A DNA stretch of 64,000 nucleotides, from assembly GCA_025558095.1 (NCBI GenBank), contig JAIVFI010000023.1, positions 434,001-498,000 of the forward strand. Direction: 5' to 3'. The number at the start of each line of letters is the position of its first letter. The first letter of the stretch is position 1. A model generated the notes under the pieces. That model did not search any database and had not been told where the DNA came from. It was given only the letters and a program-made list of their open reading frames with translations. A program made the translations under genes and the position numbers. This document shows, in pieces, positions 1 to 64,000 of this stretch. The DNA comes from Hyaloraphidium curvatum. Taxonomy: Eukaryota > Monoblepharomycota > Hyaloraphidiomycetes > Hyaloraphidiales > Hyaloraphidiaceae.

Positions 1-1238
1 GCCACCCGCGGGCGGGTCCGAGAGGCCATCGGCCGCGCTGGTGCCGTCGGGAGGGTCGAGGAGGAGGATCTCGCAGTGCAGCTCATCGGCGGCGTCCTTC
101 CACTCTCTGGCCTCGCGGATGGAGATCTGGAGGAGGGAGGGAAAGGTCAGATCCCGCGGCTGCGCCGAACATAGGGGAAGGGGACCTCTTTGATCGCGGA
201 CATCCGCTCGAGCTCCGCCGCCATGCCGCGGATCCGCTCCATGGCACCTGCGAGCAAGTCCAACGCTGCATATGGCACCTGAAAGTCAGCACGGTAAGGC
301 AGCAGCCACCCGGATCGGCCCACCGTTGGCCATCCTGCCCTTCCTCGCCTGCGCCCTGGCCTCCTCGCCTTCCCAGCGCGCGCGGTGCGCGGCGCGGCGG
401 GCTGCGGTTTCGGCGCGGTAGGCATCGAGGGCAGCACGGGAGGTGGCGTCGGCGGGGAGGGAGGAGAGGAGGTGCACGAGGGAGGGGCTGTCGGCGATCG
501 CGACGATCTAAGGAGCAGGCACATGAGCGAAAGTTGAAGGCAGACGAGCGAGGTCACGCTCACCATCTGGTCGGAGGCGGCTGGCAAGGCGGCAATCTGC
601 ATCCCGTAGTCCGCGGGGCGAGGCTCGGGCGCGGCGCGGGCGACCGGGTTCCCATCCGATGCGGCTGAGGCGACCGAGACCACCGATCCGGCGTCGTCCT
701 CGCGCTCCTCGCGCTGCGCGCGCCGGGGCTTGGGCGGCGGCGCAAAGGCGGGGAAGAGCGGCTGCTGCCTGCGCGGGGACTTTTGGCGCTGCGGCGTGGG
801 CGGGGCCGGGAGCGCTGGCGCGGGGTGCGAAGCGGCGTCGTCGGGGGGCTGGCCGCGATCCTCGGCAATCTGCGGCTGCCCGGCATCCTCCGGTGCGGTC
901 TCGGCTTGCGGGGCGTCGGCGGGGTCGGGCGCGTCGGGGTCGGGCGCCTCGGCGTGCGGCTGCGGGAGCACCAGCCTCTGCGAGATCTGCGGCAGGCCCG
1001 ACCTCGCGAACGGCGCCGCGAACGCGCGCGCGCCGGCGACCGGCCCTCCCGGTGCGCCGCCCGCGTGGCCGCCGATCGCGCCGAACGCGTGCGGGCGCGC
1101 CGCCGCGGCGGGGGCTCCGAGCGCGAACGCGCTGGCAGGCGCACGGGTCGGCGGCGCCCCGATTTTGAACCGCCGCGACGTCGACGACTGGCCGAACGAC
1201 GGCTCGGGCGACGGGGCGCCAGCGGTGTCCGCGCTCAT
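1..1238 (-). CDS. hypothetical Pro/Ala-rich protein, 3' end outside window
   Basis: I do not recognise this family. Predicted exons are 1238-564, 507-310, 278-171 and 126 to beyond base 1; all four join in phase 0 with GT-AG introns of 31-56 nt. The first 225 residues are low-complexity Ala/Pro/Arg. After them comes a charged, probably helical part (LVHLLSSLPADATSR, then AALDLLAGAMERIRGMAAEL) and a segment beginning ISIREAREWKDAADEL. The last exon stays open to the window edge, so the C-terminus is missing. The helical part suggests a coiled-coil protein, but I assign no function. The start is the first ATG in frame that avoids a longer low-complexity extension. Confidence 0.5.
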
Positions 1239-2517
1239 GGTTTCGCACGCAGAGTTTGTGAACGACGTTTTCTTCGAACCACGCGCAAACGACGCACCCC
1301 ACCACCACCCCGTCACGGAATCGTATTACGGCCACTGTCTAGCGCCAGCAGCTTGATACATCAGCGCTTCCAACCTTCATCCGTCCCGTGCTAAGCAGCC
1401 TCCGTCTTCGCGAGTGAGGCCTGCCAAGCGCAACGCCACCCCGGCGATCCTTTGCCACAGGGCTGGTGGTCCTCCCACTTCCGCAGCCGTTGTTCGAGCG
1501 GGGGGTGCTGAGGAAAGTGGTGGCTGCCCTATGATGGCCAGTGCGGCGATGCGGGAGTGAGGGGGCGAAGGAGGCGGGGATCTCTTTTCGAGGGCCAGCT
1601 AGCTGGAAGTCGGCTGTGGTTCCCGCCGAACCGCCCCGAACGATTCCCGCCGTTATTCGTCTCCAGGGCCGTCAATTCTGAGCTACGTGGAGGATTGATG
1701 CTCTGAAGGTGGATGCTCTCGCGCAGTTCGAGGGGAAAGCCCGCAGGTGGGGCTTCACTCCAGCGGAGTTTGGGGTTTACGGCAAAATCGAAGGGCCGAA
1801 AACTTCACTCCCGGGAGAAAAACGGGAGTCCCGTCCCGATCAGCGGCTCATCGCCACCCAACGGATATCGAACGATCAGGAGAGTAATTCGGAGCTGGTT
1901 GCGCCCGAAATGCGAGGGCCGTTCCTCCTCCTTTCAGTCCCAACCAGGTGGGTGGGCTGCCCTTGCGGCCGGCCGGTCAAGACGGTGCCATCGAAGTTCA
2001 CGGCGCATAGATGTGGGATGATCGAAGCTCTCGAGGCATGCTGGAGTGTATTGGAAGTCGAAAGGAACGAATGGGAGGAAAAGTGGGCTCCAAGGTGGCA
2101 AACGTTTCTGTCTCCCCCCCGCCTTTTCTCGTAAGCAGGAGAGGGAAACAGAGGACAAAGCCGGCAATTGAAGCTAAAGGGTCACATCACTCGCCTGCGC
2201 TTCATCCGGTTCCTTCCCCCGCTGGTTTAGTGTCCCAAAAGCGACCGTCTTTTGCTTTGGGCGCTCGCCACGCCGATCCTCGGCGGTTTGGCGTGGCCTA
2301 ACTCGTCGGGTTCCAGCCTTGATCCGGCCCCGTCCTCTCATCGGTTCTTCCTCCTCCGCACCGCGCTCCCAGCGGCGCTCGCTCTTCCTGCCCTCCTCTC
2401 GGCCTCCACGCTCCCTCGTCGCTCCGCTCGTCGCCGGAAGTCGGCAGCGACCTTTCTCCGTTCGCCACCGACACTCCCCCAAACCCCAACTCCAACCTTT
2501 CCTCCTTCGATTCCGAC
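1239..2517. other. intergenic region, no gene recognised
   Basis: This is the 1.28-kb gap between two divergent genes. It has a 141-codon open frame at 1709-2134 (+) and shorter ones on the other strand, but none has recognisable domain features, a plausible splice pattern or natural-looking composition. GC is visibly lower in 1650-2250 than in the flanking genes. I treat it as promoter and spacer DNA. Confidence 0.4.
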
Positions 2518-3527
2518 ATGCACCTCCAGTACAACAAGGCCGACTTCCCGCGGTCCGCCGACTCGGACGAGGCGTGGGGCTCCTTCGTGCTCAACCACTG
2601 CGGTGGGTGCGGCGACCGCCGGCGGGGATCGGCGCTGACCTGGCCCCCCAACGCGCAGTGCAAGTGGCCACGTTCGACATCTTCGACCCGCGCACGCCGG
2701 CGCTGCTCGCGGCCGACGACTACGTCAAGGACCGCGACTCGGGGCGGCTCGCCGGCGTGCGCGAGCTGGATGCCTCCAACAGCTACCAGGCGTGGTGCTG
2801 CGTGATGCCGCGCGACGGCGCCGCGGCCGCCGTCCCCGCGGACGACGACACCGACCGCGAGGACAGCGAGGCCGACTTCTGGGATTCGGACCTCGAGGAC
2901 ATCGTGCCGCGCCCGGCGCCGCGCCCGCGATCGCCCCAACGGCGGCTGCCGCGCAACGCCGTCGGCGCCCTCACCGTGCGCGTGCTGCAGCTCGACTCCG
3001 CCGCGGCCTCGGCGGCGGACCCCGCAGCCTGGACCGAGGTCTGGCGCGCGCCGCAGCAGCCCATCACGCTGCGATCGGACATGGCGGGTGGCAACCCCTC
3101 CACCTTCTTCCGATTCCCGATCGACCTCTCCGCAGCCGTGATGGCCGCCGCCGACGCCGCCGCCACCGAGGACCCACTGCCCTCCCCCAAGCGCGGCCCC
3201 GCCTCGCCCTCCCTCGCCGCCGCCGCCTCCCGCGTCGGCATGCTCAACATGCTCTCGGACGCCTCCCGCCCCCGTTCCGACTCGTCCGCCTCCTCCACCA
3301 CCTCCACCGCCATCGCGCCGCAGCGCTACGCCTACAAGCTGCAGCTCGTGTTCCGCAACGGCGAGCGCGGCGCCGAGGTGCCGCTGCTGGACGCCAGGGT
3401 CGGCGAGCTCGGCGGGCTCGACCGCGCCGCGGCCCGGCTGGGCGCCGGCGCGGGCAAGAGGAAGGTCGAGGAGAGGGAGGCGCAGGCGCCCGTCGTGCCG
3501 CTGGCGGCCGTGCCCATGGTCTTCTAG
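2518..3527 (+). CDS. hypothetical acidic/Ala-rich protein
   Basis: Two exons, 2518-2602 and 2659-3527, give about 317 residues. The intron is 56 nt (GTGGGT...GCGCAG) and the junction rebuilds a valine codon in frame. The N-terminus reads MHLQYNKADFPRSADSDEAW. It is followed by an ordered-looking stretch (VATFDIFDPRTPALLAADDY, then SNSYQAWCCVMP), an acidic block (DDDTDREDSEADFWDSDLED), a beta-rich patch, serine-rich linkers and a second ordered patch near the end (YAYKLQLVFRNGERGAEVPL). No signal peptide or membrane segment is seen. The two separated hydrophobic patches could be halves of one beta-rich domain split by a disordered insert; function unknown. Confidence 0.6.
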
Positions 3528-3834
3528 GACCGCACCCGGGCTTGGGTGCTCGCAATCTTGCCGGACGATCTGACATCTTGCCCCATTTTGGGATGCACTA
3601 TACCATGGCCGCTCTAGGCGGGCCGAGAGACGGGACCGGGCGTGGGGTTGAGGGGAAAAGCCCAAAGAAAAAGCTCGTGGCAGATGGCCATTGGGGCAGA
3701 TCTAGAGTGCCCGTGTACATACAGCAGACAGCTTCTTGGAGACGAAGAATAGGAGACCGCGCGCTTCGCATCCAGCTGATCGCAGCAATCCGTGGTCCGG
3801 GCCGCCCGTCCGTCGCCCGATCGTGTCAGTGGGG
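3528..3834. other. convergent intergenic spacer
   Basis: A 307-bp spacer between the 3' ends of two convergent genes. I see no RNA gene, repeat or credible short reading frame in it. Confidence 0.4.
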
Positions 3835-5148
3835 TCACCCCTTGTCGTTGAGGAACCCCTCGAACCATCTATCCCACCCCTCCACCAGGCCCCTCGTCCA
3901 CAGTCCGTGCTCGTGGTTCACGGACTGCACCGCCATCTCGATGCCGAAGAGGTAGTAGTCAACGAGCTTGGCCCTCATGGCGGCCGCCATCTCCCCGTCC
4001 GCGAGCAGCCGGGCCCATTCCCGCTGCGGGACCTCCGGCCGCGCGAGGGTGCAGAGCTCGTGGCCGGCCACGTCGCGGCACGAGGCAACGCCCGATCGGA
4101 CGAGGAAGGAGAACAGCAGCTCCGCGCCGGGGTCGGAGGAGGTGGTCTTCCAGGCGAGCACGTCGGCGGGCATGGCGGTGCGGTAGTGCGCCTCGGCATG
4201 GGGCAGGATCGAGAGGATGTACTCGCGCACCCAGGGCTCGAACTTGCTGCGGCGCTCGGGCAGTTTTGCGAAATTGAGCCGGAAGGAGCTGTCGCCGGTA
4301 CTGTTGGGCGCGCAGGAGCCCTCGAAGGTCGCGCAGTAGCGCTTAAGAATGGCGCGGGAGTGCGTCCGGTCGATAGCACCGGGGAAGAAGGTGGTGAGCT
4401 CATCCCAGTCCGCCTCCTCGTCCGTAGAAAGCGGGTACGAAGTCTCGTCGGGCATGACTTCCGACGGCACGCCGACGGCCTCCAGTGCCTTCCTCGACGC
4501 CGCGATTCTTTGCTCCGTGGCGTGCCAATCGAATGGCGTGGTCGTGAAGAGAACGGGCGGGTGGGCCGCATGGACCGCCGAACGTTCGGGCAGCGCGCCC
4601 TGGAAGACGGCCGCCCGGATGGTCACGTTGGCCGAGATCATGGAGGTGACGAAGCCGCCCGCCGAGCTGGCGTAAACAAAAGTCGGTACACGCGACTGAA
4701 TGCCCTGCAGGGAAGGGTGCGCGGCGCCCAGCACTGTCCAGAGCTCCTCCAGCGCGCGCGGTGTCCGCGGGACCTGTTCGCCCTTTCCGCGCACGTAGTC
4801 CGGGCAGCAGACATCCCGATCCGCTTTGCTTTCCGTGGGGCCGTTCGCCGCGACGGCCAGGTAGCCGCGGCCCACGAAATGCGCGACGATCCGGCGAAGC
4901 TCGGGCAGGATCCAGAAGTCGAGGTGCGTCGCGCGGCACGACGGCATCAGAAGCAGCACGGCGCGCGGGACCTCCCGGGGCACCGAGAACGCGAAGCCGA
5001 GTCCGTTGGCGGACAGCGCCGAGACCGGGAACGCGGCGTCCGCGTCCGCGTGACCCGCGTCCGACAGCCGTCCGTGGACGAGATGGAACGCAGCCAACGC
5101 GCCCAGCGCGTAAACGACATAGTTGAGCACGCCCCGATGGGTCCCCAT
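3835..5148 (-). CDS. membrane-anchored alpha/beta-hydrolase-like protein
   Basis: A single exon of 437 codons. The N-terminus carries a hydrophobic segment (residues about 9-24, VLNYVVYALGALAAFHL), probably a signal anchor, so the catalytic part should lie in the lumen or outside. Residues 60-180 follow an alpha/beta-hydrolase pattern: hydrophobic strand AVLLLMPSCRATHLDFWILP, then RGYLAVAANG, then a nucleophile-elbow-like FVYASSAGGF (A-S-S-A-G in place of G-x-S-x-G). One or more late Asp/His residues could complete a triad (NHEHGLW near the end), but I cannot place it with certainty. It resembles uncharacterised eukaryotic secreted hydrolases. It is divergent from the reductase at 5442; a 22-bp inverted repeat covers its start codon. 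Confidence 0.6.
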   Translation of the reverse strand: MGTHRGVLNYVVYALGALAAFHLVHGRLSDAGHADADAAFPVSALSANGLGFAFSVPREVPRAVLLLMPSCRATHLDFWILPELRRIVAHFVGRGYLAVAANGPTESKADRDVCCPDYVRGKGEQVPRTPRALEELWTVLGAAHPSLQGIQSRVPTFVYASSAGGFVTSMISANVTIRAAVFQGALPERSAVHAAHPPVLFTTTPFDWHATEQRIAASRKALEAVGVPSEVMPDETSYPLSTDEEADWDELTTFFPGAIDRTHSRAILKRYCATFEGSCAPNSTGDSSFRLNFAKLPERRSKFEPWVREYILSILPHAEAHYRTAMPADVLAWKTTSSDPGAELLFSFLVRSGVASCRDVAGHELCTLARPEVPQREWARLLADGEMAAAMRAKLVDYYLFGIEMAVQSVNHEHGLWTRGLVEGWDRWFEGFLNDKG

Positions 5149-5441
5149 CGGGGAGTGGCCGTGCAGACGGCTTGCAGACGCGCCCCCAGATGGATTTGGG
5201 TGTCGGTCGGACTCGTCCTAGTCAAGGGTGCGTGTCCCGCATCAGCGCGACCTCCCATCCGGCTTCCAACTCTTCGAGGAAAAGAGACAAGATGGATCAG
5301 GTGATTGCCTCATGATGCTCCGGACTTCTTCGTGAAACGGGTACGTGCCGGTCCCGCGGGAGACACAGCCACCGGATTGTGACTCCAGCGTGACTCCAGC
5401 CTGACTACATCGTTTCGAATATCCTTGACATTCTATCACGC

Positions 5442-6791
5442 ATGGCTGCAAGCAACACCTCCAACACCTCCGTGTACTTCGCCTCGCGTCCCGTCACCGC
5501 TCCTGTGCCCAATGAGACGTTCTCGGTGCGGACTGGCCCTGTACCCAAGCCCGAAGCCGAAGGCGACGTCCTCCTTCGGACTATCTACCTCGCGCTGGAC
5601 CCCGCAATGGTCTGTCCTCCCACTCAGGATTGGATCACAGGCTTACGCTCGTCCGAGCAGAGAGGCTGGATGAGGGACAACACAATCTCCTACATGAAGC
5701 CTTTGGGTGAGTTCGAATGCCTCCCGCGGCGATGACTCGGGCTGACATCTCGCCCCAGAAATCGGTGAACTCATGCGCGGCCTGTCCCTCGCCGAGGTCG
5801 TCGAATCGCTCGATCCCGCCTACTCGCCCGGGGACCTCGTCCTGGCCCCCACCGGCTGGACGGAGTACGCCGTTTTGAACCCCACCAAACCAAACCCCGT
5901 TGGAGCCTCTTGGGTACGAGTGCCGTGCGAGCTGCCGCCTGGTATCAAGCCCATCGATTACGCGTCCGTGCTCGGCATCACGGGGCTGACTGCGGCGTGC
6001 GGCGTCTTCGAGTGCGGGAAGGCGAACGAGGGGACGCTCGGCAAGGACAGCACAATCGTGGTGTCCGGGGCGGCAGGGGCGACCGGCTCAACGGCTGCTC
6101 AGATCTACAAGAACGTGCTGGGATGCAGGGTCGTGGGGATCGCGGGCGGAAAGGGTGAGCTGTGAAGCGTAGAGCGGCAGCAGCACTCTGAGGCGTCAAA
6201 CAGCCAAGTGCAAGTTCCTCGTCGACGAGCTGGGCCTGGATGCCGCCGTTGACTACAAGTCCCCGAGCTTCCGCGCGGATCTCGCTGCTGCCTGCCCGAA
6301 CGGCATCGACGAGTACTACGACGTGGGCTTTTGCTTTGCCCGTAGTTTCGAGTTTCGCAAACTGATCACCGCCGCACAGAACGTCGAAGGCCTGGTCACC
6401 GAAGCTGTCTTCGACAACATGGCCCGCGGGTGCCGCGTCATCTCTTGCGGGGGCATCAGCAACTGTTCGTTTTCCTTGCTTCGATCTAGTTTCCAAACTG
6501 ATGAGCCCGATTGCACCAGACAACGACGAAGCAAACACGACCGGCCCACGGAACTACCGCCTCATCCGCGTGAAAGCAGCGACCGTCAAGGGGTTCGTCG
6601 TCACGTACTTTGCCGAGAAGCTGGCCGACTACCATCGCCAGCTCGTGGGATGGATCGGGGAAGGCAAGATCAAGAATCGCTGCACGGTCGTGCCGGGAAT
6701 GGACAAGGCGCCCGAGACTTTCATGATGCTGTTCCAGGGCGGGAACATCGGCAAACTGCTGGTCGGCGCGGGGAAGCTGGAGGGAGTGTGA
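5442..6791 (+). CDS. NADP-dependent alkenal/prostaglandin-reductase-type oxidoreductase (MDR family)
   Basis: Five exons: 5442-5706, 5759-6154, 6204-6322, 6380-6464 and 6520-6791, giving 378 residues. This is a zinc-free medium-chain reductase of the leukotriene B4 12-hydroxydehydrogenase / curcumin reductase group, which reduces alpha,beta-unsaturated carbonyls with NADPH. Supporting features are the early LRTIYLALDPAM, the substrate-domain PGDLVLAPTGWTEYAV, the nucleotide-binding VSGAAGATGSTAAQ, and the family motif rebuilt across two introns, YYDNVEG...CGGISNYND...GPRNYRLI. The last acceptor (6519) was chosen because it restores ISNYN; an acceptor at 6489 would leave a 25-nt intron. Likely cytosolic detoxification. 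Upstream DNA is shared with the divergent hydrolase. Confidence 0.85.
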
Positions 6792-6880
6792 CGACCTCCG
6801 TTACAGCTGATCCTTGCCCCTCTTCTTCCATTAAACTACACATTTCTAGCAAATACAGTCTGCCCTCCACCCCGCTTCCT

Positions 6881-7792
6881 TCAAGCCTTCGGCCCAAACT
6901 CCTTGGTCGTGAACTCGAGCCAGAGGCTGACGAAGCCGATGATCTGGTCCGTCATCGTCGCCTCGACCAGGCTCCCCGGCAGCCAGCCCCCCAGCGTCAC
7001 GTGGATCATGTACGAGAACCGCCATCCGCCCTCCACCTTGTCCAGCACCGAGCCCGAGTGGTGCAGCTCCGCCTTCACCAGGCCCTTGAGCGACGACCCG
7101 GCCTTCTTCTCCGCGGCGGCCACCGCGGCGTCGTGCACGGAGTTGACGGAGACGGCCGAGAGGCAGTACCGCTCGGGGGTAAGGTAGCCGTAGTTGGTCC
7201 CGCAGACGAGGTACCGTGAGCTGATGAGGCCGCCGGCGACGGGTTTCGTCACGTCTGTTCCCGACCCGCTTAGCTCCCTTTTCTGGAAGGGGGTGGCGAC
7301 GGGCACCTACCGACGGATAGCGTCGTTGCCTCTCCCGGCGCGCCGCCGTCCTTCATCCAGAGGATTGCCGTCCTGGGGTCGACGGTGTGGTCCCATTCCT
7401 GCACGCGGCGTTAATTCCGCGTTCCACGCCACCGACGCGCGTCGACCGACTTTTCTCCGGAAGTAGAAGGTCTCCAACCCTGTTTTCCGGTGTCAGACGA
7501 GCGCGGGAGGTTTCGAACGCGTCGTACAGATGTCCGGAGTCAACCACTCGGGCAACACCGTCTCTGCCTTGAAAGCCGCGGGTTTCTTATCCCGAAACTC
7601 CGTCCGTTTCAGGATCGTGATCGTCTGCCCCGTGGGAGCATGGGCGACCTTCATTTGCTTCCACAGGTGGGCCTCGGGGGAGCCGGGCAGGAACGAGACG
7701 ATCGTGTCCGCTGCGCGGCGGGCGGCGGCGCGGAGTTCGTCCGCCGTCTGGGCGGGCAGTTCGACCGCATTTGGCGGCGGCTGGAAGGGCAT
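6881..7792 (-). pseudogene. START-domain lipid-binding protein with an apparent frameshift
   Basis: The protein begins MPFQPPPNAVELPAQ at 7792 and follows the START fold: KQMKVAHAPTGQTITILKR, a strand KAETVLP, then in the next frame SGHLYDAFETSRARLTPEN, an intron of about 80 nt (donor GTTGGA after 7478, acceptor before 7398), EWDHTVDPRTAILWMKDGG, a short intron, and the C-terminal helix region HVTLGGWLPGSLVEATMTDQ typical of START domains. START proteins bind lipids in a hydrophobic cavity. Between KAETVLPE and VVDSGHLY the frame changes by one base near 7547, and no intron is possible there. So either the gene is damaged or the assembly has a single-base error; every other part looks constrained. 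It is divergent from the Zn2Cys6 regulator. Confidence 0.6.
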
Positions 7793-7939
7793 ATCGTCAG
7801 TCCTACGGTGGGGATCGATTGCGTGACGACGAGGGCCGGATCGGACATCAGGCGCCGAGCCGCCGACGGGAGCAGAAATCGGGCGGGCGAATCGGCGGTC
7901 CACCCGGTCGGTCCGGCAGCCGCTCTTGCAGCAGCCGCG

Positions 7940-10101
7940 ATGCCCGCAGCGAGCGCAGCGGGGCGGGCCGGGACGGCGGCGCCCGCGAAGCCCGCGCTCC
8001 GGGGCTCCTGCGACAACTGCATGGCCAGGTGGGGCACGCCGTGCCGGGACTCGCGGCGACCTGACCGCCCTCCCTGCGCAGCAAGAAGAAGTGCGTCGAG
8101 CCGCCCGACGGCTCGCCGTGCCCGCGGTGCGCGGACCGGGGCCTGCGGTGCGTCCGCTCGGCCCGAAGGAAGCCCGGCCCGAAGCCGACAAGGCAGAGGG
8201 CGGAGGACCCGGAGGAGCTGGATTCCGCGGCATCGCCGATATCGCTGGCCGCTGGCCCGTCTGCGGACTACCTCCCGCTCACGGGCGACTCGGCATTCGG
8301 CACCCCGAGCGTCACCGCGCCGGCCTCGCCGGCCTCCGCATTTCAGCAGCTCGAGGCACCGCCGAGCGGTCCCTCTTCATCCTCTGTCGTGCCGTGGCAG
8401 ACCGGACTTCAGATGAACGAGGCATTTCCAGCCTTGCCAAACGATCCACTTCCCTCGTTCCCGACGACGGTGTCGCTTCCTCTGTCGCTGCAACCCCAGC
8501 CGGTGCCCGAATTCCGCTCTCAGCTGCCATCGGAGCTCTTTACCCTCTGCTTGTCGTCGTACTTTGCAGAGCAGCACCCCCTCATCCCCCTGCTCCATCG
8601 GGCCCGCGCGCAGGCCTACCTTCCGATACCGCTCGCTTTTGCGGCCGCGGCAGCGGGCGTGCGCCACCTCCCGATCTCGCTGCCACCGGCCGACAGCATC
8701 CGCGTCGTGCGGTACCTGGTCGAGAGCGCGCGGGACACCCTGCTGGCCGGCTACTTTGAGCGCCGCCACGTATCGGACGTCGAGGCCGTGCAGACCATCA
8801 TTCTGATCATCGGCGTCTTGATGCCGCTGGGCAAGGGGGCTAGCGCGCGAACCCTCATGGAGGTTGGCTCGCGGATCCTGCTCGAGACCTGCTTCGCTTC
8901 GCTGGTGGCTGCAGACGGTGCCCACCGGGCGGATCTCCTCTCGTGCGTTTCCACCAGCGCCGAAGACTGGTACAACCACGAGCTCGCCGTGCGGGCGTGG
9001 ATCACCTTTGCCTCATTGGACGTGAACTATGCCTATCTGGCCTTCCGAAAACCGTTGCTGGACTACTTTTCTTTCCCGGCGCGGATGCCGGCCCATGCGT
9101 CCGTTTGGGACACGCCAGTCCCCGCCATGGGATTCGCCGTGCTCCAGCAGTTGCAGCAAGCTCCGCTGCTGGACTTTTCGGGCACCGTCGACCCCGCGGC
9201 CGTCGTCAAGGCGGGCTCCGCGGCCGTCTTTGACCTTTCGTGCTCGCACCTGGCTGCCAAGTTCGTGCAGACGTACATCCGGCTCCAGCAGCTGAACCTG
9301 CGCGAAGCGGCCTCGGTCGCGGGGGTCGAGCCGCTGGAAGTGATGGCGAGAGATGTCGCGAGCGACACCGCCTACGAGGCGGCCTTCCGGATCGGCGCGG
9401 CGAGAGTGGAAACGTTGTCAGCTGCGTTCTTTGCGGGCCTGCCGCCGCCGCTGGACCTAATGACCGGAACGGAGGACGTGGATCCGCTTTTTTCCCGGAG
9501 CCACGAGTGGTTCGCGGATCCGCGCACCGCATACGCCTGGTTTTCCGTCGCGTTGTGCCTGCAGGCTGGTCCGCTCGACAGCTGGATCACGGGCGATGCG
9601 ACGACCGCCGACGTCAGCGGGTTCCTCGGCCCCGCTTTCCTCCCCCTTCTTTCACGCACCCTTGCCTTCACGCGCTGCCTCTCGCGGGCGATCGCGGCGG
9701 ACCGCGATCTGCGCCACATCCCCGCGATCGCCTACACCCCCGTGCTCAAGGTCTCGGCCTTCACCCTCGCCCTGGTCGACGTGCTCCGTGGCACCGGCGC
9801 GGACGTTTCGGCCCTGCGCGAGGATCTCGCGGTCCTGGCGCACGCCCACCGCGCGATATGCGCGAGCCACGGCCCGGTGATGGAGTTTGCGACGCGTGGG
9901 TTCCGGGGCAGGCTGCTGGAGGCCGCGGCGCCATCGCCGCCGGCGGCTCCGGTGGACGGGGAGGACGAGGTGGAGCTCGAGGTCGCGGCGGACCTGGACA
10001 GGCTGACGAGCGGGGAGATCAAGGATCCGGGGCGAGACGGGAGGGCGTGGGCGAGGATCGCGGTGGCGGGGACGACGATGAGCAGGCCGTGGGTGTGCTG
10101 A
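7940..10101 (+). CDS. Zn2Cys6 fungal transcription regulator
   Basis: Two exons, 7940-8028 and 8082-10101, give 702 residues. The intron splits the binuclear zinc cluster. Once spliced, six cysteines appear with spacing C-x2-C-x6-C-x8-C-x2-C-x6-C, starting SCDNCMASKKKC, followed by a basic linker (RSARRKPGPKPTRQR). This is the DNA-binding domain of Gal4-type regulators. Downstream is a Ser/Pro-rich linker and a long helical region (about residues 180-650, e.g. LSSYFAEQHPLIPLLHRARA) like the fungal middle homology region. The N-terminal start is the ATG at 7940, 147 bp from the divergent START gene, so the two may share a promoter. The target genes are unknown. Confidence 0.85.
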
Positions 10102-10226
10102 TAGGATCCTGTCTTTTGCAAGGATGCGGATTGTGGTGGAACGACTGGGGTCTGCTGATTCGAGGTGCTGTGTCGGGATTCGGCGCTTTGGTTTGGCCGA
10201 CCGCAGGCGGCCGCCTCCTCGCCAGC

Positions 10227-11110
10227 ATGACCCGCACGAATCCACGAATCCCGCTTCTGAAGCCCGTCGACTCATCCGGAATTGCCAGGGCACTCCAATC
10301 TGATGGCGTGGCGGTCCTCGACGGACTGTACGACCAGTCGTTCGTGGCGCAGGCTCGCGCGGAGTTCCTCGACTACCACGGGCGCCTCGCGGCCTTCGTC
10401 GACCGGAAACTGCCCCCTGAAACCGGTCCACACCTTTACGGCAACATAAGCATTCGCGTGCCGGGGCGTTGGGAGCATCTCTTCGACGTGGGTGTCGCGG
10501 ATGGCTTCCCGAAACCCGGTGTGACCGGTCCCCCTCGGCACAGATTCTGCCAAGCACTCGACCGAAGCTGCTCTCGGACTATGCGAATTTCTGCCCACCC
10601 GCCCTTCTTGCTGCCGTCGATGCCATCCTCGGCACCTCCCCCTCGGACCCTCCGGCTGTCGAGCTCGGGGGGATCCCTTCGCTGCCCTTTGCCCAAGCCG
10701 GAGCATGGCACAGGGATTCCTTCCCGCTCTTTGACGAGCGCACGGATGCGACGGTGCCGCCGTGGTACCTGACGATGGTCATCCCGCTGTGCGAGGATGG
10801 CGACGATGCCGCGGATTTCGGAACAACCTCGTTTGTTCTTGGCTCGCACCGCAAGACCATGGACGAGATTGGGCCCGGTAAAGGCTCGCCCGAGGGTGCT
10901 AAGGCGGATCTGAAGCCCGGACAGGCTGTGCTTTTCGACGGGAGGACGGTCCACCGAGGGGAAGCGAACCGCTCCGCAAAGATGCGGCCGTTCCTCTATA
11001 TGACGTTTACGAGGAGGTGGTATGTGGACCGTGAGGAAGGCTACCTTCCTCGCATCTACGACGATGATGTCTTTAAGGAAGGATTGGACGGGCCGAACGC
11101 GGCATGCTAA
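10227..11110 (+). CDS. phytanoyl-CoA dioxygenase family (PhyH) protein
   Basis: Exons 10227-10487 and 10544-11110 give 275 residues; the intron is 56 nt and falls in phase 0. The protein has the double-stranded beta-helix pattern of Fe(II)/2-oxoglutarate oxygenases. The iron triad is visible as AWHRDSFPLF (H143, D145) and FDGRTVHRGEANRS (H224), with a following arginine placed to bind 2-oxoglutarate. N-terminal FVAQARAEFLDYHGRLAAF is the usual helical lead-in. PhyH-family enzymes hydroxylate fatty acyl-CoAs or small molecules; the substrate cannot be read from sequence. No targeting signal is evident. Confidence 0.85.
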
Positions 11111-11155
11111 CCACCTGTCAAGTGTCAACCCGAACGGATGCTTCATCGGCGGCGG

Positions 11156-12195
11156 ATGGACACTGAGTATCTATGTCTTTGGCGGATCGTAGACTAAATT
11201 AGACCTGATTTAGTGTCAACAAGCGCTTCGCAGTCGAGGACCTGGCACGAGCAGGAGTACGAGCCGATCACAGTTCGCGGTCTCTATACGACATCTACTG
11301 CCTGCGGCGCCTGTGCCGCGGCGTTGGCGCGTCCGCGTACTCCGAATTCCTGCGCCGCCTTCGCGTGGAGCTCGTAGAGAGGAAGAACTTGGACGTTCTC
11401 CTCGAGCTCATTGAGCGTGTTCGCGGCCCCCGGAGACGCAGGGTAGATGAGGACGTCGACGAGGGCCCTTTGAACATTGAAAGCTCCGCCTTGCTGCTGA
11501 AGACGGTTGGGCTGTCTCCCGACAGCCTCCTCGTTATCGAGACGGCGAAGGAGTATGTGCGAAGGGCGGGGCAGGACCACATCGGCGTCGAGCATTGGAT
11601 CGATGTGCCTGGCGTGTTTATCGGCGTCATGGGTCCCAAAGCCGGCGAGATCCCGCTGATCCTGCGGCATCTTGGCTTGGTCCCAGGAGAGATTGACGAG
11701 GACGCGGACAGCAGTCGGGTTCAGGACATCCTCGGGTATTTCGGCCTCGATACGCAAGGCACCAAAGATATCTTCCTCGGGATGCGAATGGACGTTCGAC
11801 ATCGCTGGCGCGTGATATTTGCTGCCTTCAGCCGCGATCCCGGCATGGAGGCGGACGCCTCCAGGTACTATAGGGAACATGTTTTCCCCCTTCTGGTCTC
11901 GCAGGCACGGGGAGCGTTTCCGGGTGATTTCGACCGCCGTGCCGCACGTTTCGTCAGCGAGGCCATGGAAGAGAAATGGCCGGAGGAGATCATTGCGGAC
12001 GTTCTCGCAAACACGACCGAGCTTTCGGAGGCGGAAAAGCAGATGATCAGGGTACCGTACGATGGTTCCCACGCAGGAACGGAGGAGGACGACGAAGGCC
12101 TGGATGAGGATGAGGAAGCGGCAGATAAACTGGCCGGCGTGGAATTGAGACGGGAGGACGTCGTTCTGCTGCCCTCATCCGACCTGTTAGCATAA
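11156..12195 (+). CDS. unrecognised alpha-helical protein with acidic tail
   Basis: The main open exon runs from about 11224 to 12195 and lacks a good ATG at its 5' end. I propose a short first exon 11156-11188 (MDTEYLCLWRI) and a 35-nt intron, giving 334 residues, but this join is uncertain. The body looks like real protein: SLYDIYCLRRLCRGVGASAY, LDVLLELIERVRG, IDVPGVFIGVMGPKAGEIPL, ILGYFGLDTQGTKDIFLGMR and FVSEAMEEKWPEEIIADVLA. The tail is strongly acidic (EEDDEGLDEDEEAADK). I do not recognise any family; predicted mostly helical, soluble. An antisense open frame over the same bases is a shadow. Confidence 0.5.
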
Positions 12196-12314
12196 TCTAA
12201 GCGGCGTATGACACTGATGGCCGGAGTCGGTGGCGTTGCTTCGGTCAGCACTGGAGAACCTAACCGCTCTTCTCTCCAATACAACGGAAATAGATATGTC
12301 GGCGATAGATCTGT

Positions 12315-14723
12315 CTAGCTCTCGTCGTCCAGCACCATGTCCTGCCACACGTGCTTGTCCCCATCCCAGTCGTCCAACTCGTCCCGATCGAGCGATCGCT
12401 TCGTCGTGCGCGGCGGGCAGTCTGCAAACCGGCGATCGTCCGTCAGCTCCGCGCACACCTCGCCGCAGCGCCGGCGGAAACCCACTGTGGAACGTGTCGC
12501 TGGCCGGGAACCTCCTCCTGAGCGCCCTGCTCGAGTTGCGGTGGCCCCACCCCAGGTCGAGCCCGCAGTCCGACTGCGGCGTGCGCATGTTGTACAGCTC
12601 CACCAGGCCCAGGGCGGCGGACTGCATCGCGGCGGTGTAGTCCTGCGTGGGTTCCTGCGGGCGACCCGGGTCAGCGTCGGGACGGAAAGGGAGGCGAGGG
12701 ATGCGCCCACGGTGTAGGTGTAGTTCCAGTGGTCGTCCACGACCCTGTCCTCGGGCGTCGGGCCGCCCAGCAGCGCGCCGTAGAGGATGAACCGCTGCGG
12801 GGTCCGCCTGAGCACGCCCTGGACGACAAAGTCGTAGCGGATGATGTCGAGCCGCTGCCCGCGCAGCGGGAAGTCGATGAAGGAGTTGAAGGACGAGATG
12901 TGGTTGGGGTGCCGCGCCCAGGTGCGGCCGAAGCCGACCAAGTGCGAGTAGGGCCGCGGGCGGCCGGGTACGCCGGGGTTGTCTCCGAGCATGTAGTTGA
13001 TCTGGCGGATGCCCCAGTTGACGAGCGTGGTTGCGTAGGCGTCCGCGGGGTCGAACCGCCGCAGCAGCTTGGCGTACTGCAGCGCGATGCCGACGATGTT
13101 GGCCGTGTGGCGGAGGGCGCCCCAGTTCGGGCCGCGGGCGAGGCCGGCCGGGGTGTAGTACACGCACGGGCAGCTGCGGTTCATGGCGCCCGTGGGAGGG
13201 GGGTTGAGCCGGTTGGGGCGGCAGTTGCCGTACGCGGCGGGGCACGAGGGCAGCCACAGGTCCAGGTTGCGGCGGAGCTCGGCCATGTAGACGTTGCTCG
13301 AGGTGTTTGTGATTTGAGCCAGGAGCAGCGTCAGTGGGAGGAAGTGGTTCTCCCATTCGTAGGCCATGTAGAAGCGGGGGAACCGCGTGCCGTCGGCGGC
13401 GATCAGCCGGTTGTTCTCGCGCGTCCAGTAGTTCTGGGCGTCAGTGAGGTAGCGCGCCTCGCCGGTGGCCAGGTACAGGAACGCCGCGGCCTGGCCGACC
13501 TCGTCGAGGAACGACGAGGAGGGGTAGAACTCGACTGTAGACGAGGAGGGCCGTCAGCCGACGGGCCCCAAAGGCGTGTGACAGGGGGCCCCACCGTGCG
13601 AAGCGTACGCGGGCACCCTCGCGCCCCAGTTCATGTACGTCCCCGGGAACTGCGTGGCAAAGTCGTACAGCTCCCTCGACACCTGGAGGCACCGCGCGGC
13701 AAAGGTGGCGTTGGACGTGCGCAGCGCCATGTAGGCGTTGGCCATGGCCGCCGCGGACATGCCGACGATCTCGGACGACCGCCGCGCCGTGGTCAGGTAG
13801 GCGCTGTAGATGCCGCCCCGGCGGTTGCGCCCCAGCGCGGCGACCCATTCCTCCGGCGGGCCCTGCCACAGGAAGTCCTGGTTGGTGCCGATGCCCATCT
13901 GCCCCACGAAGACGTTGCGCCGCGGGTAGGCCCGGAGGATGTACTCGGCGCCGTGGGTGATCCAGCGCCGCGCCTCGTCGAGGTTGTTGATGGCGCGCAG
14001 GTGCTCGGCGTAGTTCCACGTGTTCCACCCGAGGATGGTGAGCGTGTGTGCAAAGGGGCCGCCGAACTTGAGCGCGTTGGTGGCCTCGTCTGGCAGATCG
14101 AGGGGTCAGCGGGCGGCATATCTGGCGCAGGGGGGGGGGTTACCCACACCACCCGCCCGACATGTCCTCGCCGCCGGGTCCGCGGCAGTCCATGCACGAG
14201 TGGTAGCGCCACGCCAGGCGCTGGTACGGCAGCTGGCCGCTGCGCTGGGCCCTGCGGGACGGGGTGCGGATCGGCGGTCAGTTGTCGCACAGCGGGGTAG
14301 CGAGGTGGATGGTGCGCACCAGAAGTAGAGGTACGTCAGGTGCACGGCACGGGCTGCGGTGTGGTGTCGATCGCGTGTGGGATGGGTTGTTGAGGCGGGC
14401 AGTTCAGCGAGGGGAACAGCGGCAGGGCCAACATGGGGCCGGGCGGGCAGGCGGGGCACGGAACCGCGTCAGCGCCATTCCATCCCGGCGGGCAAGCACC
14501 ACCGACCGTAGTCGTACTTTGGCCTGGGCGGCGTGGGCAAGGGCACGGCCTGGCGCCGTTCCAGCGCCGCGTCCGCGTCGTCGTGCCCCGCGAGCTCGGC
14601 ATCGCCCTGCGGCTCGGAGGCGGGGGCGGCGGCGGCGAGGGCGCAGAGGGCCGCGAGGAGGAGGACGGCGAGGAGGGCGGCCGCCGTGCGGGGTTGGGAA
14701 GGAGGCCGGCGCGGGGCGGCCAT
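12315..14723 (-). CDS. GH9 cellulase-like secreted glycoside hydrolase
   Basis: The protein starts with a clear signal peptide (TAAALLAVLLLAALCALAAA). Predicted exons: 14723-14507, 14353-14320, 14251-14148, 14089-13595, 13534-12711, then from 12654 to the stop at 12315 with one unresolved junction in the tail. The GH9 (alpha/alpha)6 landmarks are present: YDYARAVHLTYLYFW, AQRSGQLPYQRLAWR, SGGWYEATNALKFGGPFAHT, INYMLGDNPG, SHLVGFGRTW and the acid-bearing NYTYTEPTQDYTAAM. In GH9 the nucleophilic water is held by the two Asp of D-A-G-D; here the same place reads E-A-T-N, while the catalytic Glu is kept. Activity is therefore uncertain. The acidic tail (DELDDWDGDKHVWQDMVLDD) needs a frame change I could not explain with a GT-AG intron. 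Confidence 0.75.
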
Positions 14724-15301
14724 CGCGCGGTCGGCGGGCGGCCTGCGCCCCGGCAGCGGTGGGCGAACGGTGCGATGCGCGCGGCGGCGGGAGCGGAGGG
14801 CGTCGGCGGGCCGGCTGCGGGTCCGGGAACCTGACCGATTTGTGCAAAGTCGGGGGACGTGCGGCTGCGCCTCGGCGAGAAGGCTGGTGGCCGCCGCGCC
14901 GCTGACTGCGGCCAAACGGCACCCCGGATCGACCTTGTCGCGCACGGGACACTGGGCTTCTTGGGGAGCACAGTACGTCCGAGCTCGCCCGCTCGGGACG
15001 CGGCCTGGAGCCGGGCAGGATGCCTGACGACCTGAGTACCTAGATCAGGGCCCCGCAACGCCAACCTTTAGGCGTTCAACCCCTCCATCAGGCACCGAGC
15101 CCGGTCCGTCGGCAGATGCAATCCGCGGACGGTCGCGATGCGTGCTCCGGCGTGCAGTGCTCGTTAGCCGTCCGCGTCCGAGCATCCCGACGACGCCGAT
15201 CACGCCGCCACGCGGTACCCCCGACACCCATCCGCGACCGCGATCCCGCCCGTCGCGCCCCGAAACGCGTCGCAAACCCCGCTTTGCCCCTCGCCCGCGC
15301 G
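14724..15301. other. intergenic region between divergent GH9-like and cytidine deaminase genes
   Basis: This 578-bp GC-rich interval holds several overlapping open frames on both strands with Arg/Ala/Pro-only composition, the signature of non-coding GC-rich DNA. I see no domain, repeat or RNA gene. It probably holds both promoters. Confidence 0.4.
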
Positions 15302-15829
15302 ATGTCCGCCCCGCCCACCCCGCACCCCCTCCTCCCCGCCTTCCCCGCGCTCCCCGTCCCCGGCGCGGGCCCCCTCCCTCCCCAGCTCCTCGCGCAGCTG
15401 CAATCCCTCGCCGTCGCCGCCCGAAACAACTCGTACTCGCCCTACTCCGGATTCCGCGTCGGCTGCGCGCTCCTCGCGGAAGACGGCCGCGTGTTCCCGG
15501 GCGCCAACGTCGAGAACGCGGCCTACACCCCCTGCGTGTGCGCCGAGCGCGCGGCGCTGGGCACCGCCGCCTCCGCCGGCGCGCGCAGGTTCCGCGCGGT
15601 GTTCGTGGCGTCGGATTCGCGCGGGTGGATATTCCCGTGCGGGGTGTGCAGGCAGGTCCTGCGCGAGTTTTCGGCGGGGGACCTGGAGGTGTGGTGTTCC
15701 CGGCAGACCGCGGGGGAGGGGGCCGAGTGGAAGGTGTGGACGCTGGGGCAGCTGCTGCCGCACGGGTTCGGGCCCGAGGACCTGGGGATGGGGACGGGGG
15801 GTGCGGAGGCACGGGCGGGCGGGAGCTGA
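15302..15829 (+). CDS. cytidine deaminase
   Basis: A single exon, 175 residues. Cytidine deaminase hydrolyses cytidine and deoxycytidine to uridine forms in pyrimidine salvage. The homotetrameric CDA signature is clear: SPYSGFRVGCALLAEDGR, the substrate-binding NVENAAYTPC, the zinc site CVCAERAALG (Cys ligand and catalytic Glu) and the second zinc half-site FPCGVCRQVLREF. The usual length is 130-150 residues; the extra part is an N-terminal Pro-rich leader (about 25 residues) and a Gly-rich tail. The start at 15302 is the nearest upstream ATG in frame. The gene is convergent with the DnaJ gene, only 60 bp between stops. Confidence 0.9.
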   Translation: MSAPPTPHPLLPAFPALPVPGAGPLPPQLLAQLQSLAVAARNNSYSPYSGFRVGCALLAEDGRVFPGANVENAAYTPCVCAERAALGTAASAGARRFRAVFVASDSRGWIFPCGVCRQVLREFSAGDLEVWCSRQTAGEGAEWKVWTLGQLLPHGFGPEDLGMGTGGAEARAGGS

Positions 15830-15889
15830 GGTGCCATTGGGGGTATCGCGGGACCCGTACACAGCGTGGGCCGACGGAGGTTGCGGGGA

Positions 15890-16797
15890 TCACGGGGGCG
15901 GCTTGGACCGCCGCTCGCGGTGCTCGAGGCGCTCGGTGAGGATCTCGTAGGCCTGGTTGATCTCGGAGATGCGGGTGTGGCAGTCGGTGCAGCCGGGGTT
16001 CTTGTCCGGGTGGCTGCGACGCCGGAGGCGGCGGGCGGAATGGATAGGGGAATCGAGGTTGTCGGGCAGAGGGACACGCAGGGTCAGCCTGTGCCGGCTT
16101 GGGGCGCCGCCCCGCGGTAACCCACTACTTGAGCACCAGCTCCCTGTACGCCTTCCTGACTTCCGTCCGGGTCGCCGACGAGCTCACGCCCAGCACCCTG
16201 CGGTACTTGCCGTCCCCCAGCCAGCTCTCGAAGAAGCGCGAGCCCGCGCCGCCGCTCTCGCCGCCCTCCCTGCCCGCCGAGCCGGCGTAGTAGGTCCACG
16301 TGCCGCCGGGGCCGTCGGCGTGCGGGATGTACTCCTGAACGGGGCAGGCCGTTGGCCGACAGCAGGCGGAAGTGCGGGCCGAGGAGACCCACGAAGCCCC
16401 ACGACTCGAGCATCCTGTTGCCCCGCGCCGTCAGCATCAGCGCCACCAGCACGCCGACCAGCGCCACCCAGAAGGCGATCGACAGCAGCGTGCACCACCA
16501 TATGCAGCGGCAGCAGCCGCCCACGCAGGCGCGGCAGCACCCGCGCTGCGGCGGCGGGGGCGCGGGGCGCCCCCCGCGGTCGGCCGCCCCGCTGCCAGCG
16601 CCCCGCGCGTCCGGCGCCCCTTCCTGCGCCCGCCTGTCCCGCAGCGGCTTCGCGTCCAGCGCGAAGCTGCCGATGTCCGGCGGCGGCGCGTCCCGCCGGG
16701 GCGGCGCGGGCGGCGGGCGCGTGTACTGGTAGCCCGCGTACGCGAGCAGCGCCACGGCCATGGCGCCGAGCGCCGAAAAGTCGCCGGCGCCCTCCAT
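15890..16797 (-). CDS. DnaJ-domain integral membrane protein
   Basis: Exons 16797-16393, 16334-16129 and 16013-15890 give 244 residues. There is an N-terminal hydrophobic segment (about residues 10-20), a Pro/Arg-rich linker, a Cys-rich patch (RGCCRACVGGCCRCIWWC) and a strong membrane helix (LLSIAFWVALVGVLVALML). The C-terminal J domain is rebuilt across the last intron: YRRVLGVSSSATRTEVRKAY, then LVLNHPDKNPG with the HPD tripeptide that stimulates Hsp70, then ISEINQAYEILTERL. A C-terminal J domain behind a membrane span suggests an organelle-membrane co-chaperone (ER or mitochondria). The Cys-rich patch could be palmitoylated; that is inference. Confidence 0.8.
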
Positions 16798-17099
16798 TGG
16801 CCTCTCGCGGGGGAGATCGGTCCCTAGGAGGACGGTGGTTGGCCCGCCGGGCCCTAGCCTGGCCCTTCTAGACTGCCTAGCGAGGTTAGGGGAAGACCCG
16901 CGGGGGACCGCTCGCCGCACGGAAAAGCTATCAGACCTGCCTAGACGACCCCTGCCCGTCAGCACTCCCCTCCGCCCGGCCGCCGGTCCGTGGCACCGCG
17001 TGGGCCGCCGCGGGAAGGGCTAGAAGCACTCGCCGGAGCGGGTGCCGCGGGCAGCCGGCGACGCGGACCGCGCCCCCCGCCCCCCGCACCCCCGCCACC
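16798..17099. promoter_or_regulatory. divergent promoter interval
   Basis: A 302-bp gap between the start codons of the DnaJ gene (minus) and the C2H2 regulator (plus). No reading frame with natural composition and no recognised motif was found; it must carry both promoters. Confidence 0.3.
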
Positions 17100-19864
17100 A
17101 TGGACGACTCCCCGCCGCCCGACGACGAGCTCGGGGGCGGCGGCCCCGTGCGCCGCAAGAACTCGCGCGGGCGGGGCGGCCGCGCCCAGGCCGACGGCGA
17201 CGGCGGCGGCAAGAAGTACGTGTGCAGGCACGCCGACTGCAACAAGACGTTCTCGACGAGGTGGGCTCCGGCGGCGCCCCGCCCGGGAAACTGACATTGA
17301 GCTGACGTTCCTGCGGTCTCGGAACAGCGGCCACCTGGCGCGCCACGTGCGCATCCACCTCGACGGCATGGCGACATTCACTTGCATCTTCCGCACGTGC
17401 TCGTCGACCTTCTCGCGCAAGGACAACCTCAAGCAGCGTGGGTGGCTCGCGTCAATTTGCTGCTACCTTGCCTCACTGTCGGCCGTCGTTGGCTCCCCCG
17501 TGGCCAGACTTCAAGGGCCACTACAAGCCGCTCATCTCCGGCGCCCCGCCGCAGCGCGCCGCGCAACTGACCGCCGAGATGGAGCACGGCCTCGACCAGA
17601 TCGCGCGGATGCCCGAGCCCAAGATCCAGATGGTCGACGGCCAGGGCGTGCTCGAGACGGAGGACCAGGCCGCCGCAAAGGCGCGGCGCCGCGAGGCGCA
17701 GGCAAAGAAGCTGCGCGCCGCCGCAGAGGCCGGCGCCACCGGCGACGCCGTGGCCTTCCCGCCAGACCCGCCGCCCAACGTGTCGGCCGAGGCCGCGGCG
17801 GCCGCCGGCGCAGCGGGCGCGCTGTCTTTCCCCGCCGTCTCGCCGACGCCCCCGTTCGCCCAGCACATGTTCGGCGTGCCGCCCGGCGGGCCCGCGGCGT
17901 TCGGCGCGAACCCGTACATGCCGCTGCCGCCCGACTACGCCTATGGTGCGGCCGCCGCAGCAGCGGCCGCGGCGGGCGTCAAGCGCAAGCGCGACGAATC
18001 CAACCCGCACGCAGCAGACTCGGGCGAGATCCCGGCCGGGCCGGGGCCCGCAGGCTGGACCGCCGCGGGCTACCCACCGTACGGGCTGCCGCCCTCCGAG
18101 CACTCGCAGTCGGGCGCGATCCCGGGGATGCCCCCGCCCGACGCGTACTTTGCCGGCTCGCCCTACCCGGCCCCGTCGGGCCACCTCGGCTACGGCGCCG
18201 CCGGGTTCTACCCTCCCTACGGCTACCAGACGCCCTACGGCTACCCCCCGCACTACCAGCCGTCGCCGCAGATGGCCGAAGAGTACGCCAGCGGGCCGGC
18301 GATCCCGGGGCGCAACCTCTCGCAGGCCATGATCCCGGCCATGAACGCCCCCTCTGGGACGGGCTTCCCCATGCAGGACTACCGCTACGGCCCGTACCCG
18401 TACGGCCCGCCGTCCGCGGGGCCGGACTTCCCGCCCGGCGGCTTCTCCTTCGCCGGCCCGGGCCTGTCGGCCTACGGCCTCCCGTCTGGCGGGCAGTCCG
18501 GCCAGCCCGCCGGCGACGGGCCCGGTTTCTCCTCGCTGCAGCTCCCCGTCGGCGACACCGTCACCCTCGGCGTCCCGAACCCGAACGGCGGCGACCCGCC
18601 CGTGTTCAAGGTTCCCGACGGCCCCGCGCGCCCGCACGGGGACGGCGACACGGACGCGTCGCCCAACCCCAAGCCGGACTCGGAGGACCTCGCGGCGCGC
18701 GCGGTGGTGCCCACGCTTTCGTCGCTCGGGCTCACCAGCGCCACGTCGGACGGGCCGTACCCGAGCATGTCGCAGTTCCCCGGCTTTTCGACGTTCGGGA
18801 TCGACGCCGGCGGCGGGAGCGCGGCCGAGGCCGCCGCGGCCGCCGCGGAGTTCGCCAAGCCGCGCACCGAGGCGTACCGCAGCTCGAGCATGGAGATCCA
18901 GGGGTTCCTCGTCGACGGCGGGGGCAGCGACGCGGAGCAGGCGGCGGCTGCCGCGGCGGTGGTCGAGGCGCGCGCGCGGCTGGATTCGCCCATGAGCGCC
19001 GCCACGCCGTCGGACAAGGTGGACATGCTCGTGAGCCCGCAGGGCAAGAAGGCGACCGTGGCGTTCGACCTCGAGGCGCAGGCGAGGCTGCGGCAGGCGA
19101 CAAACGGGGAGCTGGTGGGGATGGTCGACGTCGAGGGGTTCAAGCCGCGGCCGTCGCGCGGGTTCCCGTTCGCCGTCGCGCCCGGTGGTGATGCGGCGGT
19201 GGACGTGGCGGCGATGCTGGATCCCGGCGTCGGCGTGGCGGAGCAGGCCGCGCTGCTGAACCGGACGCTGCTGGCAAACAGGCTCATGCAGCAGCAGATG
19301 GCGGCCACGGCGCCGGCGGCCATGTTCCACAACCTGCCCTTCACACGGCCGTCGATGGCCGGCGCCGTGGCGCCGGAGCTCTACCCCGCCACGGCGAGGT
19401 TCTTCATGGACCAGCAGGCCGCGCGCAAGCAGCAGCATGCCGCCGCGGCGTTTGCTGCGCCCGAACCCTCCTTCGCCTCCCCCGGCCTGCCCAGCGGCAC
19501 CATCGACCCCTTGCTGCTCATGTCGGGCTTCCAATCCCTCCCCACGCGCCCCGCCCTCGGCGCGCGCCGCTCGACCACCGCCACCGTGCGCGTGGCCCCC
19601 GCCCCCCCGGCGCCCGCGAGGCGGCTCGACGCCGTCCGGCCGCAGCTCATCCGGCGCCTGACCACGGGGCAGCTCGTCGACCGCACGGTGCCCGAGGGGT
19701 CGATCGTGGGGATCGGCGCGCCGCAGGTGCCCGGGACGGCGTTCGGGAGGGTCTCGCTGCCGCCGCAGCAGGACGCGGTGCAGCAGCAGGAGTTCCTGAT
19801 GCAGGGGAACCAGACCATGAAGACGTACCTGGAGAGGCTGCTGGCGAGCAGGCCGGGCACGTGA
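17100..19864 (+). CDS. two-finger C2H2 transcription regulator with long low-complexity tail
   Basis: Exons 17100-17260, 17328-17437 and 17508-19864 give 875 residues. The introns interrupt the zinc fingers: spliced, they read YVCRHADCNKTFSTSGHLAR and FTCIFRTCSSTFSRKDNLKQ followed by HFKGHYK, two consecutive C2H2 fingers (C-x4-C, His pairs about 3-4 apart) near residues 39-97. The rest is mainly disordered: a charged helix (AKARRREAQAKKLRAAAE), a basic KRKRDES patch, Pro/Tyr/Gly-rich repeats (PPYGYQTPYGYPPHYQPS), and Ala-rich and Gln-rich stretches typical of activation regions. Likely a nuclear DNA-binding regulator; targets unknown. A 701-codon antisense frame over it is a shadow. Confidence 0.8.
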
Positions 19865-20138
19865 TCGGGAGGCGTTTGGCGGCGGGATGGAGGGGCGTCG
19901 GCGGGGCTGCTGCGCGGCGGCGGTGGATCGGGTGTTGTAGCGTGGGGTTGCCGTGTGCAGCGTCCATCTCTTGAGATTTAGAAGTAATGAGTTCGCTGTC
20001 GCTTCGCGTGAACTATCTCGGCAACGCGGGGGGGACTAGAGCGAGTGATCGTGCGGGTCCGCCCTCCCGAAGTCTCCCTGTGGCCGAACCCCCATTCAGC
20101 AGCTGCACCGCATCGCCCGACCATTCGACGCGGCCGCG

Positions 20139-21297
20139 ATGCCGGTCGACTCCACCTCCTCGTCCTGCGCGGGCTGCTCCAAACCGTTCGGCCTCTTTTC
20201 CAAATCGTACGAATGTGCGACGCCACCCGTCCCCCCCGGCGATTTCGCCCCCTGCGGCCGCCGATTCTGCTGGGACTGCCTGAACCACGCGTGCATCACG
20301 GCCACCGAGGCCGCAAAGGCCCTGGCAGGGGGCTTGGAGGGCATCGGAAAGGCGCGGATCGAATCCATGTGCAAGTCCTGCTACAAGAAGGCCGTTCCCC
20401 TGGAGTTTGGCTCGTCGGACCCCGCGATCGCCGAGGGCGTCGAGGTGTTCGAGCCCGAAGCGTTCCGCAAGAACGCGCAGACGACCGTCTTCTTCGCGCA
20501 CGGCGGCGGCGGGTGCAGGCTCATGTTCCGGCCGCACGCGAGGCACTTCCAATCCCTGGGATACCGCGCGGTGGTGTTTGATTTCCCGGGGCACGGGGCG
20601 CTGATGGACGAGCCGCTGAGCATCGAGAGCGCGATGCGGAGGATATCGCACGTGTTTGAAAAGTACGGGAGCAAGGGGCCGGATACCGCGGACTACTACG
20701 TGGGAGGGAGCTTGGGCGGCTACATCGGCATGGAATTTCTCGGTGAGGGGCACAAGGGGCTCGTTGGAAGCTCTGTCTTGACGATAATCGTGCTTCCTCC
20801 TGGCAGGCAAGTTCCCAACCATGTTCAAGAAGGCCGTCATCACCATGTGCGGCCAGAACGTCGGCGTGGGCCGCGGCATGATGGCGTCGGCGGGCCTGAT
20901 GCTCATGGGCGGCGTCTCCAACAATCTCTCTTCGGCCACGCTGCTGTCCACCATGCGGCAGCAGACGCTCGCCAACAAGAACCTGGACCCCGAGCTGCTC
21001 ATGGAGCTGCTCCGCCCTGGCTTCTTCTTCGGGCAGAACAACGAGCAGATTGCGATCCTCCGCAATTCGCACCCAGCCGCGGCACTGGAGAGGTATCCGG
21101 GGCCGGTGCTCTTCATCAACGGCTCCAAGGACTTCAGGGACTCGGAGGAAAAGTGGCTCGAGGCGTCCAACAAAGGCAACGGGGGCAAGAGCAAGCTGAT
21201 CGTGTACGAAGGGGCGGATCACTTCTTCTCCCACGATCGCCGATACATGGAGCGCTTCTTGTCGGATATGGCGGACTTCTTCGAGGAAAGGGGCTGA
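20139..21297 (+). CDS. FYVE-like zinc finger fused to alpha/beta hydrolase
   Basis: Exons 20139-20742 and 20807-21297 give 364 residues. The first 85 residues hold cysteine pairs (C10/C13, C44/C47, C78/C81, plus C39 and C52) around CGRRFCWDCLNH, a layout like a divergent FYVE or RING-type double zinc site. The rest is an alpha/beta hydrolase: oxyanion-region FFAHGGGGCR, strand YRAVVFDFPGHG, nucleophile elbow YVGGSLGGYIG (S191), acidic strand PGPVLFINGSKDF and catalytic His in YEGADHFF. A FYVE-type finger would bring the enzyme to phosphoinositide membranes such as endosomes, hinting at lipid hydrolysis there; this is inference. The start at 20139 keeps the whole finger. Confidence 0.8.
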
Positions 21298-21460
21298 TGA
21301 GAGGGGGAGTGGCGATGTGTATTTGTAGTGTTATCTGTACTATTCTTGGCTGCTTAGCGTGGATGGAGACTCGGAAGGGGCCGGGCGGGCCAGATCGGAT
21401 CCGATACTCCGCACAACGCTCCTCGAACACGTCTCGCGCTCGCCCCCTTCCTACCATTAA

Positions 21461-22928
21461 ATGACGATGGCGAGCAGGAAATACGCACTTACCGTGTACG
21501 GAGCCACCGGTTTCACCGGCGAGAGAGTCGCGAGGGAGGCCGCGAAGCGACTCCCGCCGGGGGTCACGAAGGGCGACTTCCGGTGGGCCATCGCAGGGCG
21601 TGACCGCGCCAGGCTGCAAGGTGTGTCATTCCTCGGCACTTTTCAGAGGTCGGACATGTTGCTGACACCCATGAATCGGTCGAACTCGCTGGTGCTCGGT
21701 CCTTCGTTTCCCCTCCGACCGACACGTGGGCACAGACGTGCTGGGCCGCTTGCAGCTCGGACCTGGGGTGCCCGAGCCCGACATCGTGATCGCCGATTCG
21801 AAGAACGAGCCGTCGATCGAGGACATGTGCCGCTCCGCGCGTGTCGTGATCAACTGCGTCGGGCCGTTCCGGTTCTACGGCGAAGTCGTCGTCAGGTTCT
21901 GCGCGCAGCACGGATCGGACCATGTGGATATAACTGGAGAGCCGGAGTTCGTCGAGACGATGTACCTGCGGTACCACCGTGCCGCCAGGAAGAGCGGCGC
22001 TACGATCAGCTCGTGTTGCGGGTTCGACTCGATTCCGGCCGAGTTGGGAACCGTCTTTGTCAAACGCGCTTTCGCAGCGGAGGGAGCAACGGCGACGCAG
22101 GTCGAGATGTTCCACCGCGTGCTGTACGACGAGCGCTTCGGGCTCACGGCCAACTTTGCCACGTACGAGTCAGCGGTGAACGGATTCGGTTTCGCGCACG
22201 AGCTGCGCGAGACCCGCAAGATGATCGACGCCGAGATGGACCTCCCCAAGCTCCCTACGATCCGGCCGAAGCTGAAGCTCAACACCGGGCTGTTCCACAA
22301 GGAAAAGCGGCTGGACCTGTGGACGCTGGTGTTCCCCGGGGCCGATGCCGCTTGCGTTCGACTTTCTCAGCGTCAGGTTCTGCAGCTTGCGAAGGAGGGG
22401 TCTTCACCGAAAGGAAACAGCAGCCTGCGATCGATACCTCCTGTGCAGTTCAGCGCTTATTTTGGGATTCTGAAGCTCTGGAACCTTCTCTTGCTTCTGT
22501 TCTACGGCGCCGTCTTTTCCCTGCTCGCACGCTACGAATGGGGCCGCAAAGCTCTCTTGGATTATTCGGGGCTCTTTTCCCACGGCGTGTTTGTGAGGAA
22601 CAAGACCCCATCGGAGGAACAGCTGCGCGGCGCTGCGAGCGAGACCGTGCTCATCGGCCGGGGCTTCAAGCGAGGTTCGTCTGGCAACAAGCTCGATCTG
22701 GAGATCGTGGTGAAGCAGTCTGGACCCGAGCCGGGCTACGTGGGCACGCCGATCTTCATCGTCGCTTGCGCCCACCAGCTGCTGAAGGAGAAGCACGGGG
22801 CTAAGCCCACGGGGCTCATTCCACCCGGCGTGCTGCTCCCCGCCGCGGCTTTTGGCGACACGGACTTGATTGAGCGACTGCAGGACCTGGGGGAGAAGTT
22901 CGAGGTCGTGGAGCGGCGCGAGTTGTAG
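21461..22928 (+). CDS. saccharopine-dehydrogenase-like oxidoreductase (SCCPDH type)
   Basis: Exons 21461-21620 and 21736-22928 give 450 residues. N-terminal YALTVYGATGFTGERVARE is the Rossmann NAD(P) motif, followed by WAIAGRDRARL, RVVINCVGPFRFYGE and HVDITGEPEFVETMY, all characteristic of the trans-acting enoyl-reductase/SCCPDH group. A hydrophobic stretch near residues 330-350 (NLLLLLFYGAVFSLLARY) fits the membrane or lipid-droplet association of these proteins. They are not true saccharopine dehydrogenases; substrates are probably lipids. A second ATG lies two codons downstream (21467). Length matches the usual 400-450 residues. Confidence 0.85.
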
Positions 22929-23168
22929 TGATAGCTCTCGTCGTGGTCGTGCATCGTTAGCTGTTTGCTTGGTAGTAGCGCTTCGTTGTGGCTTTCTGGC
23001 GCGGAAGATTGAAGGCGGATCGGCGATGGCGAGCTTTCCGCCCCGCGTCGTCAACAGTTTCGCCCTTTTCCCGGCAGTCCCAAAGCGAATCCCGTAATGG
23101 ACGGACTTCTACGATAGAGTCTTCCTTCTCGGTGTCATCTGATTCCGCGCCGGCCTGCCGTGGAAGAG

Positions 23169-25027
23169 ATGGACGACGATAAACGGCCTCCTGCGCCGGC
23201 TGTCGCGGGGAACAATGTGGGGCCTGAATCGCTCTCGAACGGGACCGAGGACATGAGAGCGGAACTTGAACTTTCTCCTGCTGCTGCAGTAGATCCCAAA
23301 GGGTCTTCTGGCAGCACGAAGCTGGAAGAGTCCTCACCGAAGGCGCTTTCTCGGGGCCTGGACGGCGAAACGTCGCCGCGACGGACATTCGCAGAACGTC
23401 TGCGATCTTTCTTCTTTTCTCTTCGCGGAATCACGACCGTTCTGTACTCCCTGTCTTTCTTTGTGCTCGGACTCTGCTTGAGCACCCTCGGCCCGGCGCT
23501 CCTCAGCCTAAGCTATCAGCTGAACGATACTCTCCAGCAGGCAGCGTTGGCCTTCACGATTCGTTCGGTCGGCTACGCTCTGGGCTCCTTGATTTCGGGC
23601 CCCCTCTTTGATCGGTTCCCTGGTCACCCGTTCCTTGGCCTGTCGCTGGTGGTTGCTGGGATAGGAACCTGCCTCATTCCGAGTGCTCGGACTTCGGCCG
23701 CACTGTTTGCCATCACGGCGTTCCAGGGCCTGGCTATGGGCGCGACGGACACGGGCGCCAACCTGCTCATCATCTTTCTCTGGGGCTCGGAAGTCGGTCC
23801 GTGGATGCAGCTGCTACATTTCTCCTTTGCAATCGGTGCGGCGCTCGGCCCGCTCTTCTTGAGGGCATTCTACAAGCCGATACCGGGCAACACCGTGACG
23901 GGAGACTATTCGGGTGCCTTTTACTGCATTGGTGCCCTGACTCTGCTCGTCGGCGGGGCGCTTGCCTTTGTGAAGAGCCCGAGGTCGCGGACCGACACGA
24001 AGATCGGGACCCTGGACAGTGCGGTCGAAGAGATTGTCGTGGATACCACGAAGGAGAAAGAACCCAGTGCTGTGGAGAGCGTGGCCCTGCGGAGCGCGGC
24101 GCCGACACCAACAACCGCGGTGCCGACGCCCGCAAGCGCTACCCTCGACCAAGACGGGTTTGCGCAGTACCACAAGCAGCGCGACCGCATCATTTGGGTC
24201 GAAGTCTTCATGATGTTCTGGTTGCTCTTTTTGTACGTGGGCGCCGAAACGGGCTATGGAGGCTACGTAACTTCGTATGCCGTCCTCGCGCTCTCCACCA
24301 CGGAGGCAACGGGGCAGCTTCTAGCCTCTGTTTTCTGGTGGGCGATCACCGCTGGAAGGTTTTCAAGCAGTGAGTGTTCTCCGTGTTCTTCGCGTTACGC
24401 TTGTGGACTGACTTGGAATTCGCAGTCTTCATCTCAATGCGGATCACGCCGCGTCTGTTCCTTACATCCTCAATGGCCCTGAGTTTCGTGTTCACGGTCA
24501 TGCTGGCGGTTGGAGTGGGCGTCTTCAAGTCGCTCGAGACCCTGTGGGCCGGAACGGTGCTTTTCGGGCTTGCAATGGCGTGCATCTTCCCTACGTGAGT
24601 GGCTACCAATAATGGCGAGTATATCGAGCTGATGGACACTCTCCCAAGATCGATCGAACTCGCTGAAACATATTGGCCTGTCAAGGGTATTCATACCATG
24701 GTGTTCGTCGTCGGCGGTGCTGTGGGCGAGATTGTCCTGCCGCTCGTGATTTCAAGGTTCCTCGGAGGTGGGATGCGGCGGTCGTTGCCGCCGGACGTCG
24801 TTTCTGACCAGCACCCTGCAGATCCCTATGCCGAACCGGGGTCGGACGATCACAGCAAGAACGTCCCGGACGTGCTCCTGTGGACATGCTTGGCCGCGTG
24901 CGGGATCAACCTGAGCATCCTTGCGATCGTACTGGTTCTCGGGGAGGGGATGAAGCGGAAGGAGTGCGATTTCCGGGCCTTGTTGAGCACAACGGCGGAA
25001 CGGAGAGCTGCGGAGGCTGCGATCTAG
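23169..25027 (+). CDS. major facilitator superfamily transporter (MFSD4/glucose-transporter-like)
   Basis: Exons 23169-24369, 24426-24594 and 24649-25027 give 582 residues. After a disordered N-terminal tail of about 85 residues come membrane helices with MFS patterns: VLYSLSFFVLGLCLSTLGPA, ISGPLFDRFPGHPFLGLSLV (loop 2-3 motif), FQGLAMGATDTGANLLIIFL, and in the second half FMMFWLLFLYVGAETGYGGY and IFPTSIELAETYWPVKGIH. These last two, joined here by the third-exon acceptor at 24648, are typical of the MFSD4 / sodium-dependent glucose transporter 1 / fucose permease-like group. A large cytosolic loop separates the two halves. Plasma-membrane or vacuolar solute carrier; the substrate is unknown but a sugar is possible. 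Confidence 0.8.
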
Positions 25028-25223
25028 TAGAACTGTGTATTGGATGTGGCATTGAAACGAGGAGAATGAAACGATAAATTGGAGGACAGTTTGGGGAACC
25101 CGATCGGATTTGCGAAGCGGATGACGCGATTCGCGGCGTGGACGCCGAAATCCCCCCCGATCCCGCGCGCCCGACAACTTCGAATCGCAGGACCGCAACC
25201 CACTCGCCATCAAAGCCAACACC

Positions 25224-26009
25224 ATGGGAATTGTTGATGAAGTCGAGGCCGCCAACGCCAAGTACGCTGCCGACTTTGGCGACAAGGGCAAGCTCGCCCT
25301 GCCCCCGGCGAGGAAGGTTTGTTTCACGGTGGCCGCAGAGCGCTTCCTGGACCTCACCATCGTCCATCCCCTCAATAGCTCTGCATCCTGACTTGCATGG
25401 ACGCTCGCATTGATCCCGCCAAGGCGTGGGTGGCTCGCGAAGGCCGTTGCGGTTGATGGGGTTCTGATCCAATTCCCCCTGTCAACCGTGATCAACGTGC
25501 TCGCCGGCCCCTTCACCTCCTGTTTCTCATCATCCAGGTTCGGCGTTGCCGAGGGAGATGCCCACGTTATCCGGAATGCCGGCGGGAGGGCCAGCGACGA
25601 CGCTATCCGCTCGATTGTGATTTCCCACAAGCTTCTGGGTACCCAGCAAGGTACTCTTCACAGTTCCGTGCTTCCGAAACGTTCTAAAGTCGTCGTAAAA
25701 CTAGTCGTTCTCGCGCAGCATGAGGATTGTGGCATGTTGTACTTTGACAACTCCACGATGGCCGGCCTTCTCGAGAAGTCGCTCGATAGCGTCGAGATTG
25801 TCGCCGGTCCGGCCTTCAAGGATGTTGGCGCTGGCCCAGGTTCCAAGGAGGGCAACTACATCAATTGGCTCACGATTCCGGGGGACCTGAAGCAATCGGT
25901 CCGCAACGACATCGATCGGATCAAGAACCACCCCCTCTTCGACAAGAAGGTGCCTATTGCTGGCTACGTCTACGATGTCACGACCGGGAAGCTCATTAAG
26001 GTCGAGTAG
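25224..26009 (+). CDS. beta-carbonic anhydrase
   Basis: Four exons: 25224-25316, 25379-25425, 25538-25650 and 25705-26009, giving 185 residues. It interconverts CO2 and bicarbonate. The zinc ligands are C37 (in TCMDARIDP), H90 and C93 (in LAQHEDCGM); D39 and R41 form the usual beta-class dyad. HVIRNAGGRASDDAIRS is the conserved mid-region. The short form with HEDCGM and the tail IAGYVYDVTTGKLIKV fits the small clade-D-like fungal and bacterial enzymes. No targeting peptide is seen, so probably cytosolic. All four junctions were fixed by frame and by recovery of these motifs. Confidence 0.9.
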
Positions 26010-26067
26010 ACAACGTTCTATGTACTGCTCAACAACCATTCGTAGCTTAATCTAAACTGGTGGCTCC

Positions 26068-27004
26068 TCATCGGAGCACGATCCGCCCGCCCGGCCCCCG
26101 CATCACACCCTGCACCAGACTGTCGTGTGCTCGCTGCCACTCCCTCTTGCGCCTCTCCTGTTCCGCCTCGAGCTTCTCGCGCCCACCCCAATACGATTCG
26201 GAGAGGGCGCCGAGCTCCTTCCGCAGGAAGTAGTTCACCTCGTAGACCTTGATGGGGTGCAGCGCCGTCGAATTGAGCAGCATCTGCGGCGGAAGGCAAA
26301 AGACGGCGGCCGCGGTCGTCTCTGCGATGAACAGAACGTCCTGGCAGTCCTGGCAGAAGCGCTGGCCACGGAGCCGGAGGCAACGCCGACCGAGCGCAGT
26401 GCCGGGGTCCGGGCACGATATGCCGCAGCGTAGGCATCGGGAACGGTTCAGGACAATCATGAAGTTGCCTGCGAGGGGCGTGAAATGTGAGTGAACAAGA
26501 ACGAGCGCTCCGACCCTCCAAGTACGCACGGAAGTCCTGCGTTGGGACCGGCGGTCCCTCGATCTTTCCCAAAGTCAGGTACTTGATTCGTTTTCTCAGT
26601 CCTTGAATGGGCGAATCGGCCGCGGGAGCAGAAGGAACGGGGTGGTACGAAGAAAGGACGAAAGGTTGCCACAAGACATCGTCGACGCCGATCGCGTAGA
26701 GACGTTTGCACGCCAGGAGAATGGCGCAGAGATCGTTCGCGGACAGCATGGCGAGAATCGGCAGGAGAAGCTCGTCGGGGAGCTCCACCAGAGAGCTGAG
26801 CTGGTTGGGGGAGCGTCCAGCTACGACCAACGCCGACTTCCCCGCTGCTCCGGGCGACGAAGGCTCGGCAGCAACACGATTGGAGGCCGAGGCCCTCCGT
26901 CCCGTGGCTCCCGCGGGCACAGGCGAGGGGCCGGAGCCATTCGTCATGGCCACATTCGCCGTACCGGCCCGCGCGGGCTTGCCCTTCGACTGGTTGGCTC
27001 CCAT
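26068..27004 (-). CDS. F-box protein with C-terminal cysteine-rich segment
   Basis: Exons 27004-26530 and 26468-26068 give 291 residues. After a disordered, basic N-terminus beginning MGANQSKGK (a G2 that could be myristoylated), residues 69-110 form an F-box: LVELPDELLLPILAMLSAND, then LCAILLACKRLYAIGVDDV. F-box proteins link substrates to SCF ubiquitin ligases through Skp1. The second exon has two cysteine pairs (SRCLRCGISCPD and RFCQDCQD) that may bind zinc, then a charged helix (REKLEAEQERRKREWQ). It starts 267 bp from the divergent RidA gene. Confidence 0.75.
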
Positions 27005-27271
27005 AGCGGCAGTTTGGTATTGCAAGCTTCGTCGTCCTTTTTGCGAAGCAGACCCCGCACCGTTGTGCCCCGGAGCTGCCGCCTGCCCGACGCCGATCAC
27101 CGCCCGGCCAATAAGTCCGATCCGCGAATGCTACGCGCGGACCGCCCCATCCGGTCGATCGTAGCTCATCTCCTCAATCGTACAACTCGGACTGCTTCTT
27201 GTGCCTTCACAAGCCTCCCGCGCCGCTCAACGCCCCTCGTTCTCCCCTACATCGCGTCCCAATCGCGCGCA

Positions 27272-27942
27272 ATGTCGACGGAGCTCACTTTGCTGTCGGG
27301 GAGCACGGTCGCGCCCTACTCCCCAGCCGTGACCGCAAATGGCTTCATGTACGTTAGGTGCGTGATGCTGCGATGTCGGCCGTGGTTCAGCGAAGGCGCG
27401 GAAGTTGTTGACGCGTCCCCTGGCATGCCACAGCGGCCAGGTCGGCATCGACGCGAACCTGAAGAAGGTTGAGGGAGGATTCGAGGCCGAGGTGAGATTC
27501 CTGATGTGAGGGCTGTCCTCACCGAGTCTGATTGGCACGGTCGGCACAGGTCAAGCAGGTCCTCGCGAACCTCAAGAGCGTGATCGAGCGGGGTGGAGGC
27601 AAGCTGGACAGGGTGCGTCCAACCACTCCTCGCATCACCCTCTGACCTAATTGGGATGGCGCGGGGACAGGTCGTCAAGTGCACCGTCTTTCTCACAGAC
27701 ATGAGCAACTTCGGAAAGCTGAACGAGCACTACGCCGCGGTATGCCGTGCTACTCGCTCGCGAGACTCTAGTTGTTGACACGAACGATCTCACACAGTTC
27801 TTTGGCTCGCACAAGCCGGCGCGATCGGCCTTTGCGGTCAAGGGTAAGAACGCAGGGTCATTTGCCCTTGGCGCAGCTCACCCTTCCCTCAGAACTGCCG
27901 CTGGGTTGCCTTGTCGAGATCGAGGCAGTGGTGGCGATGTAA
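27272..27942 (+). CDS. RidA/YjgF/UK114 family enamine/imine deaminase
   Basis: Six small exons (27272-27357, 27434-27491, 27550-27612, 27671-27739, 27798-27843, 27893-27942) give 123 residues, the normal length. RidA proteins hydrolyse reactive enamine/imine intermediates such as 2-aminoacrylate. Family features appear only after splicing: YSPAVTANGFMYVSGQVGID, the helix ANLKSVIERGGGKLDRVVKC, TVFLTDMSNFGKLNEHYAA and the C-terminal active-site region ARSAFAVKELPLGCLVEIEA with the conserved Arg. Five introns in a 370-nt coding sequence is the highest density in the window. No mitochondrial leader is visible. Confidence 0.9.
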
Positions 27943-28062
27943 AGCTGGCATCAACGAACAATAGCAATGTTCAGGATCATCATACATCGCTCCTCCATCG
28001 TTCGCACCGCATCCGCAGGGTATAGAATTGAATGAAGTTGACCACGTCCAACAGTTCCCTCC

Positions 28063-28855
28063 TCAGGCCGACATGAGCCCGGCTCCGCCAGCCGCGAATC
28101 CGTATCCTTTCGGGCCGTGAGTTTTGGCATAGCAAGATTTGCACACGATCCCGTCCTTCGATTCCGAGATCGTCGAAGTCTCGAGCAACTTCGAGCACGA
28201 CGTGCACTTCAGGCAGAGTTTGTGAAACTTCGCCCCCTGGGGCCCGATGACCTGCTCCGCAAAATACACAGTCTTGGAGCATCCTGGACAGGTGGAACCG
28301 CCGCCCCCGATGCCGGGCAAGACTTTGGCCTGGACTTTGCCCCCGCTGGTCCGTTCCTTGTCGGCAGAGAGAGTCGAGTCCGTGCTGCCGTTCGATCCGG
28401 CAGAGGCCGGGGTCGTCGGCGACGCCCTGACGGGCGACCCAGAGCGAGGAGCAGCGACGGAGCCCGTTGCCACGGGCTCTGGGTTCAGGAACGCGCCTCC
28501 ACCGGCAAATCCGTACCCTATCCGAGCACCCGTTGCCGTTAGGATAGATTTCGAGCCCATTGTAGCGGACGACCCACCGCGAGGGCCCCAGTTCTTTCCG
28601 TAACACGCCTTGCAGTAAACCTGGCCCTCCCGTTCCGCCAGGGTGGTCGAATCGATGCGCTTCGAGCACGTCAGGCACGTCAAGCAGTTCTTGTGGTACG
28701 GGCCGCCGGGAGCAACGACCTGTAGGTATCCAAAGTGGAAGTCCGGGGTAAGACGCATCCTCCGAAGTTCAACGACAAACACTGACCTGCTCGGCCATGT
28801 AGACCGCTTTGGAGCATCGCGGGCACGTCGGAGCGCCGCCAAACTTAGTCGCCAT
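28063..28855 (-). CDS. two-LIM-domain protein (CRP-like)
   Basis: Exons 28855-28787 and 28719-28063 give 241 residues. Two LIM domains, each a double zinc finger: the first reads PTCPRCSKAVYMAEQ...FHK-type YHKNCLTCLTCSKRID...YCKACYGKNWGPRG, the second STCPGCSKTVYFAEQ...KFHKLCLKCTSCSKLL...VCKSCYAKTHGPKG. Each LIM is followed by a glycine-rich GYGFAGGGA/GYGFAAGGAG tail exactly as in vertebrate cysteine-rich proteins. LIM proteins scaffold the actin cytoskeleton or transcription complexes. A Ser/Thr-rich linker separates the domains. The gene is convergent with the RidA gene (120 bp). Confidence 0.9.
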
Positions 28856-29026
28856 GGCGTTTCTGTGCTTCCACGTCGCGAGCTAGACCGTGTTTGTCGG
28901 GGTTGTTTGCTGGGTCGCCTTCCCCCTCTCACGAGCAGCGACGATCGGACGGTCAAGTGAGGTCAGCGGAAACAGAATTCAATAGAAAGACCCCAGGCAG
29001 AAGAAAGGCATTTACAAGAAAATGAA

Positions 29027-29906
29027 CTACCACTCGTCTCGCACGCCGAGGACCCGGCCGGTCTCCTTCTCCAACGTCACCAGCAACCTAGTCTTGATTT
29101 GAAGCTCGTCCATGCCCGCAATCCAAGCCAACGCCCTTGTCCGAACCTTGTACACCTGAAGTGTAGGTACAGCCACGCAGATCGTGTTATCGGGATCGAT
29201 CGGGGCAGCAGGTCCGGCCAAGGGGCCAACGGCCGCCGCGAGAGCGGCAGGAATGGCGCGATCGACGAAAGGATCCGCAGGAGGGGAAGCTTGTAGAAAG
29301 ATTGAAGGCGGTTCCAAGAGCTTCACGTCGATATCCTTGAAGACGGTGAGGAGAGTCGCAAAGTCCCGCCTCACATCGGCCGCGGTGCGCCCGCAAACAA
29401 TGCGGTTTTCATAGTGGATGGCGCTTCCGGTCGACAGCTAAGAGATATCGTGCGTCAGCGTAGGGACGAATTGATTTCGAGGCGAGGCTCACGTCCTCAA
29501 TGATTCGTGCCTGCGATTCAGAATCCGATGCCGCGTACAGCGCCAAGACCCGCTCCAAGGCCATCTGCGCCAGCAAGGGAACCGAGGAGGCCGGTTGAGG
29601 CGAGGAGTGTTTCTCCAGGGCCTCCCGGTCACATGTCCTCGCAGGAGTTGACGGGACCGAGGCGATGCTCGTAGGAACGTGCCACAAAGCCGCCGGAATT
29701 ATGCCCGCAAGACTCCGTGACGCATGTGTCGCTCCGCGAGGGGGCAGCATGGCCGCTCTCGCCGCGCTGACGGCTGCCGGATGCGGGACCCCGAACGGGA
29801 GACGGGAGCCCGTGCCCGTCCATGCAGGCGAAGAGGGAGCGAACGAAACCAGGCGAAAGGCAGGAATGCCAAAAAGAACGCGCGGGTCGAACGCAGGGAC
29901 GTCCAT
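29027..29906 (-). CDS. hypothetical protein with possible NTF2-like C-terminal region
   Basis: Exons 29906-29493 and 29437-29027 give 274 residues, joined in phase 0. Residues 1-90 are hydrophobic and proline/alanine-rich (VLFGIPAFRLVSFAPSSPAW), perhaps a mitochondrial presequence. From about residue 105 (LAQMALERVLALYAASDSES, then IHYENRIVCGRTAADVRRDF) to the end (VYKVRTRALAWIAGMDELQI, KTRLLVTLEKETGRVLGVRD) the pattern of one helix pair followed by strands resembles NTF2/SnoaL-like folds. I cannot confirm the family. The start codon is the first ATG after an upstream frame that remains open, so an N-terminal extension is possible. Confidence 0.55.
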
Positions 29907-30106
29907 GTCGAGGAAGCTGCCGTCGTCGCGACGACGATTGGGAACGGATCGGCGGGCGGAGGGATCGGAGACCGCAAAAACTATCGGCACAGAGGCGACA
30001 GTCTCGACCTGAGAACCAAGGCTACAAAGCTCAAAGCCGTTGATCAAACATCCTCGAGCGTGTTGATTTGCGAATCCAATCTGTAGCGGCGCTCGGGATA
30101 GGCCTT

Positions 30107-30665
30107 CTACTTGTCGCGGTCCCCGAGATCGGCCGTCGTTTCCATCATGCGCTTAAGATGCTCCCTTGTCTCCGGGTTCTGAAAGCGACCATTGCATCAT
30201 CGGTGAGCTGAAGATCCTCCCTCAGGACTCCTGGCCGACCGTGAGCGTGAACTCGTTCTTGGTGTTCGGGGAAGGCTTGATCTGCGTCGCCTCCTGGTCG
30301 CGGATGCCGGTCATTCCGGGTCCCGACTGATCCTGAGCGGCAATGTTGCTGGGAGAAGAGCCGTAGGAATCGATGGCTGAGGGCGGAACATAAATCGATG
30401 AGCGTCTCGTGCGTGACCGTGGAGTCGAAGAGCGAAAGCATGCGTGATCCGATCCCCTGCATGATTCCGGCAGTCCCAGATGGAAGTCCTTCTACTCACT
30501 TTTGCTGCCTTCGCGCCACTCAAGCCTCTCGTTCCCGGTCTGGGTCGAGAAGGGGTCGAGGGCCTCCGCGACTTTCGACGCGGCCGCGCCGACGGAGCTC
30601 ATGGCCGACGCGACGAGGCCTTGGGCACCGTGTTGCTGAGAAGAGGTTTCGTCCTTCTTGTCCAT
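30107..30665 (-). CDS. small hypothetical protein with conserved-looking C-terminus
   Basis: Three exons, 30665-30500, 30376-30240 and 30178-30107, give 124 residues. All junctions keep the frame, and the donors are GTGAGT and GTCGGC. It has an N-terminal amphipathic stretch GLVASAMSSVGAAASKVAEA, a Ser/Gln-rich middle and a final segment KNEFTLTNPETREHLKRMME ending TTADLGDRDK. The last part looks like a short conserved helix motif, but I do not recognise the family. It is divergent from the DUF218 gene, with 222 bp between start codons. No signal peptide or membrane segment is seen. Confidence 0.55.
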
Positions 30666-30887
30666 GGCGACGTGCTTTTTCTTGGTCGTGCGGAGGATGT
30701 TGTCCACGTCAGCTCCCAGCACTTCGACCGACGCGCGGGGAGAGCTCAAAACTTGACCTCCCCACGTCGACAAAAAGGACCGAATCCTACGAATGCGGCA
30801 TGCTTTGCTTTGTTTCAATGCCCAATGACCCCCCGCTGGTCTGCAACTGGAGCATTTGTTCAGTAGAAGCGGACTTCTCGAGGAGCT

Positions 30888-32081
30888 ATGCCCCGCATCG
30901 CGAACCCCGTGGTTCGGCGGCTCGGTGCCATCGTCATCCTGCTCATGGCGGCTCTCTCCGTGCTGGGTCTGCTTTTGTATCGTCGGAACCCGGCTGGAGC
31001 TGCCAGCAAAGCTTCGACACCGGCTCTGGAGCGGACGAACATGTCTCTCGTTGACGTTGTCGCGCTTCCGGACTTGGAGGCTCCGCTCAAGGACCCCTTC
31101 TACAATGCTGGCTTTCTTCGGAACCTGATTATTGTTGCTGGCCATGCCGTACTGCGCTTAGGGCTCAAAGAAGCTCTGAAAGGTAGACCGAGCACCATTT
31201 CTGGCGAATCGGCCTGGGCTCTGCAGAGCTACCAGAATCAAACGGACGTCAACGCGATCGTGCAGCACATTCGTTTGGGCGTCGAGATAGCATCGAAGGA
31301 TCCAAAGTCGCTACTGGTCTTCAGCGGAGGGCGGACGAACTCCGCCTTTGATAGGAGCGAGGGCGTGAGCTACTGGTTGGCTGCTCGAGCTCTCGGATGC
31401 TTTCGAAACAGGACCGGACTTGGCGTGGCAAACATCGCTGGAGTGCTGGCCGGGAGCAATGGAAGTATCTTGCTGCCGGTTGAGTACCGCTCAATAGCTG
31501 AGGAGTATTCGCGGGACTCGTACGAGAACCTGCTGTTCAGCATTTGCCGGTTCAGAGCATTCACGGGACGATACCCCACAAATGTGACGGTGATCTCGTT
31601 TCGGTACAAGAAGCTCCGTTTCGCAGATTTCCACCGAGCCGCGATCCGGTTTCCTGCCGACCGCGTTTCCTTCTTCTCCGAGCCTCGTGCTTTCTCCTCA
31701 AGCGGGAAGCACCGACGCAGCATTGCGTCTGCCCTTTACCGCTCGCAAACGGAATCGCTTGCCAGAGTCCGGAACGACTCTTCAATTCCGGAGCATGAGA
31801 TTTCCCATTCCCTCATGTCGTCGCTGCAGGACCCACACGGATGCTTTCCTCCCCTGTCAACGAAGCGGAAGCAGCGGGATCCGTTCCAGCAGGGACCTGT
31901 TCCGACCGATGAATGCCCGGAAATTCGAGACCTGATTACGGTTTGCAATCCAGCGACCATGGCGAAAGTCGCGAGACTCAAAGGAAAAGGAGGCGGCATC
32001 AAACGACTCTACATCGGTCCCGTGCCATGGGATGGTGCTGCGGGTGATGTTGGGGTTGAAAGTGCGGACGAAGACATATAG
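30888..32081 (+). CDS. DUF218 (YdcF/SanA-like) type II membrane protein
   Basis: A single exon, 397 residues. A membrane anchor at about residues 12-31 (LGAIVILLMAALSVLGLLLY) follows a short basic tail, giving a type II topology. The DUF218 core follows: NLIIVAGHAVLRLGL, SLLVFSGGRTNSAF, the acidic motif SIAEEYSRDSYENLLFSICR, TVISFRYKKLRFADFHRAAI, and a late KVARLKGKGGG. Fungal homologues are uncharacterised ER/Golgi or vacuolar membrane proteins; bacterial ones act in envelope biology. N-glycosylation sequons (NQT, NGS, NVT) fit a lumenal domain. Intronless, unlike most neighbours. Confidence 0.75.
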   Translation: MPRIANPVVRRLGAIVILLMAALSVLGLLLYRRNPAGAASKASTPALERTNMSLVDVVALPDLEAPLKDPFYNAGFLRNLIIVAGHAVLRLGLKEALKGRPSTISGESAWALQSYQNQTDVNAIVQHIRLGVEIASKDPKSLLVFSGGRTNSAFDRSEGVSYWLAARALGCFRNRTGLGVANIAGVLAGSNGSILLPVEYRSIAEEYSRDSYENLLFSICRFRAFTGRYPTNVTVISFRYKKLRFADFHRAAIRFPADRVSFFSEPRAFSSSGKHRRSIASALYRSQTESLARVRNDSSIPEHEISHSLMSSLQDPHGCFPPLSTKRKQRDPFQQGPVPTDECPEIRDLITVCNPATMAKVARLKGKGGGIKRLYIGPVPWDGAAGDVGVESADEDI

Positions 32082-32172
32082 AGCTTCTCAGAACGATGCG
32101 CTGCGGCACGGTTGAAGGCTAGATCATACTTTGTCTCGAGATCATAATTATGTATCTCAATATACCCATGGA

Positions 32173-33537
32173 TCACAACGCTGGTAATGGCGGAAGTCGC
32201 CTGGGTCTGGGTTTCGCTATGACCTTCTCGCACCAGGCAGCCGCTTGCAAGAGGTGTAGATCGTCAAGGTACTTTCCTACGAGCTGTATTCCCAACGGCA
32301 GCCCGCTTGCACCGTCACCGGCCGGCAAAGCGATTGCTGGAGCGCCGAGAAAGGACCATGGGGCGCAAAATATCGGATCTCCCGTGTTGCCGAGCCCTTC
32401 TGGAGCGGTCCCCGGGGAGGCCAGGGTGATGAGGGCATCGAAACCTTCCATGACGGAGTTCATAGAGCGACGCAGCACTCGTTGCAGCTTCAATGCTTTG
32501 GCATACTCTGATTCGGGGACAGTCGAGCCCTCGCTGACCAGATCTTTCAAGTGTTGGGTAACCTCGTTCGGATTGTTCGCGACGAGGTCTGAAAAGATGG
32601 CTGCGGCCTCCGTTGCTAACACCGTACGGGCTGCGCTCCACATAAAGCCGAACTCGGCTGGCAGCTCTGCGACCACGATGGTGGCTCCCGCCGTCGACAG
32701 CAGCGAGATGACACGATCAAAGAAGTCCTTCATCTCCGTGTCCGTTCGATCCCATTCGGCCGTGCGTACCACTCGAATCCGAGGAGCCGTCGGCATATCC
32801 AAACCAAGACCCAGGCCGATTCCGAGTGGTGGCACAGTTTCACCATGAACGTCGGCCGCGTCCGTGCCAAAGAGGAGGCTCGCCGCAAACGCGGCGTCGA
32901 CAACGCAAGGAGCAAAGACGCCGACGTGGTCCAGGGATCCCGCCAGCGGTTGAATGCCAGTCCTCGGTATTGCGCCGTAACTCGGTTTGAAACCGACGAC
33001 ACCACAAAATGCGGCCGGCCGAATGATTGATCCGTAAGTCTGCGTCCCCAAGGCAAGCGGGACGATTCCGGCGGCTACAGCGGCCGCAGAACCACTCGAC
33101 GAGCCTCCTGGCGTGTATCCGAGCTTCCAGGGGTTGTGTGTCGGCCCCGGTCCGCGCCAGGCAAACTCGGTCGTCACCGACTTGCCAAGCAGTGTCGCTC
33201 CCAGGTCGCGGAGCCGAGAAACGACCCAGGCGTCCTTCCCGGGCTGTCGGCCCCTGTAAACCGGTGAGCCACATTCCGTAGGCATGTCGAAGGTGTCCAT
33301 GAGGTCCTTCACGGCAACTGGAATACCACGAAGAGGTCCGTGATTCGAAGCAACGATCTCCTGGGGAAGGAAGGCAAAGGCGCGTATGTGGGGCTCCCAT
33401 GCCCGGGCAGCCGCCATAGATGCGTTGACATATTCGTTTGGATCAGCATCGCCAGCTTGGAAGGCCCGCAACGCATCGACGAGGCCTAGCATCCGCGTAC
33501 GCGTTTGGGTTTGTTTACGGCTCGGCGACGCCGACAT
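32173..33537 (-). CDS. amidase signature family enzyme
   Basis: A single exon, 454 residues. Amidase-signature enzymes hydrolyse C-N bonds with a Ser-cis-Ser-Lys triad, here K77 (GIPVAVKDLMDTF), S146 in YTPGGSSSGSAAAVAAG and the nucleophile S170 in TQTYGSIIRPAAFCGVVGFK. The 24-residue spacing between the two serines is the canonical one. Length fits the short form (AtzF/GatA-like rather than FAAH, no membrane anchor). GatA function is unlikely without partner subunits nearby, so a catabolic or detoxifying amidase is more likely. It starts 140 bp from the divergent chitinase. Confidence 0.85.
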   Translation of the reverse strand: MSASPSRKQTQTRTRMLGLVDALRAFQAGDADPNEYVNASMAAARAWEPHIRAFAFLPQEIVASNHGPLRGIPVAVKDLMDTFDMPTECGSPVYRGRQPGKDAWVVSRLRDLGATLLGKSVTTEFAWRGPGPTHNPWKLGYTPGGSSSGSAAAVAAGIVPLALGTQTYGSIIRPAAFCGVVGFKPSYGAIPRTGIQPLAGSLDHVGVFAPCVVDAAFAASLLFGTDAADVHGETVPPLGIGLGLGLDMPTAPRIRVVRTAEWDRTDTEMKDFFDRVISLLSTAGATIVVAELPAEFGFMWSAARTVLATEAAAIFSDLVANNPNEVTQHLKDLVSEGSTVPESEYAKALKLQRVLRRSMNSVMEGFDALITLASPGTAPEGLGNTGDPIFCAPWSFLGAPAIALPAGDGASGLPLGIQLVGKYLDDLHLLQAAAWCEKVIAKPRPRRLPPLPAL

Positions 33538-33677
33538 CAGGGGTCCGTCGTTCCGCTCCTGCTGAGGACCCTCATCATTGAGCCCCAAGCTTCTCGGGAC
33601 CCTTGCGGTGCTCAAGAAGACCTCCAACTTCCTGCAGACTGGTCTGCGTCGTTCGTTCGATTGCATTCCCTGCCAGC

Positions 33678-35235
33678 ATGGCGACCGTTCCTTCCTGGAC
33701 GCCCGAGGGCGTCTTCGTCGCAGGGCAGCAGTGCATTCACGCCGGAAACCTCTTCGTCGCACAATGGTGGACTCAAAATAACCTCCCCGGCGACACGGGG
33801 CCGATGGCGTCCAAAGTGTGGAAGCTCGTGGGACCGGGCGGCGCCGCGATAGCCGCTGCTCCGACCCCGGCGCCGGCGGTTGCTGCACCGACTCCGACGC
33901 CCGCAGCACCTGCTCCGGCGGCACCCGCGCCCGCTGGCCCCGTGGGAGCTTGCAAAGCTTGGAATCCGACCGCCGTTTACGTCGAGGGCAACACGGCCTT
34001 CTTCAACGGCCACGCTTGGAGGGCCAAGTGGTGGACTCAGAACAACCAACCCGGCCTGCCCGCCTCGAACATGTGGCAGGACCTCGGACCGGGAGTCGAG
34101 GCGCCGCCGGACGCCTGGGACCTGCTGGACGCCCTGCTTGTGCCGGCGAACGCCGGCAAGGAGCTTCCCATCACAGACGCCGCCCAGCTCACGGCCATGT
34201 GGGGCTCCGCGGACCCCGTGAACCCCGCAACCACCCCTGCCGCGGTGGCGGCGGCGCTCGCGGCCCATTTCCCTGCCGCAACCTACGACTCCATGTTCCC
34301 AAACGCGTTCCAGTCGCCCGCGCACCTCGCACGGAACAACCTTCCCCCACTGCCTTCGCAGGCCCAGCCCTACTACTCGTACGCCAACTTTGCAGCGGCC
34401 GTGACCAAGATCGCGGACATTCTGGTGCTCCAGCAACACAACACGGACGGCACCTCCCGCCACGTCCACTTTTCCAAGTCGTCCCGCACGCACGTTCTCC
34501 TGCGGTGCGACCCGACCTTCACCCGATCTGCAACCACCGCGTCGACCGTGATCGACTACGGCGCCTTCTTCACCGTGCCCGCCCCGGCGCTGCAGCGCAA
34601 CCTAGCGGCCTTCCTCGCCAACATCGCCCACGAGACCACGGGCGGCTGGGACGGCGCCCCGGGCGGGCGCTATGCGTGGGGGCTGTACCACAACGAGGAG
34701 CAGGAGGCGCACAAGTTCCCCGAGGGACAGTACGTCGACACGGGGCGGTTCCCGGCGGAGAAGGGGAAGCGGTACCACGGGCGCGGGCCGATCCAGCTCA
34801 GCTGGGTGAGTTTCGCGGTCCTTTGCGCCCGAAGCTGCGATGCTGATGGTGGCGCGACGGCAGAACTACAACTACTACCAGGCTTCGCAGACCCTCTTCG
34901 GAAACCATGCAACGCTGCTCTCCGACCCCGAGATGGTCACCCGCGACGGCACCGTGGGCTTCATGACGGCCCTCTGGTTCTGGCAAACGCCGCAGCCGCC
35001 CAAGCCGTCGTGTCAGCAGGTGATGACGGGGGCTTGGCAGCCCACCCAGGCCGATCTCGCCGCGAACCGCCTTCCTTGCTTTGCTACGACCATCAACGTC
35101 ATCAACGGACGGCTCGAGGCCGGAATCCCGAACGATGCCAGGGTCAAGGACCGCGCGGGCTTCTACCAGACGTTCTGCGCCACGCTGGGCGTCCAGCCCG
35201 ACGAGGCAGACTGCTGCAGGCAGAAGAGCTGGTGA
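33678..35235 (+). CDS. GH19 chitinase with two CBM5/12 modules
   Basis: Exons 33678-34805 and 34864-35235 give 499 residues. Two chitin-binding CBM5/12 modules come first: SWTPEGVFVAGQQCIHAGNL...QWWTQNNLPG and KAWNPTAVYVEGNTAFFNGH...KWWTQNNQPG, separated by an Ala/Pro/Thr linker. The GH19 catalytic domain follows with FLANIAHETTGGWDG (catalytic Glu), GGRYAWGLYHNEE (second acid), RYHGRGPIQLSW and NYNYYQAS. GH19 enzymes cleave chitin by inversion. The predicted start gives no signal peptide although the enzyme should be secreted; an upstream non-coding or missed exon may supply one. It could serve wall remodelling or feeding on chitin. Confidence 0.85.
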
Positions 35236-35431
35236 GGCGTTGATGGGCAGCTGAAGTGAATTGCTAGAATCTTTGTCGTGCCGTTTGTTGCGTTGTGCGA
35301 ATGCCGCGATCGATGAATTGATCCTCACCATTGCCGATCAAGCGCGTCGACTCCCCACGAAAACGACCGCGCCCGCCTCGCCCGGCGTCTTTCCTACTCC
35401 ATTCCGCGACCGCGCAAGTCTGCCAACCAGA

Positions 35432-36086
35432 ATGGACTCGCTCTGCCGCGCCGTCCGTGCCCTCGCGACCGCCTGCCTCCTGGCCGCCCTCACCGCGATC
35501 GGCCTCACCTGCTGCCCCGCGGCCCCGGGCCCCGACTCGGACCCCGAAGCCGCCGAGCCGCTCCGCAAGTCGCCGACGCCGGGATCGTCGCCGCAGCGGG
35601 GCCGCGTGGCCGCCGGCACGGCCGACGCGCCCGACGCGCCCGCCCAACCCGGTGCGAACTCGCCGCCCCACCCCGCTCTGCCACCTCCGATCCGCACCGA
35701 GCTCCCCGCCGGCCGCTCGCGCTCGCTCCCGCCCCCCGATTCCGGCGGCACGCTATCGCCCGGCGCCTCGCCGTCCCCCGGGCCGGCGGAGGCCGCCGCG
35801 GCGCACGGCGAGGAGCCGGAGCACATCTGGGATCACACGGGGGGGACCACACTCGGACAGCCGGCCAAGAAGAAGCGCAGGCCGAGGTGACCTCTCCCCC
35901 CCCGCCGCGACCCGGGCCGCGGGTGCCGCGATCGCCGTCTGACATTTCCGATCGCCCCGCCGCAGGCCGCAGACGCCGCTCCCGCCGCTCCCGAGCACCG
36001 GATCGGGCGAGAGCAAGCCGAAGAAGGGGAAGAAGGCGGGGAAGGGCGGGGCGAAGGGCGAGGAGGGGGCGGCCGGGCCGGCGTAG
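35432..36086 (+). CDS. small secreted Pro/Ser/Gly-rich protein with basic tail
   Basis: Exons 35432-35886 and 35966-36086 give 191 residues. A signal peptide is clear (ALATACLLAALTAIGLTCC). The mature part is disordered, rich in Pro, Ser and Gly, with a short PEHIWDHTGGTTLGQ patch and a strongly basic stretch (PAKKKRRPR) before the junction, continuing to KPKKGKKAGKGG and an acidic-Gly end. No domain is recognised. It may be a wall- or matrix-associated peptide; the lysine clusters could also be processing sites. The second exon is supported only by frame and GT-AG signals. Confidence 0.5.
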
Positions 36087-36326
36087 GTGGGAGGGACGGG
36101 GGGACTGATCGGGGGCAACGTGGGGGAGAATCGGGGCAAGGGGGGCGCATGAATTATCGTCAGATGAACAAGAGATGAGATCGGGTGCGGGGATGGCTCT
36201 GATATCTCCGAATCGGCTGTCTTTCCGTCCCGTGTCTGGTGACGTTCGAGGAACTCTAGTCCGGGTGTCGACCCTGACTGTCGCCCACCGCTCCAACTCC
36301 TCGCGCTCTTGCCGGCGTTTCCAAAG

Positions 36327-36856
36327 ATGATGTCCGCCGGCCCGCCACCGAGCATCTACGCCCTCGTCCAGCTCTTCCAGGACCCGCAGCCCTACGGCGC
36401 CCGCGCCGTCTTCATGCCCACGGTCAAGTTCACGGAGGACACCTGCCGGAACGTTTACCTGGGCCAGATGCTGGGCAACGCGCACGTGGAAAAGTTCGGC
36501 GGCCGCGACGCGTTCCTGAAGGAGTGGAAGGAGCTCTACAAGGGCCCGCCGGTGGCCGATCCGGTGGCGTGGCTGCAGAAAGTGAAGGGGTCGGCGCTCG
36601 AGTGGGAGCAGGTGTTCCAGAACGCGGACAATGCCGAGGAGGCGAGGGGCAAGGTGAAGGAGGCGCTCGAGGGCGAGGAGTGGGAGGAGTGGGCGGTCTA
36701 CAAGACGGGAAACGGGGACGTCGAGCACGGTCGGTGCTTCGGGGACCGAGAGGGTCGAAGCGTGCCTTGACATCTCGCGCTTCCCTTCCAGGAGCGATGT
36801 TCGCAGGGAGCCTGAAGTCCGGGGGCGTGTTCTTCCTCTCTTTCTTCTCGGATTGA
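36327..36856 (+). CDS. hypothetical small protein
   Basis: Exons 36327-36729 and 36792-36856 give 155 residues. Ordered-looking segments are SIYALVQLFQDPQPYGARAV, YLGQMLGNAHVEKFGGRDAF and a helix rich in Glu/Lys (NADNAEEARGKVKEALEGEE) ending in a hydrophobic C-terminus (GGVFFLSFFSD). I do not recognise it. The compact size and helical pattern are reminiscent of small mitochondrial or adaptor proteins, but nothing specific can be said. It is convergent with the BTB gene. Confidence 0.55.
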
Positions 36857-36960
36857 GCCGTGGAGCAGGGCAGAGCAGGGTAGCATGGCAATCGATGGTA
36901 TTGTACTTCCCCAAGATCCGGAAACCCGCGACTCCCCCCCGGCCTGCCGCCGCCCGGCAC

Positions 36961-38402
36961 CTACACCCTGCTCCCCACCTCCTCCATGACCATCTTGACC
37001 GTCTCTTCCCTGACCTTGAGCCCCTCGGCGCCGCCCTGCACGCCGACCTTGCGGAACACCAGCGCGGCCCAGCCGTCCGTCTTGACGACCGAGGAAAAGT
37101 TGGCCGCGGCGAAGCCCACCAGGGCGGCGCGGAGGGGGGTGGATTCCAGCCCGATGAGGAGGGGGCAGACGGTGGAGGGGGTGAGGAGGGGGGGGGAGGT
37201 GATGAGGGCGCGGGTGAGGGGGAGCAGGGAGGGGAGGGGGTATGCGACTGCATCGAGGGGGGAAGAGGGGTCAATGGATGAGGTCGGAGCATCGAAGTGG
37301 GGTGCATACCGAGGGCAGAGTGCAGCGCGCAGGCGGCTTCGACGCCGGCGGCGTCGGGCTCGAACACGGGCGTCTTGTAGAGGTAGATGTACTCGACCAG
37401 GATGCGCAGCGTGGCGATGGGTATCGGCAGCCTGACGCGCACGAGCGGGCGCGGGTGCGAGACGGTGGAGATGGCGAAGGAGCTCGGGGCGCCGGGCGAC
37501 TGCGGGCCGGGGACGGGCTTGGCCTCGCCGGTCGAGGCGTCCCCGTTCGTCGACGGGGCCGCGGCAGCCGCGGGCTCGGCGGCGGCGCCGTTGGCTTGTG
37601 CGGCCGGGGGCTCGGCGGGGGCAGTTTCGGCCTTGGGCGCGGCGCCTGCGCCGGCCTGCGCCTTGCGGAACCACTCCCACCCGCTCGCGAGCACCTTGGA
37701 GTGGGCCCAGACCGAGCCGCCGTCGGCGATCAGCTCGACGTCGCCCGTGCGCGCGTCGTCGAGCAGCAGCGGGCCGATGCCGTCGCGCGGCAGCCTGCGC
37801 ACGCCGGTGACCGAGTCCAGGTGCACGTACAGCAGCGCGTCGTGTGCGGCCATGTGCGCCGAGAAGTCGTCGGGCGGGGCGGCCTCCGTGGGCGTTGACA
37901 GGCCGGGTGCGTCGCCTGTGCGCACGAGCACCCATAGCTCGACGAGCTGCGCGGGCAGCGCGTCGTCGAGCGCGAACTCGAAAGAGAACAGGCCGGGCGT
38001 TGCGGCGTTAGGCTCGCGGATCGGCAGCACCGCGCCGCCGGCGACGACGCGCACGTCGAGCGACACGGAGGTCAGCGCGGGGCCCACGCGGGCGCGGCAG
38101 CGGAGCGACACGCCGACGAGCGTGCGCGGGCCGCCGGCCTTGGAGCGCGCCGGCGCCGCCGCAAACGACCAGTTCAGGCCGTTGACGCGCAGGCCGTCCA
38201 CGGACAGCGGCGCGACGCGCGTGGTCGTCGCCGCGTCGACCGGGATGGCCGCCGCGTCCAGCGCCGCGCGCGGCAGCGCCCAAACAACGCCCGCGACAGG
38301 CGAGTGCGCCGTCGCCGGCGCCGCCGAAAACGCCGCCGACGCCGCAACAAGCGGAGGCGCAAGCATGGAGGAAGTCGACGGCCGCGGCTCCGCCATGGCC
38401 AT
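36961..38402 (-). CDS. BTB/POZ domain protein
   Basis: Exons 38402-37310 and 37247-36961 give 459 residues. The N-terminal 210 residues form a beta-rich region (VDGLRVNGLNWSFAAAPARS, GVSLRCRARVGPALTSVSLD, LVELWVLVRTGD) that may be a MATH-like domain. Then comes a BTB domain interrupted by an Ala/Pro-rich insert: TGDVELIADGGSVWAHSKVL, VRLPIPIATLRILVEYIYLY, and the C-terminal helices LRAALVGFAAANFSSVVKTD. BTB proteins often serve as substrate adaptors of Cullin-3 ubiquitin ligases, and MATH-BTB is a known adaptor layout. The MATH part is inference. Confidence 0.7.
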
Positions 38403-38611
38403 GGTTGTTTGAAACCTTGAAACCGTGGTCCTTGGCCCGGGACGCGGGCACCAAATCACAGGCGCCCCAAATGACCGCTCGCACAAAGCATCGCTAAAAT
38501 GAATCGGCCAGGATGTGCAAAGACGCTTGCGTTATTGCAGCAGATGGTTGAGCGTGCAAGGACACGCTCTAATGCACATGGCCGGCAACCCCGACGACCG
38601 GCGCATCCACC

Positions 38612-39728
38612 TCACTTCTTGAAGTGACCCCACTTGCGAAAGTCCTGCACGACCTCTGCGAGCGTCTCCCCCAGCCCCTTTGCGTACGGCACCCCCAGCT
38701 CCCTGCTCCTCGACGTGTCGATCTTGTACGCCCTCCCGAGCTGCGTCCGGACGAAGTGCGCCTTGCCGACCGGAAGCGTGAACGACACCAGGTAGGCCGC
38801 AAAGTTGGGCACGGCCATGAACCGCTTCCCCGTCAGTTTGGCCGCGGCGGGGGCCACGTCCCGCGCCAGGTTGTGGCTTCCCCCGCTGACGAGGTAGCGC
38901 CCCGACGCTGTCGGCGACCGCGCGGCGAGCACGTGAGCCGCCACGACGTCTTCCACATGGACCCATGCAATTCCGAGGTCCATGGATGGCATGGCACCGT
39001 TGACGAGGTCGGCGAGGATGCGGGTGGAGACGCTCAGGGCGGGCGACAGGGAAGGGCCCCAGATCTGCGGGACGGCGAGCCAGTCAAGTCATCAACCGGC
39101 AGGGATGGCGAGAAGATGCACGCACGAGCGACGGGTGGATGGTCACGAGGCGGAACTTTTCCCTCCCGGGGGGAGACGTCCAGGCGTCGTAGGCCTCGCG
39201 CAGCGCCCGCTCGGCCTCGACCTTGGAATAATTGTAGCCATCCCACTTTAGCGTTGCCTCGGTGTTCCAGTCGGCTTCCGTGATCGCCCGGCCGTCCTTG
39301 GACGGGGCATCCGCGATCGAGAGCAGCGAGGCGGTGACGACCAGCACCTCGACGCCCGGCGCCTTCTTGCAAGCCTCGAACACCGCCAGCGTTCCCGTCA
39401 CCGCCGGATCCACCAGCTCCCTCTGCGGATCCTTCAGGGTATCCACGACGAACGGCGACGCCACGTGGAACACCGCCGCACAGCCCGCGACGTGCCCGTC
39501 GAAAGACCCGGGCACCGAAAGGTCCGCCTCGACCACCTGCAGCCGCTCCGCGCCGGGGAGCTCGGAGAGGAACGCGTTCTTGGGATCCGACTTGCGGCGC
39601 ACCGAGGCACGGACGGCGTATCCGAGGGAAAGCAGCGCCGCGACCAGGTGCGCGCCGAGGAAGCCGCCGGCGCCGCTGACGAACGCGCGCGGGGGGGTGG
39701 CGGGGTCCATAGCGGGGACGGGATGCAT
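38612..39728 (-). CDS. NAD(P)-dependent epimerase/reductase, cinnamoyl-CoA/dihydroflavonol-reductase type
   Basis: Exons 39728-39126 and 39064-38612 give 351 residues (345 if the ATG at 39710 is used). Extended short-chain dehydrogenase: AFVSGAGGFLGAHLVAALLS (GxxGxxG cofactor loop), the arginine ASVRRKSD favouring NADPH, AVFHVASPFVVD, and the active-site YNYSKVEAERAL (Y-x3-K). RLVTIHPSLIWGPSLSPAL crosses the intron and matches the substrate-proximal loop of this group. Fungal members reduce aldehydes, ketones or methylglyoxal; the substrate is unknown. Same strand as the BTB and formate dehydrogenase genes but with separate promoters. Confidence 0.85.
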
Positions 39729-40090
39729 CGGCGGCGGAAACGGCGGCGCTGCGTGCCCGCGGAGGGCGGATTTATGCGGGGACGCGGCGGCGCAACGTCG
39801 ATGGGGCCGGCGGGCCTTCGGGGAATGGGCCTTTCGCCGCGGACCCCGAAATCCGCCCGGCCGCAGAGTTCTCGCGACCCCCGGCCGCCTGCGGGCAGTT
39901 AGGTTACGCCGCTTTCGTTACTCCGGCTCCGGCGGCGGCTTTTTCGATTGGTTCCGCACGGAACGCGAGTACCGTCTCATGTGACGGCTCCGCCTCGACC
40001 GACCAACACAACCGTCGAAATGCGAGCCGGCCTAGTGCGGACGCCTATATTCGCCGCGCCGGCTCCGCATCCGGATGCGATCGCCGGGCA
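39729..40090. other. intergenic spacer
   Basis: A 362-bp gap between the 3' end of the formate dehydrogenase gene and the start of the reductase gene, both on the minus strand. I see no coding or structural feature; it contains the reductase promoter. Confidence 0.4.
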
Positions 40091-41333
40091 TCACATGTAC
40101 GCCTTGCTCACGATCCTGCCCGCCTCGGCGATCACGTCCTGCGGCTCCTGCTTCTCCCCCGCGAAGAACCTCTCGAGGATCCGCTTGGTCCCGGCGACGT
40201 AGCGGATCTGCGCGTCGAGTGAGGTGCCGGATACGTGCGGCGTCATTGCGTTGTGTTTCATGGTTCGCCAGGGGTGATCTGCGCCGCGCGGCGATGAAAG
40301 GAAAAGGCGATTTGCGAAAATATGAAGCATGGATAAGTACGAGCGGCAACGAACACGAGGATAACCTCACCTTTTGGGGCCGGCTGCTGGTCCCATGTGT
40401 CGCCGCCGTAGCCCGCTACCTGGCCCGAGTTCACCGCGGCGACGAGATCTTCGCGGTTCATGATGGCGCCGCGGGCCGTGTTGACGATGAAGATGCCTGC
40501 CGGATCCTGTCAGCGTCGGAACGTGCGCTTGCGAATCCGCTGTACCTTTCTTGGCCTTGTCGAGAAGAGATTTGTTGATCATTCCCCGGGTCTCGGGCGT
40601 CAAGGGGACATTGACCGAGACGACGTCGCACGTGGCAAACAGCTCTTCGACGGAGACGTGCCGAGCGCCGACGGCATCCTCGAGCTCTGCGGATCCGTGC
40701 TCAGCCCCAGAACCCAGAGCAAGCCGGGGCTTGACTACCTTTCGGCAAGGCATGGCGCTGCGAGTAGAGCAGCTCTTTGCAATCGAACGGCTTGAGCCTC
40801 TGCAGCAGCTTGTACCCGATGCGCCCGCACCCTAGCGTGCCGACCGTCTTGCCCATCAGATCCCACTCGTCGATGGCGACCGCGGCCACGTCCCAGCCCC
40901 CCGAGCGGACCATCTCGTGCGCAAAGGTGTAGTTCCGGACCAAATCTAGGATGGTCATGATGGCGTGCTCGGCGACTGAGGTGACGTTGGATCCGGTGAC
41001 TTCGTACACGCCGATGCCGCGGGCGTTGGCGGCGGGCAGGTCGATGTGGTCGGACCCGACGCCGGCGGTCACGCAGATTTTGAGCTGCTTCGCCGTCGCC
41101 ATCCGCGCCGCCGTGAGGTATGCGGGGTGGAACGGCGTGCTGATCAGGATGTCGGTGTCCACCAGCTCTCTCTCGAACTCGCATCCCGGCGCGTCCTTGT
41201 CGCTGGTGACGACGTAAGTGTGCCCGAGCGACTTGAGCCACGGGCCGAGCCCAAGGCCCTGCTGCGCGCAGCCGAGCAGCCGCGGGTCCGAAGCGTGGGC
41301 GCCGCCGTCGTAGAGGACCGCGAGGATCTTCAT
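40091..41333 (-). CDS. NAD-dependent formate dehydrogenase
   Basis: Four exons: 41333-40739, 40686-40546, 40496-40371 and 40278-40091, giving 349 residues. It oxidises formate to CO2 with NAD+. Diagnostic motifs: [16 protein letters not shown] and [20 protein letters not shown] with the formate-binding region, [20 protein letters not shown] (Asn and Arg of the active site follow in RNYTFAHE), NAD loop [45 protein letters not shown] and the catalytic His in [16 protein letters not shown]. The frame is open upstream of 41333 (another 50 codons), so an N-terminal mitochondrial leader is possible; the chosen start matches cytosolic fungal enzymes. Confidence 0.92.
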
Positions 41334-41517
41334 TTTCGCCTGCGTTTTGGTGAAAGCGGAGGTTCGGGCGCGATCGAGAGACCAATCAGACCAGCCAGGA
41401 CCCGCAGCCCGCCCGCTCCTCCGCACCGACTCCCAACGTGCAAAACAAACATGAAAGCTACTACCGGTCGACAAAGAAAACATACTTCAAGATCACCAAA
41501 CCGCACCGTGCCGACGC

Positions 41518-44290
41518 TCAGGTCGCGAACGCACTCCCCGGCTCGAGATCTCCACGTAGCCGTTTCATCTCCTCGGGCGAAGGGCCGATCCACACCGCTT
41601 CCGGGCTGCTGTCCGACTGCGAGGGATCGACGAGGGACCTGGAGGAAACGGCGGTCAGGGAAGTCGAGGCGGATCCGAGGAGCAACCCACATGATGTCCC
41701 TCTGTACCAGATCGCGCACCACGTTGTAGGCCGAATGTATCAGCTTGAACGACGTGCCCGTCTCGCCGAGCCCTGCAGAAACCGTTAGCCACGTCCACTT
41801 GCCCACTCCGCGCAACCCACCCTCGAGCACCCCGTCCACGTCCTCGATCAGGCTGCGCACCGTCTCGAGCGCCAGCTGGATCAGCTCCGGGTCCCCCGCA
41901 TGCCGGTGCAGCAGTGCCCTGAACTTTCTGATGGCGACCACGTGCACCCAGCATGCCCTGAGCGCCACCAACCCCCAGACTGGGCTGATGCGCTTGATCT
42001 CGTCCTCGCGCCGGCGGCGGAACCGCGCCTCCTTTACCGCCTGGGACTCGCCCGGCCGCCCCGGCCCGTCGTCCGGCTCCACCCGCAGCGACGACTTGCA
42101 GATCCGGCTGACGGTCATCGCAAGCGCCTCCGCCTCGACGAACTGCGGCGAGTACGGCCAAGACTCGTCCACGATGACGCGGTCAAAAATGTCGCTCGGC
42201 GAGTTGAGGATCAGCAGGTGCGTGTACGCGATCACCACGGCGTTGGGCAGCGTCGTGCGCCAGGGCCGGCCCCACTCGCGCTCCGCGATGGCGCGCAGGC
42301 CCGCGCCGTCGGTGGCCCCGACCAGCCGGCCGATCGCGGGGTGCAGCTCGCGGAACCACTCCCCGATCCCGGAAACCAGCTCTTCCCTCATTTTGCGGCC
42401 CTCGGCCTGCTCCCCGCCCGGCCCGGAAGGGGGAGCGTGCAGCCTCCATCCGCGCTGGACGAAGAACGCCTTGCACCGGACGAACTTGGCCCACAGCGGG
42501 GTCAGCGCCATCTGCAGCCACGCGTAGCCGTTGCGCAGCGCGCCCCGGCCCAGCGTGCGCGCGGCGGCGGTGCGGCGGGGGTCGCCCAGAGCGAGTGCGT
42601 GCAGCGCGTGGGCGTCGCCGAGGCGGGGCCAGCGGCACCCGGCCAGCACGCGCGCAAGGGAGGTCTCGAGCTCGTAGGGCGGTTCGGCCAGCTCGACGGT
42701 CTTTTCGGCGCGGAGGATGCCGCGCCAGACATGGCGCGGGGTCGAGGCGGGGGGAAGGGATTCGAAGAGGACGTTGGGGCCGGAGCTGAGGCGGACGTTG
42801 GCCCAGGGCACGTCGTACCGGCCCGAGGCGTCCTCGACGGGCGCCTGCGCGTCCACGAGAACGGGGAGAATGCCGAGCGCGTCGGCGAGCGCGGCGTCGC
42901 CGAGCAGCATGGCGGCACAGTGCCGAACGCGCACCTCGCGGCGGATGAAGGCCGGAAGGTCGTCCGGCGACGGCGGGTTGTCGTCGCCGGGCAGCTCGCC
43001 GAACCGCAGGCGGCCGAACAGCTCGGTCCACAGCTCGGTGATCGCAACGGCATCGGCGACCGCGCCCATGACGGTGAACGAGTGCCTGCACAGCTGGGCA
43101 AAGGTCGAAAGGTCCGTCAGCCGTTTGAGCAGGGTGGGATCCGGGCTGCGGGGGTCCAGCTCCGGCGGTGGGCGCTCCCGGATCGCACGCTGCTCTGTGC
43201 GCACGCGGTTCAGGCACTCGGCCTTGAGGGCGGCGAACCACGCGCCGTCGTGGTCAAACACGTCGTCCCAACCCCCGCCGGCAGAACGCGACCGGCGCCG
43301 CCCGATCTCGGTGTCGGCCATCCGCGAGCCGCTCAGTAGCACGCCGAGCAGCACGTTGGGGTCCGCGCGACCAGTGGCAACATCGTCGTAGAACGTCGGC
43401 GGGTGCATCGACGGGACCCTCACGTGATCGAACTCGAAGTACTGAGTGATCAGGTACGACATGACCGGCCACGGAGGAAGCATGGCGGCCGGCACCGTGG
43501 GATACAGCGACGTCAGCGGCTCGACGGGCTCGGGGATCACGGGTTCCGGCAGGAGGGCTTTCACCAGCACCGGGAAGGGTACCTGGGGCCGCTCGTCCTG
43601 TTCGGGTTCGGGAGCCAAGGGCATGGCGATGAAAGGAATGGAGGCGCGGAGGGAGAAAGACGCGCGGGCATCTTCGGGGACGCCAGCCACGAGCGCCTGG
43701 TCGTGCGTAATGTAGCCCAGCATCTCGAGCGTGGCCGGCGTGAGCGGGTCAAAGGCGTAGTGGCCGCCTTCAGGGTCCGGAAAGTGTCCCACGTCCACGG
43801 CCCACGGGTTCTGCTGAGCCGGCTCGTAGGGAGAGCCGACGGACGAGCCGCTGCCTGAAGCCGGGTTGGAGGCGGCGGCGAGGAGCGCCGAGAGCTCGCC
43901 AGGACCTCTGATGTCAGGAACGTCCTCCCCAATTGCGTCCTCGTCGCCGTCATCCGACGCCTCGCGCCGCCGCCGCCCAGCTCCCCGCTTCCGCGTGCAC
44001 GGCACGATCTCGCTGCGCCTGCGGTGGCGCTTGAGCGCGTCGCCGCGGCGGAACTCTGTCCCGCACGCCTCGCACACGTGCTTTTGGATCGAAGGAGTCG
44101 CACCGGGCTCGCCGTGCGTGACGACGTTGTGGCGCTTCAGCTCGTAGATGCGGCCGAACACCGTCCCGGGGCAGCGCTCGCAAGTAAAGGTCTCCACCTC
44201 GCCCGTGTGTTTCTTCATGTGGAGCCGGAGGTTCGCCTGGCGCTTGAACGACGCGCCGCAGTCCTGGCACACGAACGCCGAGTCGGCCAT
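41518..44290 (-). CDS. three-finger C2H2 regulator with fungal-specific middle region
   Basis: Exons 44290-41691 and 41638-41518 give 906 residues. Three zinc fingers at the N-terminus: FVCQDCGASFKRQANLRLHM, FTCERCPGTVFGRIYELKRH (with an extra residue between cysteines and histidines) and HVCEACGTEFRRGDALKRH. After a nuclear-signal-like CTRKRGAGRRRR comes an acidic linker and a long helical region (e.g. SYLITQYFEFDHVRVPSMHP, AFFVQRGWRLHAPPS, VVIAYTHLLILNSPSDIFDR) like the Fungal_trans domain. The last intron was placed with a GTGGGT donor because the exon then ends in a natural SPEEMKRLRGDLEPGSAFAT tail; otherwise the frame would run into the neighbouring gene. The target is unknown. Confidence 0.82.
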
Positions 44291-44581
44291 CGCGGCCAAA
44301 AGCCGGCGACGGGGCTCGTGGCGTCCGCAGGCGCCCGCGGCTGCGGCGGGTCTGTCGCCGTCAAACCGCCCCCCACGGGGTCGCGAGGGGCAAAACGGTC
44401 CGTTCCCTTGGTCGCGGTCGATCCCGCGCTCGTGCCTTCCCCAAACATTGGAATCGGAGATTCCGAGCCTCTCTGCGGCGCAGGTTGCCGGCGGAGGTCG
44501 CTTGCGCAGCTCTTTCCACTTCTTTCTGTTGAGATTCGGCTCGGACTGGTCCGCGGCCCGCGCCGTCGTGCCGGAACGGAG

Positions 44582-44788
44582 ATGCCCCTGGACGCACCGA
44601 AACCCCGCGTGCGGACCCAGCAGTCGCTCGTCGCGCTGCTCGAGAGGAACTTTGCGCTGCTGCAGTCGTGGCTCGAGGACCCGCAGACCAAGCGCGGTCA
44701 GCTGCAGGAGGCGCGCCGGCCGTCGTGGGTCGGAGAGGACTCGACCGGGGTCCGGCGGGGTTCCGAAGTCGCCGATTCCCGGGCGTAA
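44582..44788 (+). CDS. possible short protein, 68 residues
   Basis: A short open frame starting MPLDAPKPRVRTQQSLVALL and continuing ERNFALLQSWLEDPQTKRGQ. The first half is a plausible amphipathic helix and the composition differs from the Arg/Ala shadows around it. It is divergent from the C2H2 regulator (291 bp between starts). No family is recognised, and it could be the first exon of a longer gene or an upstream frame. Weak evidence. Confidence 0.3.
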   Translation: MPLDAPKPRVRTQQSLVALLERNFALLQSWLEDPQTKRGQLQEARRPSWVGEDSTGVRRGSEVADSRA

Positions 44789-45124
44789 CTTCGTTGCCGG
44801 CATTTCTTGAATCTGCCATGGACTTGGACCAAAGGCAGCTCGCTGCTGGTCGGTTCGCGGGCGTGCTCCGGCCGAATCGGAAGTTGTAGAAAGACCTCAA
44901 CCGACCTCGGAGCGGAGCGCGGACATGAATGTCCATGGCAGGTCGTCGGTGTAACCTGCACGCTGGGACTTGGGATTGCTGGACGTCTATGTGAAGAGCA
45001 GGGGTGAACTTTGCCATGTCGGTGGACTTTGCTATGTCGGGATACCCAGATTCGTTTCGAGATGTATATATGCTCTCTATCGAGTTAAATCTATCTGCCT
45101 GTCTTCCATGGTGACCTTGTTCGA
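44789..45124. other. intergenic region
   Basis: 336 bp between the possible short gene and the stop of the large fusion gene. GC is lower than in neighbours. Nothing recognisable is present. Confidence 0.35.
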
Positions 45125-48100
45125 CTACCAGCCGTCCCGAAGCACCACCTCGAGCTGGTCGGCGAAGAAGTCCGCGTCCTCGACCGAGATGCACATCGGC
45201 GGCTTGATCTTGAGCACGTTGCTCCGCTCTCCGGTCGGCTGGCAAATCACGCCGAGCTCCCTGAGCCTGTCGCAGATGGCCCCGCACTCTTTGGTCGCCG
45301 GCTCGAGCGTTTCCCTGTCCCTGACAAGCTCGGCGCCCAGGTACAGCCCGATGCCGTGCACCGCGCCGACTATCGGGTACCGCTCCTTCATGTCGGCCAG
45401 CCTCTCGAGGAGCCTGGACCCCACCCGCGCCGCGTTCTCTTGCAGCCCCTCGTCCCGTATGGCATCGAGCACGGTGCACCCGACTACGCACGAGACGGGG
45501 CTCCCTCCCGCGCTGGAGAAGAAGTTGCCCTGCGCCGAAAACGCGTCGGCGATCTCCTTCCGGGTGATCACCGCGCCGAGCGGGTGCCCGTTCCCGAGCG
45601 CCTTGGCGACGGTGATGATGTCCGGCACGACCGCGGGGCGGGCGAGCTCGTGCGCCCAGAACGCGGCGCCGGTGCGGGCCAGGCCGACCTGCACCTCGTC
45701 CGCGATCGCGTAGCCGCCGGCCTCGCGGACCGCGGCGTAGGCGGCATGGAGGTAGCCGTCGGGGAGCACGACGCCGCCGGCGTTGCCGAAGAGGGGCTCG
45801 CAGATGAAGGCGGCGGGGGGCTTGCCGTCCGTGGCCAGTGAGCGGATGAGACCAGTGACGTCGGCGGCGTAGCCGGCGGCTGCTTCGGCGCCGCGGTAAG
45901 TGCCGCGGTAGCTGTTGGGCGCAGCTGCGAGGTGGATCCAGTCGGGACGCGTCTCAAGGGCCCGTGGATTGTCGTATAGCGACGTGGTGACGGAGTCGGA
46001 CAAGAAGGTCCTGCAAAGCAGTCAGTGACAACTCAAGCCCTGTCCAAAATGTGCTCACCATCCGTGATATGCCTCCCGAACGGCCACAACGTCCTGCCGC
46101 CCGGTGATAGTCCGCGCCATGTGAAGTGCAAGATCGACGGCTTCCGACCCGCTGTTGACGAGGAACACCGTGTCGAGCCCCTCGGGTGCCAACTTCGCCA
46201 GGCGCTCGCAGAGCTCGGCAATAGCGGCATAGTGGAACCTGGAGTTGGTGTTGAGCAGCCTCATCTGCCTCGACACAACCTCCGCCAGCTTCGGGTGGGA
46301 GTGCCCGATCGCGGCAACGTTGTTCACCATGTCCAGGTACGTCCTCGCGTCGCAGTCCACCAGGTGCGCCCGCCAGCCGCGCTCGATCCGCATCGGATCG
46401 GCGTAGTAGTGCTCCTGCAGCCGTGCGAAAGTGGCGTCTCGGCGGGCCAGCAGGGCGCGGGCGTCTTCGGGAACGTAGGAAGCCTGAACGCCAAGAAGGA
46501 CGTCCGGGGACGGGCACAGCGATGTCCAGGCTCCACGCCACACGGGGGCGACGAACTCGGGGGGTTCGAGATCGCGAGCGAGGCAAAGGCGGATGCGCAG
46601 CACACCGGAGCTTGAAACGCGTCCCAGTGGATCGCCAACTGCAACAGAAATTCCGGCGGCAGGAGCCGATTCAGCACCACGAATGAAAACACGACCCGGG
46701 CCACCATCCAAGACGAGGTGATCGCCGTGGTGAGCCACAGTTCCCGTCCAGGGTGCACGAATCTCGGTGCCCGCCCCAGCTAACACGTCGATGCCCAGCG
46801 GCACCGTGGCAAGTGTAACGCTGCTGTTCACCACGGTCCGCGTAAGCCGCGGCTCGGCCCAGCGCGTACACGCGGCATGTGTTGGCGATTCCGCGGCGGC
46901 TTTGCGGAGGATCCGATCGTCCTCAGCGGCCCCGTGCAGATGGTTGCCCGAATGAAGCTTTTCCGACGTCGAAGACAGGTCCACCACAGCAAACGTGCCG
47001 TGCAGCGACGGCAAAAGCGGGGCGGCCGAGGCCAGCAGCGCCAACTGTTCTGCCACCTTGGGCGAAGGGCCCTTTCCGAGAGCGCGCCGCAAGGCCTCCT
47101 CCCCGGCAACAAAAGGAACAGAGCAGGCCATTTTCCAAATCCTCGTCTCGGATTCCAGCGCTCCCGTCGCAGATTCGTTGTCGGGATCCAGCTTGGTTTG
47201 GTGCTCACCGCACGCCACGAGGACCGCACCGCGGAGCACCACCAATGGCCAGAAGGCCGAGATCTCGGCGTCAGTCAGTGGCACGAGCTGGTTGAAGGAA
47301 ACTATCGCCGGAATGACCGCCATGGGATCGCCATCGCCGTGCCTGAGTACGCAAGAAGCTGTTACGGCAAGCTCCCCGACGCGCCAGCTGCGGCCAAGGT
47401 CCCCGAAATCAATAATCCCGTTCGGTCGGAGCCGGCCCGCAGCATCGGGAGAGGCGACGACATTGTCGTCCGTGATGTCGCCGTGGATGGTCTGGATCGC
47501 AAGGTGCGGAATCAAAGGCTCCAGAGCTCCCAGCACACGGTCCACGCTTGCCGCAACGGCCGCCCGCTTGGCGGGGTCCGCGATGGAGCCCAACAAGGCG
47601 CGCGTGACGGCCGCCGCGTTCCGCAGGTCCCACTGTCCCATCGGCTGGTCGAGGCCGGGGTGGTCAAAGTCGGCCAGCGCCGAGACGGAGCGGCCGGCAA
47701 GCCTCCCGAGGTCCTCGACGACGCAAGGTGCCAGGTAGCTCTTCTGCGGCAGAGGAACGCCTTCCAGGTAGGTGACCACGCGGACAAGTAGCGTCTCCTC
47801 GCCGATGCGGGCTTCGCGGATGAAACTCCCGTCGAGCGACTGAACGGGCTGAGGAACGGCAAAGGGCTCTGCGCTCCCTGCGACGTGCGCCGCGATGTGG
47901 AGCAAAGCGGAATCCTGAGCTTCCAGCGACAACCGCGGCCAGGACCGGTTCGCTATCTTGAGCACGAGGCGGCCGCCGGGCTTTCCGACGCGGAAATTTC
48001 TGTCCTGGTTGGATCCGAGCTCTCTGATTTGCAGATCGCCGGACAGGCCCCAGAGGGACGAAGCAAGCGCCGCGGCGCCCGCATCGTCGATGACGGGCCG

Positions 48101-48133
48101 CGGAAAAAGCTCAATCCCGGCCGCATCGCTCAT
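45125..48133 (-). CDS. APH-type kinase / M23-like / class-III aminotransferase fusion
   Basis: Exons 48133-46059 and 46010-45125 give 986 residues. Domain 1 (1-400) is an aminoglycoside/choline-kinase-like phosphotransferase: GGRLVLKIANRS, IHGDITDDNVVASPD (H217-D219), GIIDFGDLG (D242). Domain 2 (about 440-525) resembles a LytM/M23 beta-roll (GTEIRAPWTGTVAHHGDHLV) probably used as a linker. Domain 3 is a PLP class-III transaminase-like lyase: FLVNSGSEAVDLALHMAR, YHGW, FICEPLFGNAGGVVLPDGYL, IADEVQVGLARTG and PLP lysine in TVAKALGNGHPLG. In animals 5-hydroxylysine kinase and 5-phosphohydroxylysine phospho-lyase are the same two families as separate proteins, so sequential phosphorylation and elimination on one hydroxy-amine substrate is likely. 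Confidence 0.85.
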
Positions 48134-48293
48134 TTTCGCGCGTTTCTGGCGCAACAGGCGCTCGGAAGCGCGTTTTCTTAGTGGAGCAAGGGCGACGAAA
48201 ATGGTGTGTGATCGACGAGATCGACCCGCCCGTGGCGACTTCTACAGCATTGTGTTTGCCAAACGCCAAGATCGCTGACCGGGAGGGAGTCTA

Positions 48294-49413
48294 TCAATAC
48301 GCAACTTCGCGATAATACTTCTCCATGAGCTTCTTCGCCTTTTCCGCCCTCGGAACCTCGGGAAGAAGCATGGGATAGTAGGAAGCCCCAGCAACGTGCA
48401 GGAGAAAGTCACCCTTCTGCCACGGCCGCTTGTCCCTCTGGCAGGGGATCTCGGGAGGGTAGGCGTTGATCAAGTGTTGGTCGACGAAGACCGTGCTATC
48501 TGCGATGCCCAGGTAGTTGGTCGAAAGAAACGTGTGCAGGACACCCTGCTCGTTGCTCGTGGGGTCACGTTCGTCGTGGTACCGAATCATCTCGCGCAGA
48601 AAATGCCGCATGTAGGCCGAGTTGCGGAAAAAGACTGAGCCTGCGTTGATCATGTTGCAGTCCTTCGAGATCACCATCTCCGGACCGTTCTCGGCGTCGA
48701 AGCCCGGAAGAATGTCCTCCAGCCGCACCGTCAGGTTGGTCACGAGCGTGTCCGAGTCGATCATCCATATCATTTCGGCCGCGTCGGATGCGTTGAAGGC
48801 AGCAAGCACGGCGTAGATTTTAGCCCACATGATCCACGTCCCTTGAGGCATGCCCGCGATTGAGTCTGTTGTCGTGTGCAGGTGTAGCGGGTATCCGTGC
48901 TTGTGTGAATAAATCAGCTTGTTCGAAATCGAGGGGAGACTTGATCACAAGTTCCCGTTGATGTAATGGACGTAGATGGTGCAGGGTGATCAGCGGAGGA
49001 AGGGTTGTGTAGCCCCGGGAGAGTGATCACAGGTAAGATTGTGATCCGCAACGAGTCAAAGGAACTCACGTATAGCCCGTTTCCGCGGTCGCGAGCATCA
49101 CTATGCCGACCCTCTTCCTCGGCGGGGTTGGAGCAGCAGCGTGCGACGGGCCAGCGTGTTCCACGAAAAGCGCGGCGAATGAGCAGAGCAGGACCACGAC
49201 CAGTAAAACGTTCCAGAGAGGTGCTCGCCACGTAAAGTCGCTGACGAAGCGGGGCTCTTTGGAAGGGGACGGCGATCGTCCCCGGCGCGGAGGTGTCAAT
49301 GGCGGAGTGAGGGAGGGCCAACTGATCCCGAGTCCGACCGGCTTTGACCGGGCACCGGGGTGCTCCCATGCCATTGGCAGAATAGAAGGCAATGAGGTCG
49401 ATGCAGAGGGCAT
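48294..49413 (-). CDS. GT34-type glycosyltransferase, type II membrane protein
   Basis: Exons 49413-49070 and 48939-48294 give 329 residues. A Ser/Pro-rich cytosolic tail is followed by a signal anchor at about residues 67-84 (LWNVLLVVVLLCSFAALF). The catalytic part starts RVGIVMLATAETGY and continues ISNKLIYSHKHGYPLHLHTT, TWIMWAKIYAVLAAF, the metal-binding D-x-D in MIWMIDSDTLVTN (D176, D178), MINAGSVFFRNSAYMRHFL and the acceptor region QGVLHTFL. This matches GT34 alpha-1,2-galactosyl- or alpha-1,6-mannosyltransferases (gma12/MNN10) of the Golgi. It starts 214 bp from the divergent haem-oxygenase-like gene. The closing HVAGASYYPML fits the family's H-x-AG near the end. Confidence 0.82.
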
Positions 49414-49627
49414 TTTGGAACACGAAGTGGGACTTCTTGAAGTTTGGCCTGAAGATTCGACGCGTCGCACGAGCAAGTTTGGCGATCCGAACTCCGCGCT
49501 CCGTCCAAGCGTTGGTCCACCCTCCAGGCCCTTCAAGAGCGCCGGCTTCAACACGTTGCGATTGGCGCGGCAAACTTGCCTTGAACGTGTCCAGCGCAAC
49601 GCGCTCTGCACCCCGACCGGCCTCGAG

Positions 49628-50549
49628 ATGCCCTCCATGGCGGCGACACCGCAGACCCTGACCGCGGCGCTCTGGGCACACGTCAAGGGCCGGCACCGGC
49701 GGTCAAACAACCTCGTTAACCTGAAGCTCGTTGGGGCGCTGAGCTCGCGTTCCGTCTACGCGCAACTCGTGCGCGATTTCTACGAGGTCTTCAGAACGTT
49801 CGAATCGCTGTGGGATCAAGAGCTGCGCGATTCGAAAGAGCGCGACTCGGGCCGTCTCCTGCGTGGCGCTGGCGAGGCGTTGGCGCTCTTTGGCCGCACC
49901 AAGGCATTCGAGAGGGACCTCCACTACTACTATGGGAGCGATTGGGAAACGGTGTCGAAGCCCACGCCAACGGCTCTGGCCTATTGCGACCACATAAAGG
50001 ACGTCGCGAAACAAGATCCGGACTTGCTGCTCTGCTTCATTTACGCGTTCTACTCGGGTCTCATGGCCGGGGGCTGGGTGCTAAGGAGGAAGATCATACG
50101 CGTGGTCTGGCGGCTGCCCAGTGAGATCGACTGGGACAAGAGGTCCGGCGGTTCAGTGAGTTCTTGAAGATGCCCGCCTAAAGAATGGACCACCAACAAC
50201 GGGCCCAGGGGACGTCGATCTTTGAATTTTCGCTTCCGAGCGCCCCGCGCGAGCTGGCGGAGATTCACCTCGTGCGGACACAGCTCAAGGCGATCCTCGA
50301 TGCGGTGCCGTGGCGGGAAGCTGGACCTGACAAGCTTCAGAAGATGAAGGAAGAGCTCGTCCGCGTGTTCGAGTGGAACGATATGGTTATCTCCAACGTT
50401 CCTGGTGAGCCGCTGTTATGTTGATTATAGGACGCTCATTGACCGTCGACGACGCTTTCACAGGCGGCCTTTACGAGTTTGTGATGGCGTGGATCTGGTG
50501 GATTGTTGGATTGGTCTTGCTGATCTTTCTTTGGCTCATGTTTCGCTGA
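49628..50549 (+). CDS. haem-oxygenase-like tail-anchored protein
   Basis: Exons 49628-50142, 50184-50404 and 50464-50549 give 273 residues. The all-helical haem oxygenase layout is visible: LWAHVKGRHRRSNNLVNLKL with the candidate proximal His, AQLVRDFYEVFRTFESLWDQ, FERDLHYYYGSDWETVSKPT, then LLCFIYAFYSGLMAGGWVL, aligned to the distal helix A-Y-x-R-Y-L-G-D-L-S-G-G. The C-terminus is a membrane anchor (FVMAWIWWIVGLVLLIFLW), as in ER haem oxygenases. The Gly-Asp-Leu-Ser-Gly-Gly sequence is changed to SGLMAGG, removing the Asp that supports oxygen activation, so haem cleavage may be lost. The start could also be the ATG at 49637. Confidence 0.75.
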
Positions 50550-50623
50550 TGACATAGACCTTTACACTTCCTTTGATGCTACTTCCATGGTTGGGCAGTT
50601 CCGTTAACACTTCCTTACAAGCT

Positions 50624-52265
50624 TCAGCAATTGATCTCCGGGTAGCAGCTTGGCGGGCGGTAGCCGACAAACAGTCCGATGTTGACGGCGACGTAGATCA
50701 CTGCAAGGTTTTGTTATTCTCCTTCCCATCAGCTTCTCGCGCAACCCACCGAGAGCAACAACAAAGGTGATCAGCGAAAGCGACACCAGAAAGTCGCGGT
50801 ACGAATCTCCCTTCGCAATCGAGCAAGGCCCGTATCCCCAGCACACCCTTGCAGGCTTCGAAGGAACCTCGTCCGGATCGGAGACGTCGCCATTGATTGC
50901 GACAGCGGTCGTCTTTCGCTGCGACGCCGTGCTGACATGGGGTGACACGGACGAAGCCTCCTCGGCGAAAGCAGCAGCCTTTCCTTCGATTTCGGAGGAC
51001 GACTTCTCCGCGGCGAGTTTTTCCTGCTTGGCCTCGTACTGTATGAGGAGCCATCGTTCCACGATGCTCTCGATGAAGATGAGGCCCACCAAGACCATGG
51101 TAGTGATATTAATGTAGTCCCCGACTGAAAGTGATGTAGGAACTGTTGTGATGGGATGGATGGTAAGCAGCAGGCCCCGTGCAAGAAGAGATGGATGGGA
51201 ACCCACAGCCTAGGAAGGCGTTCAAGGAATTGATGTTGAGCACAACGACGAAGATGCTATGAAGGTGGTTAGCTTCCGCCCGGCGATCAAGAGCTTGTTG
51301 CGTCTCACCTGGCGCCGAGGATGCCCATCCTCGCATCAAAGTGGTCCGTGACGGGGAGAACAAGGGCGCCCAAGCTCATGGCGAAGCTCAAATAAGAGGG
51401 CAACATTATCTGCACAAAATTCGTCGTATCGTCTCGTGCCAATTCGAAAACGATGGTAACGCGGTCAAACTGAGGCACCTGGGAAAGGTACGTTGTGCCA
51501 ATCAGAAAACGATGGTAACGCGGTCAAACTGACGCACCTGAGAAAGGTACGTTTCGCTGTACTCCACGACGCTTCGCAAGACGGTCGGCGGACCGCTGCG
51601 GAGCGCGAGGGCCGGGTCCATCGCAACGTCCGGGGCAACCACGCTGTTCTTGTCGTCGTAGACCAGCTTGAGTGCAGTTGTGTCCGGGAGCGCCTCGATG
51701 ATCAATCGCAGATAGGTCTCGTCGAAGGGATAGTATCTCAGATCCTCGTCGACCCTGATGTGGGGGACATTCGTCGTGGAGAGGTTGGAGTTGGGACGCT
51801 CCCTCTATAGATGCCGCGAGCCTACCTGGCTGTCGCCTGAACCTTCATCGTGCTCCAGTGAACAAAGGCGGGGCCGAGCTGGGCGGCGGGAGGAATCGTA
51901 CGGTACTCCTGGCCCGACACCGACAGGCCTCCCGGCTTCAAGTTGAGGATCTCGACAGTGTCCCAAAGGGTCACGTTTGCGTCGCAGACCATGGTGATCC
52001 ACCCTTCCCAGACCGCGCTGTCGTCCGCGAAGGAGAAGCCGAGCAGAGACATCGTGTACGTCTCGAAATGGCACTCCGTGGCAGTCTCGTTCGTCTGTCT
52101 GGCGGCAATGTCCCGCTGGACAGGTCGACCGGTCTTGCCGGCGTCGCGGCCCACGGCCCCTCGCCGGTAGGCGGCGGCCTCGACCCGCCCCGCCGCCAAA
52201 AAGACGAGGAGGACGAGCAGGGAGGCGCGGAGGAGGAAATCGGGCAGACTTCGGCGGTGTCCCAT
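50624..52265 (-). CDS. pentameric ligand-gated ion channel homologue (Cys-less, prokaryote-like)
   Basis: Six exons: 52265-51843, 51804-51538, 51478-51309, 51256-51207, 51124-50750 and 50700-50624, giving 453 residues; every junction keeps frame. A signal peptide (LLRASLLVLLVFLAAGRVEA) leads an extracellular beta-region with WEGWITMVCDANVTLW, the P-F-D signature DLRYYPFDETYLRLIIEA (residues 167-169) and VVEYSETYLSQVPQFDRVTI. Then four membrane helices: M1 VQIMLPSYLSFAMSLGALVL, pore-like M2 RMGILGASIFVVVLNINSL, M3 INITTMVLVGLIFIESIVE, a polar M3-M4 loop, and M4 LITFVVALVIYVAVNIGLFV. The exon holding the PFD segment has no cysteine, so there is no Cys-loop, as in bacterial GLIC/ELIC. Ligand and ion selectivity unknown. 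The second intron lies in a 59-bp tandem duplication. Confidence 0.75.
51436..51553 (-). repeat. 59-bp tandem duplication that contains an intron
   Basis: Two direct copies, 51436-51494 and 51495-51553, match at 55 of 59 positions by my count. In the channel gene (minus strand) the exon ends inside the second copy at 51538, the intron runs 51537-51479 (59 nt), and the next exon begins inside the first copy at 51478. Both copies hold the same CAG|GTGC junction. The intron therefore equals one repeat period, contains an in-frame TGA and is not a multiple of three, so it must be removed. This is the layout expected when a coding segment with an AG|GT is duplicated in tandem. Confidence 0.9.
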
Positions 52266-52355
52266 GTTAGGGATGTTGGTGTGGCTGATGGCGAGGGACG
52301 CCGCCGATGAAACCCTCAGCCCCTGAACGACCGATTCCTCAAAGCAACATCCACT

Positions 52356-54386
52356 CTATTCGCTGAAGCAGCACAGGATTGCATCCCACATCAACTCCGA
52401 AGCCGCAATCCCCAGCGCTGCGGTGTTCAGGCGCGGATCATCGATCTCGTTCGTCGAAACCATGTACAGCTGGTCGCCATCCTGCGGGCAGTGGAGCGGC
52501 TGTATGCCGCGGGCCATTGAGCTGTGAACCTGGCGCGCCAGCTGCGTCAGGAGCACATCGGGAAGCCTGACGTTGGTAACGACCAGCGAGATCGTCGTGT
52601 TGCCCATGATTCCTTGAGCTGGAGTCGCAAGTTCTTGAAGAAGCTCCTCCGCGGAGGCGATCATGTCCTTCCTGTTGCTGCCCGGCTCAGCCACCCACAC
52701 CGTGTGCTGCGACGGATCAAGAGAGCCGCGGACGATCTTGTTGGAGCGGTCGTAGACGGCACCCAGGGCGTTGATGACCGTGAAGCACGCCAAACGGATG
52801 CCGCCGGCCAGCAATCGGTAAGCCCCGCCTTGGCCAGCACGCTCGCCCCGTCCGAAAAGCTTGCCGGCCGTAGCGGAACGACCCGCACCGTAGCTGCCAA
52901 GGGGAAAAATCCCAGGCTTCGCGGCACGAAATGCGGCGCGACCCAATTCCTTGTCTGGATGAATCGCATTCTCTCGACCCCGGAAATCGTAGATGATGGC
53001 ACCCCGAACGACGGGCAGGTTGTTCCACGTGTAGTTGTAGCGCCTTTTCTTGAACAGCTCGGCCAAGACTCCCGTTGAGGCTTCCAGGCCATAGTACGAG
53101 CCCCCTGCGAAACAGATGGCATCCACAGGGCCGTCTCCAGGCTGGAAAAGCCCCGGGGCACCGCCGCGGACGTCGTGCGCGCACGTTGCTGTGGTTCCAA
53201 AATGGAACACCGTGCACCCCGTCGGTCCTGCGGCGTACTCGGCGACGCCGATCGAGAAGGCGGGCCAGTCAAACTCGAGCTTCCTTGTGGGCTCCGGAAT
53301 CGAAGGATCCAAAGAAACGAGGTCGTTTGTGAGCGCGATCGGCTCCCCACGAGGATAAGGCAGTGGCGCTCCGGAATCTCTCCATCGAACGAGGTGATCG
53401 CGAAGCTCCGACACCTTGTGCTCTCCTCCGAACTCGTCCACGCGCCGGGCGTAAAGTTCCTCGCACAAGCGCTTCTCCAGCGTAGCTTGCACTTCGTTGG
53501 CACGGGGTCGGTTCCGCATGAACCGGTTCTCCATCTCTTCATCCGAATTGATGCCTGACATTCCGCCGAGGATGAAGCCCACCATTTTGCCGGCCAGCCA
53601 CACCGCATCCGGCAGAAAGTTCATGCGATTATCGCAGTCCAGGTAGGTACGCGACTGAAGGTACTCCTTTCCAGCTTCGCGCGAATAGAAGCCCCACCAC
53701 GAGTCCCAAAGAGCCCAACACTCCATCAGACCGCTGCCGTACTCGATGTGCCCTTCGTTGGTGAACACGCGGTCCGATAAAATGGCCTGTACCGGCGTTT
53801 GAAAGGAGGAGGACACGAGAATCACGCCCGGCGGTGGCGACACCACCGTGTCCCCGTGGTGGTTGTGCACGTGGTAAGCCTCCTTCGTAGTCCGCAGTGC
53901 CTCTCGCCCCTCGGGCGTTAGCGCAGCCCTGACCGCGGCGTTTTCCCAGCCCGTGAACGACTTCATCACGTTCCTCCCGCCCGGGTTCAAGGCCCACGCG
54001 ATGACTTGGTGGCCGAAAGACAGACCAATCCACCTCGTTCGGGAGACATTGTCCGCGATGTACTGCTCCAGCTTCGCGACATACGGCACGTGGTGATCGT
54101 AGGCCCCTTCATCTGCCCCCGTCACGAAGATGCAGTCGTACGCGCTCAACGCGTCGCCCTGGGGCCAGCTCTCCGGAACGTGAAAGATGTACTCGTCGAA
54201 AGAGAATCCGGCGACCTCGTCCGCAAAGTAACGTGCCGCCGCGAGCTCAAAGATGGCCTGGAGCCGGTATCGCGTCCCTCCAGCGCAGTCGGGGGCGTAG
54301 GCTTCGTGTTCAATCATGAAGTCCGGAGGATCCGGCAGCATGACCGCAACACGGATCGTGCGCGGCTGCGGCGGGGCGGAGGTCAT
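52356..54386 (-). CDS. pseudo-glutamine-amidotransferase fused to S58 (DmpA/BapA-type) aminopeptidase
   Basis: A single exon, 676 residues. Residues 1-300 follow class-I glutamine amidotransferases (AYDCIFVTGADEGAYDHHVP, WIGLSFGHQVIAWALNPGGR, FTNEGHIEYGSG), but the nucleophile position of G-x-C-x-G-H-Q is Ser (S123). From about residue 390 the protein matches P1/S58 peptidases: GPTGCTVFHFGTTATCAHDV, RGGAPGLFQPG, VDAICFAGGSYYGLEASTGV, PVVRGAIIYDFRGREN, and the self-cleavage/nucleophile segment MGNTTISLVVTNVRLPDV followed by SSMARGIQPLHCPQDGDQLY. S58 enzymes release N-terminal D- or beta-amino acids and are matured by self-cleavage. The long frame extends upstream to 54452, but 54386 gives a natural start. 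Confidence 0.8.
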   Translation of the reverse strand: MTSAPPQPRTIRVAVMLPDPPDFMIEHEAYAPDCAGGTRYRLQAIFELAAARYFADEVAGFSFDEYIFHVPESWPQGDALSAYDCIFVTGADEGAYDHHVPYVAKLEQYIADNVSRTRWIGLSFGHQVIAWALNPGGRNVMKSFTGWENAAVRAALTPEGREALRTTKEAYHVHNHHGDTVVSPPPGVILVSSSFQTPVQAILSDRVFTNEGHIEYGSGLMECWALWDSWWGFYSREAGKEYLQSRTYLDCDNRMNFLPDAVWLAGKMVGFILGGMSGINSDEEMENRFMRNRPRANEVQATLEKRLCEELYARRVDEFGGEHKVSELRDHLVRWRDSGAPLPYPRGEPIALTNDLVSLDPSIPEPTRKLEFDWPAFSIGVAEYAAGPTGCTVFHFGTTATCAHDVRGGAPGLFQPGDGPVDAICFAGGSYYGLEASTGVLAELFKKRRYNYTWNNLPVVRGAIIYDFRGRENAIHPDKELGRAAFRAAKPGIFPLGSYGAGRSATAGKLFGRGERAGQGGAYRLLAGGIRLACFTVINALGAVYDRSNKIVRGSLDPSQHTVWVAEPGSNRKDMIASAEELLQELATPAQGIMGNTTISLVVTNVRLPDVLLTQLARQVHSSMARGIQPLHCPQDGDQLYMVSTNEIDDPRLNTAALGIAASELMWDAILCCFSE

Positions 54387-54655
54387 TTTCAGGGAAGTGG
54401 GGAGGGAGCAACTCGGTTCGGGCGCCGCCGCGCGGCAACGATCACTCCGCAAGGCAGTTCCGGATCCGCATCAACGGTCCCGAATGCGCGAGAGCAGGAG
54501 GAGCAAAGCAAGCTGCACCTATGTTGGATATGGCAACGAAGACGTTGAGGATACTCTCTGGGTCTTGATCCTTCAATCAGCTTCAACGATGTACTGAGCT
54601 CGCCCTAGGACGAATGGAAGCCACTACGTCCTGCAGAGTGTCCCGGCCGCCTTCT

Positions 54656-55224
54656 TCATCGCGGGACCTCTCGTTCCACGCGGTGTAGCCTCTCGACTTC
54701 GTCCGGGTCCGCGCTGTTTTCGGCCTCGCGCATCACGGGCGGGTGAAGATCTACCGAGTCCAGCCGAGGCGACTTCGGAGGCTGAGCAGACTGCTCGACA
54801 TGGTGGAGCGCCTTGAAATGGAAGCTGTAGTAAGCTTCCGCACTCAAGGAGGCTTGAACGTGGTGCTCACGTTAACTTCGGCAGTGGACCCCTTGTTTTC
54901 GATCTCCTTGGCCACGGCAGGGTACATGTCGGGCTGCGTGTCGTCATACTGCGATGCGACAGCGTGAATGGGCACAAGTAGGGGACAGAGAACGGTTCCG
55001 GACCCACCTCCATGCTGTTGAGGGTCGTGTCGACGCCCCGAACAGGGAAAAGTCGCGCGTCAGTCCACCGAAGGAAGTCGAGGCAAAACGGGCGAGACTC
55101 GCGTCTTGATCAGTTCCTCCTGGAGCTGAGAAGTCTTGGCGTCCACCTTCCCATGCGGCTCGGGGGTCTTGGGTCGCTCATTCACGGCGTCCCGGAGTGC
55201 TTCGGGATGCAAGTCATCCGACAT
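54656..55224 (-). CDS. small hypothetical protein, exon structure uncertain
   Basis: Proposed exons 55224-55099, 55014-54871 and 54811-54656 give 141 residues with all junctions in phase 0. The start MSDDLHPEALRDAVNERPKT and helix KVDAKTSQLQEELIKTR look natural. Other segments are GTVLCPLLVPIHAVASQYDD, DMYPAVAKEIENKGSTAEVN and a charged end (MREAENSADPDEVERLHRVE). Alternative splicing choices exist, since several GT/AG pairs are available and an intron at 55004-54940 would also read through. No family is recognised. Confidence 0.4.
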
Positions 55225-56557
55225 GGTTCTGCCGCTTCGCGCCTTTCTCTGGGCTCAAACGCCTTAGTCTTCGGATCTCGGCCTTTCCCTTTGACTGGGA
55301 ACGCGTAGACGGGCGTTGCTCCGCGTCGCGTGGTTCGGAGTCGTGACTGGGGGATTGGAGACTGGCGCGCCGACCACAGTCGAGCCTCGAACTTCGTTCC
55401 CCTACACCCTTTCGGAAACCAAGAACTTTGCCCGAGTCTTATCTTGAGATTTGTGATGCTTCTAACGTACAAATCTACAGATGGATGGTGGAAACGGAGA
55501 TGGAGCCGCTGGTCAGCGCTTCCTCGTCTCGATCAGCCTTGCTAGGGCGATTTGTTGGTCCTGGGCGCGAATGGCAATACTTCAACGTTGCTCCCAAAGG
55601 TCGAGGACACGAGGGTGCTGCCGCAACAGGCTGTGCAGCACGGAGTCGCGAGGTCGGGGTAGGTGCCCTGATAGATGCTGAAGTATTCGGGTCGCTACGT
55701 CGCGTCGGAGCCACCTTGATCCGCATATCGAGCTTGATCGCTTGATCTGGCGCCCTATCAACGAAGGAGGTTGTGTGAGCAAGTTTTTGGCCAGATCTTG
55801 TCCGACAAAGGCCTGGTCGGCCCCCGTGACCGCGTTGGAACGCTCATTCAATTTCATCTTTCCGCTACTGCTTTCCAGTGGTGATTCGCTGGCCAGCGCC
55901 ACGTTGTCCGAGGAAATGGAGGCTGGCGAGAAGCTTTTCAAACCAAGCCCGTGAAAGTGGCAGATCTATTCCCCAGTGCGCCGCTGCCCCTCAGGCTGCT
56001 GACTCCGAGGTAACCGTCCGCGCGAGAGGATCAGGCGGGGCATGGGTGCGACGAACACGCGACTCAGCACGGTGCTCGAGGTGGTGCTTTGTGGCGATGC
56101 TTCGCCTCATTCTCCCTCCTCCTCGGCGCCTGCCTGGCGTTTGAAAGTCTTCAGATCTTTGAAAGGCAAGTTTCTGAGCGACGGAGGTGGTTGGGGAGGG
56201 CGGAAGCGCCGGGCGCCCGACAGCTTGAGGTCCGCATCGAGGCGACGTCCCAGCTGCCTCCTCTTCCGGCATCGCGCCTGCCTAGCGTTCGGGAAGTCTC
56301 GAAACCCCGTGATCTCTGATTCTGAGCTTTGAGGAGGGGCGGAAGAGGACGGGAAGAGCCCGGAGACCGGTTTTGTTTGGTTGTGAGTCCGACGTGACAT
56401 TCTGAGGACCTCGACTACTTGTACACCTTTCGATTCCGAAAGGTAATGAACTGGGAACAGTTGAGATTCTCTCTCCGAATACGTGCTAAGCATAATGATC
56501 GCTCTAGCATCCTTCCGTCCCAAATCCCACCAACTTGATGTGTGATTGCCGCGGCGA
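55225..56557. other. 1.3-kb region without a confident gene
   Basis: Several frames of 70-140 codons exist on both strands. The least shadow-like are a minus-strand stretch ending at 55582 (KMKLNERSNAVTGADQAFVG) and a plus-strand one at 55742-55954. None has a good start, recognisable domain or consistent splice pattern. GC is lower than in flanking genes, with several (ACTC/GGAG)-rich patches. It could be a decayed gene or spacer DNA; I see no terminal repeats of a transposon. Confidence 0.35.
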
Positions 56558-57992
56558 TCACCTCCTGCGGCGCGGGGGAGGAGGCCTCATGACCGAGCTG
56601 AGCACGGCCGCGCCAACGAGGGCGCCGCCAACGCTCGGGCCCTGCCTCTGCGGCGGGGGGGCACCCTGGGGAGGCGCGTAGGCGTTGGTGACGGGAGCGG
56701 GCGGAGCGGCGTAGCCCTGAGGCGCAGGAGTGTAGTACGAGGCCGGCTGGGGCACCGGAGCGTAGGCCACAGGGGCAGGCGCCGGAGCGGGAGCCGCAGC
56801 CCTCGGAGCACTGGGGGCGGTCTCGACTGCACAGACGTGGACGCATTAGTTATTGAATATGGCGGGTTTGAGCGCAACCCACCTTCAGCCGTGCGAGGAT
56901 CGTCCCAGGTGATGAGAGGGGGGTTCTTGGACTTGTCTGGAAGAATCATCACTCAGCACAATTCATCAAGCGATCAAAGCCAAAGGCGATGCTCACCAAC
57001 AAAGAAGTACCTTCCCGAAGGGGGGTCCAGCTGGGCGATCCAGTCCTTGTGCGGGAAAGGAAGACCGCTGGGGGGCGCACCAACGAGGTCGAGAACGACC
57101 TCGCCGGTCGCAACCTTCGTGGCCATCTCGGCCTCGGCGCGGGCGGCAGCGGCAGCCTTTTCGATCTCCGCAGCACGGGCAGCGGCAGCAGCAGCAGCCT
57201 GGTCGCGCGCGAGCTGCTCCTCCGCTGCCTTCTGTGCCTCGGCGGCCTTGCGGGCAGCCTCAGCCGCGGCGGCAGCGGCGGCAGCAGCAGCCTCGGCTTG
57301 ACTGGGTGGTGATGGAGAATTGAGCCGAAGCAGGAAAAGACGCAACGTGAGACTCACGCCTGGGCAGCGCTCTTGGACGCGGCAAGCTTGGCTTCGCGCT
57401 CGGCAGCGGCCTTCTCGTCCGCAGCTGGAGCAGGAAGGAATCAGACGATCGTCAAGTTGTCAGACCAGCAAGATCACGAACCCTTCTGGGCGGCAGCAGC
57501 CATCTCGCGGTGGGCCTTGGCCGCATCGAGGTCGGCCTGAGCCTTGGCCTCTGCGGACGCGAGGGCGGCGTCCGTCGCCTTGGCCGACTCCTCGGCGGCC
57601 TTCTTGATGCTCTCCTCGGAGCCTTCGGCCTTGGCTACCTCGGCCTTGACTTCCTCGACGATGGCGTTGCGAGGATCATCCCAGGTCACAACCGGCGGCT
57701 CCTTGCTGGATGGGGGAGACAGAAACAAGTCAGCAGACACACTACGTCTCGGTCTCTCGACACAAACGAGGTATCGACAAAAAAGTACGCCTTAGAGGCC
57801 TCGTCGTACTGGGAAATCCAGCCAGTCGGCAGCGGGATGGCAGTCTTGAGAGTTCGGGGGATGTCGGAGGGAGGAAGCGGCGGCCACCGGAAGTCGTCAA
57901 ATCCAGGCCTCCAGGACGTGCGGCCAATTGTCAACGCTTACAGCAGGGACTTCGCCAGCGGGAGCAGCGGGCGCGGCGGCGGCGTCGGCCAT
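56558..57992 (-). CDS. tandem WW-domain protein with Ala-rich coiled coil
   Basis: Seven exons: 57992-57942, 57844-57768, 57705-57482, 57424-57358, 57301-56997, 56936-56883 and 56826-56558, giving 348 residues. Two WW-type modules appear after splicing. The first is PLPTGWISQYDEASKAYFFV...TSKEPPVVTWDDPRN. The second is PFPHKDWIAQLDPPSGRYFF...DKSKNPPLITWDDPRTA. Each is split by an intron at the same place, pointing to module duplication. Between them lies a long Ala/Glu/Lys/Gln coiled coil (ARKAAEAQKAAEEQLARDQA). The C-terminus is Pro/Tyr/Gln-rich (YAPVPQPASYYTPAPQGYAA) with a Gly-Ala patch and a PPPPRRRR end. WW modules bind proline-rich peptides, so this is probably an adaptor. Confidence 0.75.
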
Positions 57993-58117
57993 TTTGCCAG
58001 GCGCGATGGCAGATGGACAACGGAAAGGGACCACTTCGTCGGACGCGCGCCGCCCGCGCGGACCCCTAGACCCTGATCACCGCCGAAAGTCACTGCTCGT
58101 ACTCCGAATCTCGTGTA

Positions 58118-59200
58118 TTAGCGCGGAAGCGGCACGAATTCCTCTCTGTCATCAGGAATCGGAAGAAACCTCGAGCCGTCTCGGGGTTCATTCCCTCTTT
58201 CCACCGAGTCGGTGAACGCGGCCCAGTCTCTCTTCGCCTCTTCGATCCGGTGTTTGGAAGACGAGACAAAATTCCACCAAATGAATCGCGGGCCATCCAG
58301 TTTTGCTCCACCAATCAGGGCCACGTTGATGGGCGACGATGACGCGGGGCCGGCGGAAGACAAAAGAACGGGGGAAGCCGGAAGAACTGAGGAAAGATGG
58401 AACGGCGGAAGCTCCAGATTCCACCCCGGCGAATCAGCACCGCGGAGATGTACAGCGCCGTCGATGGAGTAGACGGCGACTTCTTCGAAGCCATCCTTGG
58501 TCAGTTCCGTGACATCGATCGGCAACCGTGCTCCGGGCTTCAACGAGATCGTCGCCAGGAGCGTTGGTACCAGAGTCCGCACTGGCGAAGGGGCAATGCC
58601 GAGTTCGGTACCAAGCGATCCCATAACGAGGTTGACCGTCGCGTCCTCGTTCCCTGATTCCGTCGACAGCTCCTGTTGAGGCAACGCCTCCGCGGCATAA
58701 TGCGCGAAACTGGGATCGGCTTCCTCCATCTCCCTGGGGTGCGCTGTCCAAAGCTGCAGACCATGCATGAGCGACGACTCTCCGAATCCTTCCTCGCCGG
58801 CTTTCGGCCTCCTTTCGGAGTGCACGATGCCTCTCCCAGCGGCCATGACGTTCAGAGCGCCAGGTCGTATAGCTTGGCGAGTCCCCAGCGAATCGCGATG
58901 AATCAATGGAAGGGAGCCCGGTAACAAGAAAGTAACTGTCGATAAGCCGACGTGGGGATGCGGAGGGATGTTGACGGACGCGTTTCCGTCTCCGAGGGAG
59001 ACAGGACCCCTGGCGCGGGCGTCCGATGCGAAAAAGGGCGCAGATACGCGTCAGCTAACGTCCGGAACTGACGGAGTCGTGACCTACATGTGGTCAAGGA
59101 AGATGAACGGCCCGACGGTCCGTTGCGACACGCTCGGGAGCAACCGTCGGACCGGGAGGCCGAGTATGTCCTTCAAGCGGGGCTTGATGAGCCCCACCAT
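58118..59200 (-). CDS. pirin family protein
   Basis: Exons 59200-59088 and 59009-58118 give 334 residues. A bicupin: the N-terminal cupin reads VSQRTVGPFIFLDHMGPVSL, then the metal-binding IPPHPHVGLSTVTFLL, HRDSLGTRQAIRPGALNVMA and AGRGIVHSERRP, holding the His/Glu ligands. The second cupin includes GLQLWTAHPREME, AVYSIDGAVHLRGADSPGWN and FIWWNFVSSSKHRIEEAKRD, the usual pirin C-terminus. Fungal and bacterial pirins act as quercetin dioxygenases or redox-linked nuclear cofactors. The start at 59200 is the first good ATG; the frame is open upstream for about 100 codons, so the N-terminus may be longer. Confidence 0.9.
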
Positions 59201-59399
59201 GTCCGCGAAAGTTGACAAGGGCAATTCCTTTGAACGGAGAGGAAGAGGGCGCGAGAAAGCCCGTGATCGACACGCGGCGCGCGCCCGTATATCGTCGTGC
59301 GGCGCGCCGAGCAACTCAGCCCGTACCAAGACCGCATTGTCCGCGGCATCCATATCGGAGTCGACTATCGCCAATCTATTGATCGAGAGACAGGATGCA

Positions 59400-61015
59400 T
59401 TACCAGAGATCGTAGCGAGCGGAACCATAAGTGGGTTGCTGCACATAGATCTGGTTCTGCGAGTATTCTGGAGGCTCCTCGTCAGCAAAATGATCTCCAC
59501 TAATGGCACCGATGTACCCACGGTAGACGGGCGCAGGGCCAATCTGCATTTGCTGGCCACCCGAGATGACCGTCGCAGGCGCAGGCGAACTCCGGACCTG
59601 ACTCGACACGGGCAACGTCGGCGGCTCCAGCATCATCTGCACCGGGGGGAGCGATTCGCCGAACTTGACGCTGACGAGCCCTTCGGCAATGGCCACACGC
59701 TTGCCGAGGAGCCGTGATCGGGCCACGTCGAGCTGGTTGCGCAGGCTGTCGACGGTGCCTCGCTTCTGCGCCAATGCGTTGGCAACCCAACCGTTCACAC
59801 CGTCTGCAGATAGGGCTCAATGATGAGACACGCAGCTACGAAAGAAGCCAAGCTCGCTCACCGAGGATCTGTTTCTGGCCGACGAGGTACTCGAAGCTTT
59901 CCCGAATCCGCTGCCGTGCCACCAAATCCATCATCATTCCTCCCGCCATGAGCTGGAAGAGGAACAGTCCCTGCTGCTGGTTGATCTGGATGGACTGAAG
60001 GTTTGGAATGCTAGGCATGATCTGCTTGGCAATCATGATCTCCTGGTTCGCAGCCTGGCAAACTTCGCCAGACGCCCTGATCTGGGCTTGCTGGGCGACC
60101 TCCATGAGCGTGCCGCGGCCGTATCCGATCGCCATGATCCCGGCCGCCGCGTTGGCGCCAAGGGCGCCCTGAAGGCGCTGGAGCCCCTCCGTGAGCAGCG
60201 CTCCGGCCTTTTGCAAATGTCCGCTCGCGTTCTGCAGAGCCGGAAGGTCCGTGGCAACGTCGACCCATCGCGCGTAGGCGGCGCTCGCGGTATCCTCGAG
60301 CGCCTGCTCCTCCGGATAGCCGGGGCTTGCGCCGTCAAACATGGCCGACAGGGTACGCGCGTAGGCGCGCCGCGCGGTCGCCAGCTCCTGCGATTCGGCG
60401 AGCAGGCTGTTCACGACCTGCTGCGCCGCCTGGATCTGGGCCGAAACGGGCGGGAGGGCCGCCTCGGCCGCGGCCTTGTCGGCCTGGGCCTGCGCGATCT
60501 TGCCCTTCCACTAAAAGGAAATCAGATCATTGTTCGGAAGGCCCAGATGATGACCCGCCTCATCCTTGTTCTTGAAAGGATGGAATCCTTTGAGAATCTC
60601 CTCCCCTGCGGGTTGTGGCGCGACGGGTTGACGTGGTGAGTGCCACGCGGCAGAACGCCGTCACGTATTGCGCTTGCCTTTCGCGATGGTCGCGATGGCC
60701 GTGTTCAGCTTGGCCTGCAGTGCCTGCTGCTGCTGCTTCAGCGGAGCCAGGGTGGCCTGGGCCTGGGGAAGCTCCTTCGTGTGCTGCTCCAGGAAGGCGA
60801 TACGCTTCGTGACGTCCGCAAAGTACTTCAGGTTCTCCTCGATGCGCGGCTCCAAGGTCGCAGCGACCGTCTCGTACTGGCCATCGGTCGCGCTCGTCGT
60901 TAGTCGGGTGCTGAGCACGCGGGAGGACGGCACCGACTTGGTACGGCGGAGCCTCATCGCGAGGCGGCGGCGCGACGTGCGGCTGCTCGTCGCGCGGAGG
61001 CGGGGCGAACGACAT
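59400..61015 (-). CDS. helical coiled-coil protein of unknown function
   Basis: Proposed exons 61015-60938, 60876-60665, a micro-exon 60600-60555, 60510-59862 and 59803-59400 give about 462 residues; the micro-exon is uncertain. The N-terminus has a repeat (APPPRDEQPHV, APPPRDEAPPY). Coiled-coil helices follow: LAPLKQQQQALQAKLNTAIA, VSAQIQAAQQVVNSLLAESQ, a glycine-rich hydrophobic patch NAAAGIMAIGYGRGTLMEVA, FQLMAGGMMMDLVARQRIRE, and AQKRGTVDSLRNQLDVARSR, before a Pro/Tyr/Gln-rich tail. No known domain is recognised; the fold could be BAR-like or eisosome-like, but this is a guess from helix content only. Confidence 0.6.
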
Positions 61016-61238
61016 CGTTCACGAGGAGGCTACGCGTCGCTTTCGCCGAGGACACGCGCGTCGAGGTTCACTGAGGTTCAGACGTCGGGGCTTCGCCCGG
61101 GCTGGGGGTGGGCGGGCGGGAAAACGTTTCGGCGCCTTCCTTTGTCTTCGTTCTCAACCAAAGAACACGGCGGCAGTCATCATTCGAAGGGGTTCAGACC
61201 ATTTGCGGCCAGCGATCCTGTTCTCTCGCATCCGGTCA

Positions 61239-62546
61239 TCATTTGAAGAGGTCGAGGACGATGCGGCCAGCGATAAGGTTCGCCCGCATCCGATCGTAGA
61301 CGTCGTTGAGACTGTCGAACGGCTCCACCTTCACGATCGGCTTCACTTTGCCTGCCGCGACAAAGGCCAAAGCGTCATGGGTGTCCGAGCGAGTTCCGAC
61401 GAGAGAGCCACGGATGGTCAGGCAGCGCCCCGCGATCTGCCCAACCGGAGCCGTGAAGTTGGCATTCTTGGGCAGTCCGACACAGACCAAGGTTCCATAG
61501 CGCCGGAGGTAGTTGGCAGCCTGCTTGTACGGGCCTTCCGAGGCGGCAACGACGATCGCGCCGTGCACACCCTGGCCATCGGAAGCGGCGATCACGTCGG
61601 CGACGACGTCCTTCGAGGTGGTGAAGTCTGGGAAGATGTCATGAGAATACGCTCCGCCATCGAGGATGCGACGAATGAAGCCCACCGATGAAGACATCGG
61701 CGCCGAGCTCCTTGCACAGCTTCTCCTTCTCCGGGCCGCCGTCGATTGCAATCACTTTGAGACCCATGGCCTTCGCGTATTGAACTGCCAAGTGCCCGAG
61801 ACCGCCTCCCGCGCCCGGAATTGCCATCCACTGGCCCGCTCGCGTGTCCGTTCGGCGCAGACCAGCCAAGACTGTGGCACCGGCACACATGATCGGGGCA
61901 GCATCCTCGTAGCTCACGCCGTCCGGGATCTTTCCGACGTGAAGGGCTTTGGCCACGCAGTACTGCTGAAAAGACCCGGGAGCGGTGAAACCGCTCATCT
62001 TGAGCTGCAGGCATTGGTTCTCGCGACCGCTGCGGCGGCGTTGGCTTCAGATCGCGAAGCAAATAGCCATTCGAAAGACCCACGTCAAGCAGAACTCGCA
62101 GACTCCGCAGCCGTACGCCTGCCACTTCACGCCAACCCGCTCGCCGACCTTGCACACCGTGGGATCAACGTGACTCCCAACCTTGACCACGCAGCCAGCG
62201 CCCTCGTGTCCACCGATGCAGGGAACGGCGAAAGGAAGATCGCCTTCGACGAAGTGCAAGTCGCTGTCTGCAGTTGGTGGAAAGACGGAGATGAGCTTTA
62301 TGATGGACGCCCCTCATCGTCGGCCGCCCAGTCGGCAGAGAGGCGCTGCCACCACGACCTGGTCGCGCAGTTCATGGCAAACTCACGGCAGACGCCGGAC
62401 ATGACCACCTTGACGAGCACCTCGTCCGGTCCCGGTTCTAGAACGGGCGCCTCCTTGATGACGACGCGTCCATTTGGCTTCGGATCCTCAAGAATGGCAA
62501 TCTTCTGGGTCGCCGGAACGGCCTCCGCTGCCTCTCCGCTCGGCAT
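61239..62546 (-). CDS. zinc-dependent alcohol dehydrogenase (class ADH1/AdhP)
   Basis: Four exons: 62546-62387, 62267-62084, 62029-61686 and 61627-61239, giving 358 residues. Catalytic zinc ligands Cys (SGVCHSDLH, with the proton-relay His-Ser) and His (CIGGHEGAGCVVKVG), and the structural zinc cysteines in YGCGVCEFCLTGRENQC. NAD loop IPGAGGGLGHLAVQYAKAMG, acidic LKVIAIDGG favouring NAD+. Each intron restores one of these motifs, so the structure is secure. Such enzymes interconvert primary alcohols and aldehydes, likely ethanol in fermentation or reassimilation. No mitochondrial leader is visible. It starts 163 bp from the divergent ACT-domain gene. Confidence 0.93.
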
Positions 62547-62709
62547 TTCACCACGAAAGAATGAACGAGAGAACGACTAGATGCGTAACTTTGGGCTCGC
62601 GGCGTGCAGTTGGCGGAGGGAAGTGTCACGGAGGAGTTGTCTCCCAAGTCGAGTCGCGCGGGTCGCGCGCGGCGCGCGGTTGTGCTCGGACTCTCCTTGG
62701 TCCACCTAG

Positions 62710-63090
62710 ATGCCAATACGAATTCAACTCATCGATGGCGAATTCTGCATATCGCGCCTTCCGCCGGACGCGTCGGTGCCAGCGTGGGCGGATTCCCGGA
62801 GGTTCAGCTCCATCGCGCGAACCGCGGACGAGTTATCCATCTTGTGCCCAACGAACCAAGTCCCCGATGACGTGAAGAAGGAGCCGGACTGGAAACTGAT
62901 GAAGCTCGTTGGACCGTTTGACTTCAACGAGATCGGGATCCTCTCTTCGCTGCTCCAACCCCTCGCCAAAGCCGGAATCTCGATCCTGGCGGTCTCTACC
63001 TTTGATACGGACTACATTCTCGTCAAGAAGGACAAGTTGGACGCGGCGATTGAGACTCTGAGCCCTCACGCAACAATTGAACGGGAGTAA
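62710..63090 (+). CDS. ACT-domain protein (CASTOR/ACT_7-like)
   Basis: A single exon, 126 residues. Domain layout: an N-terminal half (RIQLIDGEFCISRLPPDASV, TADELSILCPTNQVP) and a C-terminal ACT fold (KLMKLVGPFDFNEIGILSSL, LAKAGISILAVSTFDTDYIL, then DAAIETL). The F-D-F/L-x-E-x-G-I-L-S motif is typical of the ACT_7 family, which binds amino acids and in animals forms the arginine sensors CASTOR1/2. A single 126-residue copy would be a stand-alone amino-acid-binding module like bacterial and fungal homologues. The ligand is unknown. Confidence 0.85.
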   Translation: MPIRIQLIDGEFCISRLPPDASVPAWADSRRFSSIARTADELSILCPTNQVPDDVKKEPDWKLMKLVGPFDFNEIGILSSLLQPLAKAGISILAVSTFDTDYILVKKDKLDAAIETLSPHATIERE

Positions 63091-63603
63091 CCAAGGCGCG
63101 CTGATGCTACACGCTTGCCACGGGAATGCCTGGCGCAGACTGGGAGCTGGCGGTCATCCAGTCGTAGCTTCGTGCTTCTTGCAATACATTTCGCGCTCTG
63201 CCGAGGACGCAATCGAGGGTGATTTGAATTTGATCACGAGAGGGGTGCGCGGCTAGGCGCCGCCGCGTCGGAACCTCCACTTCCGATCCTTCTTTTCTGT
63301 CCTCTCCACGCGCTTGGGGGGCCTAGCGCGCCAGGTGAGGATCATGGTGCTTCACATCTTTCCCATTCGTCACGATTCGTGGGGCAATCTTGCCCACTTA
63401 TCGCTATTTGCGGGGCTCCGGGACGATGACAACGGATGGATAGGGGAGCGTAGAACTCGCCCTGCTGCTTCACGCGCGGGCGGCGATGACCGAGGAAAAT
63501 TACTTGATCTTATCTTGACCGGAGCCGGGATGGGCGCATGAGGCGGAGGATACCTCTTGGCGCCGAGCTACGCGTCCTGACACGCGTTTTCGCCCAGGGC
63601 ACC
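63091..63603. other. intergenic region
   Basis: 513 bp between the ACT-domain gene and the last gene. Its open frames are short and lack natural composition. No RNA gene or repeat was seen. Confidence 0.4.
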
Positions 63604-64000
63604 ATGGAGGTCGACCTCCTTTCGTCACCGCCGGCTGCCGACACGGCCATCGCAGCCCTCCCTCGACCTCCCCTATCTCTACTGGCACCCGTCATCCTCA
63701 TCTTTGCGCTACCCGTGGCAGCCCTTGTGTCACGGTGGAGCTCGAAGCCGCTGCCAAGGCCCACCGACTGGCCGGCATGGCTCGGTGCCCTGCCGCGTTA
63801 CGTGACGAAGGGGCCTCGATTGAACCGCGCATACATGGCTGTTGTGGCCCTTGTTATTGGCGTTTTGCTCGTGGACGCGGGGAGCTACCTCAACCGGAGC
63901 GGGTTCCTCGACAAGCCGTGGGTTGCTGATTCGCCTTTCCGGCGCCTGTTGCTTGCTGACGCGGAACCGGACCACGTGCCACTTTCTTTGCCGCGGCAGT
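63604..64000 (+). CDS. membrane protein, 3' end outside window
   Basis: The frame starts at ATG 63604 and remains open to the window edge (132 residues). Two hydrophobic helices are seen: SLLAPVILIFALPVAALVS (about residues 25-43) and YMAVVALVIGVLLVDAGSYL (about 77-96), followed by a polar stretch with DKPWVADSPFRRLLLADAEP. There is no signal peptide; the first helix may act as anchor. The family cannot be told from this part. The codon usage resembles the neighbouring genes. Confidence 0.5.
   Translation, partial: MEVDLLSSPPAADTAIAALPRPPLSLLAPVILIFALPVAALVSRWSSKPLPRPTDWPAWLGALPRYVTKGPRLNRAYMAVVALVIGVLLVDAGSYLNRSGFLDKPWVADSPFRRLLLADAEPDHVPLSLPRQ

Follow-up and report, generated by a model that had tools for sequence, protein, structure and literature searches.

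A predicted intron in a channel-like gene of Hyaloraphidium curvatum, probably created by a 59-bp tandem duplication

Introduction

The question of how new introns arise is not settled, and the sequences from which gained introns derive have been identified in only a few studies, according to the sections of PMC4974935 drawn on here. A gene of Hyaloraphidium curvatum, a fungus of the chytridiomyceta (Monoblepharomycota), poses this question at close range, as the source of a putative intron, its product and later changes adjoin in it. A short coding segment is present twice in tandem. Was an intron made in this way, or was a gene broken? We analysed the locus within a window of 64,000 nucleotides (the whole stretch of DNA under study, to which all unprefixed coordinates refer). 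The gene and all its features lie on the minus strand.

Results

A tandem repeat with an AGGT in each copy

The repeat consists of two head-to-tail copies of 59 bp, at 51436-51494 and 51495-51553, in which 55 of the 59 bases are equal (93%), with no indels. As the gene is on the minus strand, 51495-51553 is the first copy in the transcript and reads TCTCAG/GTGCGT...TTCTGATTGG, with the slash marking the proposed splice position. The second copy reads TCCCAG/GTGCCT...TTCGAATTGG. The four mismatches fall at 51541, 51533, 51504 and 51503 (numbered on the transcript-first copy), and both copies contain a single AGGT, in the identical place. The first-pass annotation had described a 59-bp direct repeat with an AG/GT in each copy, and was accurate on both counts. 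It had further proposed that splicing would take out exactly one period and restore the frame, which also holds: removal of 51537-51479 excises 59 nt, and the retained sequence runs into a TGA (51502-51504) at residue 231.

A restored frame is weak evidence in itself, since any tandem duplication holding AG/GT gives it. The main rival explanation, which we regard as unlikely, takes advantage of this: a frameshifting insertion of 59 bp would have disabled the gene or allele, and the AG/GT would be a coincidence that makes this duplication look spliceable, as it would any other that contains AGGT.

The repeat is not a chance resemblance. When the sequence at each predicted intron was matched to itself after a shift of one intron length, 51479-51537 scored 49, compared to 9 for the runner-up among 291 (median 4). 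No comparable self-match, and hence no other candidate for a tandem-duplication intron, was seen in the remaining 290 predicted introns of the 322-kb sample described below. The same sample held 16 tandem arrays, six of which, the array at 51436-51553 included, carried AGGT on a strand. Two of the other five (L033, L020, L021, L018 and L017) were inspected. The L020 array has a 131-nt lag; it lies outside predicted genes, in a region of Thr-rich repeats. The L033 array (4944-5182) is a 119-bp tandem duplication between predicted genes, with minus-strand copies that read GCAGGTGAG and GCATGTGAG.

A six-exon gene model

Homology to P0001 (an open frame of 394 aa from a contig of 24 kb), together with host splice signals, gave a channel-like gene that extends from start to stop codon over 52265-50624 and has six exons encoding 448 aa. 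Exon 1 (51826-52265) is followed by intron 1 (51755-51825, 71 nt, CAG/GTAGGC..CATCAG) and by exon 2 (51538-51754), which ends in ..ETYLSQ. The predicted new intron 2 (51479-51537, phase 0) is 59 nt long and thus equals one repeat period. Repeat copy 1 supplies 16 nt of exon and the first 43 nt of this intron, and copy 2 supplies its last 16 nt and 43 nt of exon 3. Exon 3 (51309-51478) starts with VPQFDRVTIVFELA.. and probably encodes loop C, strand beta10 and M1. Intron 3 (51257-51308, 52 nt) has a CTAAC branch site and shares its position with an intron of the C22 paralogue. Exon 4 (51207-51256), intron 4 (51143-51206, 64 nt by homology), exon 5 (50750-51142), intron 5 (50701-50749, 49 nt) and exon 6 with the stop codon (50624-50700) complete the model. 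In two respects the trained gene finder differed from this model, in which homology was given precedence: it merged the gene with the one upstream of it, and it set the end of intron 4 at 51125.

The spliced 448-aa product is collinear with P0001 and with the C3 and C22 paralogues into the last exon, towards a C-terminal VGYR motif (VGYRPPSCYPEINC in the window protein, VGYRPPACYPGLQC in P0001). Along these three alignments we found no stop or frame break elsewhere in the gene, which argues against an unspliced, disabling duplication. This argument has limited force, as an intact frame is only mildly surprising in a disabled gene of this age: with the divergence of the copies as a clock, 1.5 to 2.9 stops are expected in the coding sequence, and the probability of none is 0.23 to 0.05.

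The splice signals fit the host

To judge splice signals, we trained a simple gene finder on 322,505 bases, made up of the window and 26 stretches of approximately 10 kb from the same genome (5,001 of the bases being N). Training was seeded with introns that have a G at +5 and a pyrimidine at -3 (60 of 168), and six rounds of matrix refinement led to 291 introns, so that all reference introns are themselves predictions. In an initial run without splice matrices, the 59-nt intron was not called and the gene stopped at the TGA, as an unspliced duplication would have it. In that run, +5 G was already found in 70 of 122 introns of up to 80 nt, compared to 29.6% of all GT. The trained gene finder, by contrast with this initial run, called 51537-51479, exactly one repeat period.

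Judged against the 291 predicted introns, the signals of the 59-nt intron are typical of the host. Its length falls in the fullest bin (55-59 nt, 71/291). The donor CAG/GTGCGT (51532-51540) contains one of the five commonest predicted hexamers (GTGGGT, GTGAGT, GTGGGC, GTGAGC and GTGCGT), and +5 G occurs in 84% of predicted donors. Acceptors are mostly CAG, and the acceptor TTTCCCAG (51479-51486) lies at the 48th percentile of those predicted. Only 61 of the 291 introns in the 322-kb sample have lengths divisible by three. This may reflect either selection for introns that break the frame or a gene finder that takes frame-preserving introns for exon.

The branch sequence was kept out of training, and CTGAC and CTGAT were found de novo. 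Between bases -45 and -9, the most enriched 5-mer was CTGAC (in 66 of 237 introns of up to 100 nt; 15.3 expected), and 82 of the 112 CTRAY matches in these 237 introns lie 10-25 nt from the intron end. With the candidate left out, 89 of 236 introns had CTRAY 10-30 nt from their end, compared to 11 of 232 control 60-mers. The new intron has a putative branch site of this kind, CTGAT at 51501-51505 with the branch A at 51502, assigned by the host motif and its distance. A consensus branch site is not required, as CTRAY at 10-30 nt is missing from 147 of the 236 predicted introns, and is missing too from introns 1 and 4 of the window gene.

Of 14 donor/acceptor pairs that keep the frame open, the 59-nt intron scored best (9.96). 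The second (9.40) joins the same donor to a CAG 9 nt downstream, which would give a 68-nt intron and a product without VPQ. Since the two scores are 9.40 and 9.96, some transcripts may lose VPQ, and both forms may occur. That the 68-nt form is the main one seems to us quite unlikely. The homologues have residues at this place, with P in two of the five, and the distance to the branch A would grow to 33 nt, which is rarer.

The site is uninterrupted in five distant homologues

The 59-nt intron is absent from all five homologues that cover the site (P0001, P0002 and the C3, C22 and C16 paralogues). P0001 and P0002, which come from 24-kb and 34-kb contigs, were compared as proteins only. An alignment of orthologous genes had been suggested as a check, and an ancient intron at this site as a finding that would speak against a recent gain; the alignment revealed no such intron. 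All five homologues are distant (up to 54% identity), so their agreement points to absence of the intron in the family and gives no date. In the window protein the loop is one to four residues shorter than in the four aligned homologues.

The wider family is heterogeneous. The C3 paralogue (L003, G000:C3:558431-562189) is a single open frame of 520 aa from which all five window-gene introns are missing, as a result of either intron loss or retrocopying. The C11 paralogue (L012, G000:C11:569000-578900, at 3949-4556) matches window residues 57-141 and, 2 nt further on, residues 304-448. It therefore has no loop C, M1 or M2 and does not cover the repeat site, and it is either an internally deleted copy or a remnant. 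A family profile also found P0003, a deposited hypothetical protein of H. curvatum (320 aa; G000:C22:680531-681325), which has the same start as the C22 open frame and, by homology, reads through an apparent 50-nt intron in M2. With this stretch treated as an intron, the C22 paralogue reads ..GASIFVVVL.. and encodes a 441-aa protein. P0001 had no match when searched against viral contigs, and a protein search with the joined exons 2 and 3 returned 29 candidates, none at E <= 10.

The copies differ at predicted splice signals

Three of the four differences between the copies affect splice signals. The donor GTGCGT scored 5.76 (77th percentile of predicted introns), compared to 3.27 (25th percentile) for GTGCCT in the exonic copy. 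Among the 291 predicted donors, GTGCGT occurs 11 times (the new intron included) and GTGCCT three times, yet overall the sample contains the two hexamers in equal measure (147 vs 148). At 51504/51503, a double change turns the CGAAT of copy 2 into CTGAT, which matches the host branch motif and places the branch A 24 nt from the intron end (by the script's count), a common distance. The same double change creates the in-frame TGA. The repeat unit already held a weaker TTGAC, 46 nt from the intron end.

Which copy carries the original bases? At the codon of the donor change (+5 G at 51533, C in copy 2), copy 2 encodes P, as do P0001 and C22, while C3 has A, P0002 V and C16 Q; the R of copy 1 was seen in none of the five homologues, and the ancestral-type P is common to only two of them. 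The codon affected by the double change is E in copy 2, as it is in C22 and P0002 (P0001 Q, C3 S, C16 V); the TGA of copy 1 must be derived, since the original coding exon could not have contained a stop. Exonic copy 2 thus seems to be ancestral at the donor and branch sites, and intronic copy 1 derived, on a polarity read from proteins of up to 54% identity. The fourth difference, T/C at 51541, has no clear polarity and is left undecided. The double change could instead be an insertion plus a deletion.

With this polarity, the intronic copy has the derived base at all three polarized sites, and its changes improve the donor and create a branch site, neither of which is expected of an unspliced duplication. 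The placement of the changes weighs more heavily against that explanation than the neutral-decay clock, which provides mild evidence only. A total of 165 single changes to the intron in its ancestral-looking form were scored: exactly one brings the donor to the observed score or higher, and that is the change found in copy 1. Three random substitutions produced both the donor and the branch site in 0.018% of 400,000 trials, and the joint figure is about 5e-5 if the adjacent pair is counted as one event; both values are post hoc and depend on the polarity. Having been computed after the changes were known, these figures serve as a guide rather than a test.

The placement of the differences also bears on the assembly. 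Misassembly, or the joining of two haplotypes, can yield short tandem copies, but would hardly produce copies that differ at four of 59 positions, with three of these differences in splice signals and pointing in one direction. A 241-base query spanning the repeat had a single match in the 31.9-Mb, 55-contig genome, and we consider an artefact very unlikely. In a few fungi, introns have been multiplied by introner-like elements (PMC4457414, in the part cited). Here, however, we consider it extremely unlikely that the intron is an introner, that it stems from a transposon-like element, or that it is old and has flanks that are similar by chance, given the one genomic match to the 241-base query, the repeat in register over 59 bases (49 compared to 9 for the next of 291) and the intron-free site in 5/5 homologues. 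An introner is expected in multiple copies, and with one match to this query we rejected that reading.

Does the gene encode a pentameric ligand-gated channel?

The window protein resembles pentameric ligand-gated channels in having a YPFD loop, a strand and then a proline in a putative first membrane helix, a resemblance that is suggestive but unproven. The proline motif reads YP[FY]D in the window protein, P0001, C3 and C22, and YFPFD in P0002. It may correspond to the Pro-loop, a name used in PMC4795631.

A 301-aa partial window protein had no Pfam match, and neither Neur_chan_LBD nor Neur_chan_memb matched the four members of A1, P0002 or P0003. The four A1 members had only weak Pfam matches to other families (best E 0.0032), and the window gene was not among the genome matches of PF02931 and PF02932. 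The best match to a solved structure was the GABA-A delta subunit (E 0.58), while a four-member profile matched no solved structure at 0.01. With P0002 as the query no channel appeared up to E 5, and hhalign obtained no alignment to one channel frame from C6. The C16 paralogue, which the window protein matched at 1e-6, itself matched Neur_chan_LBD weakly (E 0.0068, below the cut-off).

The H. curvatum genome has nine matches to Neur_chan_LBD (PF02931) above the curated cut-off, and 14 control genomes have none. Eight of the nine form four neighbouring pairs, three of them divergent, with Neur_chan_memb matches alongside. The loci lie on C6 (45168-45806, 47131-47763, 861959-862591 and 863219-863872), C1 (280170-280802 and 281617-282228), C39 (459761-460393) and C37 (166327-168319). 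Such channels are reported to be absent from Fungi in the cited part of PMC4795631, and a literature search that combined Cys-loop with chytrid gave no match.

Discussion

Taken as a whole, the best explanation of this locus, and one we hold with considerable confidence, is a tandem-duplication intron as in the model of Rogers, later improved. The host-like splice signals, the homologue-like spliced protein, the absence of the intron from 5/5 homologues and the apparently derived improvements to donor and branch site all support this reading at the level of sequence. A 59-bp coding segment with CAG/GTGCCT would have been duplicated in tandem, with the donor supplied by the AG/GT of the upstream copy and the acceptor by the CAG of the downstream copy. 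The spliceosome would then remove exactly one period, which would leave the protein unchanged (YLSQ/VPQFDRV). We infer splicing of 51479-51537, and the 93% identity of the copies suggests that the duplication is recent.

After the duplication, a change of C to G at +5 of the intronic copy would have strengthened the donor, and the change of CGAAT to CTGAT would have provided a consensus branch site together with an in-frame stop that would expose unspliced mRNA to decay. We infer that copy 2 holds the ancestral base at each of the three sites, and the changes were presumably selected. The intronic copy could then be a record of an intron maturing under selection, with weak splicing first (GTGCCT and no consensus branch site), followed by fixation of the +5 G and of the branch site with its stop; we give this sequence of events an even chance. 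If it is true, the steps are open to testing one base at a time, both for their order and for their effects. A set of minigenes, one to three bases apart, would measure whether the raw duplication is spliced and how much the +5 G and the branch site contribute. A far more speculative idea, to which we attach very little weight, is that retained transcripts yield a secreted ligand-binding domain that ends just before M1. Acetylcholine-binding protein is the comparison for such a domain.

The tandem-duplication model is established, and what this locus adds is a readable record of changes after the duplication. The new observation is that the derived bases apparently sit in the copy that became the intron. 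The first-pass annotation had called clean natural cases rare, which needs qualifying: a 2012 review tabulates 188 intron gains by tandem duplication, many of which it calls imprecise (PMC3443670, in the part cited). Among the matches listed in our literature search, titles and abstract openings mentioned no Hyaloraphidium case of intron gain by duplication, and the Hyaloraphidium literature among them concerns mainly organelle genomes or introns.

Similar introns have been described in other lineages, in the portions of the papers cited here. As in H. curvatum, the Drosophila cases have duplicated proto-splice sites, and a premature stop is present in all 18 tandem-duplication intron sequences (PMC2891723). 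In fission yeasts, SPOG_01682 and SOCG_00815 are likewise fungal genes with introns across tandem AGGT copies, but these have multiple copies of 24 bp rather than a single 59-bp duplication (PMC4974935). The second intron of a potato RdRp gene also arose by tandem duplication, with copies that differ at ten bases and with RNA reads that confirm it; in contrast to H. curvatum, the duplicated segment there spanned the boundary of an intron already present, from which it took over an acceptor and a branch site (PMC4974935). The closest parallel is the model of Rogers (1989) and its vertebrate example ATP2A1 (Hellsten 2011), as described in PMC4974935. There too an exonic AGGT was tandemly duplicated, donor and acceptor come from different copies, and the protein is unchanged. 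The predicted H. curvatum intron departs from this pattern: between its intronic and exonic copies, the differences include the +5 base of the donor and a consensus branch site, which is present in the intronic copy only.
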